A stretch of 40,165 nt of DNA from Chryseobacterium gleum (GCA_945888595.1 CAMDAO010000007.1:1-40165); one strand, 5' to 3'; shown: positions 1 to 40,165, numbered from the stretch's first letter. The notes: generated from the sequence alone by a model not told the origin. A program made the numbers and translations.

Positions 1-65
1 GAATGTACACTTTTAAAGTGACAAATGAAGAGGGCACCAGTACACATAGAATTCTGAAAAATTAA
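1..65 (+). CDS. C-terminal end of a T9SS-secreted protein (partial)
   Basis: Only the last 21 codons of a plus-strand gene lie inside the window, ending at the TAA at 63-65. The first two bases complete a GGA glycine codon, so the tail begins G-M-Y-T-F-K-V and ends R-I-L-K-N. This is how type A T9SS C-terminal sorting domains usually finish (GxYxxxV...K-hydrophobic-K). The full protein would be exported across the outer membrane by the type IX system. Its main domain lies outside the window, so nothing can be said about its activity. A terminator follows at once. Confidence 0.6.
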   Translation, partial: MYTFKVTNEEGTSTHRILKN

Positions 66-90
66 AATAATATTTAAAGGAAAATAACTA

Positions 91-120
91 AAAGGCCATC
101 TCTATAGATGGTCTTTTTTT
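91..120 (+). terminator. Rho-independent terminator after the T9SS cargo gene
   Basis: An 11-bp stem (AAAGGCCATCT, 91-101, with AGATGGTCTTT, 106-116, one G-T pair) closes a CTAT loop and runs into a T-tract to 120. It lies between the convergent T9SS cargo gene and truC, and may serve both strands because the left arm starts with A residues. Confidence 0.8.
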
Positions 121-132
121 TGTACGATTATT

Positions 133-837
133 TCATACAATCTCCCTAAATTGCATCCAAAAATTTGGCTTGCTCGCTTCTAATTGTATTTCTATGTGAA
201 GAAAAGGATGATTGAATTTTAAGAAAAAAGCATGTAAAAATAAATTTGGCATTCCCAATTGCTCTTCAAACATTCGATTATGATGTCGATTTCCGTATTT
301 ATGATCTCCGATAATAGGGTGACTTATTTTATTTGCATGTATTCTTAATTGGTGCATTCTGCCCGTTACTGGTTCGAATTCAACATAACTATAACGAGAA
401 GTTTCGTAGGGCTCCACTGGTATAGATAGTTCTACATGTTCCACACATTTATAATTCGTTAGCGCTTCTTTGTAATTACCTCTCTCATTTTTTACAGGAG
501 AATCCATTATTCCAGATTCAAGTATATGACCGCGCACCAAAGCAATGTATCTTTTTGAAATTTCTTTTGATTCAAATAATTCTTGAAATGGTTGAACAAA
601 CTCCTTATTCTTCGCTAGCAAAAGTATTCCTGAAGTTTTTCGATCCAATCGGTGAACAGGAATCGGAGATTCATACCCTTGTAATTTCAATAACTGCACC
701 AACGAATCTTCTTCTATATTTCGTGAATAGTATGAATGATGAACCAATAAGTTATTAGGTTTGTTGACAACAATGCAATAATCATCTTCGTAAATAATTT
801 CAATTACTTTAATATCGTTGTATAAGAGTGGGTTCAT
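133..837 (-). CDS. truC: tRNA pseudouridine(65) synthase, TruC-like (RluA family)
   Basis: RluA-family pseudouridine synthase of 234 residues. The motif HRLDRKTSGILL begins at residue 62 and D65 is the expected catalytic aspartate. There is no N-terminal S4 domain. That, together with the VNKPNNLLVH start, the RYIALVRG segment and the HPIIGDHKYG motif, matches E. coli TruC, which isomerises U65 in tRNA-Asp and tRNA-Ile. The family is certain. TruC rather than another short RluA paralogue is likely, because similarity to the E. coli protein runs through the TSRY and TGRMHQLR regions. It stands alone, transcribed towards the convergent T9SS gene, with about 430 bases between it and gyrB. Confidence 0.85.
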   Translation of the reverse strand: MNPLLYNDIKVIEIIYEDDYCIVVNKPNNLLVHHSYYSRNIEEDSLVQLLKLQGYESPIPVHRLDRKTSGILLLAKNKEFVQPFQELFESKEISKRYIALVRGHILESGIMDSPVKNERGNYKEALTNYKCVEHVELSIPVEPYETSRYSYVEFEPVTGRMHQLRIHANKISHPIIGDHKYGNRHHNRMFEEQLGMPNLFLHAFFLKFNHPFLHIEIQLEASKPNFWMQFREIV

Positions 838-1215
838 TAGAGAATCAAGTCGTTTTATTGTGTATATAAAAATGTATCTTTCAAATCAGCTTTTCTCATC
901 TAACCTTCAAATCTACTTCTGTTATTATTTTCTCACTTTTCCTTGATGAAAAGTAAGCAAAAATCAAGGATCTTTCCAAGGAATTTTTTACTTCATTCCA
1001 TTTCGTAAAACCGTACGTAAATACTTTCCTTCACGCTATATTTCGCGAAAAAGCGAAACGCGATTACGGAAAATTTACAACTAATTCTGTGGAAAGACCA
1101 TTTCAACTTCACTTCGAAATTCATTTAATTAGTGACTTATTTTTTTATATTTTATAGTAGTGCCCTAATTTTTGGTATTGACCCAATACTTTCATGAGTG
1201 ACATAAATTAATACA
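838..1215. other. Non-coding spacer with two inverted repeats (truC-gyrB)
   Basis: No convincing gene lies here. Two structures are visible. One is a 7-bp inverted repeat, CCTTGAT (941-947) with ATCAAGG (963-969), around an A-rich loop. The other is TTTCGC (1041-1046) with GCGAAA (1053-1058). The first block resembles short sequences I recall between genes of other Bacteroidota, so it may be a dispersed intergenic repeat. No other copy is evident in this window. Confidence 0.4.
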
Positions 1216-1250
1216 AACAAAAAACGTTCTTCGAAATGAAGAACGTTTTT
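1216..1250 (-). terminator. Rho-independent terminator of gyrB
   Basis: A perfect 13-bp inverted repeat (1220-1232 with 1238-1250, core AACGTTCTTC) closes a 5-base GAAAT loop. Read on the minus strand it ends in a T-run, and it lies 20 bases past the gyrB stop codon. Confidence 0.85.
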
Positions 1251-1269
1251 TAATTATTTCAAACTAAAA

Positions 1270-3255
<1,986 letters not shown>

Positions 3256-3263
3256 TCAACTCG

Positions 3264-3271
3264 CAAAAATA
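3264..3271 (-). promoter_or_regulatory. Candidate -7 promoter element of gyrB
   Basis: The minus strand reads TATTTTTG, a match to the Bacteroidota -7 consensus TAnnTTTG, 41 bases upstream of the gyrB ATG. I see no clear TTTG at -33, so the call rests on one motif in AT-rich DNA. Confidence 0.4.
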
Positions 3272-3355
3272 GACAACTAAAGGCGCATTTCATACTGAAA
3301 AACTTAAAAGAAATAGCTATTTATTAACAATCTAGTAACACATTTGTTGATAGCC

Positions 3356-4474
3356 TTAGATTAGAAAGTTCCAAAAATTCTCCTTATGAATAACGTGGGT
3401 AGATTTAGGGTGATATTTACCCGTAAATGACTTCGTAAAACGTACCTTTTGATTTGGATTGTACTTAATTTCATACGCATCTATGTCGCCATTTCGTACT
3501 TCTAAAAAATCAATTTCTGCTTGTTGGGTATTCCTCCAAAAAAAGGTGTCTTTGTAGTGATTTTCATAAATCAATTTCTTCTTTCTTTCACTGATTATAA
3601 AATTCTCCCATAAAGCTCCAATGTCATCGCGTGATTCTATCGGCTTAAAGTTTTTAATGACTCGATTTCTTAAACCATTATCCCAGAAATAAACTTTCCG
3701 ACCCTTTTTTAGCTCATTGTCTTGATTTTTGCTAAATGCATGTAAACTGAAGACAATAAAATTCTTTTCTAAGATATCGATGTATTTTTCGACAGTTATT
3801 CGATTGATTCCTAAATCATTTGCTAATGAACTATAACTGATCTCTGAACCAATCCTAAAAGCAAGCATTTGAACCAATTTCTGCAAGGTAGATGACTTTT
3901 TAACGCCTTCTAGATTCAATATGTCTTTGTATAAAAAAGCGTCTGTCAAATCATTTAAGATTTTCTCTTCCTTCCCTGGATTATTTATTACCTCCGGATA
4001 ATACCCAAAAACCAAACGATGTGGTATCAATCTCGTTTCTTCAATGAAATTGGTATGTGCTATCATTTCTGCATAGGTCAAGGGAAAAAGCTGAATTTCT
4101 TCTTTTCTTCCCACCATCGATTCTTTTGTTTTATCTGCTAATTCAAAAGCGCTACTTCCTGATGCAATCACTTGAATTTCAGGAAAACTATCGACCATTC
4201 TTTTAATCAACAAACCAATATTGTGGATCATCTGAGCTTCATCAATCACTAAAATCTTCTTGTCACCAATCAAAATACGCAATCGATCTGTCGTGATATT
4301 CTCTAACAAAAACTGGGTGTCTGGCTCATCTCCATTCATCCAAACATACGTATATTTTTTGATTGCAGCTTTCATCAAGGAGGTTTTTCCCACTTGTCTA
4401 GCTCCAAAAACAAGAATAGATTTACCTTTAAAAAGATAACTATTTATTTCTTCTAATTTAATTCTAGACACCAT
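3356..4474 (-). CDS. AAA ATPase with DUF4143 C-terminal domain
   Basis: Member of the AAA_14/DUF4143 ATPase family, 372 residues from the chosen start. The Walker A motif GARQVGKT is at 24-31 and the Walker B motif ILVIDEA at 74-80. A helix-turn-helix-like segment (LANDLGINRITVEKYI) lies near 208-223. The C-terminal part has EID at 320-322 and EIK at 335-337, the spacing of a PD-(D/E)xK nuclease-like fold reported for DUF4143. The ATG at 4474 is preferred over one 63 bases upstream because a good -7 element (4493-4500) lies between them and the extra 21 residues are unlike the family. These genes are common, scattered and of unknown role in Bacteroidota. Some have been suspected of mobile or toxin-like behaviour, and nothing here settles that. 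Four 32-bp repeats precede it. Confidence 0.85.
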   Translation of the reverse strand: MVSRIKLEEINSYLFKGKSILVFGARQVGKTSLMKAAIKKYTYVWMNGDEPDTQFLLENITTDRLRILIGDKKILVIDEAQMIHNIGLLIKRMVDSFPEIQVIASGSSAFELADKTKESMVGRKEEIQLFPLTYAEMIAHTNFIEETRLIPHRLVFGYYPEVINNPGKEEKILNDLTDAFLYKDILNLEGVKKSSTLQKLVQMLAFRIGSEISYSSLANDLGINRITVEKYIDILEKNFIVFSLHAFSKNQDNELKKGRKVYFWDNGLRNRVIKNFKPIESRDDIGALWENFIISERKKKLIYENHYKDTFFWRNTQQAEIDFLEVRNGDIDAYEIKYNPNQKVRFTKSFTGKYHPKSTHVIHKENFWNFLI

Positions 4475-4492
4475 GTCATTGCTGTTTTGATA

Positions 4493-4500
4493 CAAATATA
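4493..4500 (-). promoter_or_regulatory. -7 promoter element of the AAA/DUF4143 gene
   Basis: The minus strand reads TATATTTG, a full match to TAnnTTTG, 18 bases before the ATG at 4474. The transcript would have a very short leader. The 32-bp repeat array starts about 14 bases upstream. Confidence 0.55.
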
Positions 4501-4513
4501 TAAAAAAAAATAT

Positions 4514-4641
4514 AATAATATGAGATTTGAATATCAAAAAAATACAATAATATGATATTTAAATATCAAAAAAACATAATAATATGAGATTAGAATATCA
4601 AAAAATTATAATAATATGATATTTAAATAGATGAAAAAGAT
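4514..4641. repeat. Four tandem 32-bp repeats carrying phased palindromes
   Basis: AATAATATGA recurs at 4514, 4546, 4578 and 4610, an exact 32-base period, with the last unit diverging at its end. Each unit carries a 16-base palindrome or near-palindrome (4521-4536, 4553-4568, 4585-4600, 4617-4632). The second is perfect: TGATATTTAAATATCA. An A-tract follows each of the first three. The spacing is close to three helical turns, so the sites face the same side of the DNA. The array lies directly upstream of the AAA/DUF4143 promoter and reaches to 56 bases beyond the glutathione peroxidase stop codon. Confidence 0.8.
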
Positions 4642-4696
4642 AGAAATTTGATACTTATTTATTAAAAAAAACGTACTGAAGATACTCCAATTTATT

Positions 4697-5245
4697 TTAT
4701 TTATTCTCTATCCATTCCACAATGGCAGGATCATTTGGTAACTTCATCGGTGAAATAACGCTCACCAATTCACCTTTTTCATTTAATAAATATTTTTGAA
4801 AATTCCATTGAACTTTACTATCCTCCACCCCATTTTTAGATTTACTTGTTAGAAACTTATAGATATCGCACATCTTTTTTCCTTTCACAGTCACCTTATC
4901 CATCATGGGAAAAGTAACACCGTAGTTCTTTTTGCAAAACTCACCGATCTCTGCATTGGTACCTGGTTCTTGCTTTGCAAAATCATTGGCCGGAAAACCA
5001 ATAATGATGAAATTTTGGTCTTTGTACTTTTTGTACAATGCTTCTAATTGCTCGTATTGGGGAGTTAAACCGCACTTCGAAGCGGTATTGACGATCATTA
5101 TTTTCTTTCCTTTTAAGGAGGCAAAATCGAAAACCTCACCTTCTAATGTTTTCACTTTAAATACATGAATCGAGGGAATTGTTGTTTCTGAGGAAATACA
5201 GGAAAAAGTAATCGCCGCAAGCGCTCCTAAAATAATTTTTGTCAT
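4697..5245 (-). CDS. Glutathione peroxidase family lipoprotein
   Basis: Thiol peroxidase of the glutathione peroxidase family, 182 residues. The peroxidatic cysteine is C58 in NTASKCGLTPQY. Q92 (FAKQEPG) and W147/N148 (VQWNFQKYL) complete the usual active-site tetrad, and C104 (EFC) sits where thioredoxin-dependent members have the resolving cysteine. The enzyme therefore probably uses thioredoxin rather than glutathione. The N-terminus is a short hydrophobic segment ending ITFSC at residue 16, plausible as a lipoprotein signal, which would place it in the cell envelope. The lipobox is not ideal, so a plain signal peptide is possible. It is divergent from the OmpA gene at 5363. Confidence 0.9.
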   Translation of the reverse strand: MTKIILGALAAITFSCISSETTIPSIHVFKVKTLEGEVFDFASLKGKKIMIVNTASKCGLTPQYEQLEALYKKYKDQNFIIIGFPANDFAKQEPGTNAEIGEFCKKNYGVTFPMMDKVTVKGKKMCDIYKFLTSKSKNGVEDSKVQWNFQKYLLNEKGELVSVISPMKLPNDPAIVEWIENK

Positions 5246-5265
5246 AATTTTTATTTTTAATTGTT

Positions 5266-5273
5266 CAAATATA
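5266..5273 (-). promoter_or_regulatory. -7 promoter element of the glutathione peroxidase gene
   Basis: The minus strand reads TATATTTG 20 bases upstream of the ATG at 5245, a full match to TAnnTTTG. No -33 element is obvious. Confidence 0.5.
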
Positions 5274-5362
5274 AACTAAAAAAATATAAATATAAATACC
5301 GCTCAACCATCTTTCTTTCAAATTTCGGAACATTTTTTGTTATTTTACGAATACATAAAATT

Positions 5363-6232
5363 ATGATGAAGAAAATTCTCTTAATAGCTTTATTATTCTG
5401 CACTTTTTACTCCTATTCTCAAGTTGTTTTCAATGGATTATGGCAAGGAATCCTCATACTTGATGGTCAAAAATTGGAACAAGGAAAAATTATTTTTGCA
5501 AACTTCACGGTAACAGGAAAAAACATAGAGGGAAAAACAAGAGAAGAAGTCTACAATACGGACTTGTATGCGGTTAAAAAAATAAAAGGAGACGTCACAA
5601 ATAATGAAATTAAATTCAAGCAATTTGCCATCGAAAAAAAGAAAACTGCGAGTTCGATCACCTGGTGTTTATTTGAATCTACCTTATACTATAATGACAG
5701 CACAGGTTACTTGGAAGGTAAATTTTCTAGCACTGATTGCCGCAGAAATACTGGGAAAATGATCTTTTATAGGTCGAATGCTAAATTTTCAGCAAATGAA
5801 TCAGCTGTACTGACCCAAAACTGGATTGAAACGTTTAAAAACGATCTTAAACTGGGCTTAAATGCTCCTGAAATACGAATTAAAGAAAGAAGTGAATTTG
5901 TTTTTGAACCTATTTATTTCGACGTAGATCAGGCAATAATAAAACCTGTCTACGAACCTTACCTCTTAAAAATGATTCGCATTGTGAACGGGCATTCCGA
6001 TTTGAGAGTACAAATAACTGGCCACACCGATTCTGACGGATCGGATATCTACAATGAAGACCTTTCAAAAAGAAGATCACAAGCCATCATCGATTTTTTT
6101 GTCAAAAATGGAATTAAAGTAGACAAGCTAAGCATTGAATTTAAAGGTGAAAAAAATCCAATAGACACCAACAAAACCAAAGACGGAAAAAAACACAACC
6201 GAAGAGTTGACTTTGAATTTATTTATAAATAG
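5363..6232 (+). CDS. OmpA-family outer-membrane/peptidoglycan-linked protein
   Basis: 289 residues from the start MMKKILLIALLF. The reading frame is open further upstream, but the extra 34 codons precede the signal peptide and are rejected. The signal peptide ends near residue 20 (SYSQ). Residues 21-160 form a beta-rich region I do not recognise, with a short cysteine-containing stretch (WCLFES, TDCRR). Residues about 178-289 are an OmpA C-terminal peptidoglycan-binding domain, with FEPIYFDVDQAIIKP, TGHTDSDGS, LSKRRSQAI and the final NRRVDFEF. It probably tethers the outer membrane or a surface complex to peptidoglycan. The N-terminal domain is too short for an OmpA barrel. It is convergent with the gene ending at 6277. 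Confidence 0.85.
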   Translation: MMKKILLIALLFCTFYSYSQVVFNGLWQGILILDGQKLEQGKIIFANFTVTGKNIEGKTREEVYNTDLYAVKKIKGDVTNNEIKFKQFAIEKKKTASSITWCLFESTLYYNDSTGYLEGKFSSTDCRRNTGKMIFYRSNAKFSANESAVLTQNWIETFKNDLKLGLNAPEIRIKERSEFVFEPIYFDVDQAIIKPVYEPYLLKMIRIVNGHSDLRVQITGHTDSDGSDIYNEDLSKRRSQAIIDFFVKNGIKVDKLSIEFKGEKNPIDTNKTKDGKKHNRRVDFEFIYK

Positions 6233-6276
6233 GTATTACGAATTAATATTATTTTAAGGAAGAAAACCAACCCCCA

Positions 6277-8181
6277 TTATTTCACCAGCCTTCTATAACC
6301 TACCACTGAAGCAGCAGAATAGCGTCTAAAACAAACTTGATCGTCTTGGTTTCCTCCTAAGCAGATGATTTCATTTGTTTCTGTATCTTTTCCAATAAAT
6401 ATAGAAACATGGCCTTTCCACGAAGAGGGATCTTCTCTCCAAAAGATAACCACATCGCCAGGTTGCGGTTCTTGCACCTTTTTTCCTACCTCTAACCATG
6501 ATTTTGCCAATGGTTTTATTTTATAATTAAATCCAGCTTTTTTAGCACAATACCCTACAAAAACACTACACCAAGCATCTTCATCCGTTTTTATTTTACT
6601 ATTCCCCGTTTCTTTGAAAAACTTCACAATAATGGGGTTATTCACTTTTCCTACGACTTCCTTAACTCCATATAATTTTCGCGCTTCTACTATCAAAGGC
6701 ATTTGCAAAATAGCATTATCTGCTACTTCAAGTAAGGCAAGGTCGTTTAAAAAAGGTTCCGTTGAGTTTGCCCAAGATACAATTTTAGTAACCTCTCCTT
6801 TTGATAATTCACGCCCAGTCTTTATAGGCCTCATCACATTATTGGAAATATTTTTATTAGTGATATTTTTAACAAAAGCTGCTACCTCATCTTCTTCAAG
6901 GCCGTTGTTCGTGATAAAATAACTAATTTGCACGCCATTAGATGACGTAATCAGTAATCTTCCACTTTTAGTAATAGGAATCGTCAACAATGTTTTTGAT
7001 TCTAGTCGTTCTTTCTTGAAATCTACAATATTTGTTGACTTTTCACTACAAGTATTAGTTATTGGATCAAAATTAAAAAACTCAACGGTTACATAGTTTA
7101 GCTGTTGATCAAAGAGTAGATTAATTTTATTCTTTGCATTCAATGTGTTTTTTAATGGTAAAAATGAACTGAATGTAGCACCACTATTTTTTGGTTCCAT
7201 GTAAACTAAAGACTCAAAAGCTGCCAAAGATATCGGTGTTTTGAGTAATTGATCGGCTTCCTTATTCGGGAAATGTGAATAAATCATGATTTCAGGATCC
7301 ACTTTCATCCATGAATCACCTAAGGCAATATCGCACAGAAAATGATCATTAACAGATGTCAATTCATTCCAAGAATGATCTACTTTTTGATACCCAAACC
7401 CTTTTTGTTTTTTTAGAAATCCGCCAATTGTTCTAATCTTAAGACCTACTAAACCACCCAGTATTTCAATTGAGTTCGCAAGTGACTTACTATTAACGGT
7501 TCTTTGTCGCCCGCTCAAAATATTTCTCACGATTTGCTCATTCGCTGTTTGATAATTTGCAAGGTTAAAATCTTCATCGTACAGCACATCCTTGCTCAAA
7601 TAATCACGAATTGCTTGAAATTTAGCCACATCTGAAGTTTGACTCTTCGTTAAATACCCTACTAAATCAGCGAGATCTATCTTCTCATAAGCTTCTGGGT
7701 TTGTCACCACAAGATTTGAAATTGGATCTAAATAAAATGGCATGTCATATTTCTTTTCACTGGTAGTTTTAAATAAAAAATCATTCTTATGTGTTTTGCT
7801 TTGTAATTTATTCTTGTAAATTTTATTATCGACAAAAGCATACGATTTTTCATAGACAACTGAAGGGAAAGATTTATTAGTACAATTGAAGATAATTTTC
7901 CCGGCTGTTGAGGTAAAAACACCCGTATTTCGTTGCACCTTGCTTTTATGCACTAAATTCAATTTCTCCTTACTTTTTGAGTAGATTCTATCTGGCGTAT
8001 ACATTAGATGTTCAAACGAATTATCTTTGTATAATCGAATAATTTCTATTTTATTTCCTGTCTTATTTGGAATAAACACCTGTTTTAACTCAGAATGCAC
8101 AGATTTCCATTGATTGTCATTTGCTTGTAAAGCTGACGTTGAAATGCAAAGAGCAAGAATCAGAGATTTTATCTTTTCCAT
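6277..8181 (-). CDS. Exported protein: degenerate transglutaminase domain plus CHAP/NlpC-like peptidase
   Basis: 634 residues with a signal peptide of about 20 (cleavage after ALQA). Residues about 180-300 look like a transglutaminase-fold domain: VDHSWNEL supplies the histidine (H269) and FLCDIAL the aspartate (D284). Where the catalytic cysteine is expected (GRQRTVNSKSLANS) there is serine (S231 or S233), so this half is probably not an active cysteine enzyme. Residues about 505-634 resemble the TIGR02594/CHAP-like family: C538 in DEDAWCSVFVGYC, H591 in WKGHVSIFIG, and GDVVIFWRE between them. That half looks intact and may cut peptidoglycan peptides. It is the third gene of an operon with two other exported proteins, 42 bases behind the second. 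The substrate is unknown. Confidence 0.75.
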   Translation of the reverse strand: MEKIKSLILALCISTSALQANDNQWKSVHSELKQVFIPNKTGNKIEIIRLYKDNSFEHLMYTPDRIYSKSKEKLNLVHKSKVQRNTGVFTSTAGKIIFNCTNKSFPSVVYEKSYAFVDNKIYKNKLQSKTHKNDFLFKTTSEKKYDMPFYLDPISNLVVTNPEAYEKIDLADLVGYLTKSQTSDVAKFQAIRDYLSKDVLYDEDFNLANYQTANEQIVRNILSGRQRTVNSKSLANSIEILGGLVGLKIRTIGGFLKKQKGFGYQKVDHSWNELTSVNDHFLCDIALGDSWMKVDPEIMIYSHFPNKEADQLLKTPISLAAFESLVYMEPKNSGATFSSFLPLKNTLNAKNKINLLFDQQLNYVTVEFFNFDPITNTCSEKSTNIVDFKKERLESKTLLTIPITKSGRLLITSSNGVQISYFITNNGLEEDEVAAFVKNITNKNISNNVMRPIKTGRELSKGEVTKIVSWANSTEPFLNDLALLEVADNAILQMPLIVEARKLYGVKEVVGKVNNPIIVKFFKETGNSKIKTDEDAWCSVFVGYCAKKAGFNYKIKPLAKSWLEVGKKVQEPQPGDVVIFWREDPSSWKGHVSIFIGKDTETNEIICLGGNQDDQVCFRRYSAASVVGYRRLVK

Positions 8182-8223
8182 GGTATAAGGAGTTAAATTT
8201 TCATATATAATCAGCCTTTCCGA

Positions 8224-9618
8224 TTAGTTGAAGCGAGATTGATCGGCAGGTGTTGTCAAGATGCTAGCCATTTCATCAAAGTCTTTTTTGATCGTTTTAA
8301 AGAAAAAAGAATTTCCGCGTTTTAATCCCGATGACGTAATTGTTTTACTAAACTCTTCTTTTGAAACGTAAGCGACTTTTCCATTGGGAAGCACTGCAAT
8401 TAATTCACAAGGAGAATCAGTGAAAGGAATTTCATCCCAATCAAATGCATTGAATCTAATCACCGACCTTTTTTTCTCTAGAACTACGTAGAGCATGACT
8501 TTATTTAGTTCTGGGTTTAAATCCTTTTCAAAATCAAATTGAAGATCCACTTTCGCTAAAATCGAGGTACTTGCAAAACAATCGATATTACAGATTCCAA
8601 ATTCATTCATTTCAAAGATATTTAATACTCCAGCTTGTAAAAGTAGTCGATCTTCTTCTTTGTCTATTTCAGCAAATTCAATTTTGTAATCTGCTAAATC
8701 TTTGTTATATCTTTCAGTCGCTTTTGCTAACTCTTTCCCTGCAAGAACTGGAGAAGCAATCATAGTATAGCTAGAATTAATTGCTTGCCTTAAATTATTA
8801 GGTACGGACAAAGAAAAAGTCAATTTGAAACTATTATTATCATCGGTCAACCGGTCAATTGTAATTTTATCCCAACTTATCCTTAACGCTTCTTGAGGTA
8901 AAAGTTCATCATCTGAATTGATAAATTTCCATTTAACATTTTCCCATATCTTCAGATGTGGCATACGTTTTAGATCAGAAACCAATTCAAAAACAAATTT
9001 TGCGGTATCCGTCAATGGATTTACAGGTAGAGCTGGGAGATCAGGTAATGCTGCCAATGCAGAATCTCTGCGGACATTTTTAGTAGTTTCAAATGCGGCA
9101 CCAGTATCCCAACTTTCATCATTATTCAATTTGAATAATTTATATTCTGCTGTTGGAGTGATGGCTGAAGCTAATTCTACCTCCACCTTTTTTCCTTTCA
9201 TTAATTTTACTGGTTTTTTATTTTGAAACACTCTCAATTCCATCATCCCACCTGACGAAAAGTAATCCGTTCTATCGTCCCCAAATTGCATTGGGATACC
9301 AGACAAAAATATCTCACGAGCATTTTGAAATTCTCGAAACTTTAACGTCACCTTCCCTTTTATTTTTTTACCATTTTCATCTACTAGCGCATCTCCAGGT
9401 ATTACAATATGCGTACCCGTTGGCTGATTAAAAACAACACCCTTGCTAGCATCAAATGATTTATAAACAATTGAAGTACTTTTACTTAAAGGCGGTAAAA
9501 TACCTTCTTGATATTGAGATAAATAGATATAATAACTAAAAGTTAATAAAGAAATGGATACGACTAAAGAAGTTAATACAATTCTTTTCTTTGTTTGGGA
9601 TTGAATTTTCGTTTTCAT
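8224..9618 (-). CDS. Membrane-anchored protein with ZU5-like domain
   Basis: 464 residues. A single hydrophobic segment at about 13-33 follows a basic N-terminus and probably anchors the protein with its bulk outside the cytoplasm. Residues about 55-165 follow a pattern common in exported Bacteroidota proteins and resembling ZU5 domains: a sequence like FNQPTGTHIVIPGDALVDE, then KGKVTLKFREF, then a Gly-rich SSGGMMELRVF. The remainder is beta-rich, with a lone CNIDCF pair near 345. I do not recognise a specific function. It begins 10 bases after the stop of the beta-propeller gene and lies 42 bases before the peptidase gene, so the three are very likely co-transcribed and may form one envelope assembly. 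Confidence 0.65.
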   Translation of the reverse strand: MKTKIQSQTKKRIVLTSLVVSISLLTFSYYIYLSQYQEGILPPLSKSTSIVYKSFDASKGVVFNQPTGTHIVIPGDALVDENGKKIKGKVTLKFREFQNAREIFLSGIPMQFGDDRTDYFSSGGMMELRVFQNKKPVKLMKGKKVEVELASAITPTAEYKLFKLNNDESWDTGAAFETTKNVRRDSALAALPDLPALPVNPLTDTAKFVFELVSDLKRMPHLKIWENVKWKFINSDDELLPQEALRISWDKITIDRLTDDNNSFKLTFSLSVPNNLRQAINSSYTMIASPVLAGKELAKATERYNKDLADYKIEFAEIDKEEDRLLLQAGVLNIFEMNEFGICNIDCFASTSILAKVDLQFDFEKDLNPELNKVMLYVVLEKKRSVIRFNAFDWDEIPFTDSPCELIAVLPNGKVAYVSKEEFSKTITSSGLKRGNSFFFKTIKKDFDEMASILTTPADQSRFN

Positions 9619-9628
9619 GGCTAACTAT

Positions 9629-10960
9629 TTAATTGGTTATTAATTGACTTGCACTAATTCCTAAATCAAAGCAATATAAGTTCTCATCGTAGCATCCTAT
9701 TAGAACATCTAAATTTCCGTCCTTATTAAAATCAGAGATAAAAGGAGTGAATTCCGAACCTGCAGGAAGCTTCGTACTATAACGAATTTTTCCAGAATTT
9801 AATCCTATTAAAACAAGGGTAGAAAATGGATTACCTTGATACACAACAACAGCGCATGATTCATCATTAAAATTAATCTTATTGGCTGCTACCTGTCCTT
9901 CGCCAAAATCATTTTTAATAAGCTTACCTGCTTGATTTTTACTGTATGTAAACTGGATAGGAATTACTTTCAATTCATTCCCTTTTGAAGAAGGTTTTAT
10001 TATTGCTTGAGTTGTCAAGAATACATCAGATGTTTGACTAAGTAAAGCAAATCCTAATGTCGCAGATGATGGGACCTTATTAATTAGTTTTCCCTTTGCG
10101 TTATAAAAAGAGATGAATTCCTCACCAGCAGTACTTTGATGCAAAATCATAATTTTACTTTCAGATCCTTTACCAATAATTAGTGGTTTTTCTTTGCCCA
10201 TCTTTGACCAATAATAATCCGAATCACCTGAATTGATTTCCCACATTAATTTTCCTGTTCTACCGTTAATTGCGTCAAAAGAACCCCAATTATTATTATA
10301 GATTAAATCCATTACACCATCCCCATTTAAATCAGTCAAACTAGGCTCATTAAAATATAAATTATCTTGAGAAAAATACATTCTGATTTTAAATATTGGT
10401 CGGTTTTCACCCAACTTCCATCCTGAGAATTTCTTATTGTAATAATTCCAAATCATTTTGCCCGTTAATGGGTCAAGGGCTTGTATTTGTCCTGTTTCTG
10501 TTGCAAAAACAATCATTTGTTTACCAGAGCTATTTAATAATATAGGACGGTGTTCAATATCACCTGCTGCCGCAACTCTCCATTTTACATCCCCTTGTTG
10601 ATTGATACAAAGAAATTCTTCATTGTCATTGCCAAAATAGATTAAACCATTTAGATTTAAAACACCGTTGACATCCATGTCACCAAATTGTTTACTTTCA
10701 AAATTTTTGATGACTTCACCATTTTTAGAATTTAGCATGTAGACTCCATTTGCTTTATCAATCGAATAATCTCTAAAATTACTACCGTTGGAACCTATTA
10801 ATAGTTTACCATCTGTCAAAACTGGAATGGTGCGGTAACTGGTGCAACCAATTTTAGTTTTCCAATGTTGTTTAAGAGTAGTTTTTAAAACTATTTTCTG
10901 GTTAGGCAAAGAAGCGCTCATTGTACAAATAAGCAACAGTAAAAGAATTAGACGTTTCAT
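9629..10960 (-). CDS. Secreted PQQ-like / FG-GAP beta-propeller protein
   Basis: 443 residues with a clear signal peptide (MKRLILLLLLICTMSASLP). The mature protein has repeated blade-like segments: GKLLIGSNGSN, GLIYFGNDNEEFLCIN, ATETGQIQALDPLTGKMIWN and ENLYCFDL near the end. Two FG-GAP-type calcium-binding-like loops, DLNGDGVMD and DFNKDGNLD, are also present. This is the pattern of PQQ-repeat and integrin-like propellers used for binding, not a PQQ enzyme, since no quinoprotein active-site motifs are seen. It is the first gene of the three-gene operon and probably serves as a scaffold or ligand-binding part. It stands divergent from the SRPBCC gene at 11376. Confidence 0.75.
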   Translation of the reverse strand: MKRLILLLLLICTMSASLPNQKIVLKTTLKQHWKTKIGCTSYRTIPVLTDGKLLIGSNGSNFRDYSIDKANGVYMLNSKNGEVIKNFESKQFGDMDVNGVLNLNGLIYFGNDNEEFLCINQQGDVKWRVAAAGDIEHRPILLNSSGKQMIVFATETGQIQALDPLTGKMIWNYYNKKFSGWKLGENRPIFKIRMYFSQDNLYFNEPSLTDLNGDGVMDLIYNNNWGSFDAINGRTGKLMWEINSGDSDYYWSKMGKEKPLIIGKGSESKIMILHQSTAGEEFISFYNAKGKLINKVPSSATLGFALLSQTSDVFLTTQAIIKPSSKGNELKVIPIQFTYSKNQAGKLIKNDFGEGQVAANKINFNDESCAVVVYQGNPFSTLVLIGLNSGKIRYSTKLPAGSEFTPFISDFNKDGNLDVLIGCYDENLYCFDLGISASQLITN

Positions 10961-11344
10961 AGCTGAAAATTTAAATTACACATTAAAAACTTATAATAAT
11001 TTGACTCTAAAAAGTTACATTAACTATAGCATTAATTATTTTAAGGAGTATATAAGTAAATTTTTTATCATATATGATTGTTTAAATGTTAATACGACAA
11101 TATTTCTTTAATATTACATTATTGCTAATTATTTTTTTTTACTCGCCAAATAATTTGCGTAAACGATGCCTAAAAGAGTTTTTTTTACTGTATTTTATTA
11201 GTAACAAAACTCTGTGAAAAATCTCTTTTTTAAGATTTCTAGTGATAAAAAGGCAACAGTATAGATACATCGCTAACTAGGTGATGAATTATTTCGTCAA
11301 TCCTACTAATTTTTAATTTTTTTTTTAATTTTTAAAAAAAATGC
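10961..11344. other. AT-rich divergent spacer, no gene seen
   Basis: About 380 bases between the divergent beta-propeller and SRPBCC genes. Long T- and A-runs occur (about 11130-11140, 11180-11188, 11318-11340). A weak hairpin, CATCGC with GGTGATG, lies near 11268-11286. The open frame at 10842-11111 overlaps the propeller gene antisense and has low-complexity composition, so I do not call it. Promoters for both neighbours must lie here, but only a weak one is recognisable. Confidence 0.4.
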
Positions 11345-11352
11345 TATATTGG
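11345..11352 (+). promoter_or_regulatory. Weak candidate -7 element of the SRPBCC gene
   Basis: TATATTGG differs from TAnnTTTG at one position and lies 23 bases before the ATG at 11376. No -33 element is recognisable in the surrounding homopolymer runs. Confidence 0.3.
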
Positions 11353-11375
11353 CCTCTTAAAAAGAAGTAATATTC

Positions 11376-11813
11376 ATGATTAGTATTAGAAATGAAATAG
11401 TAATAAATAAACCCATTTTGGAGGTATCAAACTATGCATCCGACCCTACAAATTCAATAAAATGGTGTAAAAGAATTATTTCCGTTCAATGGAAAACTCC
11501 TAAACCTATTCAATTAAACTCAAAAATTTCCTACAAATCTAAATTTATGGGGGGGCTGATTTCCTATACGTATGAAGTAGTTTTTTTTCAAGAAAATAAA
11601 AAATTAATGGTTAAAATAAAAGAAGGGGTATTGCCATTATCTACAACTTTCCACTGGAATTCCATCGATGAAAATAGCACGATAATGACCATAACGACTG
11701 TAGGGAAACCAAAAATGTTTTCCAGTATTTTATCCCCATTTGTGTCTCTTGTGATGAAGCAGAGATCTCAAAAAGATCTCAAAAAACTGAAAGAAACTCT
11801 TGAAAATAAGTAG
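11376..11813 (+). CDS. SRPBCC-superfamily (polyketide cyclase-like) protein
   Basis: 145 residues with the layout of a START/Bet v1 fold. A first strand ends in a pattern typical of polyketide cyclase/dehydrase-type proteins (NEIVINKPILEVSNYASDP). A conserved tryptophan region (NSIKWCKRIISVQW) and a strand meander follow, and a long C-terminal helix (SLVMKQRSQKDLKKLKETLE) closes the fold. There is no signal peptide, so it is cytoplasmic. Members bind hydrophobic ligands or lipids in a cavity, and the specific ligand cannot be read from sequence. It is a single gene with no apparent operon partner. Confidence 0.75.
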   Translation: MISIRNEIVINKPILEVSNYASDPTNSIKWCKRIISVQWKTPKPIQLNSKISYKSKFMGGLISYTYEVVFFQENKKLMVKIKEGVLPLSTTFHWNSIDENSTIMTITTVGKPKMFSSILSPFVSLVMKQRSQKDLKKLKETLENK

Positions 11814-11999
11814 TAAAAAACACCTTAACATTTAATTATTTCCCCCATCTTAGCTGGCTTCACAACAATCTCCATTAGAGGTAAACTGGTGCATAAACAC
11901 TTTTAAACAACCGAAATATTTATTGTTAATAAAATATATAAAAATTAGTATTATTGTTAAAATAATAAAGCATATATTAGCCACGCTAAATATAAAACT

Positions 12000-12242
12000 A
12001 TGAACATGAAGAAAAAGTGCACCCTTTTATTTTGGGCCTTATTTACTAGTTATTTTGTTTTTTCTCAAAAACCCGTAACTATAGATAACAGTCCAGCAGT
12101 TGTTATCACCTGCAGTGATTTCCACATAACAAAACCACTCTCTGAGTTATCGAAGGAACATCATTATCAATCAAAACCAGATAAATGGGAGCAATACAAA
12201 GAGTCAAAAGATAGAGAAAATCGTTGGCATCAAACACAGTGA
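12000..12242 (+). CDS. Short exported protein, possible 5' remnant of a larger gene
   Basis: 80 residues: a signal peptide (KKKCTLLFWALFTSYFVFSQ) and then a hydrophilic segment with one cysteine, ending KESKDRENRWHQTQ. The stretch DFHITKPLSEL...KESKDRENR resembles, from memory, the beginning of some larger secreted Bacteroidota proteins, in which a QTF-like segment and a long mature domain follow. Here the frame stops directly after HQTQ, and the following 120 bases show no continuation in another frame that I recognise. It could be a genuine small secreted protein or the truncated head of a lost T9SS cargo gene. A weak -7-like TATATTAG lies at 11973-11980. Confidence 0.45.
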   Translation: MNMKKKCTLLFWALFTSYFVFSQKPVTIDNSPAVVITCSDFHITKPLSELSKEHHYQSKPDKWEQYKESKDRENRWHQTQ

Positions 12243-12367
12243 GTGCAATTGAAATGGCAGTTATTGGATGGTTCCGAGCTCCTACTTATGCTTTAGTTAC
12301 TTGCTCATTGTATTATCTAAAAAATTTCACCATTAATATATTTTATAAGAACTAAAATCGGAACAAA

Positions 12368-12439
<72 letters not shown>

Positions 12440-12445
12440 TATAAA

Positions 12446-12475
12446 TTGTGAATAATTAAATATAATTTTTATTTG
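12446..12475 (+). promoter_or_regulatory. Candidate promoter of the secreted protease gene
   Basis: TTG (12446-12448) and TTTATTTG (12468-12475, one mismatch to TAnnTTTG) are separated by 19 bases, the usual Bacteroidota -33/-7 spacing. The implied transcript would start near 12482, about 50 bases before the ATG at 12533. The (AAC)23 tract abuts the upstream edge. Confidence 0.5.
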
Positions 12476-12532
12476 CATTTAAAATTAAAATATAGAGATT
12501 ACTAATGCTAAAATCATGTAAAACTATTAACT

Positions 12533-15500
12533 ATGAAGAAAAAATTACTTTATCTCGGATTAGCCATTTTATTTGGTGGCTTTTCTTTACAGGCTCAAAA
12601 TGATTTGCAGGCTTTGCAAAAGTATGCTGTCAATAAATACACTCCAACGCACACTGTTACTCCTCCAAGCATGGATGAAATCAAAGCTGAAGATTTGGAA
12701 AGAGATAGAAACGGAATGTTTTATCGCATTGGGGTAGCTTCAGCAGCAAGCATTACGCCTGCAAGTTCTGGTTTGTGGATAACACTTCCAAATGGGGATA
12801 AACTATGGCAATTAAAAGTAAAAGCAACTGGCGCTGAAGCATTAAGTTTTTTGTTTTCCACTTTTAAATTGTATGACAATGCTTCATTTTGGGTGCAAGA
12901 CATGCAAGGAAAAGCTTTGTACAGAAAATTGACAAAATCTGATGTACTAGTGCATTTTCAGCAACATGTTGAATTGTGTTTTGGTGACGAAATGGTTTTG
13001 AATTTGTTGGAACCAGCTGGAGCGCAAGCTTCCGAGTTTTACTTAGATCAGATCATGTATGATTACCGTTCAACTGGAAATCCAAATGTGAATAAAATCA
13101 ATGAATCGGATGCTTGTCAAGTCAATGTTAATTGCACACCAGAGGGAAGTAACTGGCAAGATGAAAAAAGGGGGGTTGCACGAATTTTAGTTGTAGATGG
13201 AGCCAGTCAAGGTTGGTGTTCAGGTACTTTAATTAACAACACCTCACAAGATTGCAAACCATATTTCTTAACTGCGTTGCATTGCGGAGTGACTTCAACA
13301 ACTGCCAATTTCAATCAGTGGAAATTTTATTTCAGATATGAAGCAACAGCTTGCACAAATCCAACTTCTGCTGGAACTTTGGATGATTATTTCATCACGG
13401 GATGTGTCAAAAAAGCAAGTTCAAATGACGGTGGTGGAGATACAGGTTCAGATTTTTTACTTGTTCAATTAGGTTCAGCGGCAACTGAAGCGGCTACAAT
13501 TACAACTTTAAAGAGTGCAAATTTCAACGCATATTGGAATGGCTGGGATGCAAATAATACTGCTTCGAACAATGGTGTTAGTATTCATCATCCAGCTGGA
13601 GACATCAAGAAAATTTCTGCCTATACCACAAATACGACAACGGCTGGCTGGAATGGAAATGGAATTCAATCTCACTGGCAAATGGTTTGGTCAGCAACCA
13701 CAAATGGACACGGAGTAACTGAAGGAGGATCTTCCGGTTCGCCATTATTTAAATATAATGGGGGAAGCTCAAGAGTAATTGGAACATTGACAGGAGGAAG
13801 TTCTTTTTGTACAGCAACATCTTCTCCTGATTATTATGGAAAAATGTCTTACCACTGGCAATCAAACACTACAGCAGGAAATATTCCTTTGAAAACATTT
13901 TTAGATCCAGGAAATACAGGATTGTTAGTTTTAGATGGTTCTTCAAATCCCTGTGCGGTAGTTGCTGTAGCGCCAGTTGCTGAATTTATAGCAAGCACAA
14001 CCACACCATGTATTGGTTCAACTGTCACATTTACAGATTTATCTACCAATATACCAACTGGATGGGCATGGACTTTTAGTCCAACAACTGTCACTTACGT
14101 TGGTGGCACAAGTGCAACATCTCAAAATCCACAAGTGCAATTTAACGCAGCTGGACCATACACAGTAGCACTCACAGCTTCAAATGCGTATGGAAATAAT
14201 ACAAAAACAAAAACGAGTTACATTACTCCATTATCAGGAGCTGCTTTGCCGCTCGTTGAAAATTTTGAAGGAACCACTTTCCCTCCTACTGGTTGGACAA
14301 TCAATAATCCTGATTCTCCTTCTATTGTATGGGGAACTGCAGGTGCAAAGGGATTAGAAAAAAGAGCAGCAGCGGGTAATACAGGTTCTACTGTAGGATC
14401 TGTAGGACTTGATTGTTTTAATTATTCAGATACAAATCAAGTGGATGATTTAATTACCATTCCATTAAGTTTAGTTGGCACATCGTCTCCTAAGTTGACT
14501 TTTAAAAGAGCATATAAAACGTATGTTAGTGCTACAAATCCTCAATTTTATAGAGATGAATTAAAAGTGTATATTTCTGCAGACTGCGGAGTAACATGGG
14601 GATCTGCAGTTTACTTTAAAAAAGGCGCACAATTAGCGACAAACGGAACGTTAAATACTTCTTTCACTCCTAGTGCCACATCGGATTGGGATATTGACAC
14701 TGTCAATTTAACTGCCTATATCGGTCAAACAATAAAAGTGAAATTTTCATTTGGCAACAGATATGGCAACACATTGTATCTGGATGACATCAATATTAAC
14801 AGTGCTGCTTCAGTTGCTTCAGTTGCAATTACTTCAAGTGATGCAGATAATATTATTTGTGCAGGAAGCTCTGTTACTTTTACTGCTACACCAACAAATG
14901 GAGGAACAACGCCTTCTTACCAATGGAAAGTTAATGGTGTAAATGCTGGAACAAATTCACCGACTTTTACCACTAGTACTTTAACAACGGGTCAAATTGT
15001 TACGTGTGTAATGACCTCTACCTTAGTTGGAGTTTCTGGAAGTCCAGCGACATCCAATGCAATTACAACTACCGTTAATGCTATTCCTACGACTCCAGTT
15101 GTAACTACTAATTCACCTGTTTGTTCAGGATCATCTATCAATTTAACCACTCCAACGGTATCAGGAGCTACGTATGCATGGACAGGTGTAAATTCATATA
15201 CCAATTCAACACAAAACCCTACGATTACGGGTGCTACCTCTCTTAATGCAGGAGCATATAACTTAACTGTTACAGTTGGAGGATGTTCAAGTGTTGCGGG
15301 AACTAGCACAGTTGTGATTAATTCAACAGTTATCCCAAGTGTTGTTAATGCAATTACAGCAGGTGGCAATCCTACGTGCGTTTCGCAATCAGTTACTTTT
15401 ACTGCAACGCCTACGAATGGAGGGACAACACCTACGTATCAATGGCAAGTAAATGGCGTGAATGCAGCAACGGGTGTGAGTTACACTCCTGCAACCATTG

Positions 15501-17440
15501 CTAATGGTGCAATCATCACTTGTATCATGACAACAAATGTTACATGTCCTAGCACAGCAACCGCTACTTCAAATGCAATAACGATGGTTGTTACGACTTC
15601 AGTAACTCCTGCCGTGGTAATTACAGCAAGCGCAAATCCATCATGCACAGGATCAACAGTAACGTATACGGCTGCTCCGACAAATGGAGGAACAACGCCA
15701 ACATATCAATGGAAAGTAAATGGTTCAAATGTTGGAACTGGTGCTACCTATTCAAGTTCAACATTAGTAACAGGAAATATCGTGACCTGCGTGATGACAT
15801 CAAGTTCGCCATGTGCTGTTCCAACTACTGCAACATCCAATGCTATAACGGTAAGTATTTCTGCTATCGTTGTGCCTAGTGTATCCATTACTTTAACTAC
15901 TGGAACAAATCCTGCTTGCTCTGGGATAACTCAAACATTTACAGCTACACCAACGAATGGAGGAACAACACCTACCTACCAATGGAAAGTAAATGGAACA
16001 AACGTGGGAACAGGAGCAACTTATTCAACTTCAACACTAGCTACGTTGTCAATTATAACGTGTGTTATGACTTCTAGTTCTTTATGCGCAAGTCCGACCA
16101 CTGCGACGTCAAATGCAATCACAATGGTAATTACTGCATCTGTGACACCAATTGTATCTATTGCAATCACCGCAGGATCTAACCCTGATTGCCCGGGTAC
16201 AACACAGACTTTCACTGCATCTGCAGTAAATGGTGGTACATCACCAGCATATCAATGGAAAGTGAATGGAATAAATGTTGGCACAGGACTTACGTATACA
16301 AGTTCAACACTCTTAAATGGAGATATTGTTTCATGTGTTTTAACTTCAAATGCAACTTGTGCTACGGCAGCAACTGTAACATCTAACTCAATTACCATGT
16401 CGTTAGTAGGAACAATTGTTCCAGCGATTGCTATTAGCACAACTGCTGCATCAGCATGCATAGGAACAGCTATCACTTTTAATTCTTTTATAGCAAATGG
16501 AGGAACTTCACCCGTATATTCATGGAGCGTGAATGGAACTTCAGTTGGCACAGGCGCAACCTATACAAGTTCAACTTTATCAAATCTAGATGTTGTTACA
16601 TGTGTATTAACATCAAATGCAAGTTGTTTAACTACACCTACGGCAAATTCAAACGGAATCACAATGTCGATTTCTTCTCCTGTTACTCCTGCTATTTCGA
16701 TAGCTGTTTCAACGGGATCAAATCCAGCTTGTCAAGGCACGAACGTTGGTTTTACAGCGAGTGCAACAAATGGAGGAACGGCACCTGTTTATCAATGGCA
16801 AGTAAATGGATCCAATGTAGGAATTAATAGTTCTACATATTCTTCTACAGCGCTTAACAACGGTGATGTGGTAGTATGTGTTTTGATATCAAATGCAGGC
16901 TGTGTAACAACTTCAGGAGCTACATCTTCACCAACTACGATGACTGTTAACCCAATACCTGCAACACCAACAATTACGTCAAGTGGTGGGATGATTTTAA
17001 CGTCTAGTTCACCTACAGGAAACCAATGGTATTTAAACGGTGGGATTATCGCAGGTGCAACAAGTCAAAATTACACAGCAACGTCCAACGGTAATTACAC
17101 GGTGATAGTAACTGGGGCAGGTTGTCCATCACTTTCGTCGGCAAACTTCTTAGAATCTTCTGCAGGACTTTATGATGTGGTAAATGTAGGTTCTCACTTC
17201 ATCATTTACCCTAATCCAAGCAGCGGTAAATTCACTGTCGTGTTCACCTCTACTGAGTTGTTGAAATACAAAATTGAACTTCATAATTCAATAGGACAGA
17301 TTGTATATTTTGAAGACATAAAAGATTTCAACGGAGCCTATTCAAAAGATTTTGATATCACAGAATATGGAAAAGGAGAATATTTCTTACGAATTACAGA
17401 TTCTAAGAAAAACCAAATGGAAAAAGTAATTATTTATTAA
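12533..17440 (+). CDS. T9SS-secreted trypsin-like serine protease with PKD, adhesin-like and Ig-like repeat domains
   Basis: 1635 residues. The signal peptide ends near residue 21 (SLQAQ). After a propeptide-like region of about 190 residues comes a trypsin-fold domain resembling lysyl endopeptidases: catalytic H250 (FLTALHCG), D307 (GSDFLLVQL) and S401 (EGGSSGSPLF), with several cysteines suited to disulfides. A PKD domain follows (about 481-566), then a jelly-roll module of the cleaved-adhesin/choice-of-anchor type (about 572-757). Next is a run of Ig-like repeats of 87-91 residues (761-1473, with one dissimilar Ig-like unit at about 850-930) and a last one at 1474-1540. The tail (FIIYPNPSSGKF to the end) is a type A T9SS sorting domain. 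The protein is predicted to be secreted or fixed at the cell surface and to cleave extracellular protein. Lysine specificity is suggested by family only. Confidence 0.9.
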   Translation: MKKKLLYLGLAILFGGFSLQAQNDLQALQKYAVNKYTPTHTVTPPSMDEIKAEDLERDRNGMFYRIGVASAASITPASSGLWITLPNGDKLWQLKVKATGAEALSFLFSTFKLYDNASFWVQDMQGKALYRKLTKSDVLVHFQQHVELCFGDEMVLNLLEPAGAQASEFYLDQIMYDYRSTGNPNVNKINESDACQVNVNCTPEGSNWQDEKRGVARILVVDGASQGWCSGTLINNTSQDCKPYFLTALHCGVTSTTANFNQWKFYFRYEATACTNPTSAGTLDDYFITGCVKKASSNDGGGDTGSDFLLVQLGSAATEAATITTLKSANFNAYWNGWDANNTASNNGVSIHHPAGDIKKISAYTTNTTTAGWNGNGIQSHWQMVWSATTNGHGVTEGGSSGSPLFKYNGGSSRVIGTLTGGSSFCTATSSPDYYGKMSYHWQSNTTAGNIPLKTFLDPGNTGLLVLDGSSNPCAVVAVAPVAEFIASTTTPCIGSTVTFTDLSTNIPTGWAWTFSPTTVTYVGGTSATSQNPQVQFNAAGPYTVALTASNAYGNNTKTKTSYITPLSGAALPLVENFEGTTFPPTGWTINNPDSPSIVWGTAGAKGLEKRAAAGNTGSTVGSVGLDCFNYSDTNQVDDLITIPLSLVGTSSPKLTFKRAYKTYVSATNPQFYRDELKVYISADCGVTWGSAVYFKKGAQLATNGTLNTSFTPSATSDWDIDTVNLTAYIGQTIKVKFSFGNRYGNTLYLDDININSAASVASVAITSSDADNIICAGSSVTFTATPTNGGTTPSYQWKVNGVNAGTNSPTFTTSTLTTGQIVTCVMTSTLVGVSGSPATSNAITTTVNAIPTTPVVTTNSPVCSGSSINLTTPTVSGATYAWTGVNSYTNSTQNPTITGATSLNAGAYNLTVTVGGCSSVAGTSTVVINSTVIPSVVNAITAGGNPTCVSQSVTFTATPTNGGTTPTYQWQVNGVNAATGVSYTPATIANGAIITCIMTTNVTCPSTATATSNAITMVVTTSVTPAVVITASANPSCTGSTVTYTAAPTNGGTTPTYQWKVNGSNVGTGATYSSSTLVTGNIVTCVMTSSSPCAVPTTATSNAITVSISAIVVPSVSITLTTGTNPACSGITQTFTATPTNGGTTPTYQWKVNGTNVGTGATYSTSTLATLSIITCVMTSSSLCASPTTATSNAITMVITASVTPIVSIAITAGSNPDCPGTTQTFTASAVNGGTSPAYQWKVNGINVGTGLTYTSSTLLNGDIVSCVLTSNATCATAATVTSNSITMSLVGTIVPAIAISTTAASACIGTAITFNSFIANGGTSPVYSWSVNGTSVGTGATYTSSTLSNLDVVTCVLTSNASCLTTPTANSNGITMSISSPVTPAISIAVSTGSNPACQGTNVGFTASATNGGTAPVYQWQVNGSNVGINSSTYSSTALNNGDVVVCVLISNAGCVTTSGATSSPTTMTVNPIPATPTITSSGGMILTSSSPTGNQWYLNGGIIAGATSQNYTATSNGNYTVIVTGAGCPSLSSANFLESSAGLYDVVNVGSHFIIYPNPSSGKFTVVFTSTELLKYKIELHNSIGQIVYFEDIKDFNGAYSKDFDITEYGKGEYFLRITDSKKNQMEKVIIY
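14813..16951 (+). repeat. Tandem Ig-like domain repeats inside the protease gene
   Basis: Seven homologous units of about 265-270 bases encode Ig-like domains centred on the motif TNGGTTPTYQWKVNG. They begin near 14813, 15332, 15599, 15869, 16142, 16418 and 16682. One divergent Ig-like unit lies between the first and second. The units are close enough in DNA, especially around the YQWKVNG codons, for recombination to change their number. Confidence 0.8.
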
Positions 17441-17457
17441 ATTAATACAACTACATT

Positions 17458-17492
17458 AGCGGCTCTTAATTCATTGAGAGCCGCTTTTTTTT
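17458..17492 (+). terminator. Rho-independent terminator of the protease gene
   Basis: A perfect 9-bp stem (AGCGGCTCT, 17458-17466, with AGAGCCGCT, 17477-17485) closes a 10-base loop and runs into eight T residues. The next ATG (17497) begins only four bases after the T-run, so that gene depends on read-through or on a promoter overlapping the hairpin. Confidence 0.9.
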
Positions 17493-17496
17493 GTGA

Positions 17497-18030
17497 ATGA
17501 AAAAACTAGTAAACATATCAATTATTCTCTTATTTGCTTGGCAATTGATTGGTGTATTTATTTATTTTGGAGTGAGTACTATTCGTGTTAAACAAGAAGC
17601 GCAATTAGTCCTATCCAAAAACAATAAGAAGAAAATACAAACATTAGCATTCACGCCAAATGAATACAAAAAGATTGTATGGATTTATAAAAAAGAATTT
17701 AGATATCAATCGAATTTATATGACGTAAAAAGCATACATCGAACCAATATAAAAACAATTATTGCTTGTTATTTAGATGCAAAAGAAAATAAATTATTAC
17801 AAGTTCAGCAAGATGTTTTCGGGTTAGCTACTTCAAAAAATAATGAGAAAAACAGTCAAACAATTCTATTAAAAATTATTCAAACACCATTTATATCAAA
17901 CCTAGAAGCAGTAAAAATTTCACTATTATTTTCTCAGGAATTAAAAGAAAAACAGTTTTTTATTTATACAACAAAAAACTATTTAGTTGCCTTAGAAACA
18001 TCGTTTAAACCCCCAATTCAGAGCGTTTAA
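17497..18030 (+). CDS. Small membrane-anchored protein preceding a TonB-dependent receptor
   Basis: 177 residues with one N-terminal hydrophobic helix (about 6-28). A soluble domain follows, containing FTPNEYKKIVWIYKKEFRYQSNLYDV and a central IIACYLDAKENKLLQ strand. No cysteine ligand set or known catalytic motif is seen. Proteins of this shape are, from memory, often found directly before TonB-dependent receptors in Bacteroidota, and that holds here: the receptor starts 230 bases downstream. A role in the same uptake process is inference from position. The ATG is almost fused to the terminator of the protease gene. Confidence 0.6.
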   Translation: MKKLVNISIILLFAWQLIGVFIYFGVSTIRVKQEAQLVLSKNNKKKIQTLAFTPNEYKKIVWIYKKEFRYQSNLYDVKSIHRTNIKTIIACYLDAKENKLLQVQQDVFGLATSKNNEKNSQTILLKIIQTPFISNLEAVKISLLFSQELKEKQFFIYTTKNYLVALETSFKPPIQSV

Positions 18031-18260
18031 ATATCTTCTATACTTTTCCTTCTATTTACAGTTGGAATATAAACGTATATATTTTAAAAATTCAAGAACA
18101 ATGTCTGTGCTTTAATAAATTACTGAAGGTGCTTGTTATTTTATTTTTAAGCAAATAAAAAAACTCATTTTTTAAATAAGTCATGAGCGAAAAACGTCGC
18201 AAAGAGTGATGAATTTTGAAGTGGCGATTAAAAATGATCATCAAAAACAATAAAATAGAT

Positions 18261-20672
18261 ATGAAAAATTTTAGTATACTATTTTTCACTTTTTTATGCT
18301 TTGCAAAAGTACATGCTCAATCATTAGAAATTCTCGATCGAAATCTATTGCAGCCAATCCAGAATGTGGAAGTTTTCTCAAAAAGCAATCCCTCCATTAT
18401 TTTAACAACGAATGAATCTGGAGTAGTTGATATCACTTCTCTTATTTCAAACGGTGATATCGTATTCCGCAATACGTTTTATGAAACAACCATTTTCTCG
18501 AAAGAGCAACTAATTAAGTTGAATTTTAAAATAACTCTTAACGAAAACACAAACTCGATGGAAGAGGTCGTTGTTTCAGCGAGTAAATTTGAAGAAAAGA
18601 GAAAAGACGTTGTTCAGAAAATTCAAGTAATTAGAAATTCTGATCTTCAAAACATGAATCAAACCTCTATGGCAGATGTGATTTCTAATTCAGGAAATGT
18701 ACTCGTGCAAAAAAGCCAACAAGGTGGAGGAAGTCCAATAATACGCGGTTTTGAAACGAACAAAGTGTTGATGGTGGTTGATGGAGTGCGAATGAACAAT
18801 GCTATTTACAGAGGAGGACACATTCAGAATGTAATCACGTTGGACAATGCAATCATGGATAAAGTGGAGATTGTTTACGGTCCTGGTTCTGTCGTTTATG
18901 GAAGTGATGCGCTGGGCGGAGTAATGCATTTTTACACCAAAAACCCGTTACTTTCTATTTCTGGTAAAAGTAAAATGAAAGCCAATGCATATACAAGATC
19001 AACTTCAGCAAATTCTGGATATGCAGCGCATGCAGACATTTCCATTGGAGGAAAACGATTTGGATCTTTGACCTCTTTTACATTCTCCAATTATGGTGAT
19101 TTAAAACAAGGAGCGCAAAGAAATCAATTTTACGGAAATTTAGGATCTCGTCCTTGGTCTGTAAGCACATCGAATAATATCGACACGAAAGTTGTAAATA
19201 CGGACACAAACCTGCAAGTTGGATCAGGATATTCACAATACGATATTTTACAAAAATTTCTATTTAAGCAATCCGAAAAGGTAAATCACGTAGTAAATTT
19301 TCAACTTTCCAATTCATCCAATGTTGATCGCTACGATAGATTAACACAAACTTCAGGAGGGAATCCAAAATATGCCGATTGGCATTATGGGCCTCAAAAA
19401 AGAGTATTTGCTTCCTATACGTTAAATTTATCTAATTCAAATATCTTGTATGATCATGCGCGAATAATTGCAGGTTATCAAAATATTGAAGAGAGCAGAA
19501 TAGACAGAAAATTTCAAAAAGTATATGAAAACCATCGAATTGAAAAAGTAGACATTTACACTTTCAATGCGGATTTTGATAAAAAGTTAGGAGAACAAGA
19601 ACTTCGCTACGGAATAGATGCTTACTACAATAACGTAAATTCTTCTGCTTTTGTGAGAGACATTCTAGCTGACACCACGGGTGCTCTTGACACACGTTAC
19701 CCCGACGGAGGCTCTAAGATGTATTCAGTTGCAGCGTATTTGACGCACACATGGGAAATAAATAAAAAATTAATCTTGAATGATGGTGTTCGTTTTTCAA
19801 ACGTGAACTTAAACTCAAATTTTACGAATCAACAATTTTTCCCGTTCCCATTTTCTAGTGTTACACAAAACAACAAAGCATTAAATGGAAATATTGGATT
19901 GATCTACATGCCTTGTTCTTCTTTCAGAATTAATGGAGGGATTTCAACCGGTTTCAGGGCGCCAAACGTTGATGATATGAGCAAAGTTTTTGAATCTACC
20001 TCTGGAAATCTAGTTGTTCCAAATCCAAATTTAAAACCAGAGTATACCTACACCTATGAACTTGGAATAACACAAACAATTCATAAAAGAGTGAACGTTT
20101 CTGTGAATGGTTACTATACGAATTATATCAATGGTTTGAACGTTCAAAATAGTACGTTCAATGGTCAAGATTCAATAATGTATGATGGAGCGATGAGTAA
20201 AGTTACCTCTACCGTTAATTCAAGTAAAGCATATATTTACGGACTTGAGGGCGGTATTAGTGGGAATTTAAATGAATATCTTTCTGTTTTAGGAACCTTT
20301 AATTACACGTATGGAAGAATCGTAACTGACACGACGGATTACCCATTGGATCACATTGCCCCTATTTTTGGAAAAGTAAGTTTGAATGTTCATGTGAAAA
20401 AGTTTAGAGCAGAAGCTTTCGTGAACTATAGTGGTTGGAAAAAAATGAAAGATTACAATCTTTTAAGTGGTGAAGATAACGAGGCTAATGCAACCATTAA
20501 TGGAATGCCAGCTTGGTATACTGCCAACATACGTTTGACGTACCAAATCAACAAATACGCTAGTCTACAAGCAGCGTGTGAAAATGTTTTTGATCAAAAT
20601 TACAGACAGTATGCTTCTAATATTTCAGCACCAGGTAGAAACTTCATTATCACTTTGAGAGGAAATTTCTAA
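18261..20672 (+). CDS. TonB-dependent outer-membrane receptor (possible heme/hemoprotein or metal uptake)
   Basis: 804 residues from ATG 18261, where MKNFSILFFTFLCFAKVHAQ gives a clean signal peptide; an ATG 45 bases earlier is rejected. A short carboxypeptidase-regulatory-like N-terminal domain (about 20-100) precedes the TonB box region MEEVVVSASKFEEKRKDV. The plug (about 110-240) has SPIIRGFETNKVLMVVDGVR, NNAIYRGGH and VYGPGSVVYGSDALGGV, and the barrel fills the rest, ending in an aromatic residue (ITLRGNF) as outer-membrane barrels do. The plug wording is closest to hemoglobin/lactoferrin-type receptors, so heme or metal-chelate import is the best guess. No TonB, ABC transporter or heme-degrading gene is adjacent to confirm it. 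Confidence 0.88.
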   Translation: MKNFSILFFTFLCFAKVHAQSLEILDRNLLQPIQNVEVFSKSNPSIILTTNESGVVDITSLISNGDIVFRNTFYETTIFSKEQLIKLNFKITLNENTNSMEEVVVSASKFEEKRKDVVQKIQVIRNSDLQNMNQTSMADVISNSGNVLVQKSQQGGGSPIIRGFETNKVLMVVDGVRMNNAIYRGGHIQNVITLDNAIMDKVEIVYGPGSVVYGSDALGGVMHFYTKNPLLSISGKSKMKANAYTRSTSANSGYAAHADISIGGKRFGSLTSFTFSNYGDLKQGAQRNQFYGNLGSRPWSVSTSNNIDTKVVNTDTNLQVGSGYSQYDILQKFLFKQSEKVNHVVNFQLSNSSNVDRYDRLTQTSGGNPKYADWHYGPQKRVFASYTLNLSNSNILYDHARIIAGYQNIEESRIDRKFQKVYENHRIEKVDIYTFNADFDKKLGEQELRYGIDAYYNNVNSSAFVRDILADTTGALDTRYPDGGSKMYSVAAYLTHTWEINKKLILNDGVRFSNVNLNSNFTNQQFFPFPFSSVTQNNKALNGNIGLIYMPCSSFRINGGISTGFRAPNVDDMSKVFESTSGNLVVPNPNLKPEYTYTYELGITQTIHKRVNVSVNGYYTNYINGLNVQNSTFNGQDSIMYDGAMSKVTSTVNSSKAYIYGLEGGISGNLNEYLSVLGTFNYTYGRIVTDTTDYPLDHIAPIFGKVSLNVHVKKFRAEAFVNYSGWKKMKDYNLLSGEDNEANATINGMPAWYTANIRLTYQINKYASLQAACENVFDQNYRQYASNISAPGRNFIITLRGNF

Positions 20673-20694
20673 TTGCTTTTTTCTAATTTAAAAA

Positions 20695-20909
20695 GGGCTG
20701 TCTCAAAAGGACATCCTTTATTTTTTTTGAACCATAAGAGAAAGTGATAACTTTCGAAGACCAAAGGGAAGGATTATAAGGACATATAAGTTTTTTGATA
20801 AATTAAAGTAACAAATTGTAAATCAACAACAAAAATGATTTGTTTACTTTTTCATATATACACTTACATTGTTAATTTTTAGATAAATTACAGCTTTTGA
20901 GACATCCTC
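20695..20909. repeat. MITE-like element with terminal inverted repeats
   Basis: About 215 non-coding bases in the spacer between the convergent TonB receptor and pabA genes. TGTCTCAAAAG at 20699-20709 is matched by CTTTTGAGACA at 20893-20903, with partial matches extending outwards. An internal near-inverted repeat (20805-20816 with 20838-20850, AAAGTA...TTTACTTT) would fold the centre. Inside are pieces of the repeat family seen at 36865-37305: GAACCATAAG (20729) and GGATTATAAGGACATATAAG (20771-20790). The outer ends resemble insertion-sequence ends (GGCTGTCTCAAAA) known from many bacteria. No transposase is present. The right end runs into eight T residues, so it may also end transcription. 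Confidence 0.5.
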
Positions 20910-21054
20910 TTTTTTTTGTATATCTTTTTTACATCACACTCATCATTTTTATCTGATCTAACAATCACTTTATTCTGACCAAACAATAGAAAATGAAAGC
21001 AGAAAAAATAATTTAAACAAATACTTAATCGCTAATTAACCTGAAAAAGATACT

Positions 21055-21615
21055 TTAGATTTCTAAAAAATTATTTAAAATTTCTCTTCCATTTTCTGTT
21101 AAAATCGATTCCGGATGAAATTGAACACCATAAACAGGCAATGTTTTATGTTCTGCTGACATTATAATCCCATTTTCAGATTTAGAAGTGACTATCAATG
21201 GGGAATCTGTTTTACAATCAATGGCCCAACTGTGGTACAATCCAACTTTAAAATTGCTATCAATGTTGGTTAATAATTTTGATTCATTTACTTGACAAGC
21301 GATCGTTTGCACACCATGTTTCACTTCTTCCAGATTCATTAAATCATCGCCAAAATGAACCGCTAATGCCTGCATTCCTAAACAAACGCCTAATATAGGT
21401 CGCTTATCAATCCAATGACGAATTAGGTGCATCATTCCCTCACTTTCTTGCGGAAGACCGGGGCCAGGAGAAAGGATTATCTTATCAAATTGGGCTATTT
21501 CATTGAGATTTATATCATCATTTCTTTTCACAACAACCTCCGCTCCTAAACCATCCACTAAGTGAAAAAGGTTAAAAGTAAAAGAATCATAATTATCAAC
21601 TAATAGTACTTTCAA
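21055..21615 (-). CDS. pabA: Aminodeoxychorismate/anthranilate synthase amidotransferase subunit
   Basis: Class I glutamine amidotransferase of 186 residues. The catalytic triad is complete: C78 in GVCLGMQA, H167 and E169 in FHPES. The opening DNYDSFTFNL and the oxyanion motif SPGPGLP (about 49-55) are typical of PabA/TrpG. It releases ammonia from glutamine for the chorismate-using partner, PabB (folate) or TrpE (tryptophan). Neither partner nor other trp genes are nearby, and stand-alone placement favours PabA or a shared subunit. The choice between the two is not proven by the sequence. It is divergent from ridA across about 40 bases. Confidence 0.85.
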   Translation of the reverse strand: MKVLLVDNYDSFTFNLFHLVDGLGAEVVVKRNDDINLNEIAQFDKIILSPGPGLPQESEGMMHLIRHWIDKRPILGVCLGMQALAVHFGDDLMNLEEVKHGVQTIACQVNESKLLTNIDSNFKVGLYHSWAIDCKTDSPLIVTSKSENGIIMSAEHKTLPVYGVQFHPESILTENGREILNNFLEI

Positions 21616-21636
21616 TGAATTGTGCGTTAATTTTAG

Positions 21637-21644
21637 TAAACTTG
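21637..21644 (+). promoter_or_regulatory. Candidate -7 element of ridA
   Basis: TAAACTTG differs from TAnnTTTG at one position and lies 19 bases before the ATG at 21664. Transcription from it would start near 21650, which favours ATG 21664 over the ATG at 21655. Confidence 0.35.
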
Positions 21645-21663
21645 CACAAAGTTAATGAAAGAA

Positions 21664-22044
21664 ATGAAAAAAACGATTCAAACTCCGGGAGCACCAGCAC
21701 CAATTGGACCATACAGTCCGGCTGTATTAATTGATAAAACACTTTATGTAAGTGGTCAAATTCCATTAAACCCGTTAAGTGGTGATTTAGTGCTGGATAC
21801 TATAGAAAATTCAACACATCAGGTAATGAAAAATATTTTATCTTTGTTAAAAGAAGCAGAGATGGATACAGGAAATATTGTAAAATGCAGTATTTTCTTA
21901 AAAGATCTGAATGATTTCGCTAAAGTAAATGAAGCGTATGGTTCTTATTTTTCTTCTAATCCTCCCGCTAGAGAAACTGTTCAGGTGTCAAAACTTCCTT
22001 TGGATGTTCCGATTGAAATTTCTTGTATTGCGGTTAGGGGGTAG
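21664..22044 (+). CDS. ridA: RidA-family enamine/imine deaminase
   Basis: 126 residues from MKKTIQTPGAPAPIGPYSPA, the usual length. RidA trimers hydrolyse reactive 2-aminoacrylate and related enamines released by PLP enzymes. Family marks are GPYSPAV near 15, YVSGQIPLNP near 38, and the substrate-binding arginine in PPARETVQV with the following DVPIEISCIA. An ATG three codons earlier (21655) is possible, but it lies almost at the predicted transcription start and members normally begin at MKK. It is cytoplasmic. A 24-unit hexamer repeat starts 8 bases after the stop codon. Confidence 0.92.
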   Translation: MKKTIQTPGAPAPIGPYSPAVLIDKTLYVSGQIPLNPLSGDLVLDTIENSTHQVMKNILSLLKEAEMDTGNIVKCSIFLKDLNDFAKVNEAYGSYFSSNPPARETVQVSKLPLDVPIEISCIAVRG

Positions 22045-22051
22045 GTGTTGT

Positions 22052-22197
22052 AGGTTATAGGTTGAGGTTGAGGTTGAGGTTGAGGTTGAGGTTATAGGTT
22101 GAGGTTGAGGTTGAGGTTGAGGTTGAGGTTGAGGTTGAGGTTGAGGTTGAGGTTAAGGTTAAGGTTAAGGTTAAGGTTGAGGTTAAGGTTAAGGTTG
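22052..22197 (+). repeat. 24-unit hexanucleotide repeat (AGGTTG/AGGTTA)
   Basis: Twenty-four consecutive AGGTTR units. All have a 6-base period except the units at 22052 and 22089, which are 7 bases (AGGTTAT). The first part is almost all AGGTTG, and from 22150 AGGTTA dominates, so the array has an internal variant structure. It fills nearly the whole gap between the ridA stop codon and the TTG start of the glycosyltransferase gene at 22210. Confidence 0.95.
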
Positions 22198-22209
22198 ATG
22201 TTTTAGAAA

Positions 22210-24165
22210 TTGTCTACTGAATATACATATAAGATTAGTGTGATCATTGTCAATTACAATGTTGAATTCTTCTTGGAACAATGTTTAAATTCAGTAAAAA
22301 AAGCGTTGGAAAAAGTTTCAGGGGAAGTTTTTGTGGTTGACAATAATTCTATCGACGGTTCCGTTGAAATGGTTCAATTGAAATTCCCTGAAATACATCT
22401 TATAGCAAATAAGGACAACCGAGGATTCTCGAAAGCCAATAATCAGGCCATAGAAATTTCTTCAGGAGAATACGTTTTACTTTTAAATCCAGACACTGTC
22501 GTTGAAGAAGATACTTTTCTAAAAGTAATTTCGTTTATGGACAGTCATCCAAATACAGGCGGTTTAGGCGTTCGAATGATAGATGGGCGAGGTAAATTTT
22601 TACCTGAATCAAAAAGAGGACTACCTACTCCATCTGTCGCTTTTTATAAAATTTTTGGATTGTCAAAATTATTTCCAAAATCAAAACGATTCGGACAGTA
22701 TCATGCTGGACATCTTAGTGAATTTGAAACCCATGAAATCGATATTTTAAGTGGTGCATTTATGTTGATGCGAAAAACTGCTTTAGACAAAGTTGGACTT
22801 CTAGATGAATCCTTTTTCATGTATGGCGAAGATATTGATTTATCTTATAGAATTCAAAAGGGTGGATTTAAAAACTATTATTTTGCTGATACTAGAATTA
22901 TTCATTACAAAGGAGAAAGCACCAAAAAAAGTTCCGTCAACTACGTTTTCGTTTTTTATCGAGCCATGGTTATTTTTGCTCAAAAGCATTTTTCTCAGAA
23001 GAATGCAAAATTATTTTCTTTTCTCATCAATTGCGCGATATATTTTAGAGCCTTTCTTGCTTTATCCCTGCGATTTATAAAAAAAACGATAGTACCATTA
23101 GTGGATTACGCTTACATTTTTGGCGGATTACTTGCCTTGACCACCTATTGGAAAAAAGTTAATATTGAATTCCCGCCATCTGTTTTAAAATACTCCATCC
23201 CAGGATATGCAATAATTTGGATGTTAAGTATCTTCTTTTCATCTGGTTATGACACGCCAATAAAGTTATTTCGCTTTTTAAAAGGCACCCTTTTAGGCAC
23301 TTTAATTATTTTGATAATCTATGCTTTACTTCCAAAAGAATGGCAATTCTCACGATTATATATTCTTTTAGGTTCTGCCTGGGTAACGATCTATTTTTTG
23401 ATTTCTAGAATATTTCTTCATTTCGCACTTCAGAAAAGATTTACTATTTCTAAGAGTAAAAACAAGAAATTCGTTGTGGTAGGAACCAAGACCGAAGCCG
23501 AACGAGTGAGTCAGATTATTAAACAAACAAATGATCGAATTGAACTCATCGACTTTGTATCACCCAATGATATAAAAGAGGCAGGGTATATTGGTTCAAT
23601 CAATCAACTAGATCAAGTGGTGCACATTCATTCAATAGATGAAATTATTTTTTGTGCGAAAGACACATCGGCTCAAACCATCATACATTGGATGTCAACT
23701 ATTGATTCTGACACCATTGATTTTAAAATTGCTCAGCCAGAAAGTCTCTACTTAATAGGAAGTAATTCTATAGATACAGCAGGTGATTTATACATTCTTA
23801 ATATCAATTCAATAACTACAAAAGCAAATATACGTAATAAGCGCACCTTTGACTTTTTAGCTGCTTTCTGTTTATTTATTCTATCACCACTGCTTATCTG
23901 GATCTATAGAAATAAAAAACGATTTCTAAAAAATATACTTTTTGTTCTTTTTGGCAAACGGTCCATCGTTGGTTACCACTCAATTAAATATTCTACGGAT
24001 ACTAATTTACCCAAAATAAAATTAGGAATTCTTTCACCTGCTGATAAAGTTCCCGTTTTCGAAGAAGTTTTAGTTGACAAATTAAATCTTATTTACGCCA
24101 GAGATTATAGTATAACCAAAGATTTTTCCATTTTAAAGAAAGCCTGGAAAAAATTGGATCGTTAA
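22210..24165 (+). CDS. GT2 glycosyltransferase fused to a degenerate sugar-phosphotransferase-like half
   Basis: 651 residues with a TTG start. The frame closes two codons upstream, the family motif ISVIIVNYN begins at residue 9, and no ATG occurs before residue 53. Residues 9-260 are a GT2 (GT-A) domain of rhamnosyltransferase type, with nucleotide-binding NPD at 93-95 and YGEDIDLSYR near 205. Hydrophobic helices lie at about 264-290, 328-345, 358-373 and 383-405. Residues about 418-560 align with the Rossmann/CoA-binding-like and KR-x-x-DF segments of the sugar-1-phosphate transferase at 29618 (shared GxxxxLDxx...IDEIIF and PxxxxLxxGS), but the catalytic FRTM, FDEFPQ and GPRPE motifs are absent. 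It probably adds a sugar to a lipid-linked or surface glycan at the inner membrane, with the second half regulatory or structural. Confidence 0.82.
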   Translation: MSTEYTYKISVIIVNYNVEFFLEQCLNSVKKALEKVSGEVFVVDNNSIDGSVEMVQLKFPEIHLIANKDNRGFSKANNQAIEISSGEYVLLLNPDTVVEEDTFLKVISFMDSHPNTGGLGVRMIDGRGKFLPESKRGLPTPSVAFYKIFGLSKLFPKSKRFGQYHAGHLSEFETHEIDILSGAFMLMRKTALDKVGLLDESFFMYGEDIDLSYRIQKGGFKNYYFADTRIIHYKGESTKKSSVNYVFVFYRAMVIFAQKHFSQKNAKLFSFLINCAIYFRAFLALSLRFIKKTIVPLVDYAYIFGGLLALTTYWKKVNIEFPPSVLKYSIPGYAIIWMLSIFFSSGYDTPIKLFRFLKGTLLGTLIILIIYALLPKEWQFSRLYILLGSAWVTIYFLISRIFLHFALQKRFTISKSKNKKFVVVGTKTEAERVSQIIKQTNDRIELIDFVSPNDIKEAGYIGSINQLDQVVHIHSIDEIIFCAKDTSAQTIIHWMSTIDSDTIDFKIAQPESLYLIGSNSIDTAGDLYILNINSITTKANIRNKRTFDFLAAFCLFILSPLLIWIYRNKKRFLKNILFVLFGKRSIVGYHSIKYSTDTNLPKIKLGILSPADKVPVFEEVLVDKLNLIYARDYSITKDFSILKKAWKKLDR

Positions 24166-24308
24166 AATTATTTTTTAATTTTCAACGGAAAAAACGACTC
24201 TTTGAGCTTAAATGATTTCCAAACCTTCAGAAAATCAAAAAAGAAATCAAAATCTCACCTTTTAATAAACTTTTTGATTATTAAATAACATTTCCACTGT
24301 TTATCTTG

Positions 24309-24338
24309 TTGTATTAAACGAATATTACAGTATTTTTG
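24309..24338 (+). promoter_or_regulatory. Promoter of the E2 acyltransferase gene
   Basis: TTG (24309-24311) and TATTTTTG (24331-24338) are separated by exactly 19 bases. It is the best -33/-7 pair in the window. Transcription would start near 24345, about 25 bases before ATG 24370. Confidence 0.65.
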
Positions 24339-24369
24339 CAAATAATAAATATTGATACCATTAATAGCT

Positions 24370-25713
24370 ATGGCGCAAATTGAAATAAGACTTCCTAAAA
24401 TGGGAGAAAGTGTAACGGAAGCAACCATTACAAATTGGTTAAAAGAAATCGGTGAAACGGTCAGCATGGATGAACCTTTAGTTGAAGTTGCAACCGATAA
24501 AGTTGATAATGAACTTCCTTCTGAAGCAGCAGGTATTTTGATTAAACGATTATTTGAAAAAGATCAAGTTGTTCAAGTTGGAGATGTAATTGCCATTATT
24601 TCAACAGATGGTGATAGTGGATCTGCATCTACTGAGCCTGAAAAAGAAGTTTCTACTACAACCGTTTCTGCTCAAGAAATAATTAAAACAAATGATGAAG
24701 TAGTTGTTTTAACTAATAAAACAGCAGATGGTATTGAAAAAAATGGTCCATCTGGAAAATTCTATTCTCCATTAGTAAGAAGTATTGCTGAAAAAGAAAA
24801 CATTTCGATGCAGGAATTGGAAACACTTCCAGGTACTGGTCAAGATGGTAGAGTTACTAAAAAAGATATATTAGATTATTTACAAAACAGAGGAACTGCT
24901 AATTCAGTTGCTGCACCAGTAAATAAAAGTGAAGTGATAGCCCCTGCTCAATTGGGAGGAGGAGCCGTTGCAGCGCATAAAGAGCCTGTAGTGACAATCA
25001 ATGAAGGAGATGAAATCGTTGAAATGGATCGTATGAGAAAATTGATTTCTGATCATATGGTGATGTCGGTTCACACTTCTGCACATGTTACGTCATATGT
25101 TGAAGCAGATGTTACGAATATTGTGAATTGGAGAAATAAAGTGAAGAAAGACTTCGAAAAAAGAGAGAATGAAAATATTACCTTCACCCCTATTTTCATG
25201 GAGGCGATTGTGAAAGCAATTAAAGATTTCCCTCTCATCAATGTTTCAGTTAGCGGAACGAGTATCATTATTAGAAAAAACATCAATATTGGAATGGCTG
25301 CAGCACTTCCAACGGGTAATTTAATTGTTCCTGTAATTAAAAATGCAGATAGACTGAACTTGGTTGGTTTAACGAAAGAAGTCAATAATTTAGCTAACAA
25401 AGCGCGATCAAATAAATTGAAACCAGAAGATATTCAAGGAGGAACATTCACAGTTACGAATGTTGGAACTTTTGGAAATATTATGGGGACTCCAATTATT
25501 AATCAACCACAAGTTGCGATTTTAGCTTTGGGAGCAATTCGCAAAGTTCCAGCTGTTATTGAAACACCTGAAGGAGACTTTATTGGAATACGACAAAAAA
25601 TGTTCTTATCACATTCTTATGATCATCGAGTAGTTGATGGTGCATTAGGAGGTAAATTTGTAAGAAGAGTAGCTGATTATCTAGAACAATTTGATATAAA
25701 TAGAGAATTGTAA
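24370..25713 (+). CDS. Dihydrolipoamide acyltransferase (E2) of a 2-oxo acid dehydrogenase complex
   Basis: 447 residues from MAQIEIRLPKMGESVTEATI; a TTG 18 bases earlier is rejected because it sits closer to the predicted transcript start and adds nothing conserved. Domains in order are an N-terminal lipoyl domain with lipoylated K44 (ATDKVDNELPS), a peripheral E1/E3-binding domain at about 131-171 (SPLVRSIAEKENIS...GRVTKKDILDYL), and a catalytic acyltransferase domain from about 212 to the end with H419 and D423 in SYDHRVVDGALGG. The family transfers acyl groups from lipoyl to CoA. The MGESVTEATI start suits a branched-chain 2-oxo acid or 2-oxoglutarate complex more than pyruvate. No E1 or E3 gene is adjacent, so the substrate stays open. 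Confidence 0.9.
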   Translation: MAQIEIRLPKMGESVTEATITNWLKEIGETVSMDEPLVEVATDKVDNELPSEAAGILIKRLFEKDQVVQVGDVIAIISTDGDSGSASTEPEKEVSTTTVSAQEIIKTNDEVVVLTNKTADGIEKNGPSGKFYSPLVRSIAEKENISMQELETLPGTGQDGRVTKKDILDYLQNRGTANSVAAPVNKSEVIAPAQLGGGAVAAHKEPVVTINEGDEIVEMDRMRKLISDHMVMSVHTSAHVTSYVEADVTNIVNWRNKVKKDFEKRENENITFTPIFMEAIVKAIKDFPLINVSVSGTSIIIRKNINIGMAAALPTGNLIVPVIKNADRLNLVGLTKEVNNLANKARSNKLKPEDIQGGTFTVTNVGTFGNIMGTPIINQPQVAILALGAIRKVPAVIETPEGDFIGIRQKMFLSHSYDHRVVDGALGGKFVRRVADYLEQFDINREL

Positions 25714-25734
25714 GAAAAAAAATACTAATTTCGT

Positions 25735-25775
25735 AAGGCCCTCTTTATTATAACTATTGAGGGTCTTATTGTTTT
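25735..25775 (+). terminator. Probable terminator of the E2 gene
   Basis: A 9-bp stem, AAGGCCCTC (25735-25743) with GAGGGTCTT (25759-25767, one G-T pair), is followed by a modest T-rich tail (ATTGTTTT). It lies about 20 bases past the E2 stop codon. Confidence 0.65.
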
Positions 25776-25794
25776 AATCAACAAAAAAGTAAAT

Positions 25795-27954
25795 ATGAAA
25801 AACATACTATTTTTAATTCTTTTTTCTTTACCATTAACCATTTTATCGCAAATAACAGAAAAGCAAGTTCGGTTAATGGCTAAAGAAGCGCCTGAACCTC
25901 AATTAATCATTGAAAGTTCAAGTTTTGTTCAAGAAGGACAATTATTTTATGCATCTATACTTGTTGATCGATTACTGCAATTTGATTCCTTAAGTGCCAA
26001 TTATAACTATAGAAAAGGGTATTTGCTATTAACTTCAAAATTTGATTACCTCGGTGCCATGAAACACTTCAATTTTGCGATTCCGACGGCAAATACAGAT
26101 TATGATTTATTTTCAATCACTGATACTACTTGCCCGATTGATATCTATTATTATTTAGGTAATTGTTACCATTTGGACGAGCAACTGGAAAAAGCAAAAG
26201 AATTATACACTAAATTTTCTAATTTGAGTGAAAGTAGCAATGCATTGCTTGTGCAAGCAAATTTAAATTTAATTCAATGCGATATTGCTGAAAATTTGAT
26301 GTCGACGCCTAAAAAGTCGAAAATTAATAATATTGGAAGCGCTATTAATACTGAATATCCTGAGTATTCACCCGTCATTTCCTTAGATGGCCAAGCTTTG
26401 TATTTCACCTCGAGAAGACCTTGGGAAGACGGATCAACGAAGCAATACAGAGATCCGTATTTACATAACTATCCTGAAGATATTTATATCAGTTACAAAG
26501 ATCGTGATCCAAAAACAAACGAATTTTTCTGGAATCCGCCTATGAAACTTGATTTCTGTGAAGGAAAAAGAAACGAAGCTACAATTGCTATCAGTCCTGA
26601 TGAAAGAAGAATCTATGTGTATCAAGATAATACAGGAGGAGGTGATATTTTCTATTCTGATTTTAAAACAACTGCTTTTCAGCAAGTACAACCGGTAGAT
26701 ATTAAGAATGTAAATACTAAATCTTGGGAAACACATTGCACTGTCACGACAGATGGATTAAACATCTATTTCGTTTCGGATAGACCAGGAGGATTAGGCG
26801 GTCGTGACATTTACCGAATTGTCAAATTACCAGATGGAAGTTGGAGTATGCCAAAAAACCTTGGACCAACCATCAACAGCCCTTTTGATGAAGATTCTCC
26901 ATTTATTGGAGCAGATAATAAAACACTTTACTATTCAAGCAATGGTGCTGAAAGCATGGGTGGATTTGATATATTTTACTCTCTAAGAGATGAATCTAAT
27001 AATTGGTCATTGCCAAAAAATCTTGGTTATCCAATCAACAGAACGGGTGATGACTTATTTTACACGACTACGGTTGATGGAACAAAAGGTTATTTCACAT
27101 CGTTTAGAAGAGATGGTTTTGGAGAAAAGGATATCTATGAAATTGAAAATGATGAATTGGGTATTAAAAGTGTTTCTGCTCTGCGAGGTGTCATACATAC
27201 CGCTTACAATAAACCATTACCAACTGGGATTTCACTGAAGGTAAAATGTACGAATTGCGATAATAGCGACGTAACAGAAATTTTTCCTCGATTAAGAGAT
27301 GGTTCGTTTTTTGATCCTTTGGTGAAATGCAAGGAATACGAAGTTTCTTATTTACATGATTCTCAAGAATTTTTCTCTGAAAAATTTAGCACTGATTGTC
27401 TTTCAGAATATACTGAAGTCTACAGAGAGCTTTTATTAGATGTAGAAAATATGAAATTTGTACAAATAGAAGACACGATAGGAAAAAGCTATGATGCCTT
27501 TATGAAGATGGAGTCACTTTCTGCTGATGTGAAAATTTCAGAAACAGAAACTGTTAATGTTTCAGTTGGAACAGACTTGTCCACTTTAATTGAAATTAAT
27601 CCTATTTATTTTGACTTAGATAAAGCAATTATTAGACCTGACGCAATGATTGAATTGGATAAAATTGTGAAAATCATGAATCAAAATCCTACTATGGTCA
27701 TTGAATTAGGATCTCATACGGATTGTAGAGCATCAAAATCATATAATATGAAATTATCTGATCGAAGAGCAAAAGCCTCAGCCGCTTATATTAAGAAAAG
27801 AATAGTTGGCGGTTCACGTATCTATGGAAAAGGGTACGGAGAATCAATGTTGAAAAATGGTTGTGCATGCGAAGGTACCGTCGTTTCAACTTGTACAGAA
27901 GAAGAACATCAATTGAATAGGCGAACAGAGTTTGTTATCAAAAAATTTAATTAA
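25795..27954 (+). CDS. PorE-like OmpA protein with TPR and PD40 propeller domains
   Basis: 719 residues. The signal peptide ends near 19 (TILSQ). A TPR-like helical region (about 45-165) is followed by a PD40/WD40-like propeller at about 180-455 with repeated SPDERRIYV, DGLNIYFVSDRPGG, GGRDIYR, GGFDIFYS and FGEKDIYE motifs. A carboxypeptidase-regulatory-like beta domain (about 458-545) precedes a C-terminal OmpA domain (about 600-719: NPIYFDLDKAIIRPDA, LGSHTDCR, LSDRRAKASA, LNRRTEFVI). This order is that of PorE, which links the type IX secretion machinery to peptidoglycan, but Bacteroidota encode several paralogues with it. Calling it PorE would need orthology evidence. Confidence 0.85.
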   Translation: MKNILFLILFSLPLTILSQITEKQVRLMAKEAPEPQLIIESSSFVQEGQLFYASILVDRLLQFDSLSANYNYRKGYLLLTSKFDYLGAMKHFNFAIPTANTDYDLFSITDTTCPIDIYYYLGNCYHLDEQLEKAKELYTKFSNLSESSNALLVQANLNLIQCDIAENLMSTPKKSKINNIGSAINTEYPEYSPVISLDGQALYFTSRRPWEDGSTKQYRDPYLHNYPEDIYISYKDRDPKTNEFFWNPPMKLDFCEGKRNEATIAISPDERRIYVYQDNTGGGDIFYSDFKTTAFQQVQPVDIKNVNTKSWETHCTVTTDGLNIYFVSDRPGGLGGRDIYRIVKLPDGSWSMPKNLGPTINSPFDEDSPFIGADNKTLYYSSNGAESMGGFDIFYSLRDESNNWSLPKNLGYPINRTGDDLFYTTTVDGTKGYFTSFRRDGFGEKDIYEIENDELGIKSVSALRGVIHTAYNKPLPTGISLKVKCTNCDNSDVTEIFPRLRDGSFFDPLVKCKEYEVSYLHDSQEFFSEKFSTDCLSEYTEVYRELLLDVENMKFVQIEDTIGKSYDAFMKMESLSADVKISETETVNVSVGTDLSTLIEINPIYFDLDKAIIRPDAMIELDKIVKIMNQNPTMVIELGSHTDCRASKSYNMKLSDRRAKASAAYIKKRIVGGSRIYGKGYGESMLKNGCACEGTVVSTCTEEEHQLNRRTEFVIKKFN

Positions 27955-27963
27955 AACTGAATA

Positions 27964-27992
27964 GCCTCTTTCAATGAAAGAGGTTTTTTTTT
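27964..27992 (+). terminator. Rho-independent terminator of the PorE-like gene
   Basis: CCTCTTTC (27965-27972) pairs perfectly with GAAAGAGG (27976-27983) around an AAT loop, extended by one G-T pair, and nine T residues follow. Confidence 0.9.
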
Positions 27993-28055
27993 GCTTATTA
28001 TAGACTTAAAACTTGTCTTTTTACATTTTTCACTTTATCATCGCTACATTAATTT

Positions 28056-28063
28056 TATATTTG
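28056..28063 (+). promoter_or_regulatory. -7 promoter element of the exonuclease gene
   Basis: TATATTTG is a full match to TAnnTTTG, 20 bases before ATG 28084. It lies downstream of the longer open frame's first ATG (27991), which supports 28084 as the real start. The region near -33 has only TTTA (28034-28037). Confidence 0.55.
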
Positions 28064-28083
28064 TAACAGAATTATATAATCGT

Positions 28084-28986
28084 ATGAATTTATCTTTAAA
28101 ACGACCTTTGGCAATTTTTGATCTTGAAACAACAGGTTTAAATATTACCCAAGATAGAATAGTAGAAATTGCTATAATAAAAGCAAACCCAGATGGCAGT
28201 GAAGAACATTTTGTGAGAAGGATCAATCCAGAGATGGCTATCCCGAACGAAACAAGTTTAATTCATGGAATATATGACCAAGACATTGTCAACGAACCAA
28301 CATTTTCTCAAATCGCCGATGAGTTGGTTGATTTTATTGGAGACGCAGATTTAGCAGGTTATAATTCTAATAAATTTGATATTCCTGTTTTGTCAGAAGA
28401 ACTATTGAGAGTTGGAAATAACTTTGATGTTTCCAATAGAAAGTTTGTTGATGTGCAAAATATTTTTCATAAAATGGAACAGCGGACATTAGCTGCAGCC
28501 TATTTATTTTATTGCAAAAAGAATATAGAAAATGCCCACAATGCTTTAGCAGATACATCCGCAACGTGGGAAGTGCTAAAAGCGCAAGTTGAGAAATATG
28601 AGTCGATAGAAAATAACATTGATTTTCTATCTGAATTCTCCACAGCAGGAAACTTTAATCTACTTGACTTTGCTGGAAGATTAGCCATCAATGATGACGG
28701 AGAGGCGGTATATAATTTTGGGAAAAATAAAGGAAAAACAATTAAAGAAATTTCAATTTCCGAGCCTGGTTATTATGGATGGATGCTAAATGCTGATTTC
28801 CCTTTGTATACAAAACAATGTTTGCGAAATGAGATGGAAAAAATAAAAAAAACTATTCCAGTAGCAGCGATAGAACCAGTCGAAAAAGTTAGAAAAAAAT
28901 TAAGAGAAGAGCCAATTGTTATTAAGCAAGAATCAACTGAATCGCTAGAAGATAAATTAGCTGCCTTAAAGAATAAATTTAAATAA
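28084..28986 (+). CDS. DEDDh 3'-5' exonuclease (DnaQ-like) with C-terminal DUF3820-like domain
   Basis: 300 residues. The exonuclease fold shows all three motifs: D13 and E15 in IFDLETTG, D99 in NSNKFDIPVL, and H152/D157 in AHNALADTS. Residues about 209-245 (NFGKNKGKTIKEI...YGWML) match the short FGK-x-KGK module called DUF3820, here fused to the nuclease. The family covers DNA polymerase III epsilon and other DNA or RNA trimming enzymes. This pairing occurs in many Bacteroidota and the substrate cannot be set from sequence. A charged tail with coiled-coil character (about 255-300) follows. The FAH-family gene starts 9 bases downstream, so the two are probably co-transcribed. Confidence 0.87.
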   Translation: MNLSLKRPLAIFDLETTGLNITQDRIVEIAIIKANPDGSEEHFVRRINPEMAIPNETSLIHGIYDQDIVNEPTFSQIADELVDFIGDADLAGYNSNKFDIPVLSEELLRVGNNFDVSNRKFVDVQNIFHKMEQRTLAAAYLFYCKKNIENAHNALADTSATWEVLKAQVEKYESIENNIDFLSEFSTAGNFNLLDFAGRLAINDDGEAVYNFGKNKGKTIKEISISEPGYYGWMLNADFPLYTKQCLRNEMEKIKKTIPVAAIEPVEKVRKKLREEPIVIKQESTESLEDKLAALKNKFK

Positions 28987-28995
28987 AATCGAGGA

Positions 28996-29607
28996 ATGAA
29001 AATAATTTGTATAGGAAGAAATTATGCAGATCATGCAAAAGAAATGAAATCAGAGATTCCAACCACTCCTATGTTCTTTATGAAGCCCGATACTGCTTAT
29101 TTAAAGCCAGGAAATCCTTTTTTCTATCCTTCATTTACCAAAGATCTGCATTATGAATGTGAACTTGTTGTGAAAATATGTAAAGTAGGGAAAAATATTT
29201 CAGAGAAATTTGCACATAATTATTACAGTGAAATTGGCTTAGGAATCGACTTTACAGCAAGAGATTTACAAGAGATTTGCAAATCAAAAGGGCATCCCTG
29301 GGAAATAGCAAAATCTTTTGAGCACAGCGCTCCCATTTCAAAAGAATTCATAAATAAAGCGGATCTAGATTGGGAAAACCTTCAATTTTCTCTGCAAAAA
29401 AATGAAGAAGTTGTTCAAATTGGACATGTGAAAGATATGATTTTCTCTATCGATCAATTAATTGTATATCTATCTCAATTTATGACCTTAAAAACGGGTG
29501 ATTTAATTTATACAGGAACACCATCTGGTGTGGGCCCAGTGAAAATTGGAGATAAATTGACTGGATTTATTAAGGATAGAAAAATGTTTGATGTTCATAT
29601 TAAATAA
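28996..29607 (+). CDS. Fumarylacetoacetate hydrolase (FAH) family protein
   Basis: 203 residues, a compact single-domain member like E. coli YcgM. Metal ligands are E54 and E56 in LHYECELVV and D85 in GLGIDFTARDLQ. The motifs GRNYADHAKE at the start and DLIYTGTPSGVGP near the end are typical. Members hydrolyse acylpyruvates or decarboxylate oxaloacetate, and the C-terminal TGTPSGVG segment is shared by all of them. It is cytoplasmic and lies in a likely two-gene operon behind the exonuclease. The pairing gives no clear metabolic hint. Confidence 0.9.
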   Translation: MKIICIGRNYADHAKEMKSEIPTTPMFFMKPDTAYLKPGNPFFYPSFTKDLHYECELVVKICKVGKNISEKFAHNYYSEIGLGIDFTARDLQEICKSKGHPWEIAKSFEHSAPISKEFINKADLDWENLQFSLQKNEEVVQIGHVKDMIFSIDQLIVYLSQFMTLKTGDLIYTGTPSGVGPVKIGDKLTGFIKDRKMFDVHIK

Positions 29608-29617
29608 ACATCAGTAC

Positions 29618-31012
29618 TCATTTTCCTTTTGCCTTAACGACAATTAAAATAGTGTACAACATTATTTTAAAATCCAATGCGAGTGTTCTATTTTTAATGT
29701 ATAAGAGATCAAATTTCATCCTCTTTAACATTTCTTCAATGTTTTCAGCGTAGCCATATTTCACTTGACCCCAAGATGTAATTCCCGGCCTTACGTTGGT
29801 TAATTGCAAAAATTGCGGCTCCACTTCTATAATTTGATCGATATAAAATTGACGCTCCGGTCGCGGTCCTACGAGTGACATTTCTCCCCTTAAAACATTA
29901 TAAAATTGAGGAAATTCATCAAATCTCAATTTACGCATATATCTTCCCACTTTTGTGATTCGAGGATCATTTTCACATGACAACTGTGGTCCAGCATTTT
30001 CCGCATCAGTATACATTGTTCTAAATTTAATGATATTGAAAGGAATACCATTTAGTCCTACCCGTTCTTGCTTAAAAAAGATGGGGCCTTTTGAAGATGT
30101 TTTCACAGCGATTGCCATTATTACATAAAAAGGCAATAAAAGAATGATTGAAACAACAGAAATCACAAAATCTAAAATCCGTTTTACAATCTGCTGACCG
30201 ACAGGCATCGAATCTGAATTTACCTCAAAAAGTAAAGCTCCAAAAAGATTATTCATCTTCACCGATCCTAATAAAAGGTCATACATATCTGGCGATATTT
30301 TTATTTTAATATTTCCTCCTTCTATCCTAGATATTATGTTTCTTAGGCGAGCGTGATCACTAATTTCTAAGGCAATAATTACTTCTTCAATTTTATTTTC
30401 TCGCAAGATAAGATCCAGATTATTCACGTGACCCAAATAGGTCAGTTGTGATTCAAGCGCTTTGTCTACCCCATTTAAATTAACAAACCCGACAAATTGA
30501 TTACCAATACCTTTGGGTAAGTTTAGTATTTCATTGTAGATAGCCACAGCTTTTTCACTTCCGCCGATTAACAAGGTTCTAAATCCACTTCTATTTTGAT
30601 GCACTTTCTTGACAATAAAGCTGACTAAAAAAATACGAGGAATAAAAGAAAAACTGAAATAAATTGAAAATAAGATTAGAATTGACTTATAATACAACTG
30701 ATAGTCCTTCACGTTATCATCTAAAAGAAAAAGGAAAAAGAGTATTATTGTTCCAACGACAGAACTAAAGAAAGTATAACTGAAAATTTTAAGCCTATAT
30801 AATCTTCTCACATCATAATAAGTACCTTGTAATAAATAGATTGCTATCCAAATAAATGGCACTAAGAAAATACCGCGATAAAACGTAGAATCTACAGTGA
30901 ACACTTGATTTTCAATGTACGTTTTTCGACAATAATAAAAAACACCCCACGACAAAGAAGCTGACAACCAATCTATTAAAATAAAAATAATCGTTAATAA
31001 ACTTCGAAACAT
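29618..31012 (-). CDS. Polyprenyl-phosphate sugar-1-phosphate transferase (glycan initiation)
   Basis: 464 residues with the standard architecture of exopolysaccharide initiating enzymes (WbaP/WcaJ type). Four N-terminal membrane helices span about 3-130, and a Rossmann-like cytoplasmic domain lies at about 143-260 (FRTLLIGGSEKAV). A re-entrant or fifth helix (VKRILDFVISVVSIILLLPF) leads into the catalytic domain: FFKQERVGLNG, KFRTM at 329-333, the essential Asp-Glu pair D365/E366 in LRFDEFPQFYNV, GPRPE at 382-386 and VRPGITSWGQV. It transfers a hexose-1-phosphate from a nucleotide sugar to undecaprenyl phosphate. The sugar is not determinable. It starts 3 bases behind the lipoprotein gene. 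Confidence 0.93.
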   Translation of the reverse strand: MFRSLLTIIFILIDWLSASLSWGVFYYCRKTYIENQVFTVDSTFYRGIFLVPFIWIAIYLLQGTYYDVRRLYRLKIFSYTFFSSVVGTIILFFLFLLDDNVKDYQLYYKSILILFSIYFSFSFIPRIFLVSFIVKKVHQNRSGFRTLLIGGSEKAVAIYNEILNLPKGIGNQFVGFVNLNGVDKALESQLTYLGHVNNLDLILRENKIEEVIIALEISDHARLRNIISRIEGGNIKIKISPDMYDLLLGSVKMNNLFGALLFEVNSDSMPVGQQIVKRILDFVISVVSIILLLPFYVIMAIAVKTSSKGPIFFKQERVGLNGIPFNIIKFRTMYTDAENAGPQLSCENDPRITKVGRYMRKLRFDEFPQFYNVLRGEMSLVGPRPERQFYIDQIIEVEPQFLQLTNVRPGITSWGQVKYGYAENIEEMLKRMKFDLLYIKNRTLALDFKIMLYTILIVVKAKGK

Positions 31013-31015
31013 AAA

Positions 31016-31879
31016 TTAGAAATAAACTACTTTAATATTATCAATACAAATTTCGCCAGCACCTAAACCGGTCTCTAAATAAGCTTGAAAACTCATCTGA
31101 TAGTAGGAAGCAGTAGTGTAGAACGACACAATTTCTTTGATGTCAATATAAATTTTCTTCCACTTGATTGAAGACGTTTCTTGTTTGTTTAATTGTACAT
31201 TTTGATTTGGCTTCACATCCGTTGGAGAAATCGCTAAAACGCCCGTAGTTAGAGAATTCGTATTATAATAATCTATTTCTAAATACACTTCCTTCCCTCC
31301 TTTTGGTAACACCAAATGTTCTGTTGTATAGGCAATCCAACTTGAATCTGCAGGCGTTAGTGTAACGTGACCATAATAATTTCCATATTTCAAAATGAGA
31401 GGATCATTCGCCGAAGTAATTTGAGTCAAGGAATTAGGATCATTCTCAATTTGCATTGCAGCATCTTCAAAATCCTCTATCCAAAATTTTGACCATGAAT
31501 AATAGCGCGTGACAGGATTTAGGGTAACTGTTTTATTTTGAACTAACTCCGTATTCACTTCATACACTTCCGTAAATGGGAATAATTTCTTAGTAGCTGA
31601 AATACCATTGTTTTTAATTGCAGGATAAATTTTGATATTTACATTTCCCTTCAGTAATAATGGGATTTTAAATGGGACTTCAAAAACACCAATTATTTTG
31701 TCATCAATGTACACCCAGGCATCGGTAAAATTATGTGTTAATTCCCCTTGATACATGGATGCCGATGTGTTCGCTTCCAAAGTCCAAGCATTCACTTCCA
31801 GCCAGGAAGGGTCCGGATTGTTTTTCAAGCAAGAAGAAAACAAAAAACCAACGAAAAGCAATGAAAATATAGTTCTCAT
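31016..31879 (-). CDS. Lipoprotein of unknown function next to the glycan-initiation gene
   Basis: 288 residues from MRTIFSLLFVGFLFSSC, where LFSSC is a clear lipobox, so the mature protein begins with an acylated cysteine near residue 17. An ATG three codons earlier coincides with the predicted transcription start and is rejected. The rest is beta-rich: an N-terminal region with WVYIDDKIIGVFEVPFKIPL reads like a PEGA-type or small beta-sandwich domain, and a C-terminal half with WIEDFEDAAMQ...VYLEIDYYN...GEICIDNIKV looks like a jelly-roll. I do not recognise a function. Tight coupling to the sugar-1-phosphate transferase (3 bases) suggests a part in surface glycan assembly. Confidence 0.75.
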   Translation of the reverse strand: MRTIFSLLFVGFLFSSCLKNNPDPSWLEVNAWTLEANTSASMYQGELTHNFTDAWVYIDDKIIGVFEVPFKIPLLLKGNVNIKIYPAIKNNGISATKKLFPFTEVYEVNTELVQNKTVTLNPVTRYYSWSKFWIEDFEDAAMQIENDPNSLTQITSANDPLILKYGNYYGHVTLTPADSSWIAYTTEHLVLPKGGKEVYLEIDYYNTNSLTTGVLAISPTDVKPNQNVQLNKQETSSIKWKKIYIDIKEIVSFYTTASYYQMSFQAYLETGLGAGEICIDNIKVVYF

Positions 31880-31892
31880 AAAGTGCATAGCC

Positions 31893-31900
31893 CAAATTTA
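31893..31900 (-). promoter_or_regulatory. -7 promoter element of the lipoprotein-transferase pair
   Basis: The minus strand reads TAAATTTG, a full match to TAnnTTTG, 14 bases before the ATG at 31879. It lies in the 22-base gap after the dehydrogenase gene, so the lipoprotein and transferase genes may be transcribed both from here and by read-through. Confidence 0.5.
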
Positions 31901-31910
31901 ACGCTAATTT

Positions 31911-32864
31911 TCAATAATTATTGTCAACGGCCGGAACATTTGAATGATTTAGAATATCTAAAATTTTATGAGCAACAATTAATGAGTTGTAACCATCATC
32001 TAACGAGACAATTGGATCTTTATCATTTACAATTACATCATAAAAAGATTTCAATTCATATTTAATTGGATTTAGGGCTTCAATCTCAGGTAAAGTAGAA
32101 ACAATTACTTTAGAATCACCAATATTTTTTAGAACTACTTCTTCCAGTTCATTGGTTAAAAAATTAACAGTAAGACATTTTTCTTTTTGAAAAAATTGCA
32201 TTTCATTCCTGTAAAATTTAGAAAGTCTACTTGCTGATAGATTAGCAACACAACCATTATCAAATTCTAATTTCACATTTACAATATCATTTTCCTTGCT
32301 AAAAACAGAAATTCCAGTAGCTGAAATTTTCCGTATTCCTGACTTAACGATAGTCAAAATAATATCTATATCACTCATCATAAGGTCCAAGACTAGCGAA
32401 ATTTCACTAGATTCTGCATTGTATTGTAGATGATTTTGAGCGTCAATTAATTTTGGTTTATTAATAGACGAAATACTTGCTAAATAAGCAGGATTAAACC
32501 GATTTGTAGAACCGACCTGAAATTTCACACTTGCTTCTCTCGAAAGATTAATAAATGACCGCGCTTCTTCTATTGTTTGCGTAATAGGTTTGTCGAGAAA
32601 TATATGTTTACTTTTTCTTAAAGCTAAAGTAGCTAATTCATAGTGTTTTAAAGTGGAAGATACTATATCAACACAATCCACTTTTTCTAACAAATCATCG
32701 TAAGATAAAAATCGTTTAACTGCATATACCTCAGATATTTGTTGCGCTTTTAGATCATCTGGCTCATAAAAACCTACTAATTCAAATTGATCGTTCAGTT
32801 CTATAAGCAAACGAATGTGGATTTTCGCCAAACCACTAGCTCCTAATACACCAATTTTAAGCAT
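31911..32864 (-). CDS. Gfo/Idh/MocA-family NAD(P)-dependent oxidoreductase
   Basis: 317 residues from MLKIGVLGASGLAKIH. The open frame extends 20 residues further, but that part precedes the Rossmann start and the predicted promoter. The nucleotide-binding motif is GVLGASGLAKIH at 5-16, and the family's EKP-like motif appears as LDKPITQT near 89. The C-terminal alpha/beta domain carries the dehydrogenase core with DLMMSDIDIIL, where the usual H-x-x-D is reduced to a D-I-D arrangement. Relatives oxidise or rearrange sugars, including nucleotide sugars for glycans. Its place before a lipoprotein and a sugar-1-phosphate transferase points to nucleotide-sugar formation. Confidence 0.85.
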   Translation of the reverse strand: MLKIGVLGASGLAKIHIRLLIELNDQFELVGFYEPDDLKAQQISEVYAVKRFLSYDDLLEKVDCVDIVSSTLKHYELATLALRKSKHIFLDKPITQTIEEARSFINLSREASVKFQVGSTNRFNPAYLASISSINKPKLIDAQNHLQYNAESSEISLVLDLMMSDIDIILTIVKSGIRKISATGISVFSKENDIVNVKLEFDNGCVANLSASRLSKFYRNEMQFFQKEKCLTVNFLTNELEEVVLKNIGDSKVIVSTLPEIEALNPIKYELKSFYDVIVNDKDPIVSLDDGYNSLIVAHKILDILNHSNVPAVDNNY

Positions 32865-32880
32865 CAGTTTCTTTTTTTTA

Positions 32881-32888
32881 CAAAAATA
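32881..32888 (-). promoter_or_regulatory. -7 promoter element of the Gfo/Idh/MocA gene
   Basis: The minus strand reads TATTTTTG 16 bases before the ATG at 32864, which supports that start over the longer open frame beginning at 32924. No -33 motif is visible. Confidence 0.5.
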
Positions 32889-33102
32889 GCTCACCTTACT
32901 CATTGTTTGAATGCGCTCCTTCAATTTTTATTAACAACGAAAACTAAATAAGTCGATTGTTTTATTTCCATTTACCCTAGTGTCCGAATTATTTTTGTTT
33001 GTCCAACCACCTGTTGAAAGCTCATTATAACGTATTTTATTTCATTTCGGAAAATATTTAAAATAAAATCGAATTTAATGCTTAAATAAAATTTGGAAAT
33101 AC

Positions 33103-33110
33103 TATATTTG
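33103..33110 (+). promoter_or_regulatory. -7 promoter element of tRNA-His
   Basis: TATATTTG fully matches TAnnTTTG and ends 13 bases before the first base of the tRNA. A start near 33117 would give a leader of about 7 bases. Confidence 0.6.
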
Positions 33111-33123
33111 CACTCTTCAAAAT

Positions 33124-33201
33124 GGAGGCTATAGCTCAGTCGGTTAGAGCGACGGTTTGTGGTACCGTAGGTCGTGGGTTCGATCCCCACTAGCCTCCCC
33201 A
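33124..33201 (+). tRNA. tRNA-His (anticodon GTG)
   Basis: A full cloverleaf of 78 bases. The acceptor stem GAGGCTA (33125-33131) pairs with TAGCCTC (33191-33197). The extra G-1 unique to tRNA-His is encoded at 33124, opposite C73 at 33198. CCA is encoded at 33199-33201. The D-arm is GCTCAGTCGGTTAGAGC. The anticodon stem ACGGT/ACCGT closes the loop TTGTGGT with anticodon GTG, and the T-arm reads GTGGGTTCGATCCCCAC. It has its own promoter and a hairpin behind it. Confidence 0.98.
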
Positions 33202-33209
33202 AAAAAAAG

Positions 33210-33246
33210 AAAGAGTAATTTACGAAAGTTGTTGCTCTTTTTTCTT
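33210..33246 (+). terminator. Likely terminator of tRNA-His
   Basis: AAAGAGTAA (33210-33218) pairs with TTGCTCTTT (33232-33240, one G-T pair) across a 13-base loop, followed by TTTCTT. It starts 8 bases after the tRNA. Confidence 0.6.
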
Positions 33247-33287
33247 AAAATCTAGTCCTAAAAAAGCATTTCGATTATTTTCTATGT

Positions 33288-33653
33288 ATGAAGAAAATTA
33301 AAATTATTATTATTTTCATTTTCCTCATAATTACTTACTACAGTTTAAGACTTCCTGACCCTAAAAGTTTAACCGTACATATAAATGATAAATTGGGGCA
33401 CTTTTTAGCATATGCATCTTTAGCAATTAACGTTCTATTAGTATGTAATTTAGTAAAAGAAAAACTCATTGGAATTATTCTGATGATCAGCTATGGATTT
33501 CTTATGGAATTCTTTCAGGGATTTGTTCCAGGAAGAGATCCTTCTTTTTTAGACATGATTGCCAACTCTAGCGGAATCCTTGTTGGTTTGGTGATTTTTT
33601 TACTGTTCAAAAAACAAATAATTGCTATTTATACGAAAATACATGTTTTGTAA
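33288..33653 (+). CDS. VanZ-family membrane protein
   Basis: 121 residues with about four hydrophobic helices. The family pattern is clear: an early DKLGHFLAYASLAI between the first and second helices, then MEFFQGFVPGRDPSFLDMIANSSGILVG. VanZ gives low-level teicoplanin resistance in Enterococcus, but short members like this are widespread in Bacteroidota with no shown role, so resistance should not be assumed. It is a single gene after tRNA-His. Confidence 0.85.
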   Translation: MKKIKIIIIFIFLIITYYSLRLPDPKSLTVHINDKLGHFLAYASLAINVLLVCNLVKEKLIGIILMISYGFLMEFFQGFVPGRDPSFLDMIANSSGILVGLVIFLLFKKQIIAIYTKIHVL

Positions 33654-33775
33654 ATTGAAAAATATTTAATAACTAGAGCAATCGACAACTTCTTATTGTA
33701 AAGTGATCACTTTTTATTTTCACTTGTTGAATATTACTACTTTCGTCAAATGATATTATTTTTATAATCCCCATT

Positions 33776-34474
33776 ATGATAGATTTATCACACGCTGATA
33801 ACCAAATTCAAAGTGTCACTAATTTTAAAGACCTTGTTTCGACAACTTTTCAAGGGCAACTTAATGCGCTTTATTGGCATCGTGAAATAAATGGTGATTT
33901 TTCTGAAATTGTTAAAAAGATAGAGCTAAATGATACAATTATTGAACTGGAAGAAGAAGAACTTCGTGAACTTCACCTGAGTGAAATGGGACAAATTGCT
34001 CGTGAAATTCTTTTAAATGATTTGAAGTTATTGACAGCACATGGCGCATCTCCAATTCTAAACGTGATTAAGTGTTATGAACGACATGATGCCTACCCAT
34101 TTTTCCCCACTGATGTTTATTCTTTTCATGTAGATAGATCACCGATACCTGTCGATACATTTTTATGCACGTACTATGGAGAGTCGAGTGAAATATTAGC
34201 CAATTCTCAAGCCCAGCAAAAAATACTTATTCCCGAAATCCGTGACGAACTTAAAAAAATATATGATGGAAGAGATGAAGGTTTTGAATCATTTTTAATT
34301 GAACATTTCTTTGATCTGCATTATGAAGTTAATCCTAAGGCCTGCCCAACTAAATTAGGTCTTGGTCACGTATGGAGATTAGCTACTGATCACCCTAATA
34401 GTCAAGTTCCTCCCTGTATTCACCGCGCACCTGTTGAAAAAATTGGTCAGAACCGCTTATTATTAATATGTTAA
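33776..34474 (+). CDS. DUF1826-like protein, possible Fe(II)/2-oxoglutarate oxygenase fold
   Basis: 232 residues, with no signal peptide or membrane helix. The C-terminal half has FHVDRSPIPVDTFLCTYYG (H-x-D, near residues 121-139) and IHRAPVEKIGQNRLLLIC at the end. I associate this with DUF1826 proteins and with the H-x-D...H...R layout of jelly-roll oxygenases. The N-terminal half is acidic and helical (IIELEEEELRELHLSEM). The assignment is from memory and moderate. Some DUF1826 genes sit in zinc-responsive clusters, but no such neighbour or Zur-like site is seen here. Substrate and reaction are unknown. Confidence 0.6.
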   Translation: MIDLSHADNQIQSVTNFKDLVSTTFQGQLNALYWHREINGDFSEIVKKIELNDTIIELEEEELRELHLSEMGQIAREILLNDLKLLTAHGASPILNVIKCYERHDAYPFFPTDVYSFHVDRSPIPVDTFLCTYYGESSEILANSQAQQKILIPEIRDELKKIYDGRDEGFESFLIEHFFDLHYEVNPKACPTKLGLGHVWRLATDHPNSQVPPCIHRAPVEKIGQNRLLLIC

Positions 34475-34546
34475 AACCACTTTTAAAAAACAACGAATTG
34501 TTCTTTAGAAGAAATTAAATGTGCTGTAATCAATATATTTCATCTT

Positions 34547-34942
34547 TCACTTCTCTCCTATTCTTGCATCGTATTTTACAAAAATATTGATCCACATTGC
34601 GCGTCCTAATCGTATGATGTAGGGTTGGATAATAAGCATCACCGATGACAAAATCAACATGAAATAAGTTAAAGAATAATTCAAATACAAGTAAAAAATC
34701 GAAGTTATAGCGATTACTATCAAAACGACAACTGGATAACTCATCCAAAGAGCACCATAGTAAAATCCAGGCTCTACTACAAAATCTTGTCCGCAGATGG
34801 TACAATTATCGTCCATCATTAAACAGCGTTTCAGATGATATGGGTTTTTATGAATAAACAAGTTTCCTTCATGACATTTTGGACATTTCAATTTCAAAAT
34901 ACTGTATGTCTTCGTTCCCTTCTTTAAAAGTTGTCGCTGCAT
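34547..34942 (-). CDS. DUF983-family membrane protein with zinc-ribbon
   Basis: 131 residues. Two CxxC pairs (KCPKCHEGNLF near 19-29 and NCTICGQDF near 46-54) form a zinc-ribbon-like head. The family motif EPGFYYGALWMSY and two membrane helices (about 68-88 and 91-107) follow. The family is widespread in Bacteroidota and alphaproteobacteria, with function unknown. It is a single gene, convergent with the DUF1826-like gene and divergent from prfC. Confidence 0.85.
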   Translation of the reverse strand: MQRQLLKKGTKTYSILKLKCPKCHEGNLFIHKNPYHLKRCLMMDDNCTICGQDFVVEPGFYYGALWMSYPVVVLIVIAITSIFYLYLNYSLTYFMLILSSVMLIIQPYIIRLGRAMWINIFVKYDARIGEK

Positions 34943-35177
34943 TTTCTTTTAAAATTTATTCGTTAGCTCTAAGTTAGGTATAATTATTCTTTTTAGTGAA
35001 AAGAGAATAATTCAAGAATGTTATATTTTCAAATGAAAAGAGAGAAAGCAATAAAAATAGCATTCAATCCTGTTTTTGACACTTGTGATAATTAAAAAAA
35101 CCTCTACTTCTATTTTTGACCGTAATTACTGTAAAAAGTTTCATCTAGTATCCTATCGAATTTTGTCTCAAAAACAC

Positions 35178-35185
35178 TATCTTTG
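35178..35185 (+). promoter_or_regulatory. -7 promoter element of prfC
   Basis: TATCTTTG fully matches TAnnTTTG, 28 bases before ATG 35214. The reading frame is open to 35076, but those codons lie upstream of this promoter. The 34943-35177 spacer otherwise shows nothing I recognise. Confidence 0.55.
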
Positions 35186-35213
35186 CGCCCTATTAAAAAT
35201 TGTCATAGCTGGT

Positions 35214-36806
35214 ATGAAGAACGCTGAAGAAATCGAAAAAAGAAGAACATTTGGAATTATTTCTCACCCCGATGCTGGTAAAACAACATTAACCGAAAAA
35301 CTATTGCTTTTTGGAGGTGCGATACAATCAGCTGGAGCAGTTAAAAACAATAAAATAAAGAAAACAGCAACTTCAGATTTCATGGAGATTGAAAAGCAAA
35401 GAGGAATCTCCGTTGCTACCTCCGTAATGGCTTTCGAATACGCTGGAAAACAAGTAAATATTTTAGATACTCCTGGTCACAAGGATTTTGCTGAAGACAC
35501 TTTTCGAACGCTAACGGCAGTAGATAGTGTTATTCTAGTGATTGACAGTGCTAGTGGAGTTGAATCACAAACAGAAAAGTTAATGGAAGTTTGCCGAATG
35601 AGGAAAACACCCGTTATCATCTTTATCAATAAAATGGATAGAGAAGGTAAATATGTGTTTGACTTATTGGACGAATTGGAATCAACACTTGATATTAAAG
35701 TCAGACCGCTTACTTGGCCTATTGGAATGGGTGATCGCTTCAAAGGGGTTTACAATATCTACGATAAAAGTTTGAACTTATTTCAAGCCAACAAAACGAA
35801 GATTTCTACTGAAATTGTTGAGATAACAGATCTAAACGATCCACAATTAGATGAAATCGTAGGGGAAGCACCTGCAAATGAGCTACGTGAAGAATTGGAA
35901 ATCGTTGAAGGCGTATACGATGCATTTGATCGAGAAGCATACTTAAAAGGAGATATTGCACCTGTATTTTTCGGTTCAGCCGTGAATAATTTTGGTGTAA
36001 AAGAATTATTAGATACTTTCTGCAGAATTTCGCCTTCCCCTCGAGGAAGAGATACAGATTTGCGTTTCATTTACCCAGAAGATGAGAAATTTTCAGGATT
36101 CGTTTTTAAAATTCATGCGAACTTAGATCCAAAACACAGAGATAGAATCGCATTCCTTCGAATCGTTTCAGGAAAATTTGAACGAAACACATTCTACAAT
36201 CACGTTCGTTTAGACAAGAAAATGAAATTTCCCAATCCTACTTCATTCATGGCGCAAGATAAAAGCGTTATCGATGAGGCATATCCTGGCGATGTGATTG
36301 GATTATACGATACAGGAAGTTTTAAAATTGGTGATACACTAAATGAAGGTGAAAAATTTATGTACAAAGGTATTCCTAGTTTCTCTCCTGAAATCTTCCA
36401 AGAACTTGAAAATTTAGATCCATTGAAATCAAAACAATTGGAGAAAGGTATTCGTCAATTAATGGATGAAGGAGTTGCGCAACTATTTATTCAACAACCT
36501 GGAAATCGTAAAATTGTAGGTACCGTGGGTCAACTGCAATTTGAAGTTATCGCGTATCGTCTTGAACATGAGTATGGCGCAAATTGTCGATTTGTTCCTA
36601 AAAATTATTTCAAGGCTTGTTGGTTAACAACTGATAATCAAGAACAAATGACTCAATTTATGCGTGCAAAAGGAAATTATTTAGCAAAAGATAAGGATGA
36701 TAATTGGGTTTTCTTAGCAGAAACATCTTTCTTATTGTCAATGGCTGAGCAAGATTATCCAGCCATTACATTTCATAAAACATCTGAGTTTAAATTGGAA
36801 GTTTAG
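35214..36806 (+). CDS. prfC: Peptide chain release factor 3
   Basis: 530 residues from [20 protein letters not shown], the length of E. coli RF3 (529). RF3 is a GTPase that recycles RF1 and RF2 from the ribosome after peptide release. GTP-binding motifs are HPDAGKTTL at 18-26, DTPGHKDF near 85-92 and NKMD at 139-142. The [10 protein letters not shown] effector segment and the RF3-specific tail ending [16 protein letters not shown] are present. The frame continues 46 codons upstream, but that stretch is not conserved and precedes the promoter. It has its own promoter and no operon partner. Confidence 0.96.
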
Positions 36807-36864
36807 ATTAGGGCATAGAGAATAGGGCTTTAGGCATAGGAAATATGTAGATGTGATAAAAAAC

Positions 36865-37305
36865 ATTGAACCATATAAGGGATTTGAGGACATATAAGGG
36901 GTTGAATTAGGACAATGATAGTATAGAAATGTGAAAGTGTTTTGTTTTAACGGTTGTAAAGAGCAACCCAGTACCTAAAACCCAACACCAAAAAAATATT
37001 GAACCATATAAGGGATTTGAGGACATATAAGGGGTTGAATTAGGACAATGATAGTATAGAAATGTGAAAGTGTTTTGTTTTAACAGTTGTAAAGAGCAAC
37101 CCAGTGCCTAAAACCAAATACCCAACACCAAATAAAATATTGAACCATATAAGGGATTATAAGGACATATTAGAGAATGATTAATATATTAAAAAAGTAA
37201 GAGGATTTTAAAACATTAAGAATTGAGTTTTGTTTTACACTCGTTTTGTGTAACAAATGATTAAAACACAACACTTATATGTCCTTATATTCCTTATATG
37301 GTTTA
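36865..37305. repeat. Tandem and inverted copies of an intergenic repeat
   Basis: Two near-identical units of 133 and 141 bases (36865-36997 and 36998-37138) start with ATTGAACCATATAAGG and contain GGACATATAAGG, GATAGTATAGAAATG and an AAAGAGCAACCCAGT stretch. A third, partial copy (37139-37171) has only the first 30 bases. An inverted copy of the CCATATAAGG...GGACATATAAG part occupies 37273-37305, directly before the ABC-F start codon. A split copy lies at 20729-20790. No gene is present between 36807 and 37316; this is the only structure seen there. Confidence 0.85.
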
Positions 37306-37316
37306 AAACAAAAAAA

Positions 37317-38954
37317 ATGATATCAATTGACGGTTTAGCTGTAGAATTTAGTGGTACAACACTTTTTAGTGATGTTTCTTTCGTTATTAATGAAAATGAT
37401 AAGATTGCCTTAATGGGTAAAAATGGGGCGGGGAAATCCACTCTTTTGAAGATTTTATCGGGTTTAACTCAGCCTACTCGTGGAAGTGTTTCTGCGCCTA
37501 AAGAATATATTATTGCCTATTTGCCTCAGCATTTATTGACGGAAGATGATTGCTCTGTTTTTGATGAAACGTCAAAAGCATTTAAGGCGATTTTCTCCAT
37601 GAAAGATGAAATCGAAGCTTTAAATCAGGAGTTAACGATTAGAACGGACTACGAATCCGACGAATATATGAAAATCATTGAGCGTGTTTCAGAAGTAAGT
37701 GAAGCATTTTATATGATTGAAGAAATAAATTACGAAGCGGAAGTTGAAAAAGTGCTTTTCGGACTTGGATTTTTACGTGAAGATTTCACTAGGCCAACCA
37801 AAGAATTTAGTGGTGGCTGGAGAATGAGAATTGAATTAGCTAAAATTTTATTGCAAAAACCAGACCTTATCTTATTAGATGAACCTACGAATCACATGGA
37901 TATTGAATCGATTCAATGGCTGGAAGATTTTTTAATCAATAATGCAAAAGCGGTGGTGGTGATTTCGCACGATAGAACGTTTGTTGACAATATTACCACA
38001 CGAACGATTGAAGTCACAATGGGAAGAATTTATGACTACAAAGCGAAATATTCTCATTATTTAGAATTAAGAAAAGAACGTAGAGAACAACAGCAAAAAC
38101 AGTTTGATGAACAGCAAAAATTCATCGCAGAACAGACCGAATTTATTGAACGATTTAAAGGTACATTTTCTAAAACATTGGTCGTTCAATCGCGTGTTAA
38201 AATGTTAGAAAAACTAAAAATCGTGGAGGTCGATGAAGTAGATTCCTCTTCACTGCGATTGAAGTTCCCTCCTGCCCCAAGATCAGGAAATTACCCTTTG
38301 ATTGTTACCGAACTTTCAAAATCATACAAAGATCATGTGGTTTTCAAAGATGCTTCATTGACCATTGAACGAGGACAAAAAGTAGCCTTTGTTGGTAAAA
38401 ATGGAGAAGGGAAATCAACCATGATTAAAGCGATCATGAAACAACTTGATTTTGAAGGTACATTGGAATTAGGACACAATGTTCAAATTGGTTATTTCGC
38501 TCAAAACCAAGCTGCTTTATTAGATGAAAGTTTAACAATTTTTGAAACAATTGATCATATTGCTGTGGGCGATATTAGAACAAAAGTAAAAGATATTCTC
38601 GGTGCGTTTATGTTTGGTGGAGAAACGAGCACAAAGAAAGTGAAAGTGCTGTCAGGTGGAGAAAAAACGCGCTTAGCAATGATAAAACTATTGTTAGAAC
38701 CTGTCAACCTTTTAATTTTAGATGAACCTACCAATCATCTAGATATGAAAACAAAAGATATTATCAAAGATGCCTTGGCAGCGTTTGACGGCACATTAAT
38801 ACTGGTATCTCACGATCGAGATTTCTTGGATGGTTTAGCGACAAAAGTGTTTGAGTTTGGAAATAAGCGTGTTGTTGAACATTTTGAAGACATCAAAGGA
38901 TTCTTAGTGAAAAAGAAAATGGAGAATTTAAAAGAAATAGAACGTAAAAATTAA
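37317..38954 (+). CDS. ABC-F family ATPase (translation-associated type)
   Basis: 545 residues from MISIDGLAVEFSG. An ATG 60 bases earlier is rejected because those codons lie in the repeat and break the family alignment. Two ABC cassettes sit in one chain without membrane helices: Walker A GKNGAGKST at 34-42, signature FSGGWRMR near 164 and Walker B LLDEPTNHMD near 186; then the ABC-F linker (about 240-310, rich in Q/K/E); then GKNGEGKST at 360-368, LSGGEKTR near 445 and LILDEPTNHLD near 466. The sequence resembles the YbiT/Uup group more than antibiotic-resistance members, so housekeeping ribosome work is likelier. It is probably co-transcribed with the DUF3817 gene 3 bases on. Confidence 0.92.
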   Translation: MISIDGLAVEFSGTTLFSDVSFVINENDKIALMGKNGAGKSTLLKILSGLTQPTRGSVSAPKEYIIAYLPQHLLTEDDCSVFDETSKAFKAIFSMKDEIEALNQELTIRTDYESDEYMKIIERVSEVSEAFYMIEEINYEAEVEKVLFGLGFLREDFTRPTKEFSGGWRMRIELAKILLQKPDLILLDEPTNHMDIESIQWLEDFLINNAKAVVVISHDRTFVDNITTRTIEVTMGRIYDYKAKYSHYLELRKERREQQQKQFDEQQKFIAEQTEFIERFKGTFSKTLVVQSRVKMLEKLKIVEVDEVDSSSLRLKFPPAPRSGNYPLIVTELSKSYKDHVVFKDASLTIERGQKVAFVGKNGEGKSTMIKAIMKQLDFEGTLELGHNVQIGYFAQNQAALLDESLTIFETIDHIAVGDIRTKVKDILGAFMFGGETSTKKVKVLSGGEKTRLAMIKLLLEPVNLLILDEPTNHLDMKTKDIIKDALAAFDGTLILVSHDRDFLDGLATKVFEFGNKRVVEHFEDIKGFLVKKKMENLKEIERKN

Positions 38955-38957
38955 CAG

Positions 38958-39251
38958 ATGAATTTTAAATCGAAACTCGGAATATTAAGAATACTAGCAA
39001 TACTTGAAGGAATATCATACTTGCTTCTTTTTGCTGTAACAATGCCATTAAAAAAAATATATGGTATACCTGAACCTAATAAATTTGTAGGATATGCACA
39101 TGGCTTCTTATTTATTGCATATTGCATTTATGTTATATTAGTTGCTTCAGAAAAAAAATGGTCTATTAAAACAACTTTATTAGCAGGCTTTGCCTCTTTG
39201 GTTCCATTTGGGACTTTTATTGCGGATGCTAAGATATTTAAGAAAAATTGA
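38958..39251 (+). CDS. DUF3817-family small membrane protein
   Basis: 97 residues with three hydrophobic helices (about 13-30, 42-60 and 73-90). The family pattern LRILAILEGISYLLLF...MPLKK, VGYAHGFLFIAY and ASLVPFGTFIAD is clear. No function is known for the family. The start is 3 bases after the ABC-F stop codon, so translation coupling is likely and the two may act together, although such pairings are not proof of a link. Confidence 0.85.
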   Translation: MNFKSKLGILRILAILEGISYLLLFAVTMPLKKIYGIPEPNKFVGYAHGFLFIAYCIYVILVASEKKWSIKTTLLAGFASLVPFGTFIADAKIFKKN

Positions 39252-39267
39252 AAAAAATTAAAAAAAA

Positions 39268-39369
39268 TTAACCACAGAGGGCACTGAGTTAAAAAATAGA
39301 GTTTCACAGAGTTTTTAAAAAGGACACTGTGAAACTCCTCAAAAAAAACTCTGTGCACTCTGTGGTTAA
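39268..39369. repeat. Nested 102-base hairpin
   Basis: A 23-base outer arm (39268-39290, TTAACCACAGAGGGCACTG...) pairs with 39347-39369 with two mismatches. Inside it GAGTTTCACAG (39299-39309) pairs perfectly with CTGTGAAACTC (39327-39337). The CACAGAG-type words resemble, from memory, a dispersed intergenic repeat of Bacteroidota. A T-run does not directly follow, so it is not a standard terminator, though it sits 17 bases past the DUF3817 stop codon and 14 bases before comB. Confidence 0.8.
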
Positions 39370-39383
39370 AAAAAAGATTATCT

Positions 39384-40106
39384 ATGAACGAAACAAGAAA
39401 ACACGTTGAAGTATGTTCAACACCCGGGGAATACGCTTATTACAAAGGAGAATATGAAATCGTTGTTGTGATTGATGTATTAAGAGCAACGTCAGCTATT
39501 TGCGCAGCTTTTCACAATGGAATAAATTCGATAATCCCTGTTCCTACCGTTGAGGAAGCGTGGGAATATAAAAACAAAGGATTTCTTGTAGGTGCGGAAA
39601 GAAAAGGACAAATCGTTGAAGGTTTTGATTTTGGAAATTCGCCTTACAGTTACATGAAGGAAGAATTTAGAGGCAAAGATGTGGTTTTATCGACCACCAA
39701 CGGAACGAAATCAATTGACGTGTGTAAAGATGCTGATATTGTGGTGATTGGTTCTTTTTTAAATCTCAATTATCTATGTGAATGGTTGGCTGTTCAAGAT
39801 AAAAATATTCTTTGTCTCTGTTCAGGATGGCAAGATAAATTTAATTTAGAAGATACAATTTGTGCTGGCGCAATTTCAGATTTCCTAATCAATACGGGTA
39901 ATTTCACATCAGATGAAGACTCTTCCATTGCTGCAAAATATTTATATCTTTCTGCAAAGGATAATTATTTCGGTTATTTAAAATCGAGTTCACACCGAAG
40001 AAGATTGAAAAATTTAAACTTAAATGAGGATATTAAATACTGTTTAACACCTAATCAAACAGACGTTATTCCGATTTTGAGAGATGGGAAATTGGTGAAA
40101 TTGTAA
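39384..40106 (+). CDS. comB: 2-phosphosulfolactate phosphatase (ComB family)
   Basis: 240 residues with ComB-family motifs: VVVIDVLRATSAICAA near 27-42, VEGFDFGNSP near 78-87, STTNGTKSI near 103, and LCSGWQDKFNLEDTICAGA. ComB hydrolyses phosphosulfolactate to sulfolactate, first known from methanogen coenzyme M synthesis. Bacteroidota do not make coenzyme M, so the product may feed sulfonate or sulfonolipid metabolism; that is inference. No phosphosulfolactate synthase (ComA) or cysteate gene is adjacent. The start codon lies 14 bases past the nested hairpin. The 59 bases after the stop codon hold no further gene start that I can support. Confidence 0.88.
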   Translation: MNETRKHVEVCSTPGEYAYYKGEYEIVVVIDVLRATSAICAAFHNGINSIIPVPTVEEAWEYKNKGFLVGAERKGQIVEGFDFGNSPYSYMKEEFRGKDVVLSTTNGTKSIDVCKDADIVVIGSFLNLNYLCEWLAVQDKNILCLCSGWQDKFNLEDTICAGAISDFLINTGNFTSDEDSSIAAKYLYLSAKDNYFGYLKSSSHRRRLKNLNLNEDIKYCLTPNQTDVIPILRDGKLVKL

Positions 40107-40165
40107 TTATATTTCATGTATTTATTGTTTTTTTTTGTTGTAGGTGTAAGGCATGCCTTAAACCT

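Follow-up and report, generated by a model that had tools for sequence, protein, structure and literature searches.

Control of wall hydrolases in Gram-negative bacteria has been studied mostly in Proteobacteria. Work on T6SS treats TIGR02594 as a peptidoglycan-degrading NlpC/P60 domain (PMC13055248). In polymorphic toxins, inactive transglutaminases located after signal peptides have been proposed as binding domains, and the same study assigns GAIN/GPS and ZU5 to one superfamily (Zhang et al., 2012; PMC3482391). A TIGR02594 domain, a transglutaminase domain lacking its catalytic cysteine and a membrane protein that may be ZU5-like are encoded together, next to a beta-propeller protein, in the window analysed here (the whole stretch of 40,165 nucleotides, contig C7 of a genome of 2.6 Mb that is 86% complete).

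The three ORFs, denoted PROP, ZU5 and TGC, are arranged in a row on the minus strand, separated by 10 bases (PROP-ZU5) and 42 bases (ZU5-TGC), and all carry predicted export or anchor signals; the initial annotation's description of three exported proteins in a tight row on one strand is thereby upheld. The upstream neighbour of PROP lies at 11376 and the downstream neighbour of TGC is ompA (5369-6232). Because both flanking genes sit on the opposite (plus) strand, the three genes form an isolated directon. Promoter and terminator scans found promoter-like sites no more common than in shuffled sequence. The features are as follows.

9629-10960, minus strand: PROP, exported beta-propeller protein, first gene of the operon (ORF, 443 aa, ATG start)
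10280-10342, minus strand: PROP residues 207-227, FG-GAP loop DLNGDGVMD of calcium-binding type (Pfam FG-GAP)
9698-9745, minus strand: PROP residues 406-421, second loop of calcium-binding type (DxNxDG conserved)
8224-9618, minus strand: ZU5, membrane-anchored, periplasmic beta-rich protein with no Pfam family (ORF, 464 aa, ATG start)
9526-9582, minus strand: ZU5 residues 13-31, predicted transmembrane helix (mean hydropathy 1.94; helix 4-34 in the AF2 model)
9079-9471, minus strand: ZU5 residues about 50-180, most conserved N-terminal domain, common to distant paralogs (ortholog alignments)
6277-8181, minus strand: TGC, exported protein with a C-terminal amidase (ORF, 634 aa, ATG start)
7294-7665, minus strand: TGC residues 173-296, degenerate transglutaminase-like domain (Transglut_core, 4.7e-6)
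6292-6699, minus strand: TGC residues 495-630, TIGR02594 papain-fold peptidoglycan hydrolase domain (123.4 bits against a cut-off of 70.55)

Features of PROP, ZU5 and TGC

PROP begins with a signal-peptide-like sequence (MKRLILLLLLICTMSAS) in which no lipobox is found by eye. It matches the Pfam families PQQ_2 (1.5e-9) and FG-GAP (1.3e-5), and a PDB search with its profile reaches PQQ propellers, both designed and natural, as well as BamB. The ortholog alignment shows conservation of two DxNxDG loops that look calcium-binding in type; in the loop at 207-227, D210, N212, D214 and D218 are invariant in 11 orthologs. Assignment as BamB fails (41 bits against a TIGR03300 cut-off of 285.2). By its sequence PROP is a PQQ_2/FG-GAP hybrid propeller and not BamB, which narrows the earlier beta-propeller label.

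ZU5 has a single predicted transmembrane helix preceded by basic residues, which predicts an N-in, C-out orientation with about 430 residues outside the membrane and a cytosolic part of only about 12. Single-chain structure prediction, proposed as a check in the initial annotation, succeeded for this protein (AlphaFold2 model from 21 homologs, pLDDT 84.6, pTM 0.71), whereas the TGC model is poor (pLDDT 53.5) and unusable. No Pfam family, including ZU5, GPS and GAIN, matches ZU5 at E<=1; a profile search of the PDB finds no sequence relative, and the AF2 model has no significant fold match there. The weak fold matches of highest probability are to two adhesion-GPCR GAIN domains (prob 0.66 and 0.51, E about 0.3), the best being 8oek (prob 0.66, TMq 0.20, E 0.3). 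The autoproteolytic CxH is absent from the window protein and the ortholog alignment contains no invariant Cys or His. Since GAIN/GPS and ZU5 are assigned to one superfamily (PMC3482391) and the weak matches are to GAIN, the label ZU5-like is possible and unproven; the membrane anchor of the earlier description stands, and the domain name finds no match among sequence profiles and weak similarity in fold.

TGC also starts with a signal-peptide-like sequence (MEKIKSLILALCISTSALQA), followed by a beta region, the degenerate transglutaminase domain, a second beta region and the C-terminal amidase. The transglutaminase domain is above the Transglut_core cut-off (27.3 vs 23 bits). Alignment with Cys-bearing relatives, namely L086 of genome G784 (VAVCAGYA...HAWN...YD) and the unlinked homolog L075, places Ser231 of the window protein (TVNSKSLA) at the position of the catalytic Cys, while His269 and Asp284 are kept. 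At this position G784 has an intact Cys, L059, L081 and L082 have Arg, and the rest of the genus has Ser. Loss of the Cys excludes TGC as an active transglutaminase; the domain can therefore bind but probably does not catalyse, and analogy with the toxin proteins makes a binding domain the most likely interpretation.

A genome scan with TIGR02594 returns identical coordinates for the C-terminal domain, in which C538, H591 and N611 are invariant across 15 compared amidase domains. The same stretch matches PHROG 1259 ('baseplate hub subunit and tail lysozyme', 8.9e-31). Because the transglutaminase Cys is lost and C538, H591 and N611 are invariant, the sequences identify the TIGR02594 amidase as the only active-looking enzyme of the set. 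What had been annotated as a transglutaminase-like/CHAP-like peptidase is thus supported in its C-terminal hydrolase domain and corrected in its transglutaminase part, which is degenerate.

Distribution and partners of the gene set

A profile of ZU5 orthologs was searched in 399 genomes of the order and 396 of the phylum, with G153 and G155 added from the genus. The ortholog group was drawn at E<=1e-80, below which there is a gap, and comprises 26 genomes. At all 24 readable loci (24/24) PROP lies directly upstream of ZU5 on the same strand, 2-26 bases apart. TIGR02594 is over the cut-off in 15/26 of these PROP-ZU5 genomes, and in a sixteenth (G154) TGC is severed by a contig end. The amidase adjoins PROP-ZU5 in 14 of the 15; in the fifteenth, G791, ZU5 stops about 96 bases from a contig end and a 615-aa TGC homolog begins at the edge of another contig. 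The family is rare in the order, exceeding the cut-off in 11/199 genomes, six of them within the set (G000, G563, G040, G096, G139 and G050). Among the five outside it, G561 has a distant ZU5-like gene two positions away from TIGR02594, and in G093 the contig breaks off at the locus. The pair count and the TIGR02594 counts rule out chance neighbourhood, and the co-occurrence survey suggested in the initial annotation leaves the set standing, with the pair at 24/24 and the amidase in 15/26.

Two amidase layouts are found. In the first (g1, g9, g13) the domain is downstream of PROP-ZU5 on a transglutaminase-type protein; in the second (g26, g39; G040, G096, G050) it is upstream, on a protein of 357-419 aa with an unrelated helical N-terminus. 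At three g9 loci, TGC is followed after 4-12 bases by the gene of an exported protein of 219-220 aa that may be an outer-membrane barrel (L081 10710-11369, L082 4034-4693, L085 5074-5736). In G559 a DUF5715 protein (confirmed by Pfam) takes the place of the amidase after PROP-ZU5, and a literature search on DUF5715 as a substitute wall peptidase there found no paper; in G659 a CAP protein follows the pair instead.

Ten PROP-ZU5 genomes, some of them incomplete, have no TIGR02594 over the cut-off; the pair persists there, and so must have a use of its own. Our assignment from these gene sets is that PROP-ZU5 is the core and the amidase a frequent, optional third member with a swappable N-terminus. 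The pair might then be a two-protein surface structure with an unrelated role, the amidase being a loosely attached passenger. Retention of PROP-ZU5 where the genome has no TIGR02594 over the cut-off (g2, G752, G687, G273) agrees with this, as does the pairing of distant ZU5-like lipoproteins with WG-repeat proteins instead. We nevertheless regard a passenger amidase as rather unlikely, since TIGR02594, rare in the order, recurs here in two layouts and its tree and that of PROP-ZU5 recover largely matching genome groups. Pairwise distances of PROP, ZU5 and TGC also correlate (r 0.92-0.93, to which shared species history contributes). Trees and distances together fit long co-inheritance.

Distant ZU5-like proteins fall into at least two groups. 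Members of the first are lipoprotein-like and adjoin proteins of 530-1190 aa, several of which are WG-repeat proteins by Pfam; at L062-L064, L066, L067, L095-L097 and L099, the ZU5-like gene and that of a large exported WG-repeat or WG-like protein overlap or lie within about 20 bases. At two further loci (L068 3543-4265, L110 5931-6638) the ZU5-like gene is preceded by one for an exported protein of 235-240 aa that contains the motifs PELLRY and DFSIGxFQMKPSF. A lysozyme- or lytic transglycosylase-like reading of it, based on motifs seen by eye, was dropped, as Pfam, PHROGs and the PDB gave no useful match. The second group consists of single-TM proteins of 545-616 aa behind an ECF sigma gene (L076-L080), with a predicted short cytosolic segment, a TM helix and the ZU5-like domain outside. 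One of them, of 545 aa, is encoded in the window genome itself (L080 7744-10059, contig C38), 9 bases behind its ECF sigma-factor gene, and is a candidate membrane anti-sigma regulator. An ECF sigma gene is also found 153 bases downstream of orthologous PROP-ZU5 in two amidase-less genomes (L087 5535-6026, L088 2887-3378). These contexts suggest that the ZU5-like domain is surface- or wall-facing and used in both structures and signalling.

The longer relatives behind ECF sigma genes, L080 of the window genome included, and the sigma genes at L087 and L088 would also suit a sensing module, in which ZU5 is a receptor sensing either the wall or an enzyme of the wall, PROP a ligand-binding co-receptor and the amidase either output or cue. 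Window ZU5, however, has a cytosolic part too short for us to favour this, at about 12 residues, and no adjoining sigma gene; we consider a sensor at this locus improbable.

Genomic position and recombination

Within the genus (12 genomes) the order PROP-ZU5-TGC occurs in seven, window genome included, with TGC of G154 truncated as described above. No PROP was found in the remaining five, which include G150 (99% complete), G152 (94%) and G160 (92%). The triad lies beside ompA/gpx/gyrB in the window genome and in G159, and has other neighbours in G157, G158, G153 and G155. It is absent from the ompA/gpx/gyrB loci of G155, G160, G151 and G152 as far as the contigs reach. An AAA_14/DUF4143 ATPase gene of the window (3356-4537) has no counterpart in the otherwise matching locus of G159, which indicates that it was recently gained or lost; ATPase genes of a similar kind are also found close to the triad in G157, G158 and G155.

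Comparison with the close relative G159 (contig CANFRV010000003.1; L032/L071) reveals a divergent tract, window 8550 to about 14000, of about 45-88% nucleotide identity between flanks that are mostly 92-100% identical. It spans PROP, most of ZU5, an SRPBCC gene and the N-terminal part of a T9SS-type protease. The dS values are high for PROP (0.91), the first 100 residues of ZU5 (0.84) and the next gene (0.55), and low for gyrB (0.03), ompA (0.09), TGC (0.13) and the last 64 residues of ZU5 (0.14). Diversifying selection on PROP was considered and rejected: its dN/dS is 0.24, with dS at 0.91 vs 0.03-0.13 in gyrB, ompA and TGC. As dN/dS is low and dS locally high, the sequences are best explained by recombination between closely related species, in which PROP and the larger part of ZU5 were exchanged, rather than by adaptive diversification. 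The secreted protease-like protein of 1635 aa at 12533-17440 contains numerous Ig-like repeats and has a C-terminus of T9SS-like type. Its N-terminal third differs strongly from that of G159, and the remainder is about 94% identical.

Also in keeping with an antibacterial or predatory weapon are the uneven distribution of the set in the genus, its occurrence at several sites of the genome and the replacement of alleles. In this reading the exported amidase would attack the walls of other cells, with PROP and ZU5 serving to display it or to shield the producer. Some of the parts point the same way: in other settings TIGR02594 domains have been predicted to act as T6SS effectors (PMC13055248), and a dead transglutaminase after a signal peptide, ZU5, a propeller and Tox-NLPC/P60 are all components of polymorphic toxins of Bacteroidetes (PMC3482391). 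The organization of the locus argues otherwise. No consistent immunity gene was seen beside TGC, and PROP and ZU5 are the only genes shared by every locus. Both are retained where the amidase has been lost, whereas an immunity pair would behave the other way round. Polymorphic toxins keep their N-terminus and vary the toxin at the C-terminal end; here it is the enzyme at the C-terminus that stays the same and the N-terminus that changes. RHS, PAAR and T9SS sorting domains were not seen on PROP, ZU5 or TGC. A weapon is on balance unlikely. Anti-phage defence was discarded, with no PADLOC match at E<=0.1.

Proposed function and comparison with known systems

The likeliest role of the set, which recurs in one group of water-living bacteria, is that of a small machine for placing and regulating a wall-cutting enzyme. 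In its specific form, to which we give about an even chance, the proposal is a cell-envelope peptidoglycan-hydrolase module with ZU5 as scaffold, PROP as docking partner and TGC as a controlled enzyme acting on the cell's own peptidoglycan. ZU5 would be anchored in the inner membrane, and PROP would dock on it through a propeller face; together they may hold or gate the amidase. The dead transglutaminase domain could bind a wall peptide or a partner protein, and the amidase would cut peptide bonds of the peptidoglycan with the place or the time of cutting under control. Since genomes may lose the set, carry it at another site or equip it differently, the step it serves would be accessory, not essential. 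That the proteins bind, hold and cut, as the initial annotation put it, is something we likewise infer, family support existing for the cutting domain only.

A broader idea, unlikely though worth stating, is that the ZU5-like domain defines a Bacteroidota family of wall-facing receptors for wall hydrolases or wall fragments, which here would serve as an inner-membrane scaffold and gate the amidase together with a calcium-type propeller, and in its relatives would be wired to ECF sigma factors, as a sensor, or to WG-repeat proteins. If true, this would be an undescribed layer of control over peptidoglycan cutting. The locus is in any case a small module of Flavobacteriales that lends itself to testing. 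Its membrane protein belongs to a family without a Pfam model, and relatives of that family are found repeatedly next to ECF sigma factors within the order. If PROP, ZU5 and TGC prove to be a complex, they add a novel way of controlling wall hydrolases; if not, two uncharacterized families are still defined and the amidase is shown to be a real partner.

The hydrolase domain is known. Descriptions of the arrangement, the ZU5-like family or the coupling of ZU5 to a propeller were not found in the literature searched, which covers few subscription journals; to that extent they are undescribed, and the suggestion of an undescribed system is supported, no publication on the PROP-ZU5-TGC set having been found.

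Like other TIGR02594 and CHAP-NlpC/P60 hydrolases, the C-terminal 136 residues of TGC score over the cut-off and have Cys, His and Asn in place. Members described in papers or in PHROGs are tail lysozymes of phages and T6SS effectors, unlike TGC, where the domain comes after an N-terminal signal peptide and an inactive transglutaminase in the same protein and is encoded with PROP and ZU5. PROP shares PQQ_2-type blades and a signal peptide with BamB and PQQ-type propellers; it differs from BamB in its score below the cut-off, the lack of a lipobox and the added FG-GAP loops of calcium type. The fold of ZU5 is weakly GAIN-like (8oek), but unlike the autoproteolytic ZU5/GAIN domains it has neither a profile match nor CxH or a comparable cleavage motif. 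Sec-exported polymorphic toxins (Zhang et al., 2012; PMC3482391) have in common with TGC a signal peptide, a Cys-less transglutaminase and a C-terminal peptidase, and ZU5 and propeller belong to the same toxin grammar. There, however, the inactive transglutaminase precedes RHS repeats, which are absent from TGC, and the locus has no variable toxin tip and no consistent immunity gene and distributes its parts over three proteins. Dma proteins, compared here by layout, resemble the distant ZU5-like relatives in that these have a single TM helix and are encoded with ECF sigma factors, whereas ZU5 of the window lacks a sigma partner and is almost without a cytosolic part.
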